Source: Duganella sp. Root1480D1 (GTDB taxonomy: Bacteria > Pseudomonadota > Gammaproteobacteria > Burkholderiales > Burkholderiaceae_D). Taken from it: a stretch of 64,000 bases of DNA. Within the stretch, counting starts at the first letter, position 1; every line of letters starts with the position of its first letter. The stretch spans positions 1 to 64,000 of the forward strand of contig NZ_LMFZ01000003.1 in the NCBI RefSeq assembly GCF_001427305.1, in the 5' to 3' direction. Shown in pieces: positions 1 through 64,000 of this stretch. The notes beneath the pieces are model-generated. The model ran no database searches. It saw nothing but the letters and a program-made list of their open reading frames with translations, and was not told the DNA's origin. The translations under genes were made by a program, and so were the position numbers.

Positions 1-78
1 GATTCCTGTGGCCTGGATGGGATCAAGCCCGCGAATGCGGATTCCTGTGGCCTGGATGGGATCAAGCCCGCGAATGCG
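1..78. repeat. 39-bp tandem direct repeat, two copies
   Basis: Bases 1-39 and 40-78 are identical. The first copy starts at the window edge, so more copies may lie to the left. The unit lies just beyond the end of the RNB nuclease gene, whose C terminus appears clipped. The repeats translate into low-complexity protein on the plus strand and I do not think they are coding. Confidence 0.9.
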
Positions 79-130
79 CTGCCTTGGCCTTCGCACCATG
101 CCGGCTACGCGCCAACGGAATTTGAATTAT

Positions 131-1462
131 TCAGACCGGACTATTGAGCCCTGTGACAATGCCACTGTAGTGTTGTCCTACGCAGGAGTGGAGCAAGAGG
201 GCCGCCTCGGATTTTCGTACCTGCCGCTCCACTTTCCTGGCGACGTCTTCCTGGGCCGTACAATGCGAGGCCAATTCGGCTAGTTCAGAATCCGAGTACG
301 GAGCGGGGATTCCTGCCAATGCCGCTTTCACCAGGCGCTGTGTGATCAGATCGGGAAAGCGCCTGTTTGGCGCTGTCGAATGCGTATAGTCCTGTACGGC
401 CAGTCCAAAGTGACCTATGGGTACGCCATGCCGTTTCTCGACGACATACTCACCCGAGCCCATCAGCTTGACGATGATCAGTGACAAGTCCGGAAAGTGC
501 AGGGGATCACGTTGATGCTGGCGCGCCAGAAACGCTTGCAGTGCCTTGCCGTCGGGGAGCGCCGGCAGTGTCGCCCCGTAGCCTTCCGCCACCTCGATAA
601 TGCGTGCCCAACGTTCCGGCGAGCGTACCACGCGCCGCAGTGAGGCACCACCTTGCGCCATGAGATAATGCGCAGTGCATTCATTGGCGGCGATCATGAA
701 TTCTTCGATCAACTGTCGTGCACGGTTGTGTGGCTGCAAGCGGATGTCGGCGATCCGGTCGCCATGAAACAGTGCATGCGGTTGAAATCCCTCGAACTCG
801 AGTGCACCCTGGGTGTGGCGCAGCAAGCGCAGCTTTTGTGCCAGAGCATCCTGCTGCCGCAGCAAGCTGGCGACAGCAGGAACACGCTGTGCCGCCACAG
901 GTAGCGCCTCGGTCCCTTCCAACCACGCCGAAACAGAGTCGTAAGCAAGCTGCGCTTTGTTGCGGACTGTCGCTCGGAAGATTGTTGAACCGAGGAGGAC
1001 GCCATCGGCACTGAAGTCCATTTGATTGACGATCGCGAGCCGGTTCACATCCGGGTTGAGCGAGGTCAGATTGGTGCACAGCAGTTCCGGCAGCATGGGG
1101 AAAATCCTGGACGACGTATAGACGGAAGTCGTGTTGTGTCGGGCGTGCTGGTCAATCGGCGTCCCTTTGGCGACAAAGGCATCGACATCGGCGATGGCGA
1201 CGGATACGCGCACGACACTATTTGGCAGTGACGCGCTGACAATCAGTTGATCGAGGTCACGTGAATCGTCATTGTCGATAGAGAACCAAGGCAGGGCCGA
1301 CAGGTCGGCAATACCCGTGGTGGCTTCTAGCGGCACCAATGGAATGCGGGCCAACTGCTGGAGAACAGGGGAAAGGAACTCGGGTTCCAGTCCCCGACTG
1401 AACATCGCCAGCGCCGCGATCGTTGCCAGATTGGCCCGTTGGTTCTTTAAAGCGCTGCGCAT
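131..1462 (-). CDS. RNB-domain ribonuclease (RNase II/R family), C terminus clipped
   Basis: 443 aa. The RNB catalytic domain of 3'-5' exoribonucleases is clear. The metal-binding Asp cluster lies at residues 61-71 (SIDNDDSRDLD), and the late RNB signature HFGLAVQDYTHSTAPNRRF is present. There are no N-terminal cold-shock domains as in RNase R, so this is the shorter stand-alone RNB type. The protein stops at GIVTGLNSPV, where family members normally run on into an S1-like RNA-binding segment, so the tail looks truncated. The start ATG follows a GGGAG-like site. A 39-bp tandem repeat lies just downstream. A canonical RNase R gene is also present at 60.1 kb. The nuclease domain may still be active; RNA binding is probably reduced (inference). 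Confidence 0.82.
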   Translation of the reverse strand: MRSALKNQRANLATIAALAMFSRGLEPEFLSPVLQQLARIPLVPLEATTGIADLSALPWFSIDNDDSRDLDQLIVSASLPNSVVRVSVAIADVDAFVAKGTPIDQHARHNTTSVYTSSRIFPMLPELLCTNLTSLNPDVNRLAIVNQMDFSADGVLLGSTIFRATVRNKAQLAYDSVSAWLEGTEALPVAAQRVPAVASLLRQQDALAQKLRLLRHTQGALEFEGFQPHALFHGDRIADIRLQPHNRARQLIEEFMIAANECTAHYLMAQGGASLRRVVRSPERWARIIEVAEGYGATLPALPDGKALQAFLARQHQRDPLHFPDLSLIIVKLMGSGEYVVEKRHGVPIGHFGLAVQDYTHSTAPNRRFPDLITQRLVKAALAGIPAPYSDSELAELASHCTAQEDVARKVERQVRKSEAALLLHSCVGQHYSGIVTGLNSPV

Positions 1463-1996
1463 GGTCGCTCCCGGATGGTCGATTGAACCGCCAGCCTGGG
1501 GGGAGGTAGGCTCGCGCGGCAGTACACCGTATGACGATAGACTGGATGGACCAGGACGTGCTCAGAGCGCCACTCTGATTGCATGGCTCTAGCATAATCC
1601 TCTTCTTGCCGTGGTGGAGCGACCGGCGTGGCGGAATTGATCGGTGGCACTGGACGCTGCGCACTGGTAGACCATGCTGTTGAGTTACTGAGATCGCCCC
1701 AACACTACCATCGAATTTCACAAGCGATTCCACTGGTTAATGGGAAGAGACCGTGGACGTCTGCATTCTTGGAATTGATCTGGCCAGCCGGCATTGCTTC
1801 GGGCTATGAGAGGCGAATAAATGGAGTTTTTGACATCGAGAGTAGTGTTCGAGTGGTCGAAGATCGTCGGTAGGTAAGGGGCGCGCAGCAGCTAATGATT
1901 CGACGATGCGGCGACGAAGTGGATCTGAATGGTGTAAATGGATTTCCATGTCGAACCATACACGGAGCACTTGGCCTTGGGGGGCTGGGTCATGAA
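1463..1996. other. No recognisable gene
   Basis: About 530 bases between the RNB nuclease start and the coiled-coil pseudogene. Several short open frames exist on both strands, but none has a good ribosome site or recognisable protein features. It presumably holds the promoter of the nuclease gene; I could not place one with confidence. Confidence 0.5.
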
Positions 1997-3121
1997 TTAG
2001 TTTGCCCCGCTGGCAGCTTCTTCTTCGTTCAGTAGGCTCATCGCGCGCAGGGCGCTCCCACGCTCAGCTTCCTGTCGCGCCTTGTCCCACTGGACCTGTT
2101 CCTTTCTCATTTGCTCTATCTGTGCTGGATACTGCTTGGCGCGCCGCTTGGCGCGCCGCATCCCCTTGCGCTTGCCGCGCCGTCTCCGACTGCAACTGCT
2201 CTTGGCGTGCCTCCTCTTTACGCACTGCTCCTAGCCCAGCCGGACTGTTTGCACTCGTTCCTGTTCGTAGCGTGCTGCACTTTGGCGCGCCCTTTCTTCC
2301 TGTCGTAACTTTTCCTGTTGCATTGCTTCGCGACGTCGATCTGGTTTTGTTCGATCCGCTTCCTTGTGTACTGCTTCGGCTTTGGCTACCTGGGCCGCAC
2401 GGGCGGCTTCTTGCCGAAGCTGCTCCTGTCGTGCGTTCTCCTCCCGGCGTACCTGTTCCAGCCGCAGTGCTTCGCGCCGTAATGGTTCTTGTCGTGCTGC
2501 GGCTTCCCGCTCGGCCTTTAGGCATGCCGCTTCGATCCTCGCAGCTTGTTCGACACGGGCTATGTCCAATTTGAGCTGTTCCAGACGCGTTGCTTCGCGT
2601 AGCACTGCGGCGGCCAGTTCGGACTGGCGCAGCTTCTCGGCGGCCGAGCGTTCCTGTTCGAGCTTGGCTTGCTCGCGCGCTCGTTCACGCGCCCCGACGT
2701 CGTGCGCTGCCTGCGGCAGCAGCGGAAAGATGCGGCCGAAGCGGCGCTGGAAAGGACGGTGTGGGCGGGCTAGCCTGCGACATCGTCACTGGCGCCACGT
2801 CGCCCGCTCGCACACGGGCTGGGCGACGGTAGGCGGCGCTTCAGGAGGGATTGAAGGCGGTGGCGTCTCGTTGTCAGGTGCCGACGGCAGTGTCGACGAG
2901 GTTGCTGTGGGCCGCGTTGGCAACAGCAAGATCTGCAGCTCGTTGGCGCTCGGGCGCCGCTCTTGCCAAGGGAGTTTGAAGGCAGGAATGCCAAAAGTCT
3001 GGTCGCCCAAGGTGACGCGCAATAGTCACGCGTGGATGGCGTCAGAGATCACCACTGTGTGTTCGACGCCATGGTTCGCGTTGAAAGGTTTAATACAGAC
3101 CGAAGGTGCGTGCTTGAGACA
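1997..3121 (-). pseudogene. Decayed membrane-anchored coiled-coil protein
   Basis: Read on the minus strand from about 3121, one protein is recovered only by crossing several lesions. First comes a segment with TVVISDAIHA, then an in-frame TGA near 3029, then LLRVTLGDQTFGIPAFKLPW and a proline-rich stretch. After another stop near 2786 there is a long Ala/Glu/Arg/Gln-rich helical part (bases about 2700-2231). Two further frame changes, near 2235 and 2090, lead to a tail NEEEAASGAN ending at a TAA at 1997-1999. This order (short hydrophobic start, Pro-rich linker, long charged coiled coil) resembles TonB- or TolA-like periplasm-spanning proteins, but no TonB C-terminal domain is visible. The exact family is unknown. 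With four lesions, decay is more likely than sequencing error. Confidence 0.55.
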
Positions 3122-3423
3122 TCAGTACAGACTATCACAAGACCTGACCAATTGATTGAATGCCAACTGGCAAATGGCAAATGCAATACATTCTGCTGCC
3201 CTTGTTTTGGTGATTGTTACTGCCGGCATGCACTCCTTCGGCTTCTGGCGCTATCGCGTCACCTGATTGTGCACGCCGCGCATGTAGATCGACAGTTCAG
3301 GGCATGCGCTTCCACGTCGGCGGAAGGTCTTGCCATAGCGCGCATGAGCAGTCAGAGCAGGGCGCACTATTACGAAGGGTTGCAGCTCAAGCCAGCACAG
3401 CGGCGGCGCGGTGGTCGACTTGT

Positions 3424-3633
3424 TCAGGCAGGTGTGACGTTAGTGGCCTTTTCACCCTTGGGGCTGGGAGCGCGTTCGAAAGTCACGCGCTGATTTTCTG
3501 CCAGTGATTTGAATCCCGTCGCCTTGATATCCTGGAAATGGACAAACAGGTCAGGACCGCCCGCGTCGGGGCTGATAAAGCCAAATCCTTTGGCTTCGTT
3601 GAACCATTTAACAATACCGGTTTGCGTAGTCAT
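3424..3633 (-). CDS. CspA-family cold-shock protein
   Basis: 69 aa, one cold-shock OB-fold domain. RNP1 (KGFGFI) and RNP2 (LFVHF) nucleic-acid-binding motifs are intact, and the N terminus [11 protein letters not shown] is typical. It binds single-stranded RNA/DNA as an RNA chaperone in the cytoplasm. A GAGG site precedes the ATG by about 10 bases. The leader upstream of the start appears long (over 100 bases to an AT-rich promoter-like patch near 3775-3800), as is usual for thermoregulated csp genes. The length is normal for the family. Confidence 0.95.
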
Positions 3634-4110
3634 GATGAAACCTCGTAAAAGATGTTGAGAGTCGGGCCTTGCCCGGCGAGGCGCGCCAACGAGCAGGGTC
3701 AACAAGCGAGGGAATCAGACAGCATGCCAGGTACGGCACGACAGTACGGAGACCGCCAATTATTTGTGGTGCTTTATACGCGGTAAAATCAATATACAAG
3801 GCTTTGCGCGCGGCACCTAGCGTTATTTACACAAGGTCGGTAATCGGGACGAAGTCCTACCATCTTGAAAGAAGCGATAGGAATCGCCATCGGCACATGG
3901 GCTCGGCGCGTGTTACTGTGGAAGCCCTTGCAGCGGGATCGAATGCATGGCTTGTGTGCTGATACTATGAGATGGAGTGACCGTGTGACGGGTTCGACAG
4001 GCGACGAGTGGCAGCAAGACTGGTGCGTGACCGCCGAAATGGTTGTACCAAAGCAAATCAGCAGGCTGTTCCATGCCGCGAGGGATCATGAAACCTTGAG
4101 CGAATGAACG
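3634..4110. other. Cold-shock gene leader and promoter region
   Basis: About 480 bases with no convincing gene. On the minus strand, TTGTAT and TATAAA boxes 15 bases apart (about 3770-3802) are a possible promoter for the cold-shock gene, giving a leader of roughly 140 bases. Nothing else is recognised before the diguanylate cyclase gene. Confidence 0.4.
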
Positions 4111-4128
4111 ATGGAGAAGTTCGAAATC

Positions 4129-5250
4129 ATGTCCGATGCGTATGGGGCAATGCTGCCAAAGCGAAAACGTGTTCGGACGGGCGCGCAGGCAAGCGCTGGC
4201 ACGCCCCGCCAGCCACGCAAAAGTGAGCTGCTGGCGCTGCTGCGAACCGCCAAGGCACTGTTGTGCGCAAATAGTGTAGAAGCGGCGCTGCGCGCCGTGG
4301 CCGAAGGCTTACCCGGGCTGAGGCCGGACGCGGTTTTGCTCATCAGTCACAGCGATAGCGGCGATAGCTGCTTCTACCTCGACACGCCGGAAGGAGGTGG
4401 TTGCCTTGAACTCAACCATCGCATGTGCAGCGAGGTGCGCAAGGTGGTGGAAAGCGGCCCGCTTCCCCTTTCTTTGCGGGCATTTACGCTGGACAACGGA
4501 AGCTGCGTGGCGGCCCCGTTCTCGGAGGTTATAAACGGAGGCTACATTGCGCTGAGCTGGCGGGTGCCGCCGGAGCAGACAGTGCAGCAGCAAGCACTGG
4601 CGTTCCTTCCCCGCATTGCAGAACTGGCCGGTGCCCGTCTCAACAACCTGCTGGGCCAGTTACATTGGGAAGAGGAAGTGCAGGAGCAATATCACGCCTT
4701 TGCTGCGACACAATCGCGTCACACGGAGGAATTGCGCGTGAGCGAGCATGAAAAGGTCGAGGCGTGCGTGCTTGCTGCGCAAGATGAGTTGACCGGCCTG
4801 CAGAATCGACGGGGATTTCTGGCGAAATCGGAGCAATGCTTGTTGATCGCCCGCCGCCAGGAGCTGGCGTGCGCAGTGATCTTCGCTGATGTGGATGGGT
4901 TAAAGCTGGTCAATGACCAACTGGGGCACGCCGCCGGCGATGAACTGATTCGCGATGCGGCCCACATCTTCAACAATGCATTCCGGCACGCGGACGTGGT
5001 GGGGCGGGTTGGCGGCGACGAATTTGCGGCATTTACGTTTGACAACGCGACGCCGCGGGCCATCGTCGAGCGCATCAGGTTGAAGATCGCTCAGTTCAAT
5101 GCTGGCAAGAAAGGGGACCTCACGCTGTCGTTGAGCATTGGCGTGATCAATTGCGATATCCACAGCGAGGAAACGCTCTCGGAATATCTGGTGCGAGCGG
5201 ATGAAGAAATGTATCGCCATAAGCGGCAACGTGCACGGGCGCCACACTAG
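4129..5250 (+). CDS. Diguanylate cyclase with N-terminal GAF-like sensor region
   Basis: 373 aa from this start. A C-terminal GGDEF domain makes cyclic di-GMP from two GTP. The active-site motif is intact (RVGGDEFAAF, about residue 295), with the upstream DELTGLQNRRGF and FADVDGL motifs also present. The N-terminal 200 residues have a GAF-like alpha/beta pattern and a helical linker. No transmembrane segment is seen, so it is cytoplasmic. An in-frame ATG at 4111 exists, but ATG 4129 has a good site (GGAGAAG, 9 bases upstream) and is preferred. No allosteric RxxD motif is obvious just before GGDEF. The gene stands alone within the island-like region; its signal is unknown. Confidence 0.88.
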   Translation: MSDAYGAMLPKRKRVRTGAQASAGTPRQPRKSELLALLRTAKALLCANSVEAALRAVAEGLPGLRPDAVLLISHSDSGDSCFYLDTPEGGGCLELNHRMCSEVRKVVESGPLPLSLRAFTLDNGSCVAAPFSEVINGGYIALSWRVPPEQTVQQQALAFLPRIAELAGARLNNLLGQLHWEEEVQEQYHAFAATQSRHTEELRVSEHEKVEACVLAAQDELTGLQNRRGFLAKSEQCLLIARRQELACAVIFADVDGLKLVNDQLGHAAGDELIRDAAHIFNNAFRHADVVGRVGGDEFAAFTFDNATPRAIVERIRLKIAQFNAGKKGDLTLSLSIGVINCDIHSEETLSEYLVRADEEMYRHKRQRARAPH

Positions 5251-5324
5251 AGCTGCCGGCTTGCATGCGATGGCGTGGGATTTACCCCGTCCGGGGCGAG
5301 ATCGCGTGCGGCCAACATGGTGCG

Positions 5325-5537
5325 CTACTCGGTATCTGCCTTGGCGCGCGTCGGCGCGCGGCGAGCACCGACGGGGGCGCAGAGAACGCGCTCGATGACG
5401 TATAGGGGAATGCAGCGAGCCTGTAAATAGCGCTGAGCGCCGGCAATCCCGACGATTGAGCTCAGGACGATGCCGTATTGCACAATGGCGGCGGTCCAGG
5501 CGTCTTCGCGCCGCGTGATCTCGCTCTTCTCGTCCAT
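5325..5537 (-). CDS. Small hypothetical protein with one hydrophobic segment
   Basis: 70 aa. The ATG at 5537 follows a strong GGAAGGAG site. The protein starts MDEKSEITRRED and has one likely membrane or amphipathic helix (AAIVQYGIVLSSIVGIAGA), then a basic tail. It converges on the cyclase gene. I do not recognise the family. The strong ribosome site and single hydrophobic helix argue for a real gene. Confidence 0.6.
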   Translation of the reverse strand: MDEKSEITRREDAWTAAIVQYGIVLSSIVGIAGAQRYLQARCIPLYVIERVLCAPVGARRAPTRAKADTE

Positions 5538-5692
5538 TGCACACTCCTTCCGCAGGAGTAAAGTATTGCACAACGACCGGCTATTACTATGCCATTATGC
5601 ATGACGACAACTCAGGTCTTCTTGCCCCCGCGGCGTTGAGAGGGGCACTGCAAGGGGCGATGTCGGTGGTCGTCGTGCGGGGCAGTGCGCGA

Positions 5693-6001
5693 TCAATGGT
5701 TGGTTTTCTGGGGTTTACTGGACGGATGCCGCACTTGCAGGCAATCCTGGCCAACAAACGCGCCTCCATTGATATCATTGCGGAACAGGTCGAGCCAAGA
5801 GGTGCTGTCACTGATCAGATACTGTCTGGTCTGCCCCGTTGATTTGCGCCGCACGGTCAATTCGCCCTGCAATCCCGGCACTTCATCGGTCTTGGGATCC
5901 GTCGTGTCCGTAGCGCTGAGAGAAAAGTCTGCACGGATCAGGCGATTGCTGCGCAAAATCCTCTGAAATTCGGCTACGTCTTCCGCTTCGATCAGTTCCA
6001 T
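5693..6001 (-). CDS. Hypothetical protein
   Basis: 102 aa. The ATG is preceded by a perfect GGAGG seven bases upstream. The protein is soluble and mixed in charge, with MELIEAEDVAEFQRIL at the N terminus and the middle segment VRRKSTGQTRQYLISD, then a tail rich in Asp, Asn and Gly. No domain recognised. It is surrounded by decayed genes, but its own frame is intact. Confidence 0.65.
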   Translation of the reverse strand: MELIEAEDVAEFQRILRSNRLIRADFSLSATDTTDPKTDEVPGLQGELTVRRKSTGQTRQYLISDSTSWLDLFRNDINGGAFVGQDCLQVRHPSSKPQKTNH

Positions 6002-6028
6002 ACAACCTCCAAATGTGATCCTTCAGTT

Positions 6029-6290
6029 TCAGTATAGGCCTAAACGCCGTTGCACCGATCTTGAATTACGCGACGCCTGCCTCATGCGGGCGGCTATGCT
6101 CTTCGCTGCCGAGCGCAACCTGTGAGGTAATTGGTCCAGAAACAGTGGGACGTCCTGCCGCAGATGTGTTGCCGTCGCCACGTGCTGCCGTGTGGTGACC
6201 ATTCTCCGGCAGCGCGCAACAAGTTTCGTGCGATTATGCGCGAGGGAATCCTGCCAGCGTCCTTCCTTACGCCGAAACCTGATCGCGATC
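6029..6290 (-). pseudogene. Remnant of a sensor-kinase N-terminal region (RsbRD-like)
   Basis: The minus strand reads HNRTKLVARCRRMV followed by DVPLFLDQL. This is the pattern of the four-helix N-terminal domain (RsbRD_N type) found at the start of several histidine kinases. The frame then changes, and no histidine, ATPase or later domain follows. There is no good start codon or ribosome site. I read it as the leftover 5' piece of a kinase gene. The assignment rests on a short pattern. Confidence 0.38.
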
Positions 6291-6308
6291 TGTCTGGCGG
6301 GCAGACAA

Positions 6309-6609
6309 TCACTTGGTGGGCTTCGCGCCAAGTGCCGCGGCACCCAGGTGCGTAATCTCGTTGGCCGCGGACAGCATCTGGCTTAAGACCGCTGATGACA
6401 GCGAAATAGGCGGCCGAAGATGAATCGATCTCGTCATCAAGCGAGCTCACATGCACGCTTGTAATGTGATTGAGTTCGAGGAACGCGCTGGCCTGTGTAA
6501 GCCGATCGGTTCCTGGACAAGCCTCCGCTTGAAAGTACATGTGATCGGTATCCCATTGAAGAATGGTGTCCTCCAGGTCACTACACAACGGTGCACTGGG
6601 TAGCGCCAT
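6309..6609 (-). pseudogene. Hypothetical protein gene with a frameshift
   Basis: From ATG 6609 the minus strand codes MALPSAPLCSDLEDTIL through SSSAAYFAVISGL. A one-base shift near 6385 is then needed to continue as SQMLSAANEITHLGAAALGA to a TGA at 6309-6311. The repaired protein would be about 100 aa, acidic and alpha-helical, with no known domain. The clean amino-acid quality on both sides of the shift supports a recent lesion. Confidence 0.45.
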
Positions 6610-6613
6610 GTAG

Positions 6614-6928
6614 ACCGCAATTGGACGCCTCACCAAGCTGTGGTGGTTTGTACCGCTGATGTTCCTGGTCGTGCGCCCGGCGTCGGTTCTGCTCGGGATG
6701 GCTGGTTCCGGCATGCCCCTGCACAGGCAGGTCCTGGTCGGTTGGCTCGGCATTCGCGGGATCGGCTCAATTTACTACCTGGGGTTTGCCTTGAATCGCG
6801 GCGTCGCGAAGGTGTTCGCACCAGAACTGGTGAGTTTGACATTGGTTACCGTGGCTGCATCGATTCTCGCCCATGGGATCACGGTGCAGCCGTTAATGGC
6901 CTGGTACGAGCGGCATCCCGTGAAATGA
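6614..6928 (+). pseudogene. C-terminal fragment of a CPA1-type cation/proton antiporter
   Basis: The frame is open from a TAG at 6611 and gives about 104 residues ending at TGA 6928. Membrane segments and the signature GWLGIRGIGSIYYL, then SILAHGITVQPLMAW, match the last two or three helices of NhaP-type Na+(K+)/H+ antiporters. Roughly three quarters of a normal 400-plus residue transporter is missing, including the Asp-containing ion-binding core. It is certainly non-functional as a transporter. Confidence 0.72.
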
Positions 6929-7000
6929 GCAGGCCGTTGGGATGCCGCGCCATTGCGCGCACGCACCGGTGCCTGGGAAGTGCGAAACGGATATAACGCT

Positions 7001-7231
7001 TCAAGGATGGCGAGCGCGCAATTGCTGGGCAATGATCAAATGGTTGGCCGAGGCGCGACGGCTGCGGCAGTCACCAAAGAGCACCCGCTGCAACGTTGAT
7101 TCGTCAATGCGCTGGTTCCGCAGGAAGACGAGAGCATAGCGCCAGCCATGGGTGCGTACCAAGTCGATCGCATGGTTCAGATAGCGAAACTGTTGGACGT
7201 CGTGCCGTCGATCAGAATAGATCGTCCTCAT
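7001..7231 (-). CDS. Small hypothetical protein
   Basis: 76 aa. The ATG at 7231 follows GGGAGG by four bases, an excellent site. The protein is basic and helical, with FRYLNHAIDLVRTHGWRYAL then LRNQRIDESTLQRVLFG. No catalytic motif or domain is recognised; the Arg-rich end could bind nucleic acid (speculative). Confidence 0.62.
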   Translation of the reverse strand: MRTIYSDRRHDVQQFRYLNHAIDLVRTHGWRYALVFLRNQRIDESTLQRVLFGDCRSRRASANHLIIAQQLRARHP

Positions 7232-7925
7232 GATACCTCCCTGTGCATGGAAGTGCAGCTTGGATCTGGAAGTCGTCATCAATGAGCCCAAGTCGACCTA
7301 TCCAGCAAACGCAATCCGATGTGCTAAAGGGATCCGCACTGCGAACTTAGCAGATTAGCACATTGCGAATGCTTCAGCGATTGCTATTCTGTATCGCGCC
7401 TGGTTGCAAGCGGCCTGCGCTGACGTTAGTGTATGCCTGCCTGACCATGTCGTGCTCTCTGCAACGAGGGGGCAACGTTTCCGCATACGTTAAGCGGTTT
7501 CGCGTGGAGCTCGCACGACCTGCGGGTGACGTAGTGCATGGTGCGCCAGGCGCCAAGACCGTCAAGGACGTTTAATCGGTGAGCGGTGCTTCCAGCGTCG
7601 CGTGGTGGTTGCATTAGGATATCGGCGATGGACTCAATAGGAAGAGCGCGCTGGTAGAAACACCGCCATGACTCGCACCCGCAGGGCGCCATATTGCGTC
7701 GGGCACCTATTTCGTTTGTAGTGCAGGCGCCTGCAGCCTCCGTGTGCGGGAGGTCGCGTCTTCAAACGGGCGGAAAATGATCGCAGGTGTTCAACCCGTA
7801 ACTGGCTTGAATGGGGGCGGCAGTGCCTTGGCGGCCGCGTGGGTGAAGCTGATGCGAGACGGGAAGTTGTTGGGAATGAACGACTGGTTGCGACGCGATC
7901 TGGACGATGGGTGTAGATTGCCAGG
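7232..7925. other. No recognisable gene
   Basis: About 690 bases. Short open frames exist on both strands, including a plus-strand stretch GLNGGGSALAAAWVKLM near 7810 and a minus-strand stretch RALPIESIADILMQPP near 7630. Neither has a ribosome site or a recognisable family. They may be gene debris like the neighbouring pseudogenes. Confidence 0.45.
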
Positions 7926-8147
7926 ATGTCACGCCGAATCAACCATGCCACTGCGGCGAAAATTTCGGCAGCCTTAGCTGCCAGGGCCGCTTTTGGTGAA
8001 CGGTTTGCCTACAACTCGGCGCACTTGGCTGGGCTGTTGCTGCCTTTGGTGAAAGAGGTGTTCGCCCGCCCGGTGTGGAAAACGCGCGAACGTCACGCCA
8101 TTGCCGGACCACTGCCTGACCGGAGGATTGCAGGTAAACGTGCCTGA
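7926..8147 (+). CDS. Possible small hypothetical protein
   Basis: 73 aa. The sequence has a sensible composition, with an Ala-rich helical start (INHATAAKISAALAARAAFG) and KEVFARPVWKTRERHA. The ATG has only a weak upstream GG. It was chosen over overlapping frames by amino-acid quality alone. Function unknown. Confidence 0.35.
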   Translation: MSRRINHATAAKISAALAARAAFGERFAYNSAHLAGLLLPLVKEVFARPVWKTRERHAIAGPLPDRRIAGKRA

Positions 8148-8307
8148 CAAAGCATCGTTTGCATGGTAGGTGATGCGTCGACAGAATGAGCGCCGACCAG
8201 AATTGGCGGGCCTGTTGGCAGGCGCTCCGTTAGCATGAGGTATCGCGGCACCTCCGCCCGTTTAGGACTATCATGCAAGTAAGAGCAACGTTACTGGGCC
8301 GAGGCAG

Positions 8308-8574
8308 ATGATGGCCATTACCAATGCGATCCGTTACAAGGGTTTCTTCCTGGACTGCGAACCCGCCAAGATGGGTAACGCTTGCTTCGTCGCTCAGGCC
8401 ATCATCACACGTGAATATGGCCTGGCATTGCACGAGTATGCATTCCATGACCTCTGGGTGGCGTGTGCGGCAGCGGACGCGGTGTCCTTTGCCAAGGCAT
8501 GGGGGCGGGAGTGGATCGACGACCAGCTCCAGCAGGCTGACGCGTCCGTCCGTTTAAGCGTACACTCAGTGTGA
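8308..8574 (+). CDS. Small hypothetical protein, family shared with the 11.66 kb gene
   Basis: 88 aa. Two ATGs in tandem (8308, 8311) follow GAGG; the second has the better spacing. The N-terminal YKGFFLDCEPAKMG resembles YRGYEIDCSTVRAT of the 73-aa protein at 11662, so the two are probably distant relatives. The middle has IITREYGLALHEYAF and the end AKAWGREWIDDQL. It is soluble, with no known domain. It lies 22 bases upstream of the next gene and is probably cotranscribed. Confidence 0.65.
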   Translation: MMAITNAIRYKGFFLDCEPAKMGNACFVAQAIITREYGLALHEYAFHDLWVACAAADAVSFAKAWGREWIDDQLQQADASVRLSVHSV

Positions 8575-8596
8575 GTCACCAATCAGGAGAACCGTC

Positions 8597-8914
8597 ATGA
8601 AGGACTCTGGACCGGAATTCTCCTTCCGCGGCCTACCTCTGAGCGCCGAGCAGGAATCTGAAATTCAACACTACATTCACCAACGGAAGAGGCGCGGCCT
8701 GCAGCCTGAGGTTGAAGAACTGCGCGCCATGGTGCAGGACATGCTGGAGCCCCCCGCTAGCGAGAATCCAGGTGAGAGAGCCGAAGCTGAAGGCGTACAT
8801 GCCGACGCGGAACGTGCTGCCGGTCTGGTCGACAACGGCGGCGATCCGATCGCCGCGCGCGAAGAACGCACGGCTGCCCGCGAGGCCGAAGCGATGAAGC
8901 ATTCAACATCGTGA
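8597..8914 (+). CDS. Hypothetical protein, acidic and helical
   Basis: 105 aa. AGGAGAA precedes the ATG. The first half contains FRGLPLSAEQESEIQHYIHQ and LRAMVQDMLEPP; the second half is a low-complexity Glu/Ala/Arg helix. It follows the 8308 gene closely and is likely in the same transcript. No enzyme motif is visible. Confidence 0.68.
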   Translation: MKDSGPEFSFRGLPLSAEQESEIQHYIHQRKRRGLQPEVEELRAMVQDMLEPPASENPGERAEAEGVHADAERAAGLVDNGGDPIAAREERTAAREAEAMKHSTS

Positions 8915-9569
8915 GGGGGGCGGCTACTGCTGGGTGAAGAAACAATGATGTTCTGCCGTCGACACATCGGCTGTGCATGAGAGAGTCGACTAACATTGCA
9001 AGCGATGCGTATTAGCGCAGGCGATGCCGAAATCATTAGGTGAACGTCGCTCGTGAGCGTATAGTGGGTAACAGGTACCCAGCCAACATCCCCAGTTTGT
9101 GCCGGTCTTCCTCAGCATTGCAGCGTGACAGCGCAATCGCGTCAAAGCCCCTCAACGTCGTGAAGTGGTGTTATACCTGCGAATGGCACGCTGTTGGCGC
9201 GCCGCGCCGGAAAGGTGGGACCGCTCGTTGCCACCGCCTTTCCGAGTCTGTTCCTTATCGCGAGCGAAGGAGTGCGCCATGCGCCGGCATTCAACATCGT
9301 GGTTCCAGGGATGGAAAATCCTGCTGAGGTGTGCTGAATTCAGGTGCCAGGACGGTTCGTTGAAGTTCGCCTCAACCGCCATCCTCAAACATAGGGCGCC
9401 GACAGCGGATTGCACGAGCCTTCAGTGGCCCGACAAGATGACGCGATCGATTGTTTTTCCGGAGGACGCATTCGACTCCTGTGAAGACGCCAATACCGAT
9501 GCGATGGCGAAGGCCCGGCGTCAGGTCCAGATAATGAATGGGAGCACGGATAGCCACGGGAGAAAGATC
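8915..9569. other. No recognisable gene
   Basis: About 650 bases. The frame of the next gene stays open upstream to about 9165, but this part lacks protein-like composition except for a short piece near 9440-9530 (SIVFPEDAFDSCEDA). That piece could be a remnant. No promoter or terminator can be placed with confidence. Confidence 0.4.
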
Positions 9570-9917
9570 ATGGAAAGTGCGCGCAATTCAGATGCGCGCC
9601 AGGAGTCAGATGAAAGCCTGGCTGCGCGGTATGAGATCTCGTTCGATGGGAAGCGTTATGCATTCCGGCAGCACCGCTACGACGTGTTCCAGGATGCCTT
9701 GCGCTATGCGGTCGCGGAGCACGCCAAAGTTGGCTTCTCGCACGACGAGGCGTTCCAACCGAGCTGGACGGCCGCATATCGCCCCACCGACGAAGACGAA
9801 AGCACGATGAGACTGCATGGTATCGACTATATCGAGGGCCACTTCCTCTATGGTGGTTATCGATACGGTCAACTGTGTGACGCGGTTGCGTTTGCCGCCG
9901 AACATCCGAACCTGTAA
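9570..9917 (+). CDS. Hypothetical protein with duplicated FDG-YR / GHFLYGGYRY module
   Basis: 115 aa. The ATG at 9570 is chosen because GGGAGAA lies just upstream. The protein has two related units: FDGKRYAFRQHRYDVFQDAL (about residues 26-45) and EGHFLYGGYRYGQLCDAVAF (about 89-108). Each is a Gly-aromatic beta hairpin followed by a D-A helix. The same two-unit plan occurs in the 176-aa protein at 12664-13194, so they are paralogues. The spacer contains PTDEDESTMRLHGIDYI. It lies 26 bases upstream of the desaturase gene and is probably cotranscribed. Function unknown. Confidence 0.65.
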   Translation: MESARNSDARQESDESLAARYEISFDGKRYAFRQHRYDVFQDALRYAVAEHAKVGFSHDEAFQPSWTAAYRPTDEDESTMRLHGIDYIEGHFLYGGYRYGQLCDAVAFAAEHPNL

Positions 9918-9943
9918 GGCCATGCTCGCGAAGGAGCACCGGT

Positions 9944-11128
9944 ATGGAGCAGTATCTGCAATGGCTGGCCGGAGGACTGCTCGCGTTGAGCTGGTGGAAA
10001 CTGCTGCTGATCGGGCTGGTGACGACGCATGTGACGATCGTCGCGGTAACGGTCTACCTGCACCGGTGCCAGACGCATCGCTCGCTGACATTGCGCCCGC
10101 TCGTGGCCCATTGCTTCCGCTTCTGGCTATGGCTGACGACAGGGATGGTGACGCGCGAGTGGGTGGCGGTGCATCGCTGCCATCACGCCCATTGTGAAAG
10201 CGAGAAGGATCCGCACAGTCCGGCGGTGGTCGGGATCAATGAGGTTTTGTGGCGCGGGGCCGAACTGTACCGGGATGCGACAAGTGACCTCGCGCTGGTG
10301 GATCGCTACGGCGGTGGGGGACCGGCTGACTGGCTGGAGCGGCGGGTCTATGGCCGCTACACCTGGCAAGGCGTCGGCTTGCTGCTCGTGATCGAACTGG
10401 TCTTGTTCGGCGCACCGGGCCTGACGCTGTGGGCTTGCCAGATGATGTGGATTCCGTTCCTGGCCGCCGGGGTGGTCAACGGCTTGGGGCATTATGCCGG
10501 CTACCGCAATTACGACTGCAAAGAAGCGGCCACCAACATCGTCCCGTTTGGCCTACTCATCGGCGGAGAAGAGTTGCACAACAACCATCACACTTTTCCA
10601 ACCTCCGCAAAATTCTCGGTACGCTGGTTCGAACTCGATATCGGCTGGGCCTATATCAGCTTGTTGCGGTGGTTGCGCCTGGCAACGCTGCGGCGGCCGC
10701 CACAGCGACTGATGCGATGCGCGGGGCAGTTCGTGCCGACGCCGGTGACCTTGAAGCTGGTCCTGGGCAATCGTGCGGTTCTGATGCGCGAGCTGACAGT
10801 GCTGACCTTGGACGTGTTTCGGACGGAACGCATGGAACTGGCGCAGTCAATCCCCCACGCGGCGTTGGCCCAGACGAAGCGTTTGCTGCGGCGCGCACCT
10901 TGCCGGCTCACGGGAACGCAACAGGTGGAGCTGGAACTGGTGATCGTACACAGTGCACGACTCAATACCATGCATGTGGCGCGGCAGGCGCTGGAGAAGT
11001 TATGGGAACGTTCGCCGGCAACGCAGGAAGAACTCCTGACGGTCTTGCAAACCTGGTGCGTGGATGCGGAGCGCTCCGGTCCGCGCCCCTTGCAGCGATT
11101 CGCGCGGCAATTGGCGAGTTATGGATAG
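9944..11128 (+). CDS. Membrane fatty-acid (acyl-CoA/acyl-lipid) desaturase
   Basis: 394 aa. All three histidine boxes of the delta-9-type di-iron desaturases are present: HRCQTH (residues 40-45), HRCHH (77-81) and HNNHH (212-216). Hydrophobic segments near residues 5-38, 58-70 and 142-180 anchor it in the inner membrane. It introduces a double bond into acyl chains using O2 and reducing equivalents, adjusting membrane fluidity. The C-terminal 120 residues beyond the catalytic core are a longer tail than usual, rich in Arg and Leu, of unknown role. An AAGGAG site precedes the start. The stop overlaps the next gene by 8 bases. Confidence 0.9.
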   Translation: MEQYLQWLAGGLLALSWWKLLLIGLVTTHVTIVAVTVYLHRCQTHRSLTLRPLVAHCFRFWLWLTTGMVTREWVAVHRCHHAHCESEKDPHSPAVVGINEVLWRGAELYRDATSDLALVDRYGGGGPADWLERRVYGRYTWQGVGLLLVIELVLFGAPGLTLWACQMMWIPFLAAGVVNGLGHYAGYRNYDCKEAATNIVPFGLLIGGEELHNNHHTFPTSAKFSVRWFELDIGWAYISLLRWLRLATLRRPPQRLMRCAGQFVPTPVTLKLVLGNRAVLMRELTVLTLDVFRTERMELAQSIPHAALAQTKRLLRRAPCRLTGTQQVELELVIVHSARLNTMHVARQALEKLWERSPATQEELLTVLQTWCVDAERSGPRPLQRFARQLASYG

Positions 11129-11426
11129 TGAGATGAATTTTGCATTGACCCACTCGACGGCGTGCCGGGAATTGCTCAACGAAGGAGACCTGGAGGACGC
11201 TGTACGCTATTGCATCGCCCAGGGCATTGAACCACCGGTCCCGCCATGCACCCGACTCTCCTCCGACTACGAGCGGTGCGTGGAAGTGGCACAGGAAACC
11301 TTGTCAGACTACGGTTGGTGGGAAAAGAGGTTAAAGATCCGGAACACGCGTGAACGCAGGCAGGCTGAGACGCAGGAACGCTCAGGTGCGAAGTCACTTT
11401 CGCCCTCCGGGACAGCCACACGTTGA
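11121..11426 (+). CDS. Small hypothetical protein overlapping the desaturase gene
   Basis: 101 aa from ATG 11121, which overlaps the last 8 bases of the desaturase gene; a second ATG at 11133 is possible. The overlap suggests translational coupling. The sequence contains ACRELLNEGDLEDAVRYCIA and YERCVEVAQETLSDYGWWEK, a helical acidic protein with three cysteines, then a basic low-complexity tail. No domain recognised. Confidence 0.55.
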   Translation: MDSEMNFALTHSTACRELLNEGDLEDAVRYCIAQGIEPPVPPCTRLSSDYERCVEVAQETLSDYGWWEKRLKIRNTRERRQAETQERSGAKSLSPSGTATR

Positions 11427-11661
11427 TGCGATGTTTTGCGCCGGCTTGCGCCACAGCCTGGCGATGCCTTGGCGAGGCAGTTGCTGCGGCCTGCCGGTTT
11501 CCAAGGAACGATTCCAAGGCACGCTGGCCCAGCGCACATCACGTGGCGTGACGGACGCATTCAATCCATGTGGCAGTCGGGTGGCGGCAGTGCGAGCATG
11601 GCATTAGACGAGTGCCGGAAGTCCTGCGCCAATTGGGCGCGACGCCACTAAGGAGCCCGAA
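11427..11661. other. No recognisable gene
   Basis: About 235 bases between two small genes. No open frame with a ribosome site and no clear regulatory signal. Confidence 0.4.
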
Positions 11662-11883
11662 ATGCAAAGTTATCGTGGTTACGAAATCGATTGTTCGACA
11701 GTCAGGGCGACGTTGGGTAAGCCTAGCGCAAAGTGGTACTGTCGATTGAGTATCAGGAAAGTTGGTGATCCACTCCCTACGCGATACCAGGTGACAGTGA
11801 TTGCCTGGACCATGCGCTCGGCGAGTGTGCTCGGCCAACACCTTGCGAAGGAACGCATCGATGATGCGCTCGGAATCGAATAG
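11662..11883 (+). CDS. Small hypothetical protein, related to the 8.3 kb gene
   Basis: 73 aa with a strong AAGGAG seven to nine bases before ATG. Its start, MQSYRGYEIDCSTVRA, resembles the start of the 8308 protein. It then has a two-strand segment WYCRLSIRK and a helix ending ERIDDALGIE. No catalytic motif. It probably belongs to the same small-protein family scattered through this region. Confidence 0.6.
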   Translation: MQSYRGYEIDCSTVRATLGKPSAKWYCRLSIRKVGDPLPTRYQVTVIAWTMRSASVLGQHLAKERIDDALGIE

Positions 11884-12063
11884 TCTGCTTGAGATCTTCC
11901 CGCGCTCAGTGACCACGCGGTAGGCGCGGCCCTGGTCAATGCCATGTACGGTGGCGCTATGTTCCGGGTCTGCCGGTGTTACCGAACACGCGAACGGGGG
12001 GGGGCTGGCGTAACTCGGCTTGGGGGCGAAAGACCAACGTCGGATGGTGTCGGCATGCAAAGT

Positions 12064-12453
12064 CTATCGAGTCGGGTCTCCGCTGCTAAAGCGCGACACC
12101 ATCGCCAGCAGTTCAGCCATCGCTACGGGCTTCGTTAGGCGGGATACCATGTGTGCGCGTGCCATCGCTTCGCGACTGCCAGGGTCATCCCAGCCGGTCC
12201 ATGCAACAATAGGAAGTTCAGCGCATCGGGGAAGGGCATGCATGGCTATCGCGGTCTCATAGCCGTCCATGCCCGGCATTTCGATGTCCAGGAGTACGAT
12301 ATCCGCAGGCCACTCGGCTAGCAAGGCGACCGCTGAAGCGCCGTTATAGGCTACCCTACGGTCGATGCGCTGGATAAACAGAAACTGGGAAACCATGTCG
12401 ACGGCGTCCTTGTTGTCGTCGACCAACAGCACACGGGCATTGATTTGATTCAT
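12064..12453 (-). CDS. Single-domain response regulator (CheY-like receiver)
   Basis: 129 aa, one receiver domain and no output domain. Acidic pocket D12/D13, phosphoacceptor D56 in DIVLLDIEMPGMDG, T/S near PIVAWTGW and the conserved Lys in RLTKPV are all present. It probably works by protein-protein contact, as CheY or Spo0F do. AAGGAGAG precedes the ATG. No kinase lies beside it; only a possible kinase remnant is seen at 6.0-6.3 kb. Confidence 0.9.
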   Translation of the reverse strand: MNQINARVLLVDDNKDAVDMVSQFLFIQRIDRRVAYNGASAVALLAEWPADIVLLDIEMPGMDGYETAIAMHALPRCAELPIVAWTGWDDPGSREAMARAHMVSRLTKPVAMAELLAMVSRFSSGDPTR

Positions 12454-12663
12454 GATTCTCTCCTTGCGTCATCACGACTCCTTCGCGATGGGCTAGAGAG
12501 AGGAAATGGCTTAGTGGGGCCGGAAATTCAGATTACACGAATCGGGTAATGAGCCCCGCACGTTTCGAAGCGAAGCATGACGATAAAGCCGAATGCTCAA
12601 GAGAAATCGTACAAAGCGTGGGGGTGTTGCACTGGCCCCTGGAAAAATCCGGGCGGGGCATGC

Positions 12664-13194
12664 TCATTTGCGCGGCAGGCTGCGTTTGAACAGGAGGGAT
12701 GGCGGGGCATTTTCGGGAAAGATGTCGTAGTGGCCAATGCGCCCCATGGGGCGAACTTTCAGGTATTTTCCTTTCCCATCGACCATGTGGCGCGCCTGAA
12801 GCAGATTCAGGTGATGTGCGGCGTGCGCGATCTGCAGGTTGTGCTGGCAAATGGCGTGTCCAGGTGCAAGGCGGGCGAAGGCGCAGGCGTCGCCCAGGCA
12901 ATCGTATCGATAGGTGCCATAGAAATAATGTCCTGCAACAAATGCGATACCGAGTTGCTGCATCAGCAGAAGATCGTCGGCTGAAGGCGGCGAAACTCGC
13001 TGCGTGAGTACAGCCTGTGTTGAAGGTGGTGCACTGGAAGGGTGAAGGAGCATGAGCTGCGCGTAACTGTAGGCATCGATAAAGTTTTCGTACGCGTAGC
13101 CGCGATACAGGTAGTCACGCCCATTGAACCGGATCGATCCTGGTCCGGAACCGAACGTGCTTGCCGCACGTCGATAGTACTGATAAGTTACCAT
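12664..13194 (-). CDS. Hypothetical protein, paralogue of the 9.57 kb gene
   Basis: 176 aa. Unit 1 is FNGRDYLYRGYAYENFIDAY; unit 2 is AGHYFYGTYRYDCLGDACAF. Both match the corresponding units of the 115-aa protein at 9570, separated by a Ser/Pro-rich linker containing SADDLLLMQQLGIAFV. A C-terminal extension of about 60 residues (HAAHHLNLLQARHMV onward) is unique to this copy. The ATG at 13194 has no strong ribosome site, so the start is uncertain. Function unknown. Confidence 0.58.
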   Translation of the reverse strand: MVTYQYYRRAASTFGSGPGSIRFNGRDYLYRGYAYENFIDAYSYAQLMLLHPSSAPPSTQAVLTQRVSPPSADDLLLMQQLGIAFVAGHYFYGTYRYDCLGDACAFARLAPGHAICQHNLQIAHAAHHLNLLQARHMVDGKGKYLKVRPMGRIGHYDIFPENAPPSLLFKRSLPRK

Positions 13195-13923
13195 GCTGAC
13201 ACACTTGATGCATCGACGCTAATATGACAGCGCTCGCATCAGCCAATTTGCCAAGAAAGCGGTGAATTCAGTGTACGCTGATTCGCAGATTTGCGTTTGG
13301 CGGCGCTGACATGGTTCGCTGCTCCGGCGAAGGCCGGAATATTCCGCATCTGGCGGCAAGCGTCGGCAGTACTGTCGGCGCCCGTGGCCACCGGAAAGTG
13401 GGCCGGCGTAGCCAGCGAAGGCTGGCATGCTGTCGCAGTTATCGTCGATCTTGGCTCGCGTCGCTTCGTCGACCGGTTGATTCCCCGCTGTAAAACCAGA
13501 ACAAGGGCGGCAATGGAACTGGCAAGGAGCACGTCGTTTGACAAGGAGGCCATGTCGTGCTGGTTTGACTCCTGGCAGTCGTTCGACCCATTCGATGCAC
13601 GGGTTATGTACGACTAGACATGAAAACGGGAACTGCTCCTGCACCTCGCAGCTTTTGCTGATCATGACAATATTGTTGTCGAAAGCAGGCTGGGCGAATT
13701 TGAAGAACCGGCGGTCCATGTGACGGCGCTCCACGCGCGCCACAGTGACGAACCGGATACCGCTTTCAAGAGCGAGTCCCTGGCTGACCGGGCGGGACAT
13801 GGCGCAGTTGCTGCTGCCTGCTGCTCGACCATGGTACACGTGATGATATCGATCTGTTGCCACATCGGAATTGCTAGCTAAATCAAGGGCTTCGGTCTGT
13901 CTTAGATAATCGAGTAGGAAGGA
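13195..13923. other. Region with no confident gene
   Basis: About 730 bases. A minus-strand frame at 13239-13553 starts MASLSNDVLLASSIAALVL and could encode a 104-aa protein with one membrane helix, but it lacks a ribosome site and its second half looks random. Another long minus-strand frame (13219-13863) overlaps it. Two short GC-rich palindromic units (GCCAGCGAAGGCTGGC near 13410 and CCGGCGAAGGCCGG near 13323) resemble REP-type elements. Confidence 0.4.
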
Positions 13924-15270
13924 TCACGGCTCGCGATCGAGCGCCGGAATTGTGACAACGGCTTCCTGGAGGATCCATGCTTCTATCGCATCGTGCCACT
14001 TGCGCAGCAGATCGAGCGGCCGGCGCCGGTAGTGCTTTTCGACGAGCGCACTGGGCCGGTGCCCCATGATCTGCGCGGATACCCCGCTTGGCATTTCTAC
14101 CCACTCGCACAGCGTTCCGAACGAGCGGCGTAGCCCATGCAAGGTGACATGAGGGAGGCCGGCGTTGACCAGGGCATCGGTATGCGCCTGCGTAGGGGAA
14201 ATGATATGGCCACTAGCTGAGGTGTTGCTACTGAAAACCCATGGGGAGGGCTCCCAATGATTGCCTGCTGTCTCCAGTTGCCGGATACGACGTTTGGTTG
14301 GCGGTGTTTCGTTCATTCGTTTAAGCGCCAGCAATAGACTAGCGAAGTAGGGCGTGAGAGGAATGGTGCGGACACCTTCTACTTTGTCGCGGATATTGAG
14401 GCTACGCCATTTCAAGTCCACGTCCTCCCACTTAAGCATGGCAAGCTCTTCGCGGCGCGCCCCGGTCAGCAATAGTCCTTGTAGATAAAAGCTGAACACC
14501 GGATTCGGGACGGCGCGCATGGCGGCGAACCAGTCTTTCAGTTGTTCACGCTGCAGACAGTCACCAATTTTGGCGCGCGGCGGCGGAACGGCATCGCGCA
14601 CTTTTCGCGCCTTGTAAGAACCCGCCGGAACAATGCCGCAATACGCTTCCTGACTCTCAGCCCAATGAATGAACGCCCTCAGTTTGCGGTAGCTCTGCGT
14701 AGTGTTGGTGGGCCGGGCCGCTGATTCCTCCGCAGCCCACTCAGCCAGCACGGAGGCCGACAAATCGGCGAGTTTAAGTGCCATCAGTGGCGCAAGCGGG
14801 CCCGCGACGGTTTTCCCTGGACCGCGCTTCTTGCCCTGGCCGCCCGGCGCAGCCATTTGAATATGGTCCGTGTAGTGACGTTCGCTCCACCGGGGTTTTC
14901 TGTCTTCAAGATAGATTGGCCAGACCTCGCCAAGTGTCAAATCTCGGCGCTCAGCCTGGGATCTGGCCACCGCGTTCTTGGCAAGTTGTTCGACGCGCTG
15001 CTGGCGTGGATCGAGTCCAAGGTCGACCTGTGCTTTCAGGCGGGTCGCTTCTGCCTGAGCGTTGACTACCGTCCAGGTCCGAACGTCACCGATGGTGGTC
15101 CGCAATGTTTTGCCATTCAGGCGCGTCTCGAAGATGTATGATTTACTGCCGCCATCGCTGGCCCGGAGCCCCAAGCCTGGGGTTTTGGCGTCCCAAAGCA
15201 GGGATTGACGCTTGCCTGGCTCGCACTGAAAGGCCGATATCCGTTCTGCCGTGAAGTTGATTTTTGCCAT
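13924..15270 (-). CDS. Tyrosine recombinase/integrase (P4/CP4-like)
   Basis: 448 aa from the ATG at 15270 (MAKINFTAERISAFQ), preferred over an upstream in-frame start because it matches the usual start of this family. There is an N-terminal DUF4102-type arm-binding domain (LWDAKTPGLGLRAS), a SAM-like core-binding part, and a catalytic domain with R in GARREELAMLKW, HxxR in TLHGLRRSFG, H in IMGHRPSA and the nucleophile Y in EKHYRRRP. All catalytic residues are present. It is transcribed away from a tRNA-Arg 3' fragment 180 bases upstream of its start. It most likely integrated an island at that tRNA. Confidence 0.93.
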   Translation of the reverse strand: MAKINFTAERISAFQCEPGKRQSLLWDAKTPGLGLRASDGGSKSYIFETRLNGKTLRTTIGDVRTWTVVNAQAEATRLKAQVDLGLDPRQQRVEQLAKNAVARSQAERRDLTLGEVWPIYLEDRKPRWSERHYTDHIQMAAPGGQGKKRGPGKTVAGPLAPLMALKLADLSASVLAEWAAEESAARPTNTTQSYRKLRAFIHWAESQEAYCGIVPAGSYKARKVRDAVPPPRAKIGDCLQREQLKDWFAAMRAVPNPVFSFYLQGLLLTGARREELAMLKWEDVDLKWRSLNIRDKVEGVRTIPLTPYFASLLLALKRMNETPPTKRRIRQLETAGNHWEPSPWVFSSNTSASGHIISPTQAHTDALVNAGLPHVTLHGLRRSFGTLCEWVEMPSGVSAQIMGHRPSALVEKHYRRRPLDLLRKWHDAIEAWILQEAVVTIPALDREP

Positions 15271-15449
15271 GAGCCGATGGTCTGGAGTGCGCAGTTTGCG
15301 TAGGCACTGCGTAGGCAAATTCTAGCAAAATAACGCCAAAAATCGGAAAGTATTACTCAGGCTGCAAGCCCATGTTTCCTTGCTTTTTTCGTTGATAATC
15401 AAAGGCTTGCCAAGAAAACGGAAAGCATTGAAAAGTGTGCCGGAGCGGA

Positions 15450-15494
15450 CTTCTAAGCCGAGGGTCGCAGGTTCGATTCCTGCAGGGCAGGCCA
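15450..15494 (+). other. Putative att site: 3' part of tRNA-Arg(TCT)
   Basis: From the anticodon loop (CTTCTAA) the sequence carries the 3' anticodon strand, variable region, a perfect T arm (GCAGG / TTCGATT / CCTGC), the 3' acceptor strand and an encoded CCA. The 5' side (D arm, 5' acceptor, 5' anticodon strand) does not pair, so this is not a whole tRNA. A break inside the anticodon loop is the usual crossover point of tyrosine integrases. The integrase starts 180 bases away. The intact tRNA would lie at the other end of the element, outside the window. Confidence 0.8.
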
Positions 15495-15559
15495 AATTGC
15501 CTAATTGCAATCCATTCCCAGCACCGTTAGAATTTTCTGATTGCATTATTTTCCAGAAA

Positions 15560-17491
15560 ATGAAACTTGCCATCGTTGGCTTATGGTCCGCCATGCAGCT
15601 TGCCACTGCGCACGCCACCTCGGTTCTCGCGCCGCCGCCTTGCATCGAGATGCCCATCACGATAAGCCTGCCAGGGCAGCGGCCGCCCGATCGTGAGTCC
15701 CATATCCGGCAATATCTCGATAAAGAATCAGCAAGATGCGCAGGCCAACATGCGTCGAGTGCCGAACATGCTGTGGAGGACGTTCCCATTTTAGTCAGGT
15801 TGATGCGCAAGGGGGAATCTCCCGCGATCAGGCGCCAGGCTGCGGAAACAATAGGATGGTTGAATGTTGACCAGCGTTCCCCGCTGGAGGAGCTCAGCAC
15901 CGGCATATCGGAGGAGGCTGACGCTGAAGTCGTGAACGCGCGCATACGTGGTGTTGGTATGTTGCTGCCTTCATTCTCCGATCCGCGCTGGAACAGTGAG
16001 ATACGACTGAGCGAGATACTTGGCAATATCGACGATATTAGTTACAACGATGCACGTAGCGAGCAGGATAGAGCGCTGATCAACGCTGCAATAGCCGATG
16101 TGCTGGAGCAACAGGTACGTCAATTGGATTATTTGACTACCTGGCCGCCAGAAGGACGCAAAGTCGGAGCATCCGATTGGCAACAGGTGGTCGGAGAAAC
16201 GAGCCTGATAATTCATCGCCGCCAAGGCCATGCACATTTGTTGAAGGCGCTGGAACAGGCATTCGGCTCAGGCACGCCAGCGGTCGGTCCTGAACAAGAG
16301 GCAGCCTGGTTACTGGATCTGCTCGATACCCTGGGCGCGCCGGATCCTGAACTCCGCGCTGCCGCCAGTGGCCTCGTGCAGAAACTGCTGACGCGCTTGG
16401 CAGCCCTGCGTGATCCAGTATGGCAGGACTTCCACCCCTACTTGAGCAAGGGCGCGCTCGACCGGTTGACCATTGTCGCCCGGGCCGGCGTGGGCGATAG
16501 CGATGCCAAGGTGCGCGCCAATTCAGTGGGAATGCTGGGAATCCTGGGTTCACCGAACGAGCTGGTTGCAGCCCTCGACGACGAGGAGTTGGTGCGCGAA
16601 TATGCCGCTTTTGCCCTTGCGCGGCAAACGACAGTACCTGGCGACGCGGTGCCGCGACTGTTGCGCATGGCACGAAAGGGCAACGAAGCATCGCTTGCTG
16701 CCATCGCTGCTTTGTCGCAGGTGCGAGAGTTTGAGGTGATGCAGGCGCTTCTCGACATCTTGCTCAAATCTTCCACAGGCTCCGAGTTTGAAGAAAAACG
16801 TGCCGTCACCGCCGTGCGTGCCTTGAGCAAGTTTGGTTTGCAAGCTGCATTGCCGGTTTTGTCACGTGCTGACCGGGCAAATGACGAATTCGCTCAGCAA
16901 CATCTGTATGAGGTCCTGGTCAACGTCGGCTGGGAACAATTGGGTAAGGCGCAAGCGGCACAGGTTGCAGAGGCGCTGACGCCAGCGCTGGTTGGAGAAG
17001 ATGAACTTAGCCGTTTGTTCGCGCTTAGCCTGCTTGCTCGACTGCCGGTGAGCGGTGCGCAGCAGTACGACAACGCCTTGGTAGATCGCTTGGTCGGCAG
17101 GTATTTGTGGGTGACGCAGAAAGAAATAACCAAAGCAGCGGATGTTCCCGCGGATATCCGGCGGCAGACGGATCGGGCGCTCAAATATGCCTGGAATTCG
17201 TCGTGGGCAATGCCGCCGCAACGGGCCGTTTCCATTGTGGCGGGACATAGTTCGAGCGCGCTGGCGGCCCAGCGCATGGTGGCTTGGCTGTGTGCTGCGC
17301 CTGGCCTGCAGCAGATCCACCGCGCCTACATCGATTTCTATACGAGCGGCTCAGGCGAACCGGCGGCCATCGAAGCGATGGGGGCCAGCCTGAATCAAAT
17401 GGGGCCACTGGCCAGGCCCCTGGTCGAAACGGCGCAAGGCAAAGACAAGCGCAAGCAATGCAGATTCGGTCTTGCTGGCGTTGGGATATAG
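15560..17491 (+). CDS. Exported HEAT-repeat protein
   Basis: 643 aa from ATG 15560. The frame is open further upstream only because it runs through the tRNA fragment. The N terminus MKLAIVGLWSAMQLATAHA looks like a signal peptide, so it is probably periplasmic. The rest is alpha-helical with HEAT/PBS-lyase-like units, for example SPAIRRQAAETIGWL, SDAKVRANSVGMLGILG and EEKRAVTAVRALSKFG. Such solenoids are protein-binding scaffolds. It is the first gene right of the att site. No ribosome site is obvious. Partner unknown. Confidence 0.75.
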   Translation: MKLAIVGLWSAMQLATAHATSVLAPPPCIEMPITISLPGQRPPDRESHIRQYLDKESARCAGQHASSAEHAVEDVPILVRLMRKGESPAIRRQAAETIGWLNVDQRSPLEELSTGISEEADAEVVNARIRGVGMLLPSFSDPRWNSEIRLSEILGNIDDISYNDARSEQDRALINAAIADVLEQQVRQLDYLTTWPPEGRKVGASDWQQVVGETSLIIHRRQGHAHLLKALEQAFGSGTPAVGPEQEAAWLLDLLDTLGAPDPELRAAASGLVQKLLTRLAALRDPVWQDFHPYLSKGALDRLTIVARAGVGDSDAKVRANSVGMLGILGSPNELVAALDDEELVREYAAFALARQTTVPGDAVPRLLRMARKGNEASLAAIAALSQVREFEVMQALLDILLKSSTGSEFEEKRAVTAVRALSKFGLQAALPVLSRADRANDEFAQQHLYEVLVNVGWEQLGKAQAAQVAEALTPALVGEDELSRLFALSLLARLPVSGAQQYDNALVDRLVGRYLWVTQKEITKAADVPADIRRQTDRALKYAWNSSWAMPPQRAVSIVAGHSSSALAAQRMVAWLCAAPGLQQIHRAYIDFYTSGSGEPAAIEAMGASLNQMGPLARPLVETAQGKDKRKQCRFGLAGVGI

Positions 17492-17513
17492 CCTTTCCCT
17501 GCAAGCTGGCGAA

Positions 17514-18392
17514 TCAGGCTTTGCGGCGGCGGAAGAATGCCAGCGACAGCAGGCCAATTGCCAACAGCGGCAGTGTTCCTGGAGCTGGAACTTTTGCGGT
17601 GTCCTCAGGCATTGCAGTCACAGTGCTGCCGAGATCAAGTTGAATGTTCTTGCGTGCGATGAAGGTGCCGCCCAATCTGGAATCCTGATTGAAGTGCAGG
17701 TTGCTGTCGGTTCCGGAAGCAAACAAGGTGCCGAACCATTCACCGGCCATGCCTTGCGTCCAGTTTCCCCTGGTTTCCGTGTAGATGTCGTTGGCTCTAC
17801 CGTTCAGCATTTCGAAATCGAACCCGGAGCCGATATTCACATTGCCATTGATGAACAGGTTGATTGCGCCGCCGGACAGGTCAAAGATGAACGCGCTCTC
17901 TGCACCCACGGTCAGCGAGTCGAAATAGTACGTGCCTGCGCTTAGCTTCAGGGTGGAATCGTATTCAAGGTTGACCTTGCCGTATGAGCCGGTTGCCAAT
18001 TCGGCAGTTGCGCCGGATTTGAGGCCGTAAGCTTTTCCGCCTGCCTTGAAATCGGTGCCGGCTGGCAAGGTATTCAGCGATGGCGAATTCGTCTTGCCGG
18101 CCACAGTGCCGGTAACATCGGCTTGGTACTTCACTTCCACCTGCATGCCGGCAGTCGCATTGCCTTTGATTTGGGATTTTTGTTCAAGTGTGACGTTGCC
18201 GCCGGCCGAAACATTGCCTGTCACCCGGGACTCGTATTTGGAGTGGATGTTGCCCTTGGCGCCCACATCGCCAGTCACCTTTGTTCCTTGCTCAAGATTG
18301 ATGTTGCCGCCTGCCAGGAGGGTGAAAGGGGTGGCATGAGCGAAAATTGGGGCGGCAAGAATAGCCGCAGCAGCGAGGGCTTTCAATTTCAT
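17514..18392 (-). CDS. PEP-CTERM surface protein with repetitive beta-rich body
   Basis: 292 aa from MKLKALAAAAILAAP (signal peptide). The body has repeating Gly-Asn turns (GGNINLEQGTKVTGD, GNVSAGGNVTLEQK), suggesting a beta-helix or polymer-like fold. It ends with a PEP-CTERM sorting signal of the PAPG variant: VPAPGTLPLLAIGLL then FFRRRKA. Such proteins are processed by an exosortase and exported to the surface or matrix, often linked to exopolysaccharide. No exosortase is in the window. A sigma-54-type promoter lies 45-60 bases upstream. Alternative starts at 18401 or 18425 are possible. Confidence 0.85.
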   Translation of the reverse strand: MKLKALAAAAILAAPIFAHATPFTLLAGGNINLEQGTKVTGDVGAKGNIHSKYESRVTGNVSAGGNVTLEQKSQIKGNATAGMQVEVKYQADVTGTVAGKTNSPSLNTLPAGTDFKAGGKAYGLKSGATAELATGSYGKVNLEYDSTLKLSAGTYYFDSLTVGAESAFIFDLSGGAINLFINGNVNIGSGFDFEMLNGRANDIYTETRGNWTQGMAGEWFGTLFASGTDSNLHFNQDSRLGGTFIARKNIQLDLGSTVTAMPEDTAKVPAPGTLPLLAIGLLSLAFFRRRKA

Positions 18393-18436
18393 GGTTGGCA
18401 TCAAAAATTTGCTATTGGTAATCAATGATAATCATA

Positions 18437-18452
18437 AGCAATTTTTAGGCCA
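18437..18452 (-). promoter_or_regulatory. Sigma-54-type -24/-12 promoter
   Basis: Read on the minus strand, TGGCCTAAAAATTGCT has GG and GC spaced by exactly 10 bases, as in TGGCAC-N5-TTGC. It would start transcription about 30 bases upstream of the PEP-CTERM gene start. It sits in an AT-rich intergenic region and is mirrored by a similar site for the gene on the other side. Confidence 0.6.
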
Positions 18453-18661
18453 TGCATTTATAAATCATTGATTTGTAAAGAATATGCTTGCGCCAAGTAT
18501 TCCTGATGAGCAGCAGGTGTAAAGTTTCTCGACATTAAGAAGATGAATAATTTCAATAATAGCAATGATATTGTCAAATGGTGTCGGAATTTTTTACATT
18601 CTGCTTCAGGATTTTAACAATGTTTTCTGTAGTTCATTGTTTTTAAACAAAATTTCTCTGA

Positions 18662-18678
18662 TGGCATACGAATTGCTT
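18662..18678 (+). promoter_or_regulatory. Sigma-54-type -24/-12 promoter
   Basis: TGGCATACGAATTGCTT matches TGGCAYR-N4-TTGCW with exact GG-N10-GC spacing. The predicted start point is about 38 bases before ATG 18727. RpoN control of PEP-CTERM genes is known in other betaproteobacteria (PrsK/PrsR systems). Confidence 0.68.
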
Positions 18679-18726
18679 AATGATAATTTGTGATGTCATC
18701 ACGCAAACTTAATTGATAGAGAGAAA

Positions 18727-19299
18727 ATGAACCTGCTGAAAAAATTGTCCCTGTCTACCGCCCTGTCGATCTCACTGATGACCGGCGCCTCTGCGAATGT
18801 GATCCAAACCACGGCACCTGTGTCGATGGACTCCTACGGTGGCTGGGCTTGGCAATAGATGTCCAGCGTTACCCTGGCGCACGGCACCAACGAAATTATC
18901 GGCCTGACCAGCTCGATGAACATTCACGATCAGGGCTGGGGTGGCCAAGATCCTGCCGGCAATCAAGTCTTGATCGGCCTGTTCGCTAATGGCGCCAATT
19001 TGTTCAATGTGCACGTTGCCGGCGGTTTGCATAGCTGGACGACCCAGACTTTTAACATCGCGAGCGATGCCGCTGCACTGAAAAACCTCAACCTCAAACT
19101 GGACACGGTTGACTGGGGATTGAACCCTATCGTCAAGCTGCAAATGTTCGCGGCACCAATCGGTTATCCGGGCTGGCAGCTGCATGCAACGAATGCGACC
19201 TTCACGGTCGAGTCGGCCAAGGTTCCTGAGCCTGCTTCGTTGGCCTTGCTTGCACTGGGTCTTGCTGGCCTGGCAGTAGCCCGCCGCCGCAAAGCCTGA
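18727..19299 (+). pseudogene. PEP-CTERM protein gene interrupted by an in-frame amber stop
   Basis: ATG 18727 opens a signal peptide (MNLLKKLSLSTALSISLM) and 43 codons up to GGWAWQ, then TAG at 18856-18858. The same frame continues with ATG 18859 for 146 residues to a normal PEP-CTERM end (VPEPASLALLALGLAG then RRRKA). Without the stop it would be a 190-residue secreted protein. As it stands, the part with the sorting signal has no signal peptide and would not be exported. The rest of the gene, its promoter and its terminator look intact, so the lesion is recent. Read-through or a sequencing error cannot be excluded. Confidence 0.8.
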
Positions 19300-19319
19300 T
19301 TGTTGGTATTTCTGCCAAA

Positions 19320-19357
19320 GGCTGGGTTCTGCGTTGCGCAGGGCCCAGCCCTTTTTG
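19320..19357 (+). terminator. Intrinsic terminator after the PEP-CTERM gene
   Basis: GGCTGGG (19320) pairs with CCCAGCC (19344), with an inner CTGCG/CGCAG stem, followed by CTTTTTG. It lies 20 bases after the stop codon. Confidence 0.85.
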
Positions 19358-19364
19358 TATGGAA

Positions 19365-20063
19365 CTAAAGATCCAGGAGTGATTGCTGCTGCGGCGCGGT
19401 GACAGCTTTCTTCCTGGCAGGCGGGCGAGGATCTTCCCATGCCTGCATCAGCTCGTGCGGGTAGGGATTGAGGAAAGCGCGGGCAAACTCGGGATCGCGG
19501 CAGGACAGCCAGTCGCCATAAGCTTCCGGCGGCACCACGACCAGGGTGCGCTTTTCGTCGTCCGGCTTGTGAAAGCGCCTCAACAAGGGATGTTCATCGG
19601 CGTTGATGGTCAGTTGGGTGAAGGAATGGCTGACGCTGCCATCGGCTTCCTCCCAACTGCGCCACATGCCTGCCACGGCAAAGGGACTCTTGTCTGCCAT
19701 GCTGATTTGCCAGCGCACGGCTTTGCCCGACTCGTAATTCGGCTCATAAAAACCGGTCATTGGAACCAGGCAAAGCTGGCTGGCGCGCCAGTAGTGACTG
19801 TAGGAGCGCAGTTGGCCGACGGTTTCGCTGCGGGCATTCATGGTGGTCAGGGACGGCATCGCAGCGGGCACATGACGGCGCGGCACGAAGCCGAAGGAAG
19901 CCACCACGCATTCCGGCTGTCCGTCCAGGCCAAGGCGGATGATGGGAGCGTCGTAATCCTTCCAGGTCTCATCCGGCCATTCCATGCCGTCGAGGTTGGA
20001 CAGGTCGATGTCCATCATTTCCTGCAAAAGGTCGCGCGAAGTGGGGCGGTAATTGGTACACAT
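19365..20063 (-). CDS. SOS response-associated peptidase (SRAP, YedK/HMCES family)
   Basis: 232 aa. Cys2 follows Met1 directly and is the residue that forms a thiazolidine cross-link to abasic sites in single-stranded DNA. The other conserved residues are N76 (MNARSE), E107 (GFYEP) and H158 (DEHPLL). It shields abasic sites at replication forks. A LexA box at 20100 lies 37 bases upstream of the start, between this gene and a divergent small gene. The length is normal. Confidence 0.93.
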   Translation of the reverse strand: MCTNYRPTSRDLLQEMMDIDLSNLDGMEWPDETWKDYDAPIIRLGLDGQPECVVASFGFVPRRHVPAAMPSLTTMNARSETVGQLRSYSHYWRASQLCLVPMTGFYEPNYESGKAVRWQISMADKSPFAVAGMWRSWEEADGSVSHSFTQLTINADEHPLLRRFHKPDDEKRTLVVVPPEAYGDWLSCRDPEFARAFLNPYPHELMQAWEDPRPPARKKAVTAPQQQSLLDL

Positions 20064-20099
20064 GGGGGCTATGCTAACCCGATTGAGCTTGCTAAACTA

Positions 20100-20115
20100 C
20101 TGTATATGCATACAG
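20100..20115. promoter_or_regulatory. LexA (SOS) box
   Basis: CTGTATATGCATACAG is a near-perfect palindrome fitting CTGT-N8-ACAG, identical in type to the site at 52887. It sits between the divergent SRAP gene and the small gene, and could repress both. The small gene's first ATG lies inside it. Confidence 0.85.
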
Positions 20116-20357
20116 TTACACGAAAGCCGCTGACAGCAGCGCAGCTACGCGAAATCTGGCTTCGAAACCAGAATGCCGACATGCTGGCCGTGCTTTGGGA
20201 AGTCAAGCGCTTGCGCGGGCTGGTGGTGCGTGCAAGCCATCTGCACTGGACGTTTCGTGATGAGCTCAAAGGGGAACCATGCCTGGAAGAGGAGCGCCCG
20301 TTTGCCACGGAAAGGGAATTGCGTCGGCGGGCCAATGCGATCAGGAATGCTGATTGA
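20106..20357 (+). CDS. Small hypothetical protein, probably SOS-controlled
   Basis: 83 aa from ATG 20106. The start lies inside the LexA box, so the transcript would be nearly leaderless, or the true start is the ATG at 20181. The protein is basic and helical (LTAAQLREIWLRNQNADML, VLWEVKRLRGLVVRASHL) with a charged end. No domain is recognised. Its divergence from the SRAP gene over a shared LexA box suggests a role in DNA-damage response. Confidence 0.6.
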   Translation: MHTVTRKPLTAAQLREIWLRNQNADMLAVLWEVKRLRGLVVRASHLHWTFRDELKGEPCLEEERPFATERELRRRANAIRNAD

Positions 20358-20424
20358 TTCATTAATCCGTTGCATTGTCGTCAACCCTTGTGCCATAGTG
20401 TTTAAAACACAATGGGCGAGAATC

Positions 20425-23190
20425 ATGGCTATGACTTCGCAGCTTCACCCACTCAAGGGATGTACAAGCGGCCGCACAGCTGACGTGATCTTTGTGCATG
20501 GATTGGGCGGCGATCCAATTGAAACCTGGCGCCGGCCGGACTTTTCATGGCCCGATGTGCTGGGCAGTGAAATGGAGCATGTGGGGATCTGGTCGTTGGG
20601 CTATCCTGCAGCGAAGAGCGATTGGACCGGTTCCGCAATGCCTCTTGGCGACCGCGCGCAAAATGTGCTCTCACTGCTTGAAGCACACAGTATCGGTAAG
20701 CTGCCAATTATTTTTGTCGCACATAGCCTTGGCGGGCTGTTGGTGAAGCAAATGTTGCGGCTCGCAGAAGACCTCTCCCAGACACCGTGGCTCGCCATCA
20801 GCAAATCGACCAGGGGCATTGTCTTTCTCGCTACGCCCAATACCGGTTCCCGTCTTGCCAATCTGGGCTCTTTCCTGCCGGTGCTTCGTCCCTCGGCTGC
20901 AATGCGGGACCTGGAGCTGAACAGCGCTGGCCTTCGACAACTTAATCTATGGTTTCGGAATAATGTAAAACGCATCGGTTGCCAGTTGCTGGTCTTTTCA
21001 GAAAAATTGCCCTGGGGTCCGGTGATCGTGGTCGATGAGGCTTCATCCGATCCAGGAATTGAGGGTGTCATTCCGGTCCCGCTGGATGAGAATCACATCA
21101 GCATCTGTAAGCCGGCTTCCAGCAGTGCCTTGCAGTACCTGAAGGTGAAGAAGTTTATTGACGAACTTGTGCCACGTGCAGAGCCAGTACAAATCGTTAG
21201 CGCTGCAAGGTCTTATCCGGGTCAAGCGGAGCCTCGTCAGCAATACCTGCTCAATATTGCGACCTGGCGTCCCAACGAAATCAATGCGGTTGCCTTCAGC
21301 CCGTGCTCCCGCTATCTTGCTGTCGCCTCCGACGATAACACGGTACGAGTATGGCGCCATGCAGGAGAAGACCTCCTGCTGACAGTGGTGGCGCACCAGG
21401 ACTCGGTGAAATCCGTCTGCTGGTCGCCCAATGGCAAATACATCGCTTCATGTTCTGCGGATGGAAGCGTAAAGATCTGGGATTTTCCCAATGGTTCGCT
21501 AAGGCGGCAGTGGAATGGCGGCGACGATTGGGCGCGTGCCATTGCTTGGTCGGGCGACGGGCAATGGTTGGCATGTGGTTATGCAAATGGAACGGTCCGG
21601 ATATTTCATCCTGACCAACCACAGGAGCTGCTTCGTTTCTCGGCGCACGAGGCACGTGTGCGCGGAATTGCTGCCTCACCCAGCTCCCAATACGTGGCCA
21701 GCGGAGGCTCTGACGGTTTTGTCCAGGTCTGGCATGCAGGCGACGGGGCAAGACATGCAAGCGTCAACATTGCCGGTTTGTTCCCTCAACTAGAACGAGA
21801 CCGGGCGCAGGTGATTTGCCTGGCGTGGGCACCGTCTGGCGAATGGATCGCGGCGGGCACCATATCCGGCCACCTCGCCATCATTGATACACTCACATGG
21901 CGAATTGTCCGTGCCGCAAAAGTGGCGCGCGATTCCCTTCTTGGCTGCAGTTGGTCGCCGGCCTCCGATGAGATTGTCGTCGGGTCGTCAGACCGGACAG
22001 CAGTTCGAGTACGGATTTCGGCGATGCCGAAAGCTGAGACCATCAGCATAGTCCCCACGCCTTTTACAAGCGGCCTTACGGCAGCTGCCGGTACCAGGAT
22101 TTCAGAGCGATCGGGATCTGTCCGGGCCGTGGCCTGGTCACCGGACGGTCAATCAATAGCGACGGGCTCAACCGACCAATCCATTGAAATCCATGCCGAA
22201 GGCGAATTGGCTGCGAGAGCTAAATCGCTTCTGAGAGCGCATCAGTGGCGCGTGCAATGTGCGGCAGTGTCGCAGGACGGGGAAAAACTGGCGGTAGGCA
22301 GCATTGCTCGCACAGTCGTTTTGTATAACTTGAAGCAAGGGCGCTATCAATGGACTTTCGAAGGGACGACTGTAGTGGAGGGCGCTTCCGACGATTGGGG
22401 AGGGAAGGACGTTCGCATCGTCGAAAAACGGCGTGAAGGCCTTGATGAATATGCGCGGTGCCTGGCATTTTCACGCGATGGGCAATACATTGCCGTTGGA
22501 AGCGATGATCGTACTGTTCGAGTCCTGGAGGCGGACAGCGGGCGCTGCACTGTTCCCGTGCTATCGAACTGTCACGATGAACGCATTCATTGCCTGGCCT
22601 GGTCCGAAGGCGATCGGGTCATCATATCGTGTTCCGGCAGCGTCGTTGCCCTTTGGGACCGATCGTCGGGGACGGTCCACACAACACGTGCCCACCGGGG
22701 GCATATTTTGAGCCTGGCATGCGCACCGTCCGGCGACGCCTTCGCCACGACGGCAGAAGATCTCACTATTGTGTTGTGGCGGGGGACCACGCCACGAGAG
22801 TTGTGCCGGACACCAGAGAGCCTGGCCATTCTTTCTTGGTCTCCCGATGGCAAGTTCATTGTGGGTGCTGGCTCGGCTGGGCATGCCTATGTCTGGAACG
22901 CGCAGTATGGGCAAATGATCGCGCAGATCGACACCGGCGACCGGGTCCGCGCACTGACCTGGACGGCCGGGCAATGCCTTTTGGCGCTCGATAAAGGCGA
23001 TGTACTGATCGTCGACCAGGCCGCCTGGACGATCCGCTCCCGCGTACATTCCTTATCGTCGACCCATCGCAGCTTGTGCATGCGCGTAACCGGTTATCGA
23101 ATGCCGGACCAGTCGGGAATCTCTTCCGAAATCGAGATCGCGTGGACCGGCCTGGAATCGTGGAATCATGCAATTCGGGATTTGGACTGA
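20425..23190 (+). CDS. Alpha/beta-hydrolase fused to a WD40 double propeller
   Basis: 921 aa. Residues 18-250 form an alpha/beta-hydrolase of the DUF676/SesB-like type. It has FVHGLGGDPIETW, the nucleophile elbow AHSLGG (S101) and a probable catalytic His in DENHISICKP (H224). From about residue 283 to the end I count 13 clear WD40 units plus one weak last unit (for example VCWSPNGKYIASCSADGSVK), enough for two seven-bladed propellers. No NTPase (STAND) module lies between them, although hydrolase and WD40 parts are commonly joined through one in NLR-like proteins. No signal peptide, so cytoplasmic. Substrate and trigger are unknown. The start ATG was chosen as the first before the hydrolase; the ribosome site is weak. 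Confidence 0.88.
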   Translation: MAMTSQLHPLKGCTSGRTADVIFVHGLGGDPIETWRRPDFSWPDVLGSEMEHVGIWSLGYPAAKSDWTGSAMPLGDRAQNVLSLLEAHSIGKLPIIFVAHSLGGLLVKQMLRLAEDLSQTPWLAISKSTRGIVFLATPNTGSRLANLGSFLPVLRPSAAMRDLELNSAGLRQLNLWFRNNVKRIGCQLLVFSEKLPWGPVIVVDEASSDPGIEGVIPVPLDENHISICKPASSSALQYLKVKKFIDELVPRAEPVQIVSAARSYPGQAEPRQQYLLNIATWRPNEINAVAFSPCSRYLAVASDDNTVRVWRHAGEDLLLTVVAHQDSVKSVCWSPNGKYIASCSADGSVKIWDFPNGSLRRQWNGGDDWARAIAWSGDGQWLACGYANGTVRIFHPDQPQELLRFSAHEARVRGIAASPSSQYVASGGSDGFVQVWHAGDGARHASVNIAGLFPQLERDRAQVICLAWAPSGEWIAAGTISGHLAIIDTLTWRIVRAAKVARDSLLGCSWSPASDEIVVGSSDRTAVRVRISAMPKAETISIVPTPFTSGLTAAAGTRISERSGSVRAVAWSPDGQSIATGSTDQSIEIHAEGELAARAKSLLRAHQWRVQCAAVSQDGEKLAVGSIARTVVLYNLKQGRYQWTFEGTTVVEGASDDWGGKDVRIVEKRREGLDEYARCLAFSRDGQYIAVGSDDRTVRVLEADSGRCTVPVLSNCHDERIHCLAWSEGDRVIISCSGSVVALWDRSSGTVHTTRAHRGHILSLACAPSGDAFATTAEDLTIVLWRGTTPRELCRTPESLAILSWSPDGKFIVGAGSAGHAYVWNAQYGQMIAQIDTGDRVRALTWTAGQCLLALDKGDVLIVDQAAWTIRSRVHSLSSTHRSLCMRVTGYRMPDQSGISSEIEIAWTGLESWNHAIRDLD

Positions 23191-23202
23191 TACTATCAGT
23201 GC

Positions 23203-23835
23203 ATGAAAAATCTGCTCCTGGTGGGATCAACCGGCCTTGTTGGCGGTGAAGTGTTGAAGCTGGCGCTGGCCTCGCCCGAGGTTGCGCAAGTTGTTGCACC
23301 TACGCGGCGGTGCCTGGAGCCGCATGCGAAACTGGTGGCGCCGGTTGTGGATTTCGACCGTTTGCCTGAGCTGGAGCCCTGGTGGCAGGCCGATGCCGTG
23401 ATCTGCACCCTGGGCACGACCATCAAGGTTGCCGGCTCGCAGGAAGCGTTCCGCTTAGTGGACTATAGCTACCCGATGGCCGTAGCACGGCTGGCGCGCC
23501 AGCATGGAACGCCAACGTTTGTGCTGAATTCCGCGCTGGGTGCGGATGCCGGCTCGAGCGTCTTCTATAACCGGGTGAAGGGCGAGGTGGAGCACGGCGT
23601 GCGCTCGCTTGGCTTTGAAACGCTGGTGATTGCGCGCCCCGGCTTGATTGGCGGAGCGCGCGAAGAATTCCGGCTTGGCGAAAAAATCCTGGTGCCGGTC
23701 CTGACGCTGCTCGGTTCGATGCTGCCGCGCGCGTGGCGCATCAATCCGGCCGAGAACATTGCGCGCGCCATGTTTGACGCGGCAATGCACCCGCAACCGG
23801 GTGAGCACATCATTACTTCGGACAGGATGGCCTGA
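23203..23835 (+). CDS. NAD(P)-binding Rossmann-fold protein (TIP30/HTATIP2-like SDR)
   Basis: 210 aa. The N-terminal dinucleotide-binding motif GSTGLVGGEVL, the later LNSALGADAGSSVFYNRVKG with a Tyr-x3-Lys-like YNRVK, and VIARPGLIGG fit the atypical short-chain dehydrogenases of the HTATIP2 type. It is cytoplasmic, with an unknown substrate. It starts 12 bases after the WD40 gene and may be cotranscribed with it. Confidence 0.8.
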   Translation: MKNLLLVGSTGLVGGEVLKLALASPEVAQVVAPTRRCLEPHAKLVAPVVDFDRLPELEPWWQADAVICTLGTTIKVAGSQEAFRLVDYSYPMAVARLARQHGTPTFVLNSALGADAGSSVFYNRVKGEVEHGVRSLGFETLVIARPGLIGGAREEFRLGEKILVPVLTLLGSMLPRAWRINPAENIARAMFDAAMHPQPGEHIITSDRMA

Positions 23836-23838
23836 GGC

Positions 23839-24318
23839 TTATTCTTCCATCAGGCTGCGCAGCATCCACGCGGTCTTTTCGTGCACGTCCAGGCGCTGGG
23901 TCAGCAGGTCCGCGGTCGGCTGGTCGTTGGCCTCGTCCACCACAGGCAGCAACGAGCGGGCCGTGCGCGCGGTCGCTTCCTGCGCGGAGACCAGGTGGCG
24001 CACCATGTCCATGGCCTTCGGCACGCCAGGCACTTCCTTGACCGTGCTTAGTTTGCCGAATTCGGCATAGGTGCCGGGCGCGGGATAGCCCAATGCGCGG
24101 ATGCGTTCTGCGATCAGGTCCAGCGCGGTCCACTGTTCGGTGTACTGCGTCATGAACATCTGGTGCAGGGAATTGAACATCGGACCCTTTACGTTCCAGT
24201 GGAAATTGTGGGTCATCAGGTAAAGCGAATAGCTGTCAGCCAGCAGGCGGGACAAGCCATCGGCAATGCGCGCGCGGCTGTCGTCGGACAGGCCGATATC
24301 AATCTTCACAACGTCCAT
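23839..24318 (-). CDS. dps: Dps, DNA-protecting ferritin-like protein
   Basis: 159 aa. The ferroxidase ligands typical of Dps lie in [12 protein letters not shown] and in [11 protein letters not shown]. It forms a dodecamer that oxidises and stores iron with H2O2 and shields DNA under stress. AAAGGA precedes the ATG. The reading frame continues upstream by chance; this start gives the usual family length. It converges on the SDR gene with only 3 bases between stops. Confidence 0.95.
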
Positions 24319-24353
24319 CGTCAATTCCTTTCGGTCAGCTTTTTGCTCGTTGA

Positions 24354-26369
24354 TTATTTCATGATTCCGAGGAGGCTGCTGTAATCGTCCGTCCACGGCC
24401 GCACATCCGGTGCTGGCGGCAGTTCGTGCAGGCCCGCATACGGCACCAGCCGGTCGCGCTGGCCGATCAGCACCCAGGTCGCAGCGGTTGTGCCGTGCTG
24501 CGGATCTGACATGTTCTGCGACAGGAAGGCGGTGCGGTGGAAACTGTCGGCAGCACGCCTGACGACCGGTGACATGTCCAGGTAGCGGTTGGAGATGTGG
24601 ATGGCCAGCACTCCATCGGGCTTCAGGTGGCGGAAGTAGATATTGAAGGCCTCGGTGGTCAGCAGGTGTACCGGCACCGAGTCGCCAGAGAAGGCATCTA
24701 CTGCCAGCACGTCGAACTGCTGCGGCACTTCGGCATCCAGTACCAGGCGCGCATCGCCAAGCGCAATCTCTTTCGTGGCGGGGCAATCGCGCAGGAAGCT
24801 GAAATATTGGCCCGCGAAATCCAGCACCAGCGGATTGATCTCGTAGAAGCGGTACACGTCGCCGGGCCGGCAATAGGCTGCCATGGTGCCGGCGCCCAGG
24901 CCGATCACGCCAACGTGCTGCGCCGAGCCGTTACGGCTGGCCGCGATGGCAATGCCGGCGCCGCTATTGCTGCCGTAGTAGGTCGTTGGCCAGCGCCGCT
25001 TTTGCGGCTCCAGGAATTGGCGGCCGTGCACAATGGTGCCGTGGGTGAGCTGGCGTACCTGGCTCGTGCCTGGCTCCGTATCCTTGACCTTGACCGTCCC
25101 ATAAAAATTGCGGGCTTTGATCGATGGTACGGTAGGCCAGATCGCGTTGGCTCCCCATAATACGCCGACCAGCGTGGTGAAGAAAACCGCGGCCTTGATG
25201 CGCGCGCCACGCTGCATTGGCTCCGACGGGCGGTGATGGCATGCCATGCCGACGATGCAAACGGCGGCAATGCAGGACAGCGTCAGTTCATAGTCGTCGT
25301 TGAAGATGCGCGGTGCCAGCAAGCCGGTGAATATGCCGCCAATCGCGCCGCCGGCCGCAATCATCAGGTAGTAGGCGGTCAACCGTGCAGGTTGCGGCTT
25401 CAGGCGCGCCAGCTCACCATGGCAGGCCATGCAATAGGTGAAGATGCAGACGCTGAACAGCAGCGTAGGCCACACAATCCCGCGCGGCATCAGGCTGGGG
25501 AAGGTGGTGCAGGCGATCAGGAGTGGCGTCAGTACGGCCATCAGCGGCAGGAACAGCCAACGCTTGTACCAGCGCGCGCTTTCGAAGCAGAGGATGAAGG
25601 TCAGCAGATAGATCACCAGCGGCAGCACCCACAGCAGCGGTACTGGGGCAATGTTTGCGGTCAGGTGGCTGGTGGCCGCCATCAGTACGACCGTTGGCAC
25701 GGCAGCGAGGGCGCACCATAACAGGCTATCGCGCCATGTCGGCTTGCCGGCTATTGCATCTTCGCGCAAGGTGTGGGGCGCTGTGCTGCGGCCGCGCCCA
25801 CTCAGGGCGAGGGCGCCGCAAAACAAGGCAAACAGGCCAAAGCCCAGCGACCAGAAGGTGGACATCTCCTTGACAGTAAGGCGCGGCTCGAACAGCAGTG
25901 GATAGCTCAGCAAGCCAAGCAGCGAGGCGAAATTGGACAAAGCAAACAGGCGGTAAGGCACACTGCCGGGACGTTCCTGCGCGAACCAGTGCTGGACCAG
26001 CGGGCCCGTCGTCGACAGCAGGAAGTAGGGCAAGCCGATGGTTGCGGCAAGCAAGCCCAATAGCAGGAAGGCGGGGTCGTCGCCGACAGATGGCTTCCAG
26101 TTATTGCTTGGGACGATGGGCAGTGTCAGCGCCGCGGTCAACAGCAATCCCGCATGCAGCCAGGCCTGGCGGCGTGGTGCCAGGTAGCGGCTGGTGAGAT
26201 GCGAGTACAGGTAACCCAGCAGGAGGGTGACCTGGAAGAACAGCATGCAAATCGTCCACGCAGCCGCTGAGCCGCCGAACCATGGCAAGACCATTTTGCC
26301 GATAATGGGCTGCACCTGGAATAACAGGAAAGCGCTGAGGACGATCGTTCCGGCGTAGAGGATGAGCAT
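24354..26369 (-). CDS. Fused membrane/spermidine-synthase-like protein
   Basis: 671 aa. The first 420 residues carry about 11-12 membrane helices; the last 240 form a Rossmann-type methyltransferase/spermidine-synthase-like domain ([14 protein letters not shown], then [19 protein letters not shown] and [20 protein letters not shown]). Family members are annotated as fused MFS/spermidine synthase. The soluble domain faces one side of the inner membrane. Actual polyamine synthesis has not been shown for this family type. It starts 8 bases after argO ends, so the two are probably cotranscribed, which fits an arginine/polyamine link (inference). Confidence 0.85.
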
Positions 26370-26377
26370 GCAAAATA

Positions 26378-26980
26378 TTAACTCATGACGAGCCCTGCAG
26401 CGAGCGTCAGCATGACTGCGCCAGTCAGTCCTTCAATACATTTCCAGGCCAAGGGGCGACCGAATACTCCGGCCAGGCGGGTGGCACCGAAGCCGAGCGC
26501 GGTGAACCACAGGAGGGAAGCGGTCATGGCGCCGGCTGAAAAACCCACGCGCTGGCCGTCCGGGTAACTGCCACCAACGGAGCCCAGCAGCACCACCGTA
26601 TCGAGGTAGACGTGGGGATTCAGCAACGAGAGGGCAACCACGCTTGCCAGCGCCTGCCTGGCGTCCGGTGCCGGAGTGGCAGCGTCGACCGCTAGCGACT
26701 TGGGTGTTAGCATCGAGCGCCAACTGCGCAGGCCGTACCACAGCAGGAAGGCAGCGCCACCCCAGCGCGCGGCGGCCAGCAAGAGGGGCGAACCCTGGAT
26801 CATCGCGCCGGCGCCGGCGACACCCAGCGCGATCAGGAAGACGTCGATCACGATGCAAGCTGCCACCGTCAGCGCCACATGCTGGCGCTTGATGCCCATC
26901 CGGAGCACATGCGCATTCTGGGCGCCAATCGCCATGATCAGGCTCGCACCGAGCCCCAAACCGTTCACATAACTCTGCAT
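26378..26980 (-). CDS. argO: Arginine/lysine exporter ArgO (LysE family)
   Basis: 200 aa with six predicted membrane helices. The start GLGLGASLIMAIGAQNAHVL and the middle LLNPHVYLDTVVLLGSVG are LysE/ArgO signatures. It exports excess basic amino acids and analogues such as canavanine. AGGAG precedes the ATG. The divergent neighbour is argP, its usual activator. Confidence 0.93.
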   Translation of the reverse strand: MQSYVNGLGLGASLIMAIGAQNAHVLRMGIKRQHVALTVAACIVIDVFLIALGVAGAGAMIQGSPLLLAAARWGGAAFLLWYGLRSWRSMLTPKSLAVDAATPAPDARQALASVVALSLLNPHVYLDTVVLLGSVGGSYPDGQRVGFSAGAMTASLLWFTALGFGATRLAGVFGRPLAWKCIEGLTGAVMLTLAAGLVMS

Positions 26981-27084
26981 TTTCTACTCCTGTTGTGGAG
27001 TCGGAATTCTGCCGCCCCTATCCCTGCAAATGAAGCTGAATTAAGATATTTCAGTATTCATTAATTTTGCTAAAGGATTAGCTG

Positions 27085-27975
27085 ATGATTCCAGACGCGC
27101 GACAGGGTGAAGCTTTGGTGGCGGTGATCGACGCCGGCAGCTTCGAGCAGGCCGCGGCCGTCCTGCATTTGACGCCTTCGGCCGTATCGCAACGGGTCAG
27201 CGGGTTGGAATCGGCAGTTGGCGCGCCATTGCTGATCCGTAGCCGGCCAATTCGCCTGACCAGCGCAGGGCAGCGCCTGGTGCAATACTTGCGCCGCAGC
27301 CGCTTGATGGAGCAGGAATTCCTGGCCGAATTAAAGGCCGACGAGGCCATGCCGCCGCGCATTCCCGTTGCGGTAAATAACGACACTCTCGGTACCTGGT
27401 TTTTGCCGGAGTTGAGTGCTTTTCTGAACCGGGAAAATATCCTGCTGGAGATAATCCTGGACGACCAGGATCACACTTATTCCCTCTTTGAAAAGGGATT
27501 GGTGCTGGCAGGAGTTTCCAGCGAGCCGGAACCGATGCGCGGCTGCCGTTCGCAGCATTTGGGTTTCATGCGTTATCGCTTATTGGCCCAGCCGGATTTT
27601 GTAAAGCGCTGGTTCCCGGATGGCTTTAACCGCGAAGCCGCGCGTAAAGCCCCTGTCATGTTTTTTGACCGCAAAGATTCGCTTCAGGCGATATTTATCG
27701 AACGTGAATTGGGGTTGCCGCTTGGTGCGTATCCGGTCCATTACGTGCCATCCAGCGACCCGTTTGTCGAATCGATCCGGCTTGGAATGGGGTATGGCAT
27801 GCTGCCGCACCAGCAATATAAATCGCTGCTGGGATCGGGCGAGTTAGTAGATTTAGTGCCAGGTAAATATCTCGATATTCACCTGTATTGGCACTCATGG
27901 CGGATCCAGTCGCCGAAGCTGGAACTGCTCACCGAGCAGGTGCTTGCCGCTGCCGGGCGGGCGCTGGATCGCTAA
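27085..27975 (+). CDS. argP: LysR-type regulator ArgP (IciA)
   Basis: 296 aa. The N-terminal winged helix-turn-helix (VIDAGSFEQAAAVLHLTPSAV, then SQRVSGLE) is typical, followed by a periplasmic-binding-protein-like effector domain that senses arginine or lysine. Divergent from argO with about 100 bases between starts, where it should bind. AAAGGA lies upstream of the ATG. Length and layout match ArgP. Confidence 0.93.
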   Translation: MIPDARQGEALVAVIDAGSFEQAAAVLHLTPSAVSQRVSGLESAVGAPLLIRSRPIRLTSAGQRLVQYLRRSRLMEQEFLAELKADEAMPPRIPVAVNNDTLGTWFLPELSAFLNRENILLEIILDDQDHTYSLFEKGLVLAGVSSEPEPMRGCRSQHLGFMRYRLLAQPDFVKRWFPDGFNREAARKAPVMFFDRKDSLQAIFIERELGLPLGAYPVHYVPSSDPFVESIRLGMGYGMLPHQQYKSLLGSGELVDLVPGKYLDIHLYWHSWRIQSPKLELLTEQVLAAAGRALDR

Positions 27976-27993
27976 ACTGAATATTGGTGCGAA

Positions 27994-28012
27994 CGCGCCA
28001 ACAGTTGGCGCG
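27994..28012. terminator. Hairpin between convergent argP and asparaginase genes
   Basis: CGCGCCAAC and GTTGGCGCG flank a single A, so in practice a 7-bp stem with a 5-base loop. No T run follows on either strand, so it is a weak candidate for a shared terminator. Confidence 0.4.
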
Positions 28013-28028
28013 CCCGCTCGTGAAGCAA

Positions 28029-29096
28029 TTAATACGTGTAGAACATGCGCTGCAGTTCCTTGGTATTGGAGGTTTTGGTCATGCCTAACATCAGGAGAAT
28101 GCGGGCTTTTTGCGGGCTCAGGGTATCGGCAACAACGAAATCCAATTCATCGTCATTGGCTTCGCCATTACGGGCCAGAATGCCATTGCCGACGCGGCTG
28201 GCGCGAACGATAACAGTGCCATTCTTACGGGCCGCGACCAGGTCAGGTTTTACTTTGGCGGCCACGCTGCCGTCACCGGTGCCGGCGTGAATAATGCCTT
28301 TCGCGCCAGCGGCGATGAAAGCATTCAACGCGACTGGATTCATATTTGCGTAACCATAAACAATATCAATTTGCGGCAGTACGCTCAGGTTCGAAATATC
28401 GAATTCGGTATCGACCGTATGTTTGCGGGTGGTGGCGTGGTAGAAGAAGGCTTTTGGACCCTGCACATAACCCAGCATGCCCAATTCAGGGGTTTTAAAC
28501 GAGTCGGGAGTCGAAGTATTGGTCTTGGTAACGTCGCGGGCACCGTGGATTTGATCGCCCAGGGCCACCAGCACGCCCTTGCCGATTGCATCCTGGCTGC
28601 CGGCAATTAATACCGCGTTATACAGGTTGATCGGGCCATCGGCCGACAGGGCGGTGCCAGGGCGCATGGCGCCCACCAGCACAACCGGCTTGCGCGACTT
28701 GACCACCAGGTTCAGGAAGTAGGCGGTCTCTTCCAGGGTATCGGTGCCGTGGGTGATCACGATGCCGTCAACGTTCGGCTGGGCCAGCAGGGTGTTGACG
28801 CGCTTGCCCAAGGTCAGCCAGTGCTCGTTGGTCATGCTTTCTGAAGCAATCTGGAACACTTGCTCGCCGGTGACGCTTGCAATCTTGGACAGTTCCGGCA
28901 CGGCGTTTATCAATTGTTGGACACCGACAGTCGCAGCGGTGTAGCCGACCGTGGTGGTGGACGTGGCGCCCGAGCCGGCGATGGTGCCGCCTGTTGCAAG
29001 AATCGTGACATTGGGAAGCTTCTCTGCGTGAACGCTGAATGCAAGCAAGAATGCAAACAGGGTGAAAATGAAGTTCCTGGCTGTGTTACGTTGCAT
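28029..29096 (-). CDS. ansB: Periplasmic L-asparaginase (type II)
   Basis: 355 aa with a clear signal peptide (NFIFTLFAFLLAFSVHA). Active-site threonines are in ATGGTIAGSG (T38) and HGTDTLEETAYFL (T118-D119), and the conserved Lys and later Glu regions are present. It hydrolyses asparagine to aspartate and ammonia in the periplasm. The start at 29096 follows AGGAGAA; a longer in-frame extension exists but has no signal peptide at its front. Divergent from the formate dehydrogenase operon. Confidence 0.95.
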   Translation of the reverse strand: MQRNTARNFIFTLFAFLLAFSVHAEKLPNVTILATGGTIAGSGATSTTTVGYTAATVGVQQLINAVPELSKIASVTGEQVFQIASESMTNEHWLTLGKRVNTLLAQPNVDGIVITHGTDTLEETAYFLNLVVKSRKPVVLVGAMRPGTALSADGPINLYNAVLIAGSQDAIGKGVLVALGDQIHGARDVTKTNTSTPDSFKTPELGMLGYVQGPKAFFYHATTRKHTVDTEFDISNLSVLPQIDIVYGYANMNPVALNAFIAAGAKGIIHAGTGDGSVAAKVKPDLVAARKNGTVIVRASRVGNGILARNGEANDDELDFVVADTLSPQKARILLMLGMTKTSNTKELQRMFYTY

Positions 29097-29178
29097 AAGT
29101 TCTCCTGTGGTTAGTTTTAAGAATGTTGCGCATGTTACTAGATTTGGTGCAGTATGGTTGTACTTCCTAGCAAGGACA

Positions 29179-29691
29179 ATGCCAGTGGAAACAGACGAAC
29201 TGAGTCTCGCTGTAGTCATGCAGCGCAAACCATTGAAGAGCGCTTGGCAGCCATTCCAGTGGCTGCCGGCGGAGGTCGTGTTGTCGCCTTTACCTGCGGG
29301 CGCACCGCGTTGCTTGCGGGATGATCCTTCCGAGACTTTGTGGCTGTATCCTGGCTTGTCGCTGCGCTTGTATTCCGACGAGGCTGAGGGCTACTTCCTG
29401 AATCTTGATTCCGGGTCGCCCTGCTGGTTCATCATGTGGCGATTGGAAGGCGAGTTGGCCGTGCCGAAATTTGTCACGCTTTCCTATAACGAGGCGGCAC
29501 GTTTGATGGATGGGGGCGAGCAGGTCGATACCTTGCCCTTGCCACCTGCACTGGTGGAAAGGCTTGGCGCATTTGTGGCAGAGTATTACCGGCCCGAGCC
29601 TAAGGGCAAGCGCCGCAGGCCATCCTTCGAAGGTGGTGCCGCGGTCCAGCAAATGGCCCGTGCGGAAGGGGACGGGCGACATGGCCGCTGA
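29179..29691 (+). CDS. DUF3305 protein of the formate dehydrogenase operon
   Basis: 170 aa. The sequence from VVMQRKPLKSAWQPFQWLP to the Trp-rich WFIMWRLEGE segment matches DUF3305, a protein found almost only at the front of formate dehydrogenase operons. It is soluble with a basic tail. A role in enzyme maturation is inferred from context. AAGGA precedes the ATG. It overlaps the next gene by 11 bases. Confidence 0.85.
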   Translation: MPVETDELSLAVVMQRKPLKSAWQPFQWLPAEVVLSPLPAGAPRCLRDDPSETLWLYPGLSLRLYSDEAEGYFLNLDSGSPCWFIMWRLEGELAVPKFVTLSYNEAARLMDGGEQVDTLPLPPALVERLGAFVAEYYRPEPKGKRRRPSFEGGAAVQQMARAEGDGRHGR

Positions 29692-30076
29692 GACTTTCTT
29701 TGCTCGCTGGTCGCGCGTCAAGGTTGAAGCTCGCCAGGAGCCTGTCGCGCAGGAACCTGCCGCTACCGAGGCTCCTGCCGAGGCGACTGCACCGGCTCCA
29801 ACGCTTGAGCAGGTAGAAAGCCTGACGACAGATTCCGACTTCACCCCTTTCGTCGCGCGAGGCGTCGATGAAGCCGTGCGCCGCGCTGCGCTGAAAAAGC
29901 TGTTCGCAGACCCGCGCTTCAACGTGATGGATGGTCTCGATACTTACATCGACGACTACAACAAATTCGAACCCCTGACGCCCCTGATGGTGGCAGCCCT
30001 CAACCACGCCAAGGACCTGATCGCGCGCGAATTCGCGGCGGAAGAAGACGATGAGCCAAAAGACGAGGATCTGTAA
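29681..30076 (+). CDS. DUF3306 protein of the formate dehydrogenase operon
   Basis: 131 aa. The start FFARWSRVK, the Ala/Pro/Glu linker and the end segment LKKLFADPRFNVMDGLDTYI match DUF3306, the regular partner of DUF3305. It overlaps both neighbours (11 bases before, 26 after), indicating coupled translation. A maturation role is inferred. Confidence 0.85.
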   Translation: MAAETFFARWSRVKVEARQEPVAQEPAATEAPAEATAPAPTLEQVESLTTDSDFTPFVARGVDEAVRRAALKKLFADPRFNVMDGLDTYIDDYNKFEPLTPLMVAALNHAKDLIAREFAAEEDDEPKDEDL

Positions 30077-32153
30077 CTGCAATAACACCATGCCTGTGGA
30101 CGGCGCTGCCATCGGTCGTGCTTTGGGCGAAGAGGCGCTGCCGGTTGCCAGCCAGCTTTGCCGGCGTGAAGTGAACCAGTACCTGCAAACACTGGAAGGT
30201 GCGGAGCGCATAGTGATCGGCTGCACGCAGGAGGAGCCGCTGTTCCGCGAGCTGGCGGAGATGAAGTCCACGGTGGCTCCGCTGCGGTTCGTGAACCTGC
30301 GCGAGACCGGTGGCTGGAGCGAGGAAGCGCGGCACACAACGCCGAAAATGGCGGCCTTGCTGGCCGCCGCCCGCTTGCCGGAGCCGGAACCGGTGCCGGA
30401 AGTCGAATACCAGTCCGAAGGCCGCGTCCTGCTGCTTGGCCCGGCACGACGCGTGCTGCCCTGGGCGCGCAAGCTGGAGCGGCAACTGCAGGTGAGTGTG
30501 CTGCTGACGGACGGCAGCGATGCAGCGATTGCAGGCCATTCCTGGCCAACCTTCACCGGAAGCACGCCTCGCGTGCACGGTTGGCTTGGCGCCTTCCACG
30601 TGAGCTGGCAGCAATCCAATCCCATCGATCTTGAGCTGTGCACGCGCTGCAACGCCTGCGTGAGGGCTTGCCCGGAGGGCGCGATCAGCCTGGCATATCA
30701 AATTGACCTGGATGCTTGCCGTTCGCATCGCGAGTGCGTCGCGGCCTGCGGTGCGGTGGCGGCGATCGATTTCGATCGCGTCGAAAAAGACCGCAGCGGT
30801 GAATTCGACCTGGTATTCGATCTGGGCGACACGCCACTGCTGCGCATGCACCAGCTGCCGCAAGGTTATTTTTCAGCCGGCGCCGACGAGGCTTCCGCAG
30901 CCCTGGCTGCCATGCGGATGCTGGAGATGGTGGGCACGTTCGGCAAGCCGCGCTTCCTCCAGTATAAGGAAAGTATTTGCGCACATAGCCGCAGCAAGCA
31001 GCCGGGGTGCAATGCCTGTATTGATATCTGCTCTGCGGAGGCAATTGCCAGTGCTGGCGATCATATCAAGGTGACGCCGCAACTGTGCGCTGGGTGCGGG
31101 GCTTGCACGACGGTGTGCCCCTCTGGCGCCCTGACATACGCCTGGCCGCGCGCTCCCGATTTCGGCGAGCAGGTTCGGACCATGCTGGCTACCTATACAC
31201 GCGCCGGCGGTTCGCGGCCCGCGCTGCTGGTGCATGGCGAGGAGGAGGGCGGTGTGCTGGTGGGCGAACTTGGCCAGCTTGCGGCTGCGGGCGCTGCGCG
31301 GGGAGTGCCGGCGCGCGTGCTGCCTTTGCCTGTTCATCATGTTGCTTCGGTGGGGATGGATCTGTGGCTCGCTGCGGTCGCTTATGGTGCGGTTGACGTG
31401 GCCGTGCTGGTTACCGGCCGCGAGGCGCTGCAGTATCAGGATGCGCTCGCGGAACAAATGACGTTCGCGCAGGCGATCATCGATGGCCTGGGCTACAGCG
31501 GCATCTGCCTCCATTTAATGCGTGCACGCGACGCGGCGGAGCTGGACCGCGAGCTGCAACGCTTCGCCGCCAAAGATGTTGGCATGGCGGGGGCGGCGGC
31601 GCTGCCGGCGGCAACGTTTCACGTAGCGGCTGCGAAGCGGGAAACGCTGGACTTCGCGATTACACACCTTTCCCGGCACGCGCCAACGCCCCAGGACTGC
31701 ATAGCCCTTCCCAATGGCGCACCGTTCGGAACGGTTGAAATCGTCACGGGCAAATGCACGCTCTGCATGTCCTGCGTTGGCGCCTGTCCCGAGTCCGCGC
31801 TGACAGACAACCCGCAGGCGCCCCAACTGCGCTTCACCGAGTCGAACTGCGTGCAGTGCGGCCTGTGCGTGAACACTTGCCCAGAGCAGGCCTTAAGCCT
31901 GCAACCGCGCCTCGCCTTGGGCGCGACAGCAAGGCAGGCCCGCGTCATCAACGAAGCCCAGCCCTACCATTGCATCAAGTGCCAAAAACCGTTCGGCACC
32001 CTGCAAATGGTGGAAAATATGATCGGCAAACTCGCGGGCCACGGCGCATTCTCGGGTAATCTCGACCGCCTGCGCATGTGCCCTGACTGCCGCGTAATCG
32101 ACATGATGCAGCCCGCAAAAGAAGTCTCCATCTTTGAGGTAAAACGCCAATGA
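30051..32153 (+). CDS. Multi-cluster 4Fe-4S protein of the formate dehydrogenase operon
   Basis: 700 aa. It carries several ferredoxin-like CxxCxxCxxxCP sets: CTRCNACVRACPEG (about residue 198), CAGCGACTTVCPSG (about 347), CTLCMSCVGACPES (about 567) and CVQCGLCVNTCPEQ (about 601), plus further Cys pairs at both ends. There is no signal peptide, so it is cytoplasmic. Such proteins sit in beta-proteobacterial formate dehydrogenase operons and probably handle electron transfer or cofactor/sulfur insertion during maturation. It overlaps the chaperone gene by 4 bases. Confidence 0.85.
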   Translation: MSQKTRICNCNNTMPVDGAAIGRALGEEALPVASQLCRREVNQYLQTLEGAERIVIGCTQEEPLFRELAEMKSTVAPLRFVNLRETGGWSEEARHTTPKMAALLAAARLPEPEPVPEVEYQSEGRVLLLGPARRVLPWARKLERQLQVSVLLTDGSDAAIAGHSWPTFTGSTPRVHGWLGAFHVSWQQSNPIDLELCTRCNACVRACPEGAISLAYQIDLDACRSHRECVAACGAVAAIDFDRVEKDRSGEFDLVFDLGDTPLLRMHQLPQGYFSAGADEASAALAAMRMLEMVGTFGKPRFLQYKESICAHSRSKQPGCNACIDICSAEAIASAGDHIKVTPQLCAGCGACTTVCPSGALTYAWPRAPDFGEQVRTMLATYTRAGGSRPALLVHGEEEGGVLVGELGQLAAAGAARGVPARVLPLPVHHVASVGMDLWLAAVAYGAVDVAVLVTGREALQYQDALAEQMTFAQAIIDGLGYSGICLHLMRARDAAELDRELQRFAAKDVGMAGAAALPAATFHVAAAKRETLDFAITHLSRHAPTPQDCIALPNGAPFGTVEIVTGKCTLCMSCVGACPESALTDNPQAPQLRFTESNCVQCGLCVNTCPEQALSLQPRLALGATARQARVINEAQPYHCIKCQKPFGTLQMVENMIGKLAGHGAFSGNLDRLRMCPDCRVIDMMQPAKEVSIFEVKRQ

Positions 32154-32710
32154 CCGAAGACGAAGAATATGCGCGTTCCGAACTGTATGGCGTGCTTTCC
32201 ATGCTGTTCTATGGCCCGCCATCGCAAGCAGTACTGGACCTGATCGAAGGCGCCGCCATTGAGGGCGACGGCGTGTTGGCCGATGCCTGGCGCGGCCTGC
32301 AATCCGCCAGCAGCAACACCGATGCCGAGCGCGCGCGCGAAGAATATGAGTCGCTGTTCATCGGCGTCGGCAAGCCGGAGATCATGCTGTACGGCTCCTA
32401 CTACCTGTCCGGCTTCCTGATGGAGAAACCGCTGGCGGCGCTGCGTGAGGACCTGGCGCGGCTCGGCCTTGAACGCTCCGAACACCTGTCCGAAAGCGAA
32501 GACCACTTCGCCGCCCTGTGCGATGCAATGCGCTTGCTGCATGGCAGCATTGCAACACAGAAGGAATTTTTTACTGTCCATATCCAACCGTGGGCGCGCC
32601 AGCTGTTTGACGCTATCGATGCGCATCCCAGGGCAACTTACTATCGTGCAGTTGCTGGCCTGGCGCGCAGCTTCGTTGATGTGGAAACCCAGGCGTTCGA
32701 TATGGGCTGA
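32150..32710 (+). CDS. TorD/DmsD-family chaperone
   Basis: 186 aa, all-helical. The sequence ARSELYGVLSMLFYGPP and later YESLFIGVGKPEIMLYGSYY fits the TorD family of redox-enzyme maturation proteins, which bind the TAT leader of a molybdoenzyme until its cofactor is inserted. The position directly ahead of the TAT-targeted formate dehydrogenase genes gives its likely client. Confidence 0.88.
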   Translation: MTEDEEYARSELYGVLSMLFYGPPSQAVLDLIEGAAIEGDGVLADAWRGLQSASSNTDAERAREEYESLFIGVGKPEIMLYGSYYLSGFLMEKPLAALREDLARLGLERSEHLSESEDHFAALCDAMRLLHGSIATQKEFFTVHIQPWARQLFDAIDAHPRATYYRAVAGLARSFVDVETQAFDMG

Positions 32711-32778
32711 GCGTTAATGCATTGTTAAAATATTTGTGCTAGTGTTAAAAGACTAACTGTTGTTGGTTATGGGAGACC

Positions 32779-32982
32779 ATGATGTCAACGCAATCCAACT
32801 CTGGAAGACGGTCCTTTTTCACCGGCATGGGCGCTTTGGCCGCTGCCGGCATTGCCGCGAAAATGGCCAGCAGCCCGCCCGGCACGACGCCGCCAGCGGA
32901 ACCAGAACCGGAACCTCCTGCCGGCTCCGGCTACCGTCTCACAGAACATATTCAGAAGTACTACCGCACCACCAAGATCTAA
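32779..32982 (+). CDS. Formate dehydrogenase-region TAT-leader small protein
   Basis: 67 aa. A twin-arginine leader (GRRSFFTGMGALAAAGIAA) is followed by a Pro/Glu linker and a short tail RLTEHIQKYYRTTKI. Proteins of this kind occur immediately before the alpha subunit in many formate dehydrogenase operons. Possibly a small structural subunit or export helper. GGGAGA precedes the ATG pair. Confidence 0.85.
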   Translation: MMSTQSNSGRRSFFTGMGALAAAGIAAKMASSPPGTTPPAEPEPEPPAGSGYRLTEHIQKYYRTTKI

Positions 32983-32994
32983 GTGGAGGGCAAT

Positions 32995-35961
32995 ATGATG
33001 CTCCTTACACGTAAAGGGTCCGCAGGCTCCCGCACGCCTGGACGTTTCGCATCGAGCCTTGAAGGCAGCCTGGCGCGTGCCTTGCCGACGATGGACCGGC
33101 GCGCATTCCTGAAGCGCTCCGGTATCGGTGTCGGCGTCGGGCTGGCGGCGACGCAGCTGTCGCTGATGCGCAAGGCGCAGGCAAAAGATCCTGCCGCCGT
33201 TGATAGCGGTAGCAAAGCGGTCGTGCGGCGCACGGTCTGCAGCCACTGTTCGGTGGGCTGCGCGGTCGATGCGGTGGTGGAAAACGGTATCTGGATCCGC
33301 CAGGAGCCGGTGTTCGATTCGCCGATCAACCTGGGCTCGCACTGTGCCAAGGGCGCTGCGCTGCGCGAACATGGCCATGGCGAGTTTCGCCTGAAATATC
33401 CCATGAAGCTGGTGAACGGCAAATACCAGCGCATCAGTTGGGACCAGGCCTTGCAAGAGATCTCGGCGAAGTTGCTGGACCTGAAAAAGAAGGATGGTCC
33501 GGATTCGGTGTTCTTTGTCGGATCATCGAAACACAATAACGAGCAGTCGCAGTTGCTGCGCAAGTTCGTGTCCTTCTTCGGCACCAATAACTGCGACCAC
33601 CAGGCCCGCATCTGCCACTCGACTACGGTGGCGGGGGTGGCGAATACCTGGGGCTACGGCGCCATGACCAACAGCTACAACGATATGCAGAACGCCAAGG
33701 CGGCCATGTATATCGGTTCCAACGCTGCGGAGGCGCACCCGGTATCGATGCTGCACATGCTGCATTCGAAAGAGAACGGCTGCAAGATGATCGTGGTCGA
33801 CCCGCGCTATACGCGCACGGCGGCCAAGTCGGACCAGTACATCCGCATCCGCTCCGGCTCCGACATTCCCTTCCTGTACGGGATGCTGTGGCATATCTTC
33901 AAGAACGGCTGGGAAGACAAGGAGTACATCGCCGCCCGCGTCTATGGCATGGACAAGGTGCGCGAAGAAGTCGCCAAATGGACGCCTGACAAGGTGGAAG
34001 AAGCCTGCGGCGTGCCCGAAGCCCAGGTGCTGCAGGCGGCGGAAACGATGGCCAGGAACCGCCCGTCCACCGTGGTCTGGTGCATGGGCCAGACCCAGCA
34101 CTCGATCGGCAACGCGATTGTGCGCGCTTCCTGCATCCTGCAGCTCGCGCTGGGCAACGTCGGCAAGAGCGGCGGCGGCACCAATATCTTCCGCGGCCAC
34201 GATAATGTTCAGGGCGCGACCGACGTCGGGCCGAATCCCGATTCCCTGCCGGCTTACTACGGCCTGGCGGCAGGCGCCTGGAAGCACTGGTGCGCGGTGT
34301 GGGGTGTGGATTACGAATGGGTCAAGAGCCAGTTCGCCTCGCAAGCCATGATGGAAAAATCCGGCACGACGGTGTCGCGCTGGGTCGATGCGGTGCTCGA
34401 GAAAAATGAGCTGATCGACCAGGACAGCAACGTCAAGGCCGTCTTCTTCTGGGGCCACGCACCGAACTCGCAAACGCGCGGGCTGGAAATGAAGAAGGCG
34501 ATGGACAAGCTGGAGATGCTGGTGGTGATCGACCCGTATCCTTCCGCCACGGCCGCCATGGCCGCGATGAAGGTGGAAGGGCAGGACGTCAACCCGAACC
34601 GCGCCGTCTACCTGCTGCCGGCGGCGACCCAGTTCGAGACTTCCGGCTCGGTAACCGCCTCCAACCGTTCGGTGCAGTGGCGCGAAAAAGTGATCGAACC
34701 GCTGTTCGAATCGCGCACCGACCATATGATCATGTACCAGTTGGCTGAAAAGCTGGGCTTTGGCAAACAATTGGTGGCCAAGATCAAGCTGGTCCCAGGC
34801 AAGGGCAACATGATGGAGCCGGAACCGGAGGACATGCTGCGCGAAATCAACCGCGGTAGCTGGACCATCGGCTACACCGGCCAGTCGCCGGAGCGCCTGA
34901 AAGCGCACATGCGCAATATGCACATGTTCGACGTGAAGACCTTGCGCTGCAAAGGCGGCAAGGACGCGGAAACCGGCTACGACCTGACGGGCGATTATTT
35001 CGGCCTGCCTTGGCCTTGCTACGGCACCCCGGAGCTCAAGCACCCCGGTTCGGCCAACCTGTATGACAACAGCCAGCACGTGATGGATGGCGGCGGCAAC
35101 TTCCGGGCCAATTTTGGCGTGGAGCGTGACGGCGTCAACCTGCTGGCGGAAGATGGCTCGTTCTCCAAGGGCGCCGATATCACGACCGGCTATCCGGAAT
35201 TCGACCACGTGCTGATGAAAAAGCTGGGTTGGTGGGACGAGCTCACCGATGCCGAAAAGCTGGCGGCGGAAGGCAAGAACTGGAAGACCGACCTTTCCGG
35301 CGGCATTCAGCGCGTATGCCTGAAGGTGCATGGCGTGCACCCCTTTGGCAATGCGAAGGCGCGCGCCGTAGTGTGGAACTTCCCCGACCCGGTGCCGCTG
35401 CACCGTGAGCCGCTGTTCGGCACCCGGCCCGACCTGGTGGCCAAGTACCCGACCCACGACGACAAAAAAGCCTTCTGGCGCATGCCGACCTTGTACAAGA
35501 CAGTGCAGCAGAAGGCTGTGGACGATGGCCTTGCGAAGAAATTCCCGATCATCCTTACCTCCGGGCGCTTGGTGGAATACGAGGGCGGCGGCGAGGAAAC
35601 GCGCTCCAACCCCTGGCTGGCGGAACTGCAGCAGGAGAATTTTGTCGAAATCAATCCGAAGGCTGCTTCCGACCGGGGTATCCGCAATGGCGAATACGTG
35701 ATCGTATCGACGCCGACCGGTGCGCGCATCAAGGTGCGGGCGCTGGTAACGCAGCGCGTGGGCGTGGATACCGCCTTTATTCCCTTCCATTTCTCGGGCT
35801 GGTGGCAGGGCAAGGACATGCTGGAATACTACCCGGAAGGCGCGGCGCCGATTGTGCGCGGCGAGGCGGTCAATACTGCCACGACTTACGGCTATGACTC
35901 GGTCACCATGATGCAGGAGACCAAGACGACCATTTGCAATATCGAACGCTTCGCGGGCTGA
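32995..35961 (+). CDS. Formate dehydrogenase alpha subunit, molybdopterin, cysteine type
   Basis: 988 aa. TAT motif DRRAFLKRSG (R35-R36), so the enzyme faces the periplasm. The N-terminal 4Fe-4S cluster ligands are C82, C85, C89 and C117. The metal ligand is Cys207 in HQARICHSTTVAG, where E. coli FdnG has selenocysteine. The two bis-MGD-binding regions and the C-terminal dinucleotide-binding barrel are intact. It oxidises formate to CO2 and passes electrons to the beta and gamma subunits. GGAGGG precedes ATG 32995. The TAT motif sits about 30 residues in, rather deep. Confidence 0.96.
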   Translation: MMLLTRKGSAGSRTPGRFASSLEGSLARALPTMDRRAFLKRSGIGVGVGLAATQLSLMRKAQAKDPAAVDSGSKAVVRRTVCSHCSVGCAVDAVVENGIWIRQEPVFDSPINLGSHCAKGAALREHGHGEFRLKYPMKLVNGKYQRISWDQALQEISAKLLDLKKKDGPDSVFFVGSSKHNNEQSQLLRKFVSFFGTNNCDHQARICHSTTVAGVANTWGYGAMTNSYNDMQNAKAAMYIGSNAAEAHPVSMLHMLHSKENGCKMIVVDPRYTRTAAKSDQYIRIRSGSDIPFLYGMLWHIFKNGWEDKEYIAARVYGMDKVREEVAKWTPDKVEEACGVPEAQVLQAAETMARNRPSTVVWCMGQTQHSIGNAIVRASCILQLALGNVGKSGGGTNIFRGHDNVQGATDVGPNPDSLPAYYGLAAGAWKHWCAVWGVDYEWVKSQFASQAMMEKSGTTVSRWVDAVLEKNELIDQDSNVKAVFFWGHAPNSQTRGLEMKKAMDKLEMLVVIDPYPSATAAMAAMKVEGQDVNPNRAVYLLPAATQFETSGSVTASNRSVQWREKVIEPLFESRTDHMIMYQLAEKLGFGKQLVAKIKLVPGKGNMMEPEPEDMLREINRGSWTIGYTGQSPERLKAHMRNMHMFDVKTLRCKGGKDAETGYDLTGDYFGLPWPCYGTPELKHPGSANLYDNSQHVMDGGGNFRANFGVERDGVNLLAEDGSFSKGADITTGYPEFDHVLMKKLGWWDELTDAEKLAAEGKNWKTDLSGGIQRVCLKVHGVHPFGNAKARAVVWNFPDPVPLHREPLFGTRPDLVAKYPTHDDKKAFWRMPTLYKTVQQKAVDDGLAKKFPIILTSGRLVEYEGGGEETRSNPWLAELQQENFVEINPKAASDRGIRNGEYVIVSTPTGARIKVRALVTQRVGVDTAFIPFHFSGWWQGKDMLEYYPEGAAPIVRGEAVNTATTYGYDSVTMMQETKTTICNIERFAG

Positions 35962-35971
35962 GGGGATTGCC

Positions 35972-36574
35972 ATGGCACGGATGAAATTCATTTGCGACAC
36001 GGAGCGCTGTATCGAGTGCAACGCCTGTGCGACGGCGTGCAAGAACGAGCACGAGGTGCCCTGGGGCGTGAACCGGCGCCGTGTAGTGACCATCAACGAT
36101 GGCATCATCGGGCAGGAAAAGTCGGTCTCGGTGGCCTGCATGCACTGTTCGGATGCGCCTTGCATGGCGGTGTGCCCGGTCGATTGCTTCTACCGCACCG
36201 AGGAAGGCGTGGTCCTGCATAACAAGGATGCCTGCATCGGCTGCGGTTACTGCTCTTACGCTTGCCCGTTCGGGGCGCCGCAGTTCCCCTCCAACGGAAC
36301 CTTCGGCCTGCGCGGCAAGATGGACAAGTGCACCTTCTGCGCCGGTGGCCCGGAGGAAAATGGCTCGCAGGCGGAATTCGAAAAATACGGCCGCAACCGG
36401 CTGGCCGAAGGCAAGCTGCCGGCCTGCGCGGAGATGTGTTCGACCAAGGCACTGCTGGGCGGCGATGGGGACGTGGTGGCGGATATCTTCCGCACCCGCG
36501 TGGTCACGCGCGGCAAAGGTAGCGAGGTCTGGGGCTGGGGCACGGCCTACGGCAAACCGGAGGCTAAAACATGA
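35972..36574 (+). CDS. Formate dehydrogenase beta subunit, 4Fe-4S
   Basis: 200 aa. It has four cysteine groups: CIECNACATACKNEH, CMHCSDAPCMAVCP, CIGCGYCSYACPFG and CTFC with a later CAEMC. These hold four 4Fe-4S clusters that conduct electrons from the alpha subunit to cytochrome b. There is no C-terminal membrane anchor, unlike FdnH, so it is the shorter form. It overlaps the next gene by 4 bases. Confidence 0.95.
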   Translation: MARMKFICDTERCIECNACATACKNEHEVPWGVNRRRVVTINDGIIGQEKSVSVACMHCSDAPCMAVCPVDCFYRTEEGVVLHNKDACIGCGYCSYACPFGAPQFPSNGTFGLRGKMDKCTFCAGGPEENGSQAEFEKYGRNRLAEGKLPACAEMCSTKALLGGDGDVVADIFRTRVVTRGKGSEVWGWGTAYGKPEAKT

Positions 36575-36795
36575 AGCACTATCTTCTGTTAGCGCTGCTG
36601 GCGCTGGCCGGCTGCGGCGAGGTGTCGCAGTCGAAGCAGGGCAGTGCGGTGAATCGTGGCGACGAGCCTTCATACAAAGGCGCCAGCACAGCACAGGTGG
36701 CCAAAGGATGGACGCCGGGCGACAAGGCTTCCTGGGACAAGCAGGTGCGCGAACGCGGGCAACTGCAGAATGAATACGTGAAGACCAACCGCTAG
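36571..36795 (+). CDS. Small lipoprotein between formate dehydrogenase subunits
   Basis: 74 aa with a clear lipobox (LLALLALAGCGEV). The mature part is short and charged (GWTPGDKASWDKQVRERGQL). ATGA overlap with the beta-subunit stop signals coupling. Unknown function; its position suggests an accessory part of the membrane complex. Confidence 0.78.
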   Translation: MKHYLLLALLALAGCGEVSQSKQGSAVNRGDEPSYKGASTAQVAKGWTPGDKASWDKQVRERGQLQNEYVKTNR

Positions 36796-36806
36796 GGAGG
36801 TTTGCC

Positions 36807-37958
36807 ATGAAACGATGGTTGGCAATGCTGGCCGTGGCACTCGCCGCCGGCGCGGCCCTGGCAGCGGACGCGCCCGCGCCACCCCAGCCGGGCGCTTCCG
36901 CCCCGGCGCCGAACGCCGCGACCGGTGCAGCGATGCCGCGCGTCGAGTCGGTCGACATCCTCAAGCAAAACCAGGCCGAGCGCACGCGCGACCAGCCTGG
37001 CAACAATGCCCCCGTTTGGCGCAAGGTGGTTGCAGGGGAGGCGCATTACAGCAGCCTGCCATACCCGGAATCCGGCGTCCTGATCCAGCCCAAGGCCCAA
37101 CTTCCCGGCCAGCCCGTTGCGACGACCGCCGGCGAAGCCTGGCGCCGCTTCCGCAACGGCCCCATGATCGGCATCGGCGGCTGGCTGATCCTCGGCGTGC
37201 TGGCGGCGATCGCAACGATGTACTTCGTCAAAGGGCCCATTAAGGTACATTCGCCGCCAACCGGCCGCAGGATACAGCGCTTCACGCCAACCGAGCGCTT
37301 CGTGCACTGGACTACCGCCATCACCTTTGTCCTGCTGGCTGCTTCCGGCCTGTGCATGATGTTCGGAAAATTCGTGCTGATGCCCATCATCGGCCACGCC
37401 CTGTTCGGCTACCTGACCTACGCCCTGAAGACCATCCACAATTTCGTCGGCCCCTTGTTCACGGTCTCGATCATTGTCACCTTCGTCCTTTTCGTCAAAG
37501 ACAATTTCCCTATCCTTGCCGACATCAAATGGCTGGTTAGGCTGGGCGGCATGTTCGGCCAAGGCCACGCTCCTGCCGGACGCTTTAATGCGGGTGAAAA
37601 GCTCTGGTTCTGGGGCGGCGTTACCTTGCTCGGCCTGGCAGCCAGTGCCTCCGGCTTTGTGCTCGACAAGCTGGTGCCCAACCTCGAATACACCCGCTTC
37701 ATGATGCAAGGCGCAAACCTGCTGCACATCACAGCTACCGTGCTGTTGATGGGCTTCGCGCTTGGCCACATCTACCTCGGCACGGTCGGCATGCAGGGTG
37801 CTTACAAAGCCATGCGGGAAGGTTATGTGGACGACGCCTGGGCGCGTGAACACCACGATATCTGGTACCAGGATGTAGTGGACGGCAAAGTGCCACGCCT
37901 GCGCGCCCCAGAGCACGATGGCGAAGTGGTGCCGCCGCCCGCACCCAAGACAGTCTGA
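36807..37958 (+). CDS. Formate dehydrogenase gamma subunit, cytochrome b
   Basis: 383 aa. There is a signal peptide (MKRWLAMLAVALAAGAALA), then about 90 periplasmic residues, one membrane segment near 125-142 and four more in the cytochrome b core. Haem-ligand candidates include the His in RFTPTERFVHWTTAI, the one in LKTIHNFVGPLF and the one in LLHITATVLLMGFALGH. It passes electrons to the quinone pool. The long N-terminal periplasmic part is typical of the betaproteobacterial type. Confidence 0.93.
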   Translation: MKRWLAMLAVALAAGAALAADAPAPPQPGASAPAPNAATGAAMPRVESVDILKQNQAERTRDQPGNNAPVWRKVVAGEAHYSSLPYPESGVLIQPKAQLPGQPVATTAGEAWRRFRNGPMIGIGGWLILGVLAAIATMYFVKGPIKVHSPPTGRRIQRFTPTERFVHWTTAITFVLLAASGLCMMFGKFVLMPIIGHALFGYLTYALKTIHNFVGPLFTVSIIVTFVLFVKDNFPILADIKWLVRLGGMFGQGHAPAGRFNAGEKLWFWGGVTLLGLAASASGFVLDKLVPNLEYTRFMMQGANLLHITATVLLMGFALGHIYLGTVGMQGAYKAMREGYVDDAWAREHHDIWYQDVVDGKVPRLRAPEHDGEVVPPPAPKTV

Positions 37959-37968
37959 GGAGCACGCC

Positions 37969-38298
37969 ATGAACAAGCCTGTATTCGCCCTGCTACTGCT
38001 GGCCGCCTGCGGCGCTGCCCAAGCCAAGCTGCCGGCGCCAACCGATGAGCAGAAAGCCGCCGCCGCTGCCGTCAAAGACAAGCAAGCCTGGAGCGACAAG
38101 GTTGCCGCGTACAAGCTCTGCCAGGCGCAGGATCGCGTCGCTGCCCACTATTTCAAGACGAAAGGCAGCGGTGGCAAGCCAGCATCGGCAATGCCCGCCT
38201 GCGCCGATCCTGGGCCGTATGTCGCCCAAGTGGCAGCCACCAAGGAAGTCGGCGTCGCCGATTCGAAACCGGTGCCCGAGGCCGGCAAGACGAAGTAG
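37969..38298 (+). CDS. Small periplasmic protein at the end of the formate dehydrogenase operon
   Basis: 109 aa. The signal peptide (MNKPVFALLLLAACGAAQA) could also act as a lipobox (LLAACG). The mature protein is Lys/Ala-rich with two cysteines (KLCQAQDR, MPACADPG) and no haem motif. GAGGAGC precedes the ATG, 10 bases after the gamma gene. Unknown function; an accessory role is inferred from the operon. Confidence 0.75.
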   Translation: MNKPVFALLLLAACGAAQAKLPAPTDEQKAAAAAVKDKQAWSDKVAAYKLCQAQDRVAAHYFKTKGSGGKPASAMPACADPGPYVAQVAATKEVGVADSKPVPEAGKTK

Positions 38299-38306
38299 GC
38301 AATGAA

Positions 38307-38326
38307 AAACCCGCCGCAGCGGGTTT
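38307..38326 (-). terminator. Intrinsic terminator between convergent genes
   Basis: ACCCGC / CGCA / GCGGGT hairpin. Minus-strand reading ends in five Ts, so it best serves the PEP-CTERM gene at 38349; plus-strand reading has three Ts and may also help end the formate dehydrogenase operon. Confidence 0.75.
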
Positions 38327-38348
38327 CCACGGGGGGAGTGGTTGCGGC

Positions 38349-38900
38349 TTAGCCCAGCTTGTCGTTGGACTTGCGACGGGAAGCCAGGCCCAGCAGGCCA
38401 ACGCCTACCAGAAGCATCGCATAGGTAGCAGGTTCCGGAATTGGAGCCGCCAGGCCCAGGTTACCGGCATAGGAACCACCCATTCCTGCGATGGCGGTGC
38501 TGCCAGTGACCGTGAAGCCATAGTTGCCTGACATCAGGGCATCGATCGGGAAGAACTCGATGCCGGATGAGGTGTCAAAGGTGGTTGCCAGGGCGGTTTG
38601 GCTGCTGTCGGCTTCAACTTTGAAGAACTGGATGCCAGTGATGCCATAGTTCGCCAGGCGGGAACCATCGATCCAGGTCTTACCGACCACCACGTTACCG
38701 CTGGCATAGGTGGCGTTGGTATCCACCGAGAAGAGGTAAGTGTCGATATAGTCCCCGGCCGTTGCGTGCAGGGCGCCGAAAATGGCATTACCCGCGGCAT
38801 CAAAGGTCAAAGTTGTCTGTGCCATGGCACCGGAACTGGCGAACAGCCCGGCGGATAGCATCAGTGTTCCGGCTACCTTGCTAAGAAACGCTTTCTTCAT
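38349..38900 (-). CDS. PEP-CTERM protein (FxDxF type)
   Basis: 183 aa. The signal peptide is MKKAFLSKVAGTLMLSAG to GAMA; the body has TYLFSVDT and a beta-rich middle; the PEP-CTERM end is IPEPATYAMLLVGVGLLG then SRRKSNDK. This resembles the FxDxF family of PEP-CTERM proteins. It is exported and processed by an exosortase, not encoded here. AAGGGG precedes the ATG at 38900. No good sigma-54 site was found upstream. Confidence 0.85.
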   Translation of the reverse strand: MKKAFLSKVAGTLMLSAGLFASSGAMAQTTLTFDAAGNAIFGALHATAGDYIDTYLFSVDTNATYASGNVVVGKTWIDGSRLANYGITGIQFFKVEADSSQTALATTFDTSSGIEFFPIDALMSGNYGFTVTGSTAIAGMGGSYAGNLGLAAPIPEPATYAMLLVGVGLLGLASRRKSNDKLG

Positions 38901-39376
38901 GTTAATACCCCTTGAGATAGTGTTGTTGTGAAGGTGAAGCGGTTTGTCAGCGCGCAAGAGATTGCCTGGTTATATCGTCAGTGGCCTGCTGAAAACATAA
39001 CCTTTCCTGCTTACCAACGACGATCAATATAGCCCACCCCCTCCCTCAATTAGTTCATTAATGAAGTGTGTATGTTTTCAAGCGCACAAAGCTCGACCGC
39101 GCTCGCGGGGCGCGGATAAAGCGCGGGAAAACGTCAAGGGAAAAATTTTATTGTGCTCGAGCCTGCAAGGCTTTCATGCCACATTTCGTAGGCCGATTCC
39201 GACAGGAACAAGAGCCGAACTGACGGGGGAATTGTGAGCAAACGCACCGTGTGCAACGGGGCCGGGAAATAAGATGGAAGCGTGATCGAAGCGCCAAGCG
39301 CTCATCTACCAGACATCCTGGCCGGCTTCTGCCGCAGCGAGGCACCCGGCCCAAAAACAGAATACGGAGGCCTATC
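38901..39376. other. Intergenic region without a gene
   Basis: About 475 bases between two divergent genes. It presumably contains both promoters. A GC-rich patch near 39100-39125 and an AT-rich patch near 39045-39075 are visible, but nothing can be assigned firmly. Confidence 0.45.
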
Positions 39377-39532
39377 ATGACCCAGACCAACCACCCATCC
39401 AAGTACGTGGTAAGGGAGTACCTCGAACGTCGTTCGCAAGCAGCCAAGCCACCTCCATCGCCAGAGGAGATTCGCCGTCAGTTGGGCTGGGGTTTGATGC
39501 TGTTCGAGCCGAAGATGGAAACCGGGCGCTAG
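39377..39532 (+). CDS. 51-residue hypothetical protein
   Basis: ATG follows GGAGG by seven bases and a good terminator follows 20 bases after the stop, so this short gene is complete with its own signals. The protein is basic and helical (KYVVREYLERRSQA, then EEIRRQLGWGLMLFEP). Function unknown. Confidence 0.7.
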   Translation: MTQTNHPSKYVVREYLERRSQAAKPPPSPEEIRRQLGWGLMLFEPKMETGR

Positions 39533-39552
39533 ACCCCCGTACTTCACCATGA

Positions 39553-39577
39553 CCCGCCGCACCGGCGGGTTTTTTTT
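39553..39577 (+). terminator. Intrinsic terminator of the 51-residue gene
   Basis: CCCGCCG / CAC / CGGCGGG stem-loop followed by eight Ts. Confidence 0.92.
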
Positions 39578-39695
39578 CGCCGTTCGCTGAAATTTTCGCC
39601 ATTCACCGAGCCGCGGCCGCCATTCACCGAAAAGCCGTTTCGCCGCCTTGCCCACCCGGGTATCGTTCATCCATCCAATCAACGGGGAGCAAGAA

Positions 39696-40052
39696 ATGAG
39701 CAAAGAAATGCAATCGCGCAGCCAGCTACTGTGGGGCCTGATCGTGATCGCCATCGGCGTGCTGTTCCTGACCGATATCCAGATTCCGCCACTCGGCCAG
39801 CTGTGGCACCTCTGGCCCTTCCTGGGCATGGCGTTCGGCGCCATCAAGCTGATTCCGCCGACTGCACCGAAACATGTGGTCGATGGACTGTGCCATATCG
39901 CTTTTGCCGGCTGGTTCTACGTGTCGTTCGAACATATCTGGGGCCTGACTTTCCACAATAGCTGGCCCATCCTGGTCATCATCGCCGGCATCTGCCTGCT
40001 GATGCAGCCAGTTGTGATTAAATACACCGCCAATAATGAGGAGAACCAATAA
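39696..40052 (+). CDS. LiaI/LiaF-type small membrane protein (DUF5668)
   Basis: 118 aa with three to four hydrophobic segments (LLWGLIVIAIGVLFL, LWPFLGMAFGAIKLI, WPILVIIAGICLLMQ). The repeating G-[LI]-[IV]-x-I-G-x-[LF]-F-L pattern is that of the LiaI-LiaF-like membrane region. GGGGAGC precedes the ATG. Its stop overlaps the next ATG, so it is the first gene of a four-gene envelope-sensing operon. Confidence 0.82.
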   Translation: MSKEMQSRSQLLWGLIVIAIGVLFLTDIQIPPLGQLWHLWPFLGMAFGAIKLIPPTAPKHVVDGLCHIAFAGWFYVSFEHIWGLTFHNSWPILVIIAGICLLMQPVVIKYTANNEENQ

Positions 40053-40810
40053 TGCGCAATCGCAGCCATCGCGAACGTAATACCGCATCCCAGATGCTGA
40101 TCGGTGCCGCCGTCATCGTAGCCGGCTTCCTGTTCCTGATTGATAACCTGGGCTGGATCGACCTCGACATGCGAGTGCACTTCTGGCCCATCATCCTGAT
40201 GGTGTTCGGCGCCTCGACCCTGGCGCAAGCGCCGCGGCGCGGCAGCGGGGCAGCAGTGGCCGGCGTTGTGATGATCGGCTTTGGCGCCCTGTCGCTGTTG
40301 AAAGGCCTGGGCCTGATCGCCATTAGCTGGAAGTTGATCTTCCCGATCGGGATTATCGGCCTGGGCCTGATGATGGTATTCCGCGCCAACAAGCGCAGCA
40401 AGCAGACGGACAGCCAAAGCACGGTTGCCAGCAGCTATGCCGACGATACGTCGCTGTTCGGTGTGTCGGAAGGCGAGACCAGCGAGCGCGTGCTGGAGCT
40501 GACCGCCATCCTTGGCGGCTTCCAGCGCAAGATAACCACGCAGGACTTCCGCGGTGGTGACCTGACCAGCATCATGGGCGGGATTGACCTCGACATGCGT
40601 ACCGCCTCGCTGAACGGCACTGCAGTGCTGAACGTGTTTGCCCTGATGGGAGGCATCTCGATCAAGGTGCCGACAGACTGGACGGTGGAACTGGAGGGCA
40701 CGCCGGTACTGGGCGGCTTTGAAGAGAAGACCATGGAACCAAAGGATAACAGCAAGCGGCTGGTGGTTCGAGGCACTGTCGTGATGGGCGGCCTGGAAAT
40801 CCGAAACTGA
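40052..40810 (+). CDS. LiaF-like membrane protein
   Basis: 252 aa. The N-terminal half has four membrane helices (DUF5668 type: MLIGAAVIVAGFLFLIDNLG); the C-terminal half is the LiaF-like beta domain (ERVLELTAILGGFQRK, LTSIMGGIDLDMR, GTVVMGGLEIRN). In Firmicutes LiaF restrains a kinase that responds to cell-wall stress. Here it precedes a LytS-type kinase, so it may do the same (inference). One-base overlaps with both neighbours. Confidence 0.85.
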   Translation: MRNRSHRERNTASQMLIGAAVIVAGFLFLIDNLGWIDLDMRVHFWPIILMVFGASTLAQAPRRGSGAAVAGVVMIGFGALSLLKGLGLIAISWKLIFPIGIIGLGLMMVFRANKRSKQTDSQSTVASSYADDTSLFGVSEGETSERVLELTAILGGFQRKITTQDFRGGDLTSIMGGIDLDMRTASLNGTAVLNVFALMGGISIKVPTDWTVELEGTPVLGGFEEKTMEPKDNSKRLVVRGTVVMGGLEIRN

Positions 40811-41874
40811 TGCAGCAGCGCGTAATGACCAGCCGCAGCGGTGTGCTGCTCTATCTCACGGTATGGCTGCTGTTGGGGATAGGCCTGGGCGGGGCGGTGG
40901 CCCAACTGGGCGACGAACCCTGGCTGCGCGCCATGCTGTTTGCAGTGCCGGTGACATTGCTGTTTTCGGTGGGCGCCGGGTTCTCGGCCTACTATATGTG
41001 CAAGTCCAACCCGCTGCGCGAGCGCAAGCCTGCCGTGGTCCTGGTGTCGATGCTGACCGCGGCGGTATGGGCCGGCTTCCTGTGGGTGTTCCTGATGCGG
41101 CTCTGGAATATCGGCGTCGAATCGTTCGGAGGGCAGGGCATTGCGATCCGCCCGCAGCTGACTGCCTTGCTGTTTTGTCTCGGCATCCTGATGTACGGAT
41201 TGCTGGCGAGCTTGAATTACCTGGTCAGCGAGTTTGTCCGGGCACGCCAGGCGGAACAGCGCGAGCTGGAATCCAAGCTGCTGGCACGCGACGCGGAGCT
41301 GCGCATGCTGCGCACCCAGATCGACCCGCACTTCCTGTTCAACAGCCTGAATTCGATCAGCGCGCTGACTTCGATCGATGCCAAGCGTGCCCGCGACATG
41401 ACGCAGCGCCTGTCGGACTTTTTCCGACAGAGCCTGGGCATTGAAGCGCAGGGCAAGATCACACTGGAAGAGGAGGTGCGCCTGATAGGACATTTCCTGG
41501 CGATCGAGAAAGTGCGCTTCGGTGCGCGCCTCGGCGTGGAGCAGCTAGTGGATGACGCAGCGCTGCCATGCCTGCTGCCGCCGATGATCCTGCAGCCGCT
41601 GGTGGAGAACGCCGTCAAGCATGGCATCGGCGGCATGCCGGAAGGCGGCACGGTGCGTATCGACGCCCGCCGCGAAGGTTCGCTGTTGAAGGTCGATGTG
41701 GAAAACGATACCGACCCGGACACGCCACCCCGCAAGGGCAATGGCATTGGCCTGGTCAATGTGCGGGAGCGATTGGCAGCGGCGTATGGCCACCTGGCCA
41801 GCGTCCACTGCACGCACGAAAACAATAAGTACCGGGTGGCCCTGATGCTGCCCGCCGAGACGAAGGAGTCCTGA
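40810..41874 (+). CDS. LytS/AlgZ-type sensor histidine kinase
   Basis: 354 aa. About four membrane helices occupy residues 10-140, with no extra sensor domain. The kinase domain is PF06580-like with phosphoacceptor H174 in IDPHFLFNSLNS and an ATP-binding region (PLVENAVKHGI, GNGIGLVNVRERL). It overlaps the LiaF-like gene by one base and is followed 3 bases later by its response regulator. Confidence 0.93.
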   Translation: MQQRVMTSRSGVLLYLTVWLLLGIGLGGAVAQLGDEPWLRAMLFAVPVTLLFSVGAGFSAYYMCKSNPLRERKPAVVLVSMLTAAVWAGFLWVFLMRLWNIGVESFGGQGIAIRPQLTALLFCLGILMYGLLASLNYLVSEFVRARQAEQRELESKLLARDAELRMLRTQIDPHFLFNSLNSISALTSIDAKRARDMTQRLSDFFRQSLGIEAQGKITLEEEVRLIGHFLAIEKVRFGARLGVEQLVDDAALPCLLPPMILQPLVENAVKHGIGGMPEGGTVRIDARREGSLLKVDVENDTDPDTPPRKGNGIGLVNVRERLAAAYGHLASVHCTHENNKYRVALMLPAETKES

Positions 41875-41877
41875 ATC

Positions 41878-42603
41878 ATGCGCGTCATCATTGTCGATGA
41901 TGAAGAATTAGCCCGCGGCGTCATGCGGGAGTACCTGCGAGCCCATGCCGACGTGGAAGTGGTGGCCGAATGCGGCAACGGCTTCGAAGCCGTGAAGGCG
42001 ATTGCTGAACTGGAGCCGGATGTGGTGTTCCTCGACATCCAGATGCCGAAGCTCGATGGCTTTGAAGTGGTGGAGCTGGCCGGCAGCAAGCCACACTATG
42101 TTTTCGCCACGGCCTACGACCAGTACGCCTTGAAGGCCTTCGAAGTGCATGCGATCGATTACTTGCTCAAGCCATACCCGCAAGAACGGCTGGACCAGGC
42201 CGTGGCGCATGTGCGCAGCCGCCTTGGCAGCGAACACCCGCCGGTAGCGCAGATGGCGACCGAAGCGGCGACCCGCAACGGTCCGCTGGAGCGCGTTCTG
42301 ATACGCGACGGCTCACGCGTGCACGTGATCGCCGCGGAACGCATTGACTCCATTGAAGCGCAAGACGATTACGTTGAGATCCTGGCGGAGGGCAAGCCTT
42401 ACCTCAAGAACCAACGCCTGTCCGAACTCGAGGAGCAGCTCGACCCGACCCGTTTCGTGCGCTTGCACCGCTCGTGGATCGTCAACGTCGAGCGCATCGA
42501 ACGCATCGAACAGGCCACTAAGGACAGCCACTGTGCCGTGCTGAAGGACGGACGAAAGATTCCGGTCAGTCGTAGCGGGTATCAGAAGGTGAAGGGCCTG
42601 TAA
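41878..42603 (+). CDS. LytTR-family response regulator
   Basis: 241 aa. The receiver domain has D8/D9 and phosphoacceptor D53 in VVFLDIQMPKLDG; the output domain is LytTR (VHVIAAERIDSIEAQDDYV, then FVRLHRSWIVN), which binds DNA with beta strands. It is paired with the kinase just upstream. A control target is likely this operon itself and envelope genes (inference). Confidence 0.93.
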   Translation: MRVIIVDDEELARGVMREYLRAHADVEVVAECGNGFEAVKAIAELEPDVVFLDIQMPKLDGFEVVELAGSKPHYVFATAYDQYALKAFEVHAIDYLLKPYPQERLDQAVAHVRSRLGSEHPPVAQMATEAATRNGPLERVLIRDGSRVHVIAAERIDSIEAQDDYVEILAEGKPYLKNQRLSELEEQLDPTRFVRLHRSWIVNVERIERIEQATKDSHCAVLKDGRKIPVSRSGYQKVKGL

Positions 42604-42686
42604 CCGTATGTCTCATGTTAATATTTTGCAAAAATGTGAAAGTGATGGCCAATTTGTTTTGGGCCATCGATAACAAAGGATAATGA

Positions 42687-42908
42687 ATGGGGCAAACACT
42701 GGGGAGCCAAGCTTTCGGATCTTGGTATGACATCCTGTACTGGGCACTCTTTTCCGGCATCTTCTTCTACGTGGCTGCCACAAGTTCGAGTTGGCCGCTG
42801 GCCACGCGAAACAAGATCCCTACTTTCCTGTTAAACCGAAAACTCTGCATCGGTCTAGGTGTCGCATTCGCCATCGTCGCAGCTGGAAAGCTGTTCCGAT
42901 TTTTTTAG
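42687..42908 (+). CDS. Small membrane protein
   Basis: 73 aa with two membrane helices (ILYWALFSGIFFYVA and LGVAFAIVAAGKLFRFF). AAAGGA precedes the ATG. It is followed one base later by a larger membrane protein. No family recognised. It opens a series of small plus-strand genes extending to 48.2 kb. Confidence 0.6.
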   Translation: MGQTLGSQAFGSWYDILYWALFSGIFFYVAATSSSWPLATRNKIPTFLLNRKLCIGLGVAFAIVAAGKLFRFF

Positions 42909-42909
42909 C

Positions 42910-43446
42910 ATGAACGGCACAAGCAACCGCTCTTCTTTCGTCACAGTCGTCGCCTGGATTTTTATAGTTCTGTCGGGACTCGGAACCCTGGTTTCCATCA
43001 TGCAGAACATCATGATCCAAGTAATGTTCAATGCCACCGAAATGGAAAAAGCTATGCATGCCGCACCTCCGCCTGGCGTTCCGCCATTTGCGGCATTCAT
43101 GACCAGTCATTTTCAACTTCTCTTCGTTGCGTTCCTCATTATCTCCGTCTCGATGCTCGCCTCTTCGATCGGGCTCCTCAAGCGGAAAAATTGGGCGAGG
43201 CTGATCTTCATAGGCCTAATGGGCTTGGGCATCCTATGGAACCTTGGCGGGCTGGTTCTTCAACTCACAATGTACTCATCAATGCAAAGCAGCTTTGCAA
43301 ATGTGCCGGATGCAGCGGACATGAAATCCTTCATGATTGCCATGGCAGTTTTTAGCGTCATTTTTGCACTGGGGTTTAGCGTGTTGTTCGGCTGGATTGC
43401 CAAACGTTTGCTATCGCCTTCCATCGTGACGGAGTTCAAGCAGTGA
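42910..43446 (+). CDS. Membrane protein, four helices
   Basis: 178 aa. Helices at about residues 10-30, 68-88, 95-118 and 142-165; an inserted Pro-rich loop (AAPPPGVPPFAAF) follows the first helix. The general plan resembles small unknown membrane proteins of Proteobacteria. ATG 42910 directly follows the previous gene. It overlaps the next gene by 4 bases (GTGA). Confidence 0.65.
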   Translation: MNGTSNRSSFVTVVAWIFIVLSGLGTLVSIMQNIMIQVMFNATEMEKAMHAAPPPGVPPFAAFMTSHFQLLFVAFLIISVSMLASSIGLLKRKNWARLIFIGLMGLGILWNLGGLVLQLTMYSSMQSSFANVPDAADMKSFMIAMAVFSVIFALGFSVLFGWIAKRLLSPSIVTEFKQ

Positions 43447-43787
43447 GTTCTAATAAAACACAGACGACAATATTTGCGCTTTCGATGCTCTTTGCTGCAA
43501 GCGTCTCGGCGGAGGAAGATATTTGCTCATCCGAGTACGAACGTGGGCGGCGCGAAATGGGGGCCTACGCCGAAATGATGGGGATTATCGAAGGAGCGAT
43601 TTACGGCCACTCGCTTACGATCGCTAGTCCGAAAATCTGTCTGGTTGGAACTCCAAAAGAAAAAGTTCAAAAGATCGCCAATGCTTTCGGGAGTCAATCG
43701 CATGCCGAGCCCCCGTTGGAGTTGGACGATGTACCTTCAAAAGAGCAGGCCCAAAAATTCCTGGAGCGCTTCTTTCCATGCAAATAA
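43443..43787 (+). CDS. Exported small protein, weakly Rap1a/Tai-like
   Basis: 114 aa from GTG 43443, overlapping the previous stop. The signal peptide ends at SVSAEED. The mature part has three cysteines (DICSSEYERG, KICLVGTP, FFPCK) and a helix YAEMMGIIEGAIYG. The spacing of the last two Cys and the final FPC resembles Rap1a/Tai-type periplasmic immunity proteins, but this is a pattern match only. No toxin gene is adjacent. Confidence 0.5.
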   Translation: MSSNKTQTTIFALSMLFAASVSAEEDICSSEYERGRREMGAYAEMMGIIEGAIYGHSLTIASPKICLVGTPKEKVQKIANAFGSQSHAEPPLELDDVPSKEQAQKFLERFFPCK

Positions 43788-43791
43788 TTCG

Positions 43792-43814
43792 CGCTAACAA
43801 GAATCACGTTAGCG
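43792..43814. repeat. Inverted repeat with integron-core-like ends
   Basis: CGCTAAC and GTTAGCG separated by nine bases form a perfect inverted repeat. The arms look like the R boxes of attC sites, but the spacing is too short for a whole site. It may be a deletion product of an attC. Confidence 0.5.
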
Positions 43815-43927
43815 AGCCAATTTGGAATGCCTCGATTTTGGTTCCGTTCTCGGCCCATGTCGGCGTGAAGGCTAAATACACCGATAGCGCAAAACCGCGA
43901 TAACATCGCGCTCAAGTCAGACCACAT

Positions 43928-44398
43928 ATGAAACGCCTCTGTATAGTCAGTGCATTGATGCTCCTCTCCTCGCCTGGTATGACCCAGACGCTCTACAAGT
44001 CCGTTGGGCCGGATGGAAAGATTGTTTATAGCGATCGCCCTCCCGCAAACGGAAAGATCGAAAAGACCCTGCATATTCAAAGTATCCCGAACACGGCCTT
44101 GCCAAGCGCTACAGTTGGCGAGCTAGCCCGCCTTCGTAAGGAAGGAAGGCCAACGACCGGCCCTATTTCTGGGGCGGTCATGTTCAGCGCCACCTGGTGC
44201 GGGTACTGCCGTCAGGCGAAGGCCTACCTTGCCCAGCATGGGGTAACGTACAAGGACGTCGATATCGACACTCCTGAAGGGAAGTCTGCCTTTGCTAAAG
44301 TAAGCACCGAGAACGGAATTCCTTACCTGCTCAAGAACGGTGAGGGGATACGCGGGTACAGCAAAGAGGCGTATGACCAATTCTTTGGCGGGCGCTGA
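43928..44398 (+). CDS. Exported DUF4124-glutaredoxin protein
   Basis: 156 aa. A signal peptide is followed by a DUF4124 unit (LYKSVGPDGKIVYSDRPP) and a glutaredoxin fold with redox site C91-GY-C94 (ATWCGYCRQAKAYL), cis-Pro segment GIPYLL and GYSKEAYDQFF. It probably performs thiol-disulfide exchange in the periplasm. The neighbours are unrelated small genes. Confidence 0.8.
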   Translation: MKRLCIVSALMLLSSPGMTQTLYKSVGPDGKIVYSDRPPANGKIEKTLHIQSIPNTALPSATVGELARLRKEGRPTTGPISGAVMFSATWCGYCRQAKAYLAQHGVTYKDVDIDTPEGKSAFAKVSTENGIPYLLKNGEGIRGYSKEAYDQFFGGR

Positions 44399-44424
44399 GT
44401 GTCGCCTCACTTTCAGGGAGTTAT

Positions 44425-44832
44425 ATGAATATTGAAAAGCGCAACGCTTTGGTTGAAAAGCTCAATTCGGAGCCGGAACCTCAACTCGTTCCCGTTGACG
44501 AATTCTTCGATGGGAATGATGACATTGGCTCTATCGGTTGCAACCTGCCAGAGCACCCCGGCATTGACGCGTTTCGCACGGCACTCGCCCGGCTCAAAGA
44601 GCGAGACGATGTGGTCGCCGTATATGCCCAGATTGCAGAGATTGACCCTGGAGAAGATTGTTGGCCATTTGCGGACACAGTCTTCGTCGTCGGTTGGTTA
44701 AGTTCTGAGGATTTAGCGGCAGAACTTGAAGCGCTCGAGCCTGACGAAGTCGGCTCGGCCGAAGACTTCGGCGTGCCAGAGCAACTGCTCCATAAGCACA
44801 AAGAGCCAGTGTTGGCGGCTTGGTGGGATTAA
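44425..44832 (+). CDS. Acidic hypothetical protein
   Basis: 135 aa, rich in Glu and Asp. GGGAG precedes the ATG. Segments include VPVDEFFDGNDDIGSIGCNL and PFADTVFVVGWLSSEDLAAEL. No signal peptide and no domain recognised. The composition is similar to stand-alone cassette proteins. Confidence 0.6.
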   Translation: MNIEKRNALVEKLNSEPEPQLVPVDEFFDGNDDIGSIGCNLPEHPGIDAFRTALARLKERDDVVAVYAQIAEIDPGEDCWPFADTVFVVGWLSSEDLAAELEALEPDEVGSAEDFGVPEQLLHKHKEPVLAAWWD

Positions 44833-44932
44833 TGCCGAGCCACTCAGCAATGACCACTGATTAAGTCATGATGGAAAAGCTCTTCGCCATTGGAGCAATC
44901 CTAAATGAAGATTTACCTCAAGCCAGCATCAC

Positions 44933-44939
44933 GTTAGGC
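44933..44939 (+). other. attC-like R' core site (GTTAGGC)
   Basis: GTTAGGC is an exact GTTRRRY core, 7 bases before the ATG of the next gene, the same placement seen at the three following sites. The rest of a folded attC cannot be drawn clearly upstream, so this may be a degenerate site. Confidence 0.5.
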
Positions 44940-44946
44940 GGCATAC

Positions 44947-45384
44947 ATGAATTTCATAGCAGTTTTGGAGCGTGGCATTCTTATCTTGCTTTCGCTATGC
45001 CTGGCGGCAGGTGGAAGTACTCACGTAGTTGACATTGTTCGAGGCGGCTTTTTTCCTTATCATTTTGTGCCTTTTCCAATCAACTTGTTCTGGACTTCGC
45101 TGGCCGTGTTGGACTTCACTGCGGTGCTGCTATTGTGGAATCGCCGCAATGTAGGCGTACTGCTAACGCTAGCGATCATGTGCGCGGACGTTGTGATCAA
45201 CTCATATGCGACTTATTGGCTCAGAATTCCATTTGAGAGCTTTGCTCCGCTTCAGGCGCAATCGCTTTTCCTGGGCTTCGTCCTTGGCGTTTCTGGATTT
45301 ATATTACGCAGCAGTTCACAAGCTGTATCATCCAACCAGGCATTCCGGCATGCGCCTACGGGCGCGGCTGAATCGAAACGTTAG
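44947..45384 (+). CDS. Membrane protein, cassette-like gene
   Basis: 145 aa with four membrane helices (GILILLSLCLAAGG, INLFWTSLAVLDFTAVLLL, VLLTLAIMCADVVI, SLFLGFVLGVSGFIL). The start lies just after a GTTAGGC core. The last 18 codons and the stop lie inside the next attC, as is usual for integron cassettes. Function unknown. Confidence 0.68.
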   Translation: MNFIAVLERGILILLSLCLAAGGSTHVVDIVRGGFFPYHFVPFPINLFWTSLAVLDFTAVLLLWNRRNVGVLLTLAIMCADVVINSYATYWLRIPFESFAPLQAQSLFLGFVLGVSGFILRSSSQAVSSNQAFRHAPTGAAESKR

Positions 45385-45386
45385 AG
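45330..45386 (+). other. attC-like site 1
   Basis: The left core TCCAAC and right core GTTAGAG enclose a GC-rich imperfect palindrome with GCGCC-TACG-GGCGC at its centre, followed by GGCTGAATCGAAACGTTAGA. The right half closely resembles the classic aadA attC. About 57 bases, within the normal size of attC sites. Confidence 0.72.
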
Positions 45387-45393
45387 TTCGGAT

Positions 45394-45639
45394 ATGGTCT
45401 ACCTCGCCGTTACTTCGCACGGGCTGAAACATGCGCTGCGTGCAGTTGAAAAATGCGCCGCGCCGATTTGGTGCGGTTCCGATGCAATTTCCGAGTCAGA
45501 CTTCGAGAATCTGGACTATGCATCGTTGACCCGATTCTCCTATCCTCTTGGTGGCGAGGATCAAGAGGTGCTGGCTGGCGCAGTCGAAACCATCCAGGAA
45601 CACCATCCTGGAGAGCCGATCTGGATCGAGCATGCTTAA
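45394..45639 (+). CDS. Hypothetical protein, cassette-like
   Basis: 81 aa, starting 7 bases after the attC core. Acidic: VYLAVTSHGLKHALRAVEK, WCGSDAISESDFENL, TIQEHHPGEPIWIEHA. No domain recognised. It shares a cassette with the next gene, as no core site separates them. Confidence 0.62.
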   Translation: MVYLAVTSHGLKHALRAVEKCAAPIWCGSDAISESDFENLDYASLTRFSYPLGGEDQEVLAGAVETIQEHHPGEPIWIEHA

Positions 45640-45654
45640 TCCTATCCGATCAAC

Positions 45655-46044
45655 ATGATCCTCGTGATACCGAAGCCGCAGCTTACCGCCGAACAGATTT
45701 CCGTGTTGAGAAAAATGTGCAGCGCTGGAATATCCGAGATTCGCAATGCCGGATCGACGCAAACGTCGATCCGCGACGTTGAAATTTTCGGGAGTCAATG
45801 GGAAATCGAGCGCCTGTTCCTTCGGCAGTTAAGCCGGGAGTACCTAAGCAGCCCTAATCCGCCATTCTTCGTCAGGGAAGTGGACCTGAATGGTTACGGT
45901 GAAGTGCTCACCCCGCAGGCATTGAATGAGCGGCTGAAGTTTTGGAGAGGAATAGAGTTGGAACAGCAGATGTTCAGCGACCTGGAAAACGGCTTCATTT
46001 CATCTCGCGAAGAATTTGTCCCACATGACGAAGAATGGACATAG
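45655..46044 (+). CDS. Hypothetical protein, second gene of the same cassette
   Basis: 129 aa. Starts 15 bases after the previous stop. Segments MILVIPKPQLTAEQISVL, REVDLNGYGEVLTPQALNER and a helical end. Soluble, no domain recognised. Its stop lies at the left edge of the next attC. Confidence 0.62.
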   Translation: MILVIPKPQLTAEQISVLRKMCSAGISEIRNAGSTQTSIRDVEIFGSQWEIERLFLRQLSREYLSSPNPPFFVREVDLNGYGEVLTPQALNERLKFWRGIELEQQMFSDLENGFISSREEFVPHDEEWT

Positions 46045-46107
46045 CAACTCGCTCCACCGGATGCGCCAAGCCCAATGCGCGCCGGCTGAACTCTACGCAC
46101 GTTAGAG
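46042..46107 (+). other. attC-like site 2
   Basis: The left core is near AGCAAC, the right core is GTTAGAG, and an inner palindrome CCGGATGCGCC ... GCGCGCCGG spans the centre. The right half, CGGCTGAACTCTACGCACGTT, has the same order as site 1. About 66 bases. Confidence 0.65.
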
Positions 46108-46110
46108 CCC

Positions 46111-46491
46111 ATGAATACATCCTCGCTTCAGCGATTTATCCAAATTCACACTGCCTATGCTGACGCTATAGAAAGTCACATGCGTCGGCTTTGGAATCGG
46201 GAGCTTTCATCGGACGAGGTGAACACGATTCGTAGTTACACGCTATGTGGATCGTTCATGTCGCTGGAGGCAATCGATCAAGGACTGTCTCTTGTCGGGT
46301 CGGCAGAGCGCGCAACGGTGGACTTTCTCTTTATGCGCGCTGAGGTCAATAAGTGCGCGGGGGAGGTCGTTTTGGAAGTCAGCCGTCGCCTGGCACTTGG
46401 CGGCCATTCGCCGCAAGCCTCTGAGTTTCCAAATTTGCTGGCGTGGGAGGCGGCCTTGATAGGCGGGCGAAGTGGGCTCCAGTCCGGATAG
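46111..46491 (+). CDS. Helical hypothetical protein, cassette-like
   Basis: 126 aa, ATG 3 bases after the core GTTAGAG. All-helical: FIQIHTAYADAIESHMRRLW, YTLCGSFMSLEAIDQGLSLV, FLFMRAEVNKCAGEVVLEV. No domain recognised. The stop abuts the next core. Confidence 0.62.
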   Translation: MNTSSLQRFIQIHTAYADAIESHMRRLWNRELSSDEVNTIRSYTLCGSFMSLEAIDQGLSLVGSAERATVDFLFMRAEVNKCAGEVVLEVSRRLALGGHSPQASEFPNLLAWEAALIGGRSGLQSG

Positions 46492-46538
46492 CCAACAGCT
46501 ATGTTGGCATCACAAGTGAAGCAACCTGAAAGTTAGGA
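46491..46538 (+). other. attC-like site 3 (short)
   Basis: GCCAAC left core and GTTAGGA right core enclose 35 bases. A second small hairpin (GCCAACA/TGTTGGC) overlaps the left core. Shorter and less symmetrical than sites 1 and 2. Confidence 0.5.
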
Positions 46539-46545
46539 AATCAAT

Positions 46546-46887
46546 ATGAAGATGTACATCCTTGTTCGCGACGACATTCCACTCGGCTTCGCGATGGTGG
46601 CAGTTGCACATGCATCACTGGCGGGGTATCTGAAGTTCCAGGAATCGCCCGAGGTAAAGGAGTGGCTTTCTGGGCCGTTCTTCAAGGCCGTCTGCAAAGT
46701 CAACCCGAAGGAGTTCGAGAACGCCAAACTTGTTCCTGACCATGTTGTTCTCACCGAATCGGCGCTCGGCAATCAGGAGGTCGCCATCGTTTTCAAACCG
46801 CGAATTGAGTGGCCAAAAATGTTTAAGTTCCTAAAACTCTACCGCGAAGCGCCTTCGGTATCACCAGCAGGCGCCACTGATGCTTGA
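46546..46887 (+). CDS. PTH2-like protein (peptidyl-tRNA hydrolase 2 fold), cassette-like
   Basis: 113 aa. The sequence KMYILVRDDIPLGFAMVAVA then HASLAGYLKF resembles the start of PTH2/Bit1 proteins (Asp-Leu-x-x-Gly then Ala-x-x-x-His-Ala). It ends in an IVFKP strand. It lacks the strong central AGxT signature, so catalytic function is uncertain. ATG lies 7 bases after core GTTAGGA. Confidence 0.6.
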   Translation: MKMYILVRDDIPLGFAMVAVAHASLAGYLKFQESPEVKEWLSGPFFKAVCKVNPKEFENAKLVPDHVVLTESALGNQEVAIVFKPRIEWPKMFKFLKLYREAPSVSPAGATDA

Positions 46888-46900
46888 CGCCTCCATTAAC

Positions 46901-46937
46901 CGGACGGCTAGCGCGTTGCGCGCTCCGCCCGATTTTT
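46901..46937 (+). terminator. Intrinsic terminator at the end of the cassette run
   Basis: CGGACGG pairs with CCGCCCG (one mismatch) and AGCGC with GCGCT around a five-base loop, followed by ATTTTTA. It lies 14 bases after the PTH2-like gene. Confidence 0.72.
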
Positions 46938-46956
46938 ATCGCACACTTTCGATCTC

Positions 46957-47445
46957 ATGAAGGCTTCACGAGTAATTTCAGCCTTTTTTCTATCCGTGGC
47001 TGCTGCCTCATCTGCTAATGCGGGGGCGCAAGCGCTAGAGCTTGACAAGCTTGGCGAGAATGCGTGGGGCGAAGACTGGGCTGGCGGTTGCTGGTTCCAT
47101 GAAGAGTTTCTCCCTGACCGCAGTGGTGGCGAACTTATGTTTCTTATTCGCGGCGAGGGAAAAGGTGGTGTGGCAGTCCTTAGTCTCGATGGAAAGGTCG
47201 AAGAGGTGCCTTTCTCGCAGACTCTGTCAAAAAGCAAAGCATTTCGGATGGGGGCGCGCGATTCTTATCTTTACAGGTCTGCCGATCTAAAGGTCAAAGT
47301 GACCACCATTGTTACCGAGGTCCCGACGGCAAACGAATGTGCTGGTGATTGTAACGAGAGTAGTGGCTTTGCGGCCGAAATTGAAATCAGCAAGGGCGCT
47401 CGCAACCGGCGATACGAGTTCAAAGCGGGAGCCTGCGGACTGTGA
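46957..47445 (+). CDS. Exported hypothetical protein
   Basis: 162 aa. The signal peptide (MKASRVISAFFLSVAAASSANA) is followed by a beta-rich body with cysteines in GGCWFHEEF, NECAGDCNES and GACGL, likely disulfide-bonded in the periplasm. No known domain. Confidence 0.65.
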   Translation: MKASRVISAFFLSVAAASSANAGAQALELDKLGENAWGEDWAGGCWFHEEFLPDRSGGELMFLIRGEGKGGVAVLSLDGKVEEVPFSQTLSKSKAFRMGARDSYLYRSADLKVKVTTIVTEVPTANECAGDCNESSGFAAEIEISKGARNRRYEFKAGACGL

Positions 47446-47455
47446 ACGAGCCATA

Positions 47456-47599
47456 AGAAAGAATCACTACGCAGTCGAGCCGGATGGATTCTATTTCGTC
47501 GATCATCTTACGAACAAGGACGTGGCGTCTGTTGCACTTCGGTGTTTCATCGACGAGGCACTTCCACATTCGCCATCGATTCAGATCATTGAGCCATAA
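47456..47599 (+). pseudogene. 3' fragment of an unknown gene
   Basis: An open frame without start reads NHYAVEPDGFYFVDHLTNKD through ALPHSPSIQIIEP and a stop. The amino-acid quality is good but there is no 5' part and no ribosome site, so it is a truncated tail, perhaps left by cassette or deletion events. Confidence 0.4.
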
Positions 47600-47606
47600 T
47601 ACTGGA

Positions 47607-47885
47607 ATGGAAAAACGAACTGTTGCCGATAGTGTTGGACCCTGGATGGAGCCTGGCTTCGAATCGAGCTTGATTGAACGCTGCCGTGCAAATTGGTCGG
47701 TCCCTGTCGGCGAAATTACGAACTACGTCTTGGCTACGTTTATTCGCCAGCGAATCGCTTTGGAAATTGTGGTGCCCGAAGCACAACGGCGCATCGCAGT
47801 TGGATTTACAGACGATACGGAAATTCTTGACGATGAGCTTTCGCTGGCCATTGCGGGAATCTTGCCTACTTCGGATCCGCAATGA
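47607..47885 (+). CDS. Hypothetical protein
   Basis: 92 aa, beginning MEKRTVADSVGPWMEPGFES, then ITNYVLATFIRQRIALEIVV and DDTEILDDELSLAI. Soluble and acidic. The composition recalls small immunity-type proteins, but no family can be named. Confidence 0.62.
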   Translation: MEKRTVADSVGPWMEPGFESSLIERCRANWSVPVGEITNYVLATFIRQRIALEIVVPEAQRRIAVGFTDDTEILDDELSLAIAGILPTSDPQ

Positions 47886-47913
47886 CGTTCGCCCCAAGAA
47901 GATAGAGACCAGC

Positions 47914-48222
47914 ATGTCTACTGTTCCAAGCGTCCCTTTGCCAGAAATGCGCGAGTTGATCCATTGTGCTCGTGGGTTTGTCGCTGGCGACGTTCATTTT
48001 TCATATGTCTGTTCTGCTGCGGGAACATTTCGTGACGTGACGCGGTTTCTGCCGGTTAGCCGCGAGATCAAGCAGATGGCTGATGAATGGGCGGGAATGG
48101 CCACGCGCGCTTGGCCGGAAATGGCCCGAATTACCAATCCGATTTCGGAAGAAGAATTTCGGGAGTGGGTGAGAAATCAAATTCGTGTTTTTGAACCTTT
48201 TCAAGGTCCCAATGGCCATTGA
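47914..48222 (+). CDS. Hypothetical protein
   Basis: 102 aa. Contains MRELIHCARGFVAGDVHFSY and EWAGMATRAWPEMARITN. Soluble, helical. It follows the preceding gene by 28 bases and may be paired with it. No domain recognised. Confidence 0.6.
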   Translation: MSTVPSVPLPEMRELIHCARGFVAGDVHFSYVCSAAGTFRDVTRFLPVSREIKQMADEWAGMATRAWPEMARITNPISEEEFREWVRNQIRVFEPFQGPNGH

Positions 48223-48451
48223 AGATTGCAGTATGCCGGCCTATCGTTGCGGTCAACTCGGTAGGGCAATGCCAAAACGATTAAATGCTTGGGGTTTGGA
48301 GTTGGTCCAGCGGGCGTGTCATGGGACCTGTTCGAGAACTTTCAGCCGGACCATGTTCTTCAAGATCGATCTTCAGTCGGTGAAAACTGCTTTCATCAAG
48401 TGACAATGTGCGTGAGACACGGCAGGATTTGTTTTCCCTATACTTCGCGGT

Positions 48452-48955
48452 ATGAAAATTATCTTGCCCTTGATTCTCGCCCTGGCCGCCATTCCGGCGC
48501 ATGCCCAGCTCTATAAGTGGACCGATGCAGACGGGAAGGTCCATTATTCCGATCGCCCGCAGGATGGCGTCAAGAGCAAGGAGCTTGCAGTGCAGCGCGC
48601 AGCCACGGCGCCGGCTGCGGCCCCTGCGAACGACTGGCAGCAACGTGAGCTCGAATCTCGTGAACGGCGCATGAAACGCGAGGCCGCAAACCAGGAAGCG
48701 GCCGACACTGCAGCACGCAATGCGGGAAAGACACCGTATAACCCCAGCCAGCACCGCAACAACAAGCCGATGTCCGATGACGAGGTCTGCAAGCGCGATG
48801 CGCAGCAGATTGAGTTCTCCGAGAAGGTCCCCCGCCTTGCTTTCGGCGGCGGGAATGGATCGGTGGCTGTTAGCGAAGAAGAGCGCCAGGCCATCGTGCG
48901 CCAGCGCAAGGAGAACCACGCCTTGCTGTGCGGCTCAGGCCAGCGCACGCACTAA
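48452..48955 (+). CDS. Exported DUF4124 protein
   Basis: 167 aa. The signal peptide MKIILPLILALAAIPAHA is followed by DUF4124 (LYKWTDADGKVHYSDRPQD), then a long charged helix and a tail with two cysteines. Widespread periplasmic protein of unknown role. It overlaps the end of the convergent helicase gene by 4 bases. Confidence 0.8.
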   Translation: MKIILPLILALAAIPAHAQLYKWTDADGKVHYSDRPQDGVKSKELAVQRAATAPAAAPANDWQQRELESRERRMKREAANQEAADTAARNAGKTPYNPSQHRNNKPMSDDEVCKRDAQQIEFSEKVPRLAFGGGNGSVAVSEEERQAIVRQRKENHALLCGSGQRTH

Positions 48956-51228
48956 GGCTCGCCGAGTTGCCACCAGGCGGGTAGCAGGGCCTGGATTTCG
49001 GGCCGGCCGAAACGGTCGTCGATCAGGTGGACCGTGCCGCGGTCGCTGGTAGTGCGGATTACGCGGCCGGCTGCCTGCACGACTTTTTGCAGGCCGGGAT
49101 AGAGATAGGTGTAGTCATAGCCCGCGCCAAAGGCAACTTCCATGCGGGCCTTGATCTGTTCATTGACCGGATTGATCTGCGGCAGGCCAAGCGTGGCAAT
49201 GAAGGCGCCAATCAGGCGATCGCCTGGCAGGTCGATGCCTTCGCCAAATGAGCCTCCCAACACAGCGAAACCAATGCCTTCGCCGCCTTCGCGGAAGCGG
49301 GCGAGGAAGGCGTCGCGCGCCGTTTCATCCATGCGGCGTTCCTGCCGCCATAGCGGCACATCCGGGTGGCGGGCGGCGAACAGCTCGGCCACCTTTTCCA
49401 TGTAATCGAAGCTGCTGAAAAAGGCGAGGTAGTTGCCGGGATGGCGCTCGTACTGCTCGCCCATCAGCGCAGCAATTGGCGCCAGCGAACGGTTGCGGTG
49501 CTGGTAGCGCGTGGAGATGTGGCTGGCGATGCGTACCTGGAGTTGCTCCGCGTCGAACGGCGAGGCTACGTCGACCCATGCCGTGTCGGCCGGCATGCCG
49601 AGCGTGTCGGCGTAGTAGTTCCAGGGACTGAGTGTGGCGGAGAACAGGGCCACCGCGTGCGCTGCCTCAAAGCGCTGCTTGAGGAAGGGCGCGGGCAGGA
49701 TGTTGCGGATGCAGAGTACCGAGTTCACGCGGCCCGCGGCTGCGGCGCCACGCCCGCCGTCGGATTTTTCCATGTCGAACAGCGAGTGTTCGCCAAAGCT
49801 TTCCGCCAGGCGGCCGAACAACAAGGCGTTGAAGTAGAAGTCCAGCACGTCGGCGTCGAACCAGGCGGGGTGCTCGGCCATGTAGTCGCCGATTTCCGTG
49901 CAGGCCGTTTGCAGCGCGCCCATGAACTTCTCGGGCAGCTCGGCGTAGCTAGCGTAGTCGGCTTCCTGTGCCTTTTCCAGGGCGCTCCATTGGCGGTGTA
50001 CGCGGTCCAGCGGCTTGCGCAGCGCTTCCGGTGCGGTCTTGCGCAGCACGCGCAGGCGCACATGGTCCATTTCGGCGGAGTACATCTTGCGGGCGCGCGA
50101 GACCATATTGTGCGCTTCGTCCGCCAGCACGCCGACCTTCCAGCCGTTCATCTGCGTCAGGCTGTACAGCATGGCGCTGATGTCGAAGTAGTAGTTGTAG
50201 TCGCCCACGACCACGTCGGCCCAGCGTACCAGTTCCGATTGCAGGTAATAAGGACAGACCTGGTGTGCCAGCGCGACTTCGCGCACAGAGGCGCGGTCCA
50301 GCATCGCCTGCTGCAAGGCGGCTGCGCGCGCTGCGGGCAGGCGGTCGTAGAAGCCTTGCGCCAGCGGGCACGATTCGCCGTGGCAGGCTTTGTCCGGGTT
50401 CTCGCAGGCGGTGGTCTTGGCGGCCAGTTCGAGTGCGCGCAAAGGCAGCAAAGGCGCGCTGCGCTTGATGGCTTCCACCGCGCCAAGTGCCATGCCGCGG
50501 CCGCTGGTTTTTGCGGCCAGGAAGAACACCTTGTCGAGGCCATGTTCAGCGCTGGCCTTCAGCATCGGGAAGATGCTGCCGATGCTTTTGCCGATGCCAG
50601 TCGGGGCCTGCGCCAGCAGCGAGCAGCCGCGCGCGCTGGCCTTGTACATCGCTTCTGCAAGCTGGCGCTGGCCTGGACGGAAATCGGCGTGCGGGAAGCG
50701 CAGCGAACGCAATTGCTCGTCGCGTGCGGCGCGGTGCGCCAGTTCCTGCTCGGCCCAGGCGACAAAGCGGCCGCATTGTTCTTCGAAGAAGACGCGCAGC
50801 GAGGCGGCATCCGCTTCTTCGGTCAGCACGGTTTCCTTTTGCGTGCCGATGTCGAAGTAGACCAGTGCCAGGCGCACGGCGGGCAGTTGGCGCGCGCTGC
50901 ACAGCAGGTGGCCATACACCTTGAGCTGGGCCCAGTGCAGGACGCGGTGGTTGGCGGGCTGGCGCGACAGCTCGCCGCGGTAGGTCTTGATTTCTTCGAG
51001 CTGGTTCTGGCGCGGGTCGTAGCCGTCGGCGCGGCCGCGCACGTGCAGCGGGCCGAAGTCGCCGGAGAGGCTGACTTCGCGCTCGTAGTCCTCGCCGCGG
51101 CGGCTGGTGACGATGGCGTGGCCTTCAATGCCTTCCTGCGCGGTTGGCGTAGGCGTGAAGCGAAGGTCAAGGTCGCCTTGCTTGGCGGTGAATTCGCACA
51201 GGGCGCGGACGGCGATGGTATACGTCAT
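48952..51228 (-). CDS. Rad3/DinG-type DNA helicase with N-terminal PD-(D/E)XK-like domain
   Basis: 758 aa. Residues 60-85 carry RADGYDPRQNQ and LEEIKTYRG, a PD-(D/E)XK-like nuclease pattern. The helicase has Walker A QAPTGIGKS (207-215), DEAH in VLADEAHNMVS, and cysteines (TACENPDKACHGESC, QVCPYY) that probably hold a 4Fe-4S cluster as in XPD. The C-terminal helicase half ends GLQKVVQAAGRVIRT. It unwinds DNA 5'-3' in repair. The start is at 51228, overlapping the nuclease gene by 4 bases, so it is translationally coupled and under the same LexA box. Confidence 0.9.
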   Translation of the reverse strand: MTYTIAVRALCEFTAKQGDLDLRFTPTPTAQEGIEGHAIVTSRRGEDYEREVSLSGDFGPLHVRGRADGYDPRQNQLEEIKTYRGELSRQPANHRVLHWAQLKVYGHLLCSARQLPAVRLALVYFDIGTQKETVLTEEADAASLRVFFEEQCGRFVAWAEQELAHRAARDEQLRSLRFPHADFRPGQRQLAEAMYKASARGCSLLAQAPTGIGKSIGSIFPMLKASAEHGLDKVFFLAAKTSGRGMALGAVEAIKRSAPLLPLRALELAAKTTACENPDKACHGESCPLAQGFYDRLPAARAAALQQAMLDRASVREVALAHQVCPYYLQSELVRWADVVVGDYNYYFDISAMLYSLTQMNGWKVGVLADEAHNMVSRARKMYSAEMDHVRLRVLRKTAPEALRKPLDRVHRQWSALEKAQEADYASYAELPEKFMGALQTACTEIGDYMAEHPAWFDADVLDFYFNALLFGRLAESFGEHSLFDMEKSDGGRGAAAAGRVNSVLCIRNILPAPFLKQRFEAAHAVALFSATLSPWNYYADTLGMPADTAWVDVASPFDAEQLQVRIASHISTRYQHRNRSLAPIAALMGEQYERHPGNYLAFFSSFDYMEKVAELFAARHPDVPLWRQERRMDETARDAFLARFREGGEGIGFAVLGGSFGEGIDLPGDRLIGAFIATLGLPQINPVNEQIKARMEVAFGAGYDYTYLYPGLQKVVQAAGRVIRTTSDRGTVHLIDDRFGRPEIQALLPAWWQLGEP

Positions 51229-52865
51229 TCCTGCCACGCCAGGTAACACACGGACACCGGCATGCCATGCTCGGCGCAATAGTCGATCCAGCGTAGCTGG
51301 TTGTCTTGCAGGCGGTCGCCGGGGCCTTTGACTTCCACCATCTGGTAGCGCCGTTCGGCGGGCCAGAAGCGGATCAGGTCCGGAAAGCCGCTGCGGTTGG
51401 CCTTGATGTCGAGCAGGATACGTTCAAACCATAGCTTCAAATGGGAGGCGGGGATGCAATCGAGCGCGAGGCCGAGCAGTTCTTCGTCGATCGCGTCCCA
51501 GTAGACGAAGGGCGACTGCAGGCCGGCCTTGGCGGCGAAATTGGTGCTGATGGCGTCGCGATAGCTGCCGTCTTCCAGCCGCGCAAAGCAGGCTTCGAAC
51601 AGGGGCGCGCGGCGGCGCTGGAAGTCGGCGCTGTGCAAGTCCGCGGGGCCATGGTGGAAAGGATGGAAGAAGGCGCCGGGAATGGCAGCAAATACCGCGT
51701 CCCAGCACAGCAGGCCAAACAGGGAATTGGCCAGTGCGTTTTCCACGTAGAAGCAGGGCGCGTCGTCCTGACACAAATGGTCGCGCACCACGCCTTCCAC
51801 CCACCATTCCTCGGCCGGCATTGGCAGCACCAGGTCGATACGCTCGATTGGCGTAGGCTTGTGCGCCGGCTCGCGCATATGGCCCAGCTTGCGGCGCAGG
51901 CGCGGCGCCATGCGCAGCAGTTGCTGGCGTTCCGCTTCGCTTTCCGGCGCGCTCTGCGCATGCTGCAGCCATTCGTAGGCCAGGCCGATCCGCTCGTCTT
52001 TTTCCAGTACGCGGATGGCGCGGGCGCGGGCGCCGGGATAGGCGCACTGTTGGTACAGTTCGAAGGCCCCGGCCCAGTTGCCGAGCTTTTCAAGCTGCTG
52101 GCCGAACTGGAACAGCATTTTCTGGCGGCGGCTAAGCAGCCATTCGTTGTCGTCGGCCAGGGCGGGCAGTTCGCGCGCCAGTTGCAGCGGGTCTTCGCCC
52201 TCTGCAAAACGTTCGCGGCAGGCGTGCAGTGCCAGGTAGTCGTCGATGTCGCGGCGCGAACGGAAGCCGCGCGCAGCCGGCGAGAACTCGACTTTTTCGA
52301 AGCGGTAGATCCCCAGGTTGGACAGCACGAATTCCGACCAGTCCTGGTGGAAGTTACCGAAGAAGATCAGGCGCAGCCGGTCGCACAGCGGCTTGGACAG
52401 GATGTGGTAGACCTGGTCGCCCGCATCGGCATACCAGGACGTGAAACGGTGGCTGCCTTCGTGGCGCTCGCGCAGGGCTTCAAGCTGGTCGGCCTTGCGC
52501 GCACTGCGTTCGGCGCCGCTCAAGGCGAATACGCGGGTAATCTCGGGCTTTTGCAGCAGGTCGAACAGCTCGTCCAGCGTCAGTTCCGGGTCTTGCACCA
52601 CCCAGCCTTGCTCGACCAGCGGGGTGGCAGCGGGAATGGTGCAGCCGATCTCGGGGTAGCTCAACTTCGACGCGCGGAACAGCTCTCCCTTGCGCATCAC
52701 CATACGCACGAACAGTGCGCGGGACGGTTGGGGCAGGGTGGGGAAGGCGGCGAGGAATCCTGCTTCCTCGTCCGTCAGCAGGTCGCTATAGCGTTCGCCA
52801 ATCCAATGCAGGACCTGGTGGAAATTCTCCAGGTAGTAGAACGGATTTTCAAGGACTTGGTTCAT
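51225..52865 (-). CDS. FAN1-like VRR-NUC nuclease
   Basis: 546 aa. The C-terminal VRR-NUC domain has the catalytic set D496 (RSGFPDLIRFW), E511 and K513 (MVEVKGPGD), followed by DNQLRWIDYC. The N-terminal part is helical with a SAP-like and TPR-like look, as in bacterial FAN1 proteins that cut DNA near cross-links. A LexA box lies 22 bases upstream of its start. It forms an operon with the Rad3-type helicase. Confidence 0.9.
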   Translation of the reverse strand: MNQVLENPFYYLENFHQVLHWIGERYSDLLTDEEAGFLAAFPTLPQPSRALFVRMVMRKGELFRASKLSYPEIGCTIPAATPLVEQGWVVQDPELTLDELFDLLQKPEITRVFALSGAERSARKADQLEALRERHEGSHRFTSWYADAGDQVYHILSKPLCDRLRLIFFGNFHQDWSEFVLSNLGIYRFEKVEFSPAARGFRSRRDIDDYLALHACRERFAEGEDPLQLARELPALADDNEWLLSRRQKMLFQFGQQLEKLGNWAGAFELYQQCAYPGARARAIRVLEKDERIGLAYEWLQHAQSAPESEAERQQLLRMAPRLRRKLGHMREPAHKPTPIERIDLVLPMPAEEWWVEGVVRDHLCQDDAPCFYVENALANSLFGLLCWDAVFAAIPGAFFHPFHHGPADLHSADFQRRRAPLFEACFARLEDGSYRDAISTNFAAKAGLQSPFVYWDAIDEELLGLALDCIPASHLKLWFERILLDIKANRSGFPDLIRFWPAERRYQMVEVKGPGDRLQDNQLRWIDYCAEHGMPVSVCYLAWQE

Positions 52866-52886
52866 GCAGGCGAGGCGACGCGAAAA

Positions 52887-52902
52887 CTGTATTTATATAC
52901 AG
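52887..52902. promoter_or_regulatory. LexA (SOS) box
   Basis: CTGTATTTATATACAG fits CTGT-N8-ACAG with an AT-rich core and lies 22 bases before the FAN1-like start codon. It is ideally placed to repress the nuclease-helicase operon. Confidence 0.9.
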
Positions 52903-52926
52903 TATAACGCGTCACCCGCTGCGCTG

Positions 52927-53457
52927 TCACTTCTTGGAAGCGGCGTTGGCTTTTTCCAATTGCTGTTCGAAGGCCGTGACGGCATCACGCGTGGCCTGGG
53001 TCACCTGTTCGTAGCCCTTGAAGGCGTTTTCAATGGCTTTTTTGACAATCTCGACGGCGTTGTCCGAACCGGGGCGCACGTTCTGGGTCACATCGTAAAT
53101 CAGGGCGCTCAGGTTGGACTTGGCCTCGGCCAAGTGGGCGTCGGCGGCTTGGTGGAAATCGTTCGACATTTCGCTCAACAGGGCGCCCAGCTGCTGGTTG
53201 TAGGCGTTGGTGGCGGCCATGCCGGGCTGCAGGCGGGCGTTGATCACGTCCAGCGCTTCCTGCGGCGTAACGGAGGCGTTGACTTTGCGGCCGGCGTCGA
53301 TCTGGTCGTCCAGCGCCTTGCGCGCCGTCGCAATATTCAGGGCCACCGCTTGCTCCACCCCTTGCATGGCGCGGTTGGTCAGGGTATTGAAAGTCTCCAG
53401 CTGGAACTCAAACAGCGTCTTGGTGGCATTGGCGAACTGCTCGGGATTCTGAAACAT
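52927..53457 (-). CDS. phaP: Phasin (polyhydroxyalkanoate granule protein)
   Basis: 176 aa, all-helical. FELQLETFNTLTN-like segment (FEFQLETFNTLTNRAMQG), then ALNIATARKALDDQI, match phasins that coat polyhydroxyalkanoate granules. The start at 53457 follows AAGGAGA; an in-frame extension upstream lacks a ribosome site. It implies that the organism stores polyhydroxyalkanoate. Confidence 0.92.
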   Translation of the reverse strand: MFQNPEQFANATKTLFEFQLETFNTLTNRAMQGVEQAVALNIATARKALDDQIDAGRKVNASVTPQEALDVINARLQPGMAATNAYNQQLGALLSEMSNDFHQAADAHLAEAKSNLSALIYDVTQNVRPGSDNAVEIVKKAIENAFKGYEQVTQATRDAVTAFEQQLEKANAASKK

Positions 53458-53506
53458 ACGGTCTCCTTGTCGGGGTGGGATGGCGTTGCTTCTTGCTTTG
53501 ACTTCA

Positions 53507-53710
53507 TTATTTATTACGCACCAAGTTTTCGCAATGGGCATCTTTAAACGGGCCTGCCATTTGTACCCATCCTTCGCCCAGCGGGGTTTGCGAGCAGGCG
53601 CGCTGGCCGTCGATACGGCTTTGGTACAGGTACCACCAGGCGGGACGGGCGCTGGCGACTCCGCTGGCCGTGGCGGCCAGCAGCAGGATCGGGATCAGGA
53701 TGCGTTTCAT
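53507..53710 (-). CDS. Small exported protein
   Basis: 67 aa. Signal peptide MKRILIPILLLAATASGVASA, then a mature part of about 45 residues with two cysteines and Trp (RPAWWYLYQSRIDGQRAC, LGEGWVQMAGPF). It overlaps the kinase stop by 4 bases. Unknown function. Confidence 0.62.
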   Translation of the reverse strand: MKRILIPILLLAATASGVASARPAWWYLYQSRIDGQRACSQTPLGEGWVQMAGPFKDAHCENLVRNK

Positions 53711-55842
53711 AGCGGTGCGGTGGCCGGCAGGCGCATGGTGAAAGTGCTGCCGTGGCCGGGCGTGCTGGCCACGTCGATATGGCCAGCCAGCACGCCGGTC
53801 ACGATATTGTGGGTGATGTACAGGCCAAGGCCCGACTGGCCGGCGCCGAGCCGTGTGGTGTAAAACGGATCGAAGACGCGGTGCAAGTGCTCCGGCGGAA
53901 TGCCGGCGCCGTTGTCGGCTACCGACAGCAGAACGTCGCAGCCTTCGGCGCTGGCGGTGACGGTGACCGTAGGCTTGCCGTCCCCCGGCGCGGCAAAAGC
54001 ATGGGTGATGCAATTGTCGATCAGGTGCCCGATGGCCTGGCTGAGCGGGACCGGGTAGCTGTCCAACTGCAGGCCGGGCACCACGTCCAGCACCAGCTCA
54101 GGGCGCGGCTGCGGCAAGGTGGCCCACAGGGGCGCCAGCATTTCCTGCAGCAGCTGGTCGAGGAAGAAGTGGCGGCGCTGGGTGTCGGTGGTTTCAACGG
54201 CGATCTGCTTGAAGCTGCCCACCAAATTGGCAGCGCGCTGCAGGTTGCGCTGGATGATGTCGCCCGCTTCACGTGCGCGTTCAAGGTAAGCGTCAAGTTC
54301 CGAGCGGCGGATGCCGGCATCGACCTGGCTGCTCAAGGCTGCGGTATGGTCGGCCAGGGTGGAGGCGGTGATCAGGCTATTGCCGATCGGGGTATTCAGT
54401 TCATGCGCGACGCCGGCCACCAATGAGCCTAGCGCGGCCAGCTTATCGCGCCGCACCAGTGCATCCTGCGTCATGCTGAGGTTTTCCAGCGCCGATTGCA
54501 GTTCTTCGCTGGTCAGCTCCGCATGCTGCTTGGCGCGCGTCAGTTCGGCGGTGCGGGCCGCAACCAGTTCTTCCAGGTGGCTGCGGTGGCGCGCCAGTTC
54601 GGCTTCGCGGCGGGCGCGCTCGATGGCGATGCTGGCCAGGTGGCTGGCAACCCCGATCAGGCGCTGTTCTTCCGTATCCGGATGGCGCACGGTGCGGTAG
54701 TACATGGCGAAGGAGCCCAGCACGGTGTTTTCGTCCTGCATGATGGGCATCGACCAGCAGGCGCGCAGGCCGTAGTCGCGGATCAAATCCAGGTAGGGCG
54801 CCCACAGCGGGTCGTGTTCGATGTCCGACACCACCACGGCCTCGCGGCGATGCATGGCGGTGCCGCATGAGCCGACGCCGGGGCCGATCGCCATCCCTTC
54901 GAGCAGGGCGGCGTAAGTGGCGGGCAGGCTGGGGCAGCAGGCGCAGTGCATATGAACGCCGTCTTCATCAAGCAGCATGACGGAGCACAGGACGCCCGGC
55001 GATTGCGATTCGACCAACTGCACCAGCTTGTGCAGCGTATCTTCCAGCGGCACGCCGCGCGCCATCATTTCCAGCAGGCGCTCCTGGCCGACGCGCAAAT
55101 CGTCCGCGCGCTGGGTGCCGGTGACGTCCACCAGGCGGATATGGAACAAGCGCCGGCCCGGCTTGGCGATCCGCACGCCGCGGGCATTGCATTCGACCAT
55201 GCGTCCGCTGCTGTGGCGCAGGGTGATGCGATGCACGCGCAGCTCGCCGGCCAGCACGCTTTGCATCATGGCGTTCATTTCCAGCGGGTCGCAAAAGGCG
55301 GAGAAGGGGGCGGTCAGCAGCTCCAGGGCGCTGCGCCCGAGCAGTTGTTCGGCGCGGTGGTTCAAGTCGACCGGGCGGCCGCTGTCCATGTCGATCAGCA
55401 CCACCGCATCCGGCGAGGCCGCCGCCATCATGTGGTAGTTCACTTCGAGGTCGAAGCCACCGATGCGCTGGCCTTGCAGCGCAAACAGCACATGGTCGAC
55501 GACACTGGTGGTGGCCAGGGGCAGGGTGAAGTAACCATCGGCGCCGGCGCGGGCGGCGCGTTCCTTTTCGTCGTTGGTAGGGCGGTGCGACATGAGCAGC
55601 ACCGGGATGCGGCGGTCGGAATCGGCTTGGGTCAACTGGCCGGTCAGTTCCAGCGCTGCGCCACCGGCCAGGGCGGTATCCAGCAGCACCAGCACGACAC
55701 CGCCGGCCGACGCCACCTGCAGCGCATGTTCGCCGCTGGTGACAGATTCGACGCGGTACTGGTGCCGGGCGAGCGCCAGCTCCAGCGCCGCCACATCGAG
55801 ACTGGCGCCGGTTGCCACGAGGATGGTGTTGTTCGGTTCCAC
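53707..55842 (-). CDS. Sensor histidine kinase with N-terminal receiver, PAS and GAF domains
   Basis: 711 aa. Order: receiver-like domain (1-120, acceptor Asp in VLVLLDTALAGG), PAS (about 135-250), GAF (about 260-415, cysteines HCACCPSL), coiled coil, then HisKA with phosphoacceptor His in GVAHELNTPIGN and a complete ATPase domain (DNGAGIPPEHLHRVFDPFY, GLGLYITHN). No membrane segment, so it senses a cytoplasmic signal. No response regulator lies beside it. The start codon follows the divergent region at 55842. Confidence 0.9.
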   Translation of the reverse strand: MEPNNTILVATGASLDVAALELALARHQYRVESVTSGEHALQVASAGGVVLVLLDTALAGGAALELTGQLTQADSDRRIPVLLMSHRPTNDEKERAARAGADGYFTLPLATTSVVDHVLFALQGQRIGGFDLEVNYHMMAAASPDAVVLIDMDSGRPVDLNHRAEQLLGRSALELLTAPFSAFCDPLEMNAMMQSVLAGELRVHRITLRHSSGRMVECNARGVRIAKPGRRLFHIRLVDVTGTQRADDLRVGQERLLEMMARGVPLEDTLHKLVQLVESQSPGVLCSVMLLDEDGVHMHCACCPSLPATYAALLEGMAIGPGVGSCGTAMHRREAVVVSDIEHDPLWAPYLDLIRDYGLRACWSMPIMQDENTVLGSFAMYYRTVRHPDTEEQRLIGVASHLASIAIERARREAELARHRSHLEELVAARTAELTRAKQHAELTSEELQSALENLSMTQDALVRRDKLAALGSLVAGVAHELNTPIGNSLITASTLADHTAALSSQVDAGIRRSELDAYLERAREAGDIIQRNLQRAANLVGSFKQIAVETTDTQRRHFFLDQLLQEMLAPLWATLPQPRPELVLDVVPGLQLDSYPVPLSQAIGHLIDNCITHAFAAPGDGKPTVTVTASAEGCDVLLSVADNGAGIPPEHLHRVFDPFYTTRLGAGQSGLGLYITHNIVTGVLAGHIDVASTPGHGSTFTMRLPATAPL

Positions 55843-55854
55843 ACCGCCAGTGTA

Positions 55855-56244
55855 TTACACCTGCGGCACGACAATGCGTTGCAGGTTGTCCTCGATCCAG
55901 TCGACCAGCACTTCCAGGCGCTCGGCGACCTCGCGGCCCAGTGGCGTCAGGCTGTATTCGACATGGGGCGGGATCACGGGCAGGGCGGTGCGCAATACGA
56001 AACCGTCCCCTTCGAGCGCGACCAGTGTCTGCGCCAGCATTTTCTCGCTGACGCCTCCCACTTCCTTGCGCAACTGGCTGAACCGGTGCATGCCGCCCAG
56101 GAGCACCACCAGCACCAGGACGCCCCAGCGGCTGGTTACGTGGCTCAATACGGCCCGCGATGGACATTCGGGAGCCAGCACATTGCCCGGCCTTGCCGAG
56201 CGGCGGGACAGGGAGGCCCGCAAGGACTTTGAAGATTTTTCCAT
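55855..56244 (-). CDS. HxlR-family transcriptional regulator
   Basis: 129 aa. The winged helix has HVTSRWGVLVLVVLLGGMHR and FSQLRKEVGGVSEKMLAQTL, then LTPLGREVAERL: the HxlR signature. One conserved cysteine near the N terminus (APECPSR) is the residue used in redox-sensing members such as QorR/HypR. It is divergent from the quinone-oxidoreductase gene, exactly the pairing of E. coli ytfH/qorB, so it likely represses that gene. Confidence 0.9.
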   Translation of the reverse strand: MEKSSKSLRASLSRRSARPGNVLAPECPSRAVLSHVTSRWGVLVLVVLLGGMHRFSQLRKEVGGVSEKMLAQTLVALEGDGFVLRTALPVIPPHVEYSLTPLGREVAERLEVLVDWIEDNLQRIVVPQV

Positions 56245-56254
56245 ACTTACCAAA

Positions 56255-56266
56255 AAGTACGTACTT
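56255..56266. promoter_or_regulatory. Probable HxlR-family operator
   Basis: The perfect palindrome AAGTACGTACTT lies 10 bases before the regulator start, in the divergent promoter region, embedded in a longer imperfect repeat of TAAGT/ACTTA. Similar palindromes are bound by HxlR proteins. Confidence 0.55.
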
Positions 56267-56326
56267 ACGAAAAGTTAGTGTTGGTCCTATTATAGCCCTA
56301 CATCGTTTTCAACCAAGGAGAAAAAC

Positions 56327-57178
56327 ATGATCGTGGTAACTGGCGCCTCGGGCGCATTGGGTCAACTGGTGGTGGAAGGTTTGCTGGAGAAAGTGCCGGC
56401 GGCGCAAATCGTGGCGGCAGTGCGTGACCCGGCCAAGGCGGCGCACCTGGCGGCGCGTGGCGTACAGGTGCGTCGCGCGGACTACACCGATCCGGCCAGC
56501 CTGGATTCCGCATTCGCCGGCGCCGACCGCGTGCTGCTGGTCTCGGCCAATGAAGTGGGCAAACGCGTGGCGCAACATCGCGCCGTGGTCGATGCCGCAA
56601 AGCGCGCCGGTGTGAAGCTACTGGCCTACACCAGCATCCTGCGCGCCGACAGCTCGCCGCTGCGCCTGGCCGAAGAGCACGTCACCACCGAGGCGGCCAT
56701 CCGCGACAGCGGCCTGGCTTATTCATTGCTGCGCAACGGCTGGTATTTCGAGAACTTCAACAGCCGCATCGCAGGCGCCGCGCAGCGCGGTGAAATGGTC
56801 GGCAGCGCCGGCGAGGGCCGTATTTCCGCCGCCGCCCGCGCAGATTACGCCGCCGCCGCCGTGGCCGTACTGACTGCGGAAGCGCCGCAGCAGGTCTATG
56901 AGCTGGCAGGCAGCACTTCGTTCAGCCTGGCGGAATTGACCGCTGAAGCGGCGCGCCAGGCGGGCAAGCCTGCCGTGTATCGCGACCTGCCTCAGGCGGA
57001 CTTCGCCGGCGTGCTGGCTGGCGCGGGCGTGCCGGCGCCGTGGCCGGAACTGCTGGCCGATTCGGATGCCGGTTCGGCACGCGGCGGTTTGTTCGATGAC
57101 GGGAAGGCGCTGGAGAAGCTGATCGGCCGTCCAACCCGCAGCGTGTCGCAGGCGGTTGAAGCGGCGCTGAGCGCGTAA
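56327..57178 (+). CDS. qorB: NAD(P)H:quinone oxidoreductase type QorB (NmrA-like SDR)
   Basis: 283 aa. Rossmann motif VTGASGALGQLVVEGLL; then LVSANEVGKRVAQHRAVV, YTSILRADSS and LLRNGWYFENF, which match QorB (YtfG). It reduces quinones with NADPH. AAGGAG precedes the ATG. Divergent from the HxlR regulator. Confidence 0.9.
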   Translation: MIVVTGASGALGQLVVEGLLEKVPAAQIVAAVRDPAKAAHLAARGVQVRRADYTDPASLDSAFAGADRVLLVSANEVGKRVAQHRAVVDAAKRAGVKLLAYTSILRADSSPLRLAEEHVTTEAAIRDSGLAYSLLRNGWYFENFNSRIAGAAQRGEMVGSAGEGRISAAARADYAAAAVAVLTAEAPQQVYELAGSTSFSLAELTAEAARQAGKPAVYRDLPQADFAGVLAGAGVPAPWPELLADSDAGSARGGLFDDGKALEKLIGRPTRSVSQAVEAALSA

Positions 57179-57183
57179 ATGAA

Positions 57184-57207
57184 AAAAGCTCCCCGAAGGG
57201 AGCTTTT
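57184..57207 (-). terminator. Intrinsic terminator (tRNA-Leu copies 1-2, also usable by qorB)
   Basis: AAAAGCTCCC / CGAA / GGGAGCTTTT. Minus-strand reading ends with six Ts, 13 bases beyond the tRNA 3' end; plus-strand reading ends with four Ts, 6 bases after qorB. Confidence 0.85.
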
Positions 57208-57219
57208 CTGCGGAATTCT

Positions 57220-57304
57220 TGGTGCCCACGGAGGGACTCGAACCCCCACACCTTGCGGCACATGGACCTGAACCATGCGCGTCTACCAATTCCGCCACGT
57301 GGGC
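57220..57304 (-). tRNA. tRNA-Leu(CAG), copy 1
   Basis: 85 bases with encoded CCA. Acceptor GCCCACG pairs with CGTGGGC, anticodon CAG in the loop TTCAGGT, long class-II variable arm (TGCCGCAAGGTGT) and T arm GGGGGTTCGAGTCCCTC. It is followed by its own terminator. Confidence 0.95.
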
Positions 57305-57337
57305 ACTGGTACTGCATTTGTCTCAGAAGGTAGCGTT

Positions 57338-57422
57338 TGGTGCCCACGGAGGGACTCGAACCCCCACACCTTGCGGCACATGGACCTGAACCATGCGCGT
57401 CTACCAATTCCGCCACGTGGGC
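57338..57422 (-). tRNA. tRNA-Leu(CAG), copy 2
   Basis: Identical in sequence to copy 1, 33 bases upstream of it in transcription order. The two are probably one transcript. Confidence 0.95.
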
Positions 57423-57719
57423 GCTAACTTCTTCGACTCTCTGTTGCGGTGTTGTGTGCAACAGAGGCACGCATATTAATGGCCGACGCCGGTTTGGTCA
57501 AGCGGAAATTGATTTTTATATGCAATCTTGTCGGACGGCCCCAAGCGTATTCACGCAACAACACAAGTGGCTTAGCCGCTCATAGTTGGTGGCAAGTGCA
57601 CGCCACGCGGAACAGCATGTCAAAAAACTCAAGAATTATCTTTTTGCAGGATTTTGGCCTCAATTGCGTATTCCTTGCGCAAACTCAAGACGTCACGCAG
57701 ATCGACTTGGGAGAACGCC
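57423..57719. other. Intergenic region without a gene
   Basis: About 300 bases. It should contain the promoter of the tandem tRNA-Leu genes (minus strand) and that of the peptidase gene. No protein-like frame is seen. Confidence 0.5.
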
Positions 57720-58328
57720 ATGCGTATCGAAGAAATGATTGCTGCCGTCCAGCGCGAACTTGGAATCGGCGTCGACGGCAAGGCTGGCCCGCAGACCTGG
57801 GGCGCGATCTATCAGCGCCTGGTGGTAAAGCCAGGCAATGGCCAGCCGGCGTCCGGGACTATCGCGCCAGCAGATAACCGCAGCGAAAAGGTGATCGCGA
57901 CGCTGCAGGCGGAGGCGCAGCCGTTCGCGCGTGCGCTGGTGCAGAAAGCTTCCTCGATTGGGATCACGATCAAGATCATCAGTGGCCTGAGGACTTATGC
58001 GGAACAAGATGCCCTGTATGCGCAGGGGCGGACCGCCCCGGGGAAAATTGTCACCAACGCGCGCGGTGGACATTCCAATCACAACTTTGGCATTGCGTTC
58101 GATGTTGGCGTGTTCGAAGAGGGCGAATACTTGCAGGATTCGCCGAAGTACAAGGCTGTTGGGGCCCTGGGGGTAGACCTGGGCCTTGATTGGGGCGGGA
58201 ACTGGACGACTTTTCATGACGAGCCGCACTTCCAGCTACGGCCATCCTGGGCCGTGAATCTCTCTGAAGATCAAATGCTGGCTGCAATGCGGTCGCGCAT
58301 CGACGAGGGGCAGGCAATCTATGCCTAG
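57720..58328 (+). CDS. M15-family peptidoglycan peptidase (endolysin-like)
   Basis: 202 aa. Residues 1-35 look like a short peptidoglycan-binding helix pair (VQRELGIGVDGKAGPQTWGA). The M15 peptidase core has SGLRTYAEQDALYAQGR, the zinc site H118/H121 region GGHSNHNFGIAFDVG with D128, and H170 in DEPHFQL. Such enzymes cut L-alanyl-D-glutamate or D-Ala bonds. No signal peptide, as in phage endolysins, so a prophage origin is possible. GGGAGA precedes the ATG. It lies between tRNA-Leu copies 2 and 3. Confidence 0.87.
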   Translation: MRIEEMIAAVQRELGIGVDGKAGPQTWGAIYQRLVVKPGNGQPASGTIAPADNRSEKVIATLQAEAQPFARALVQKASSIGITIKIISGLRTYAEQDALYAQGRTAPGKIVTNARGGHSNHNFGIAFDVGVFEEGEYLQDSPKYKAVGALGVDLGLDWGGNWTTFHDEPHFQLRPSWAVNLSEDQMLAAMRSRIDEGQAIYA

Positions 58329-58357
58329 CGACGCAGCGCAGCGCGGCCGGAAAACAA

Positions 58358-58381
58358 AAAAGCCGCTTTTCAGCGGCTTTT
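58358..58381 (-). terminator. Intrinsic terminator after tRNA-Leu copy 3
   Basis: AAAAGCCGCT / TTTC / AGCGGCTTTT. Minus-strand reading continues into six Ts. Also usable on the plus strand by the peptidase gene. Confidence 0.85.
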
Positions 58382-58393
58382 CTGCGGAATTCC

Positions 58394-58478
58394 TGGTGCC
58401 CACGGAGGGACTCGAACCCCCACACCTCGCGGCACATGGACCTGAACCATGCGCGTCTACCAATTCCGCCACGTGGGC
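58394..58478 (-). tRNA. tRNA-Leu(CAG), copy 3
   Basis: 85 bases, differs from copies 1 and 2 by one base in the variable-arm region (GCGAG for GCAAG on the minus strand). Own terminator downstream. Confidence 0.95.
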
Positions 58479-58542
58479 ATTGTTGCGTTGTTCTGCAACG
58501 AGGCACGCATAGTAATGGCCGAATGCCCAAGCGTCAAGCCAT

Positions 58543-59613
58543 TTATGAAAGCTTGTTGGAACGGCCACGCTGGCGCATCGTGATCAGCAATAAGCCTGCT
58601 GCCAGCATGGCCCAGCCGGAGGGCTCCGGAATCGCAGCCACGTTCCAGCCGATGGCATCCATTGCCAGTACGTCGTTGCCGGTAATCTGCAGGGTTTCGC
58701 CCATGCCTGCGGTCGGATCCATCAAGCCGATGAACAGGTTGTCCTTCCAGTGGCTGGCCTGGCGGCCATCGCCAAAGTTTTCGCCGGTGGAGAATTCCGG
58801 ACCCACGGTCGTACCGTCGAGCGAGAAATATTTGCTGCGGCTGTCGGCGGTCCAATCGATCACGCCATGCGCTGCGCTCATGGTGGAGTAACGAAACAGG
58901 TCGAGCGCGGAGACATAGGTGAACAGGTTGTCGTTAAACGGTCCGTTGTAGGGCGGCGAATTGCCATCCAGGATGTCGACGCCGCTGATGAAGCCCAGCA
59001 CGTGGCCAATCTCGTGCGCTGCCACGCCGACGAAATCGAAGGCGTTGGCATCGGTGCCGTTGTTCGGGTTGAAGTCGAAATGGAAATCGCTGTTGAACTG
59101 GATGAAGCCGTCGCAATTGCCGATGCAGCCGGACAGGGTTTGCGGCGTTACGGCCAGGCCGATGGCTTTGGCTTCGGCGTTGGTGATGGACAGGATCTGG
59201 TTGTTGGCATCGCCGTCATTGTCGACATAGGGCAGCGCACTGCCGGAGCCGTTCGGGTTGTTGGCAGTGCGGTTGATCAGCATGCCGAATGTCGAGCCGC
59301 CGGGCAGGTGGGCGACTGCGGTGGCATCGGCAGCCGAGGTGGCGTCCGCTGCCAGGGCGTTGCGAACTGAGGAATAGGTGTGGAAGTCTTCTGCAGAGGC
59401 TGCCTGACCGAGAATGCCGCCGCCAAGGGAATTGAAGCCGACCGTCAAATTTACCGTCACATTATCCGTCAGCAAACTTGACCAGCGCGCGGCTGCGGCC
59501 TGGAAGCCTTGCTGCGCCTGGAGGGAGGTGCCGGCGACGTAGTTGAAGTTGAAAACCGGCGCTGCAGAGGCGGTAGTGGCAGCCAGCAAAAGGCCGGCGA
59601 GCAATGTTTTCAT
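58543..59613 (-). CDS. PEP-CTERM zinc metalloprotease
   Basis: 356 aa. The signal peptide is MKTLLAGLLLAATTASA; the zinc site HEIGHVLGF (200-208) fits metzincin-like HExxHxxGF. A cysteine pair (SGCIGNCDG) precedes it. The PEP-CTERM end is IPEPSGWAMLAAGLLL then RQRGRSN. This matches the NF038122-type PEP-CTERM metalloproteases: a secreted protease anchored or processed by an exosortase. It lies between tRNA-Leu copies 3 and 4. Confidence 0.88.
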   Translation of the reverse strand: MKTLLAGLLLAATTASAAPVFNFNYVAGTSLQAQQGFQAAAARWSSLLTDNVTVNLTVGFNSLGGGILGQAASAEDFHTYSSVRNALAADATSAADATAVAHLPGGSTFGMLINRTANNPNGSGSALPYVDNDGDANNQILSITNAEAKAIGLAVTPQTLSGCIGNCDGFIQFNSDFHFDFNPNNGTDANAFDFVGVAAHEIGHVLGFISGVDILDGNSPPYNGPFNDNLFTYVSALDLFRYSTMSAAHGVIDWTADSRSKYFSLDGTTVGPEFSTGENFGDGRQASHWKDNLFIGLMDPTAGMGETLQITGNDVLAMDAIGWNVAAIPEPSGWAMLAAGLLLITMRQRGRSNKLS

Positions 59614-59737
59614 GGCGGTCTCCTACAGATTGATGGGTAGGGAGGATGCCGCAAGAAGTATGCGCGCTGCCGCTACGGCGTGGCGCGCAACAGCAGGGGA
59701 CAGCCAGGTGTCAAGGAAAGCGACGCCGGAAAACAAA

Positions 59738-59762
59738 GAAGCCGCTGAAAATCAGCGGCTTC
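59738..59762 (-). terminator. Intrinsic terminator after tRNA-Leu copy 4
   Basis: GAAGCCGCTGA / AAA / TCAGCGGCTTC, minus-strand reading ends CTTTGTTTTCC. It lies 13 bases beyond the tRNA end. Confidence 0.75.
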
Positions 59763-59775
59763 TTCGCGGAATTTT

Positions 59776-59860
59776 TGGTGCCCACGGAGGGACTCGAACC
59801 CCCACACCTCGCGGCACATGGACCTGAACCATGCGCGTCTACCAATTCCGCCACGTGGGC
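59776..59860 (-). tRNA. tRNA-Leu(CAG), copy 4
   Basis: 85 bases, identical to copy 3. Encoded CCA, anticodon CAG. It is the nearest of the four to rnr. Confidence 0.95.
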
Positions 59861-60073
59861 ATTAGCAACAACATCTGCTATCATACTGCTTTGGTGAGTT
59901 TTGCGCCAGATGAACTTTCATTCCACGCTGCACATCGACTCGCCATTCCCGCATCGCTGCGAGAGCCAGAATTATAGAGGAATCTCTGCCGATGTCAAAG
60001 GGTCTGCGAAAGATTTTTGCGCGCGGCCCTTCCTGTTACACTAACAACCAATAATAAGATTACTGAAGAACTT

Positions 60074-62644
60074 TTGAACTCCACTCATACCATTCCTAGC
60101 CGCGAAGAGATTCTCGGCATCTTCCGCAGCGCCAAGGCGCCGCTCGACCTGCGCACGCTGGCGCTGTCGCTCAAAGTCAAAGCCGAATCCCATGCCGTCC
60201 TGACGCGCCGCTTGAATGCGATGGAGCGCGACGGCCAGATCCGTTCCGATACCAGTGGCTTCTACGTGCTGGCGGACCATTCCGAATTCATTGCCGGTCG
60301 CGTGTCCAGCCACCGCGACGGCTACGGCTTCCTGATTCCTGACGAACCGGGCGAAGACCTGTTCCTGGCCGAGCGCGAGATGCAGAAGGTGCTGCACGGC
60401 GATAAGGTGCTGGGCCGTGTCACCGGCTACGACCGCCGTGGCCGCCCGGAAGGCACCATTGTCGAAGTGGTCCAGCGCGGCACCACCCACATCATCGGCC
60501 GCCTGCTGAAGGAAAACGGCGTGTGGGTCGTGGCGCCGGAAGACAAGCGCATCAGCCAGGACATCCTGGTGCAGGGCGCCGTCGGCAAGGCAAAGTCGGG
60601 CCAGATCGTCAGCGTGGAGCTGACCGAGCAGCCTGGCCGCTTCAAGCAGCCGTCGGGCAAGATTGTTGAAGTCCTGGGCGACATGGACGACCCGGGCATG
60701 GAAATCGAAATCGCCGTGCGCAAGTTCGGCGTGCCGCATATTTTCTCGGACGCCGCGCTGAAGCAGGCTTCCAGGCTGCCGGACGTGGTGCATGAAGCCG
60801 ATTGGGGCGAGCGTGTGGACCTGCGCGACGTGCCACTGGTGACCATCGACGGCGAAGATGCACGCGACTTCGACGATGCCGTATATTGCGAACCGGTGAA
60901 GATCGGCCGCAGCAAGGCCTTCCGCCTGATCGTGGCGATTGCCGACGTATCGCACTATGTGAAGCCGAACGACGGCCTGGATGGTGACGCGATTGAGCGC
61001 AGCACCTCGGTCTACTTCCCGCGCCGCGTGATCCCGATGCTGCCGGAGAAGTTGTCTAACGGCCTGTGCTCGCTGAACCCGCGTGTCGACCGCCTGACGC
61101 TGGTGTGCGATGCCGTGATCACCGCGCAAGGTGAATTGAAGGCTTACCAGTTCTATCCAGCCGTGATCCACTCGGCTGCGCGCCTGACCTATACCGAAGT
61201 GGCGTCCATCCTTGGCAACACCAAAGGCCCGGAAGCAGCGCGCCGCGCGGAAATCGTGCCGCACCTGCAGAACCTGTATGACGTGTACCACGCGCTGCAG
61301 AAGTCGCGGCAGGAACGCGGTGCGATCGATTTCGAGACCACCGAAACCTACATCGTCTGCAACCCGGCCGGCAAGATCGAAAAGATCATTCCGCGCACCC
61401 GCAACGATGCGCACAAGCTGATCGAAGAGTGCATGCTGGCGGCAAACGTGTGCGCAGCAGACCTGCTGTTGCGCCACAAGCACCCAGGCACTTACCGCAT
61501 CCACGCCGGCCCGACCAAGGAAAAGCTGACGCAAGTCCGCGATTTCCTGAAGCAGCTTGGCCTGTCGCTGGGCGGCGGCGACACGCCGGTTGCCCGCGAC
61601 TACGCGGACTTGATGAAGAAGATCAAGGAACGTCCGGACGCACAGCTGCTGCAAACCATGCTGCTGCGCTCCATGCAGCAGGCGGTATACAGCCCTGACA
61701 ACATCGGCCACTTCGGCCTGGCGTATGAGGCCTATGCCCACTTCACCAGCCCGATCCGCCGCTATCCGGACTTGCTGACCCATCGCGCCATCAAGGCGAT
61801 TTTGGCGGGCAAGAAGTACGAGCCGAAGATCAGCGACCAGTCGGTGCTGAACACCACGATCTCGAACGCGCAGCGCCGCCAGGCCCTGAAAGACAAGCAG
61901 GAAGGCAAGGAGAAGAAAGCCAAGGGCGACCATAGCATCTGGGACGCACTGGGCGTGCACTGCTCGGCCAACGAGCGCCGCGCCGACGAAGCCTCGCGTG
62001 ATGTGGAAGCCTGGCTGAAGTGCTACTTCATGCAGGACAAGCTGGGTGAAGAGTTCAGCGGCATCATCACCGGCGTGACCAACTTCGGCATCTTCGTGCA
62101 GCTGGACCAGCTGTTCGTGGAAGGCCTGGTGCACATCACCGACCTGGGCGCCGACTTCTTCGAGTACGACGATGCGCGCCACGAACTGCGCGGCGGCCGC
62201 ACCGGCAAGCGCTACCAGCTGACCGGCCGCGTGAACGTGCAAGTGGTTCGCGTCGACCTGGAGTCGCGCAAGATCGACCTGCGCCTGGCCGACAGCGAAA
62301 TCTCGACCCTGCCCCCGCAGGGCAAAAAGGGCTCCCGCAAGGGCGGCGGCCTGGTTGGCTCGCTCGGCGATTTCGACAGTTTCGATGAAAACGAGAGTCC
62401 AGCGGTAGCGCGCAAGCGCAAGGCGGCACGCAACGCAGCCGCACCGTCCATCTCGGCACGTGAAGAAGCGCCGACCCGCGCACCAGGCAAGCCAACGGCC
62501 AAGCGCGGCGGCAAACCTGCGCCGGCCTTCGCGCCAGCGGCTCCGTCAGCCCGCAAGGCCGCCAAGCCAAAGTCCAAGACCAGGCCGACGGCGCCCACCG
62601 CCACGCGCGTGACCAAGGCTGCAAAGCCTAAGAAAAAACGATAA
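60074..62644 (+). CDS. rnr: Ribonuclease R
   Basis: 856 aa from TTG 60074 (protein then begins [14 protein letters not shown], the usual start for relatives); no ATG fits, and the frame is open upstream to TTG 60017. Order: helix-turn-helix-like start, two cold-shock domains ([18 protein letters not shown]), RNB catalytic domain with [14 protein letters not shown] and [15 protein letters not shown]1 domain ([17 protein letters not shown]) and a Lys/Ala/Pro-rich tail. It degrades structured RNA 3'-5'. Followed 46 bases later by rlmB with a hairpin between, as in many Proteobacteria. Confidence 0.94.
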
Positions 62645-62651
62645 GCACCCC

Positions 62652-62680
62652 GTCCGGCGCTTCGGCGCCGGACTTATTTT
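62652..62680 (+). terminator. Hairpin between rnr and rlmB
   Basis: GTCCGGCGC / TTCG / GCGCCGGAC followed by TTATTTT. A strong stem with a short imperfect T run, so it could act as a partial terminator or protect the rnr transcript end. The rlmB start is 10 bases later, so rlmB would depend on read-through or its own promoter. Confidence 0.65.
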
Positions 62681-62690
62681 GAGAACTACG

Positions 62691-63437
62691 ATGTCCAAGA
62701 ACAAAATGATTTTCGGCTTCCACGCCGTTACCTCGCGTCTGCGCCACGAAGCTTCCAGCGTTGAAGAGATCTTCTTCGACCAGGCCCGTGACGACCGCCG
62801 CATGAAAGACCTGATCGCCCACGCGAAAGCGGCTGGTGTGCGCGTGATGCCGGTGGAGTCCGAACGCCTCGACAAGATTGTCGGCACCCGCCGCCACCAG
62901 GGCGTGATCGCGTTTGCCTCCCAGCTGTCGCTGGCGCGTAACCTGGATGAACTGCTGGATATGGTGGAAGGCCCGCCGCTGCTGCTGGTGTTGGATGGCA
63001 TTACCGACCCGCACAACCTGGGCGCCTGCCTGCGTGTGGCCGACGGCGCCGGCGCGCATGCCGTGATCGCACCGAAGGATCGTTCCGTTGGCCTGAACGC
63101 CACTGCTGCCAAGGTGGCTTCCGGCGCCGCGGAATCAGTGCCGTTCATTACCGTGACCAACCTGGCGCGCACCCTGCGCGAGCTGAAAGAGCGCGATATC
63201 TGGCTGATCGGCACCTCCGACGACGGCGACAAGACCCTGTACGAAGGCGATTACAGCGGCCCGACTGCGATCGTGATGGGCTCGGAAGGCGAGGGCATGC
63301 GCCGCCTGACCCGCGAGACCTGCGATGTGCTGGTGTCGATTCCGATGTTTGGTTCGGTTGAGTCGTTGAATGTTTCGGTTGCATCCGGCGTCTGCCTGTA
63401 CGAAGCCCGCCGCCAGCGTATCGCACGCGAAGCTTAA
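62691..63437 (+). CDS. rlmB: 23S rRNA 2'-O-methyltransferase RlmB (SpoU family)
   Basis: 248 aa. An N-terminal substrate-binding domain is followed by a SPOUT knot: [33 protein letters not shown], and [20 protein letters not shown]. It methylates G2251 (E. coli numbering) of 23S rRNA. ATG 62691 starts the usual [13 protein letters not shown]. Confidence 0.94.
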
Positions 63438-63449
63438 AACCGGCAAACC

Positions 63450-63503
63450 GGTGTCTGACCCGCAGGGTCAGACACCTCGGCCATCCGGCTGGGTTACCGG
63501 TTT
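63450..63503. repeat. Nested inverted repeat built on GGTGTCTGACCC
   Basis: GGTGTCTGACCC (63450-63461) and its exact complement GGGTCAGACACC (63465-63476) flank GCA. An outer pair, AAACCGGT (63445-63452) and ACCGGTTT (63496-63503), surrounds part of it. The unit looks like a dispersed palindromic element. It could also end rlmB transcription, though no T run follows. Confidence 0.7.
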
Positions 63504-63572
63504 GACCGCCAGCAAGCAAAAGTCATATGCGCTATGATATTTGCCTGAACAACACCCCACCAAAGCACCACC

Positions 63573-64000
63573 ATGTTTGACCACCTCCGTGACGACATCC
63601 GCAGCATCATCGAGCGCGACCCCGCAGCTCGCAACGGCTGGGAGGTGCTGACCTGTTACCCAGGCCTGCAAGCGATCGTCATGCACCGCTGGGCACATTG
63701 GTGCTGGACCCACGGCCTGAAATGGCTGGGCCGCTTCATCTCCTACCTGGCCCGCATCATCACCGGCATCGAGATCCACCCCGGCGCCACGATCGGCCGC
63801 CGCGTCTTCATCGACCACGGCTTCGGCGTCGTGATCGGCGAAACCGCGGAAGTCGGCGACGACTGCACCATCTACCAGGGCGTCACGCTGGGCGGCACCT
63901 CGCTTCACGCAGGCGCCAAGCGCCACCCCACGCTGGAGCGCGGCGTGATTATCGGCGCCGGCGCCAAGATCCTGGGCGGCTTCACTGTCGGCGAATACGC
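63573..64000 (+). CDS. cysE: Serine O-acetyltransferase CysE (partial, runs off the window)
   Basis: The first 142 codons are visible. The N-terminal helical domain ([20 protein letters not shown]) and the left-handed beta-helix hexapeptide repeats ([19 protein letters not shown], then [20 protein letters not shown]) are clear. It acetylates serine, the first step of cysteine synthesis. The catalytic His in [11 protein letters not shown] is present. The rest lies beyond the right edge. Confidence 0.95.

Follow-up and report, generated by a model that had tools for sequence, protein, structure and literature searches.

Clusters of attC sites without a neighbouring integrase (CALINs) roughly equal complete integrons in number, one survey having counted 2961 of the former and 2760 of the latter (PMC9024848). 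How they arise is under debate, the proposals being off-target insertion, loss of intI and rearrangement (PMC8618304). Since IntegronFinder detects no attI outside class 1 integrons (PMC9024848), the heads of such clusters are easily overlooked. For Xanthomonas, CALINs are described that occupy conserved loci of the chromosome at a distance from ilvD/intI (PMC12444791), and the Shewanella prophage M16-3 is described as carrying a CALIN with its own attI (PMC9892861). CALINs, and one CALIN headed by an attI, are therefore already known; chromosomal attI-headed CALINs that are orthologous between species look new, and no report of them was found in literature titles and the openings of abstracts, subscription papers having been mostly outside reach.

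The locus described here lies in the first 64 kb of contig C3 of Duganella sp. Root1480D1 (G000:C3:1-64000; hereafter the window), whose assembly comprises 6.60 Mb in 50 contigs; G000 denotes this genome, G0xx the genomes of relatives and C a contig. Its run of small genes resembles a CALIN in having at least two tandem attC on one strand behind small genes and no intI nearby, and differs from one in that an attI relic stands at its head, where G043 and G071 bear an intact attI. With the Xanthomonas CALINs it shares the organization of integrase-less arrays at conserved loci with intI elsewhere in the genome; the Duganella clade, however, displays attI heads and shared cassettes, whereas none of five passages naming attI in PMC12444791 places one at those CALINs. 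The M16-3 array belongs, as described, to one prophage, whereas the arrays reported here are chromosomal, orthologous between species, and share cassettes between platforms. As in sedentary chromosomal integrons, there are attI, attC arrays and small cassettes mostly of unknown function, but here the integrase lies away from the locus, and one IntI is found with several attI heads per genome.

The insertion site

Duganella sp. Root1480D1 belongs to the Duganella/Pseudoduganella part of the Oxalobacteraceae. The left border of the variable site is a LytTR response regulator gene (41878-42603, + strand; Pfam LytTR and Response_reg), whose product is 92-97% identical in the six closest relatives and has as its nearest named record that of Pseudoduganella guangdongensis DS3 (94%), although the closest records were possibly left out. 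Nucleotide homology to the relatives breaks off at the end of this gene and resumes at a gene for a DUF4124 protein (48452-48955, + strand; Pfam DUF4124), which forms the right border; G056 lacks this gene, and there the next conserved one directly adjoins. The flanks are well conserved, with 83-90% identity on the left in the closest relatives (blastn) and 86-90% for the gene to the right of DUF4124 where the relatives' sequence covers it; the DUF4124 gene itself is 68-73% identical in three of the closest relatives.

The interval between these borders measures approximately 5.8 kb in Duganella sp. Root1480D1, 4.4 kb in G043, 13.8 kb in G071, 0.96 kb in G015, 0.7 kb in G022 and 0.07 kb in G056 (without the DUF4124 gene); the contig of G068 ends inside it. 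None of the five relatives that span the interval gave a blastn match longer than 60 bp at E<=1e-5. The run is thus not conserved as a fixed operon, a possibility raised with the initial annotation, and the interval differs in all five. G015 and G022 carry other small genes at this site and G056 carries none. The G+C content of the run (0.519 versus 0.594) is the lowest of the window, and Rfam gave no match within it at E<=1.

attC sites

Two covariance models were built for attC, both without any sequence of the window. Model R1 was derived, with a hand-set structure, from 15 attC of intI-linked arrays of relatives. These were 15 of 18 strict candidates, L156:6749 and L158:5107 having been omitted as doubtful and L155:18044-18120 as misaligned, and one candidate of 129 nt was trimmed to its right part of 58 nt. 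Model R2 comprises 103 attC, namely the R1 matches at E<=0.1 in 18 loci of Duganella sp. Root1480D1 and its relatives. In the R2 alignment the paired columns covary, with 202 cells changed on both sides versus 78.5 in shuffles, the alignment having been fitted to the structure and being biased towards it; 12 pairs are changed on both sides, versus 9.5 in shuffles.

Two sites on the + strand were matched by both models, which are our own rather than those of IntegronFinder: a 57-nt attC at 45330-45386, with core GTTAGAG at 45380, and a 69-nt attC at 46039-46107, with a decayed R'' box and core GTTAGAG at 46101. In the 64 kb, R1 gave 19.2 bits (E 0.021) and 16.9 bits (E 0.074), respectively, with a poor third match of 10.0 bits (E 3.2), while R2 gave 26.4 bits (E 0.00026) and 22.5 bits (E 0.0026), with a next best of 11.0 bits (E 2.2). 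Against the whole genome, the two sites reach E-values of only 0.026 and 0.26. The R2 control, 598 kb from 49 LytTR loci outside this genome with some genomes present twice, yielded no match at E<=0.1. The attC of relatives score up to 78.7 bits, versus 26.4 and 22.5 bits for those of the window, and R1 found no attC at the LytTR site of G015, G022 or G056, or in the G068 piece.

The initial annotation had described both sites as foldable attC-like palindromes. Their attC identity is borne out by R1 and R2, but their folding is not: the bottom strands fold like shuffled sequence (z -0.17 for 45330-45386 and z -0.04 for 46039-46107), whereas an intact attC of G049 reaches z -4.41. At neither model-supported site is the bottom strand predicted to form the recombining hairpin of an active array; both are attC by descent, though probably not by function.

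In a plain sequence comparison of the window with 96 non-redundant attC of relatives, the best score (55) fell on 46882-46953 and the second best (51) on 45330-45386, scores elsewhere reaching up to 38; 46039-46107, with 33, lies within this background. The stretch 46882-46953 (+ strand), which was missing from the initial list of sites, is a degenerate attC that has lost the GTT of its crossover (R2 7.7 bits with filters off; z -2.02), and its best match is an attC of the intI-linked array of G071. With filters off, R2 also gave 9.7 bits (E 0.47) at 43792-43814 (+ strand), a perfect 7-bp inverted pair with AAC/GTT ends (z -3.67); whether it is an R''-R' remnant with a lost centre is doubtful.

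Four cores, at 44933, 45380, 46101 and 46532, had been proposed as attC ends. Their positions stand, as does their distance from the ATGs that follow them at 44947, 45394, 46111 and 46546 (7, 7, 3 and 7 nt, respectively). The strict GTTRRRY motif, however, is found only at 44933 (GTTAGGC), the others reading GTTAGAG (45380 and 46101) and GTTAGGA (46532), and the attC assignment is supported for 45380 and 46101 but not for the two outer cores. For the core at 44933-44939 (+ strand), R2 with filters off gave 7.6 bits at 44834-44939, and for that at 46532-46538 (+ strand) nothing ended at 46538; the stretches before them score 24 and 22, respectively, against the relatives' attC, with a background of up to 38. 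A hairpin at 46486-46538 precedes the core at 46532 (z -2.85), but leaves the ends unpaired. Since nine strict GTTRRRY motifs occur on the + strand of the run, the core motif alone carries little meaning, and the plain core pattern was uninformative in the whole genome (19 matches versus 194 for the reversed control).

The attI relic at the head of the run

The head of the run had escaped the initial annotation. The intI-linked attI of the clade resemble AAAACGTCA-N3-TGACGTC-N-ACTTTACGTTRGGC, and an HMM built from six of them has its best match in the 64 kb at 42607-42665 (+ strand), 3 nt after the LytTR gene (14.0 bits, E 0.0024; next match E 7.4). A wider attI profile gives the same place E 0.023, and the HMM found nothing at E<=10 in a control of 492 kb from 25 loci. 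Local alignment of 42607-42665 to the intact attI of G043 scored 31, while the next best place in the window scored 16 and none of 5000 shuffles, made by permuting two-base blocks rather than as true dinucleotide shuffles, equalled it (best 18). We consider this stretch an attI relic, the crossover of which is of uncertain placement: the alignment to G071 C5 puts it at 42644-42650 (GATGGCC), the HMM at about 42656.

Two relatives have retained an attI at the locus of the window. G043 carries an intact one (C2:79115-79148) with no mismatch to the pattern, followed by three attC, and G071 carries one with a single mismatch (C4:167317-167350), approximately 2 kb behind the LytTR gene and followed by six attC.

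Genes of the run

All 13 frames of the run are open, and one gene (43928-44398) has clear Pfam domains, DUF4124 and glutaredoxin; the gene at 42910 has a Pfam match below the cut-off. Directly behind the attI relic lies a gene for 73 aa (42687-42908, + strand; no Pfam match), followed on the same strand by four small open frames that are absent from the site in relatives (42910-43446, 43443-43787, 43928-44398 and 44425-44832). A gene for 145 aa (44947-45384, + strand) runs into the first attC, and between the two attC lie 45394-45639 and 45655-46044 (+ strand), for which no homologue was found in the 219 loci searched; none of these three has a Pfam match. They are followed by 46111-46491 and 46546-46887 (+ strand), the latter PTH2-like with a marginal Pfam match (23.6 bits, cut-off 23), and by 46957-47445, 47607-47885 and 47914-48222 (+ strand; no Pfam match). 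The four genes in 42910-44832 and the three in 46957-48222 are probably older cassettes with no attC left, in agreement with what had been proposed for the genes on either side of the attC; the position of 42687 directly behind an attI relic, both here and at a second locus in G071 (C5), points the same way.

Good homologues in the 219 loci were found for three of the 13 genes (42687, 46546 and 47607), the other ten having none besides a short glutaredoxin match of 43928. All three recur, in the order of the window, on G071 C5, with 87% identity for 42687 (G071:C5:277354-277566), 81% for 46546 and 59% for 47607; other genes are interposed there, and nine genes that lie between or beside the three in the window are missing. 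The G071 C5 run lies behind an attI relic of its own (26.6 bits, E 6.7e-8 in 16 kb), with the 42687 homologue directly behind it and homology to the window beginning just behind the crossover; R2 found no attC in it, even at E 10. The DNA before this head was not found in five relatives, a comparison that had no positive control and shows nothing. The PTH2-like gene is present in 15 of 392 family genomes, Duganella sp. Root1480D1 included, and no R2 match lies within 1.5 kb of it in any of the 14 others.

The integrase and attI heads across the genus

Among the elements that a complete integron unites at one locus (intI, attI and attC), the window contains attC and the attI relic without intI. 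The absence of intI reported in the initial annotation was confirmed: the sole tyrosine recombinase match of the window (14023-14544, - strand) is absent from the list of integron-integrase matches. Together with the two R2 matches in the 64 kb, counted with our own model, this upholds the reading of the locus as an attC cluster without a neighbouring integrase. A search of the remaining genome recovered one intact intI on contig C8 (C8:117723-118664; open frame of 330 codons; 470 bits, cut-off 265), the only match of the genome to exceed the cut-off. It lies 650 bp from the contig end and about 0.95-2.1 kb from ruvC and ruvA, and its linked attI (C8:118788-118821) and one cassette precede the end of the contig. 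Two weak integron-integrase matches, C12:729094-729887 and C48:326748-327541, were considered as broken intI and rejected: their translations, with 33-52% identity to IntI, resemble an IS91-type tyrosine recombinase split over two frames, after which a transposase begins. Integron-integrase matches over the cut-off were found in 15 of 74 genomes of the genus.

The attI pattern, allowing up to three mismatches, occurs 17 times in 11 of the 74 genus genomes (reversed control 0), and an even draw of 392 family genomes gave 10 positives, one of them outside the genus (three mismatches). Six of the 17 occurrences adjoin a complete intI (G000, G019, G022, G043, G068 and G071) and 11 do not; the HMM added two heads without adjoining intI, C12:666894-666956 of Duganella sp. 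Root1480D1 and C22:79031-79093 of G043. This results in 13 heads away from a complete intI, of which 12 were examined for attC (G054 was left out). Behind 11 of these there are at least two attC: three and two in G043 (C2 and C22), 10 on G022 C96, three on G068 C44, eight and six in G071 (C3 and C4), five on C12 of Duganella sp. Root1480D1, three on G066 C4, 19 on G015 C113 (versus five at the intI array of G015), and three and five behind the two heads of G009. No attC was found behind the head of G020. The only intI of G043 sits on a different contig from its LytTR-site attI, and the same applies to G071.

Several heads are orthologous. Those on C12 of Duganella sp. Root1480D1, G043 C22 and G068 C44 occupy a single site next to a divergent UvrD-like helicase gene, the preceding 1.4 kb being 100% identical between G000 and G043 and 93% in G068. 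The helicase site (G000, G043 and G068) and the LytTR site (the relic of G000, G043 and G071) are thus common to several species.

Traces of an intI 5' end precede four heads (G009b, G020, G054 and G071 C3; 0 of 200 shuffles scored as high) and the other head of G009 adjoins a truncated intI; in view of the upstream traces, some heads are integrons that lost their intI. The trace before the LytTR site of G043 is borderline (1 of 200 shuffles), and for G015 16 of 200 shuffles scored as high. The relic of the window has no such trace ahead of it (195 of 200), and neither have the heads of G022 C96, G066 C4, G068 C44, G071 C4, C12 of Duganella sp. Root1480D1 and G043 C22; at heads of this kind deletion is indistinguishable from the copying of a short head. 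Hexamer pairs before attI match at nine of 12 letters in linked G000, G043 and G071 and orphan G068, at eight in orphans G022 and G066 and linked G019, and at six to seven in the rest; these counts, made without a shuffle control, are only a hint of a putative Pc promoter.

Cassettes shared between arrays

The intI-linked array on C11 of G071 and the orphan array on C3 share a 321-bp unit with 100% identity, which on C3 stands first behind the attI; the identity begins at ACGTT, in the attC on C11 and the orphan attI on C3, and ends at the next GTTA. These two arrays also have 428 bp in common at 95.6% identity. The LytTR-site array of G071 has only attC-size stretches in common with the other two. 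The cassette that stands first behind the linked attI of G043 (C10) is the second of the LytTR-site array (C2), which is the locus of the window, with 97.9% identity over 281 bp and edges at the cores. In G068, the first cassette behind the orphan attI (C44) matches a cassette of the intI array (C42) with 95% identity over 223 bp, the right edge of the match not falling on a core. The arrays of G022 have many repeated cassettes in common, 75-95% alike, and in G015 the shared stretches measure only 71-140 bp. The IntI of G015 and G066 are only 52% and 62% identical, respectively, to that of Duganella sp. Root1480D1, and their orphan heads may therefore lack a cognate integrase.

Discussion

It is likely that the run is a far-decayed integron cassette array without an integrase of its own, founded on an attI and probably served in trans. 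The attI would originally have stood directly behind the LytTR gene, where the relic 42607-42665 is found, and would have founded the growth of the array. Cassettes would have come in through attI x attC recombination, the catalyst having probably been an IntI whose gene lies at another locus, today on C8, and a later decay of attI and most attC in this species would have frozen the genes in place, while G043 and G071 keep intact sites. Judging from the sequences, the action of IntI in trans at orphan attI is probable, as cassettes with crossover edges are shared between arrays of the relatives; the sites of the window itself are probably inactive. Several observations count against this reading: the attC of the window score below those of relatives, fold like shuffled sequence and have whole-genome E-values of only 0.026 and 0.26; the crossover of the relic is uncertainly placed, and its E-value is 0.0024, or 0.023 with the wider profile; neither the PTH2-like gene in other genomes nor the run on G071 C5 is accompanied by R2 matches; most genes of the run have no homologue in the loci searched; and the site is free of attC in G015, G022 and G056.

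The locus might instead have held a complete integron, the intI of which was deleted and the array of which decayed without service in trans. We regard this as unlikely: the upstream intI traces at four orphan heads of the genus, and the borderline one at the LytTR site of G043, show where such a history would find support, but the window and six other heads are devoid of any trace, and shared cassettes with crossover edges indicate that orphan heads still receive cassettes. Off-target insertion, one of the proposed origins of CALINs (PMC8618304), would have IntI placing cassettes at a chance attG behind the LytTR gene, with never an attI there; given the attI relic of the window and the intact attI that G043 and G071 have at this site, it is scarcely credible. 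Very unlikely, too, is an ordinary variable site, with accessory genes swapped by homologous recombination of the flanks and the attC as stray remnants. The small genes without attC at this site in G015 and G022, the empty site of G056 and the occurrence of the PTH2-like gene elsewhere without attC would all suit it, but it leaves aside two attC above the background of the window, a third detected by sequence, the attI relic at the head and the intact arrays that G043 and G071 carry here.

The attI-headed, integrase-less platforms form a set, of which the window holds a decayed member. On balance we lean towards a distributed integron, in which one chromosomal IntI would serve several attI heads that are fixed at different loci and kept across species. 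Heads at the LytTR site, the UvrD-like helicase site and others would be loaded with cassettes, and would exchange them, without further integrase genes, and the window would show a dock that has fallen out of use. Whole runs may also change platform, since genes that the window has behind the attI of the LytTR site follow a different attI relic in G071.

Taken by itself the window is of modest significance, and the wider set of attI-headed platforms matters more. The clade, with one IntI and several attI, permits a direct test. If this reading is true, some CALINs would be live platforms on which an integrase acts in trans, and a single integrase could supply several loading docks within one genome.

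attI sites and possible array continuity

Most attI sites of the clade, whether linked to intI or orphan (e.g. L168, L175 and L167), carry the palindrome ACGTCA-N3-TGACGT just 5' of the crossover, and the integrase or a repressor could be its binder. Contig C7 of the related genome G009 carries two attI-headed arrays with attC sites, separated by approximately 97 kb. The search for integrases in this genome at E<=1e-60 gave no match; there is only a truncated intI, adjoining one of the two attI heads.

In the genome of Duganella sp. Root1480D1, the terminal 55 bp of contigs C8, which carries the only intact intI, and C12 match at 98%, and five attC sites are located on C12 at 726-729 kb. Therefore, the intI-linked array may continue via an IS91-like element into these five sites. 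Two tyrosine recombinase genes, which we take to be IS91-like, are located at C12:729094-729887 and C48:326748-327541; their regions are 73% alike, and the frame of both changes near a 'GLKK' A-run. Since this change is common to two diverged copies, their sequences hint at programmed frameshifting.

Arrays and cassettes at different locations

In the related genome G071, the stretch C5:273961-277671, which lies elsewhere on the chromosome than the window's locus, holds an attI relic and, behind it, counterparts by homology of window genes 42687, 46546 and 47607 with their order kept; this gene run may have changed platform. A 1.8-kb multi-cassette stretch is 89% identical between the orphan array on G015 contig C113 (L196) and the intI-linked array on G043 contig C10 (L157). 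Around the helicase-site platform, C12:658000-672000 of strain Root1480D1 (L200) and C22:73000-85000 of G043 (L199) are 98.7-99.5% identical over approximately 8.4 kb, while the LytTR flanks of these two species are only approximately 90% identical. The helicase-site region thus looks as if it was recently exchanged between the two species.
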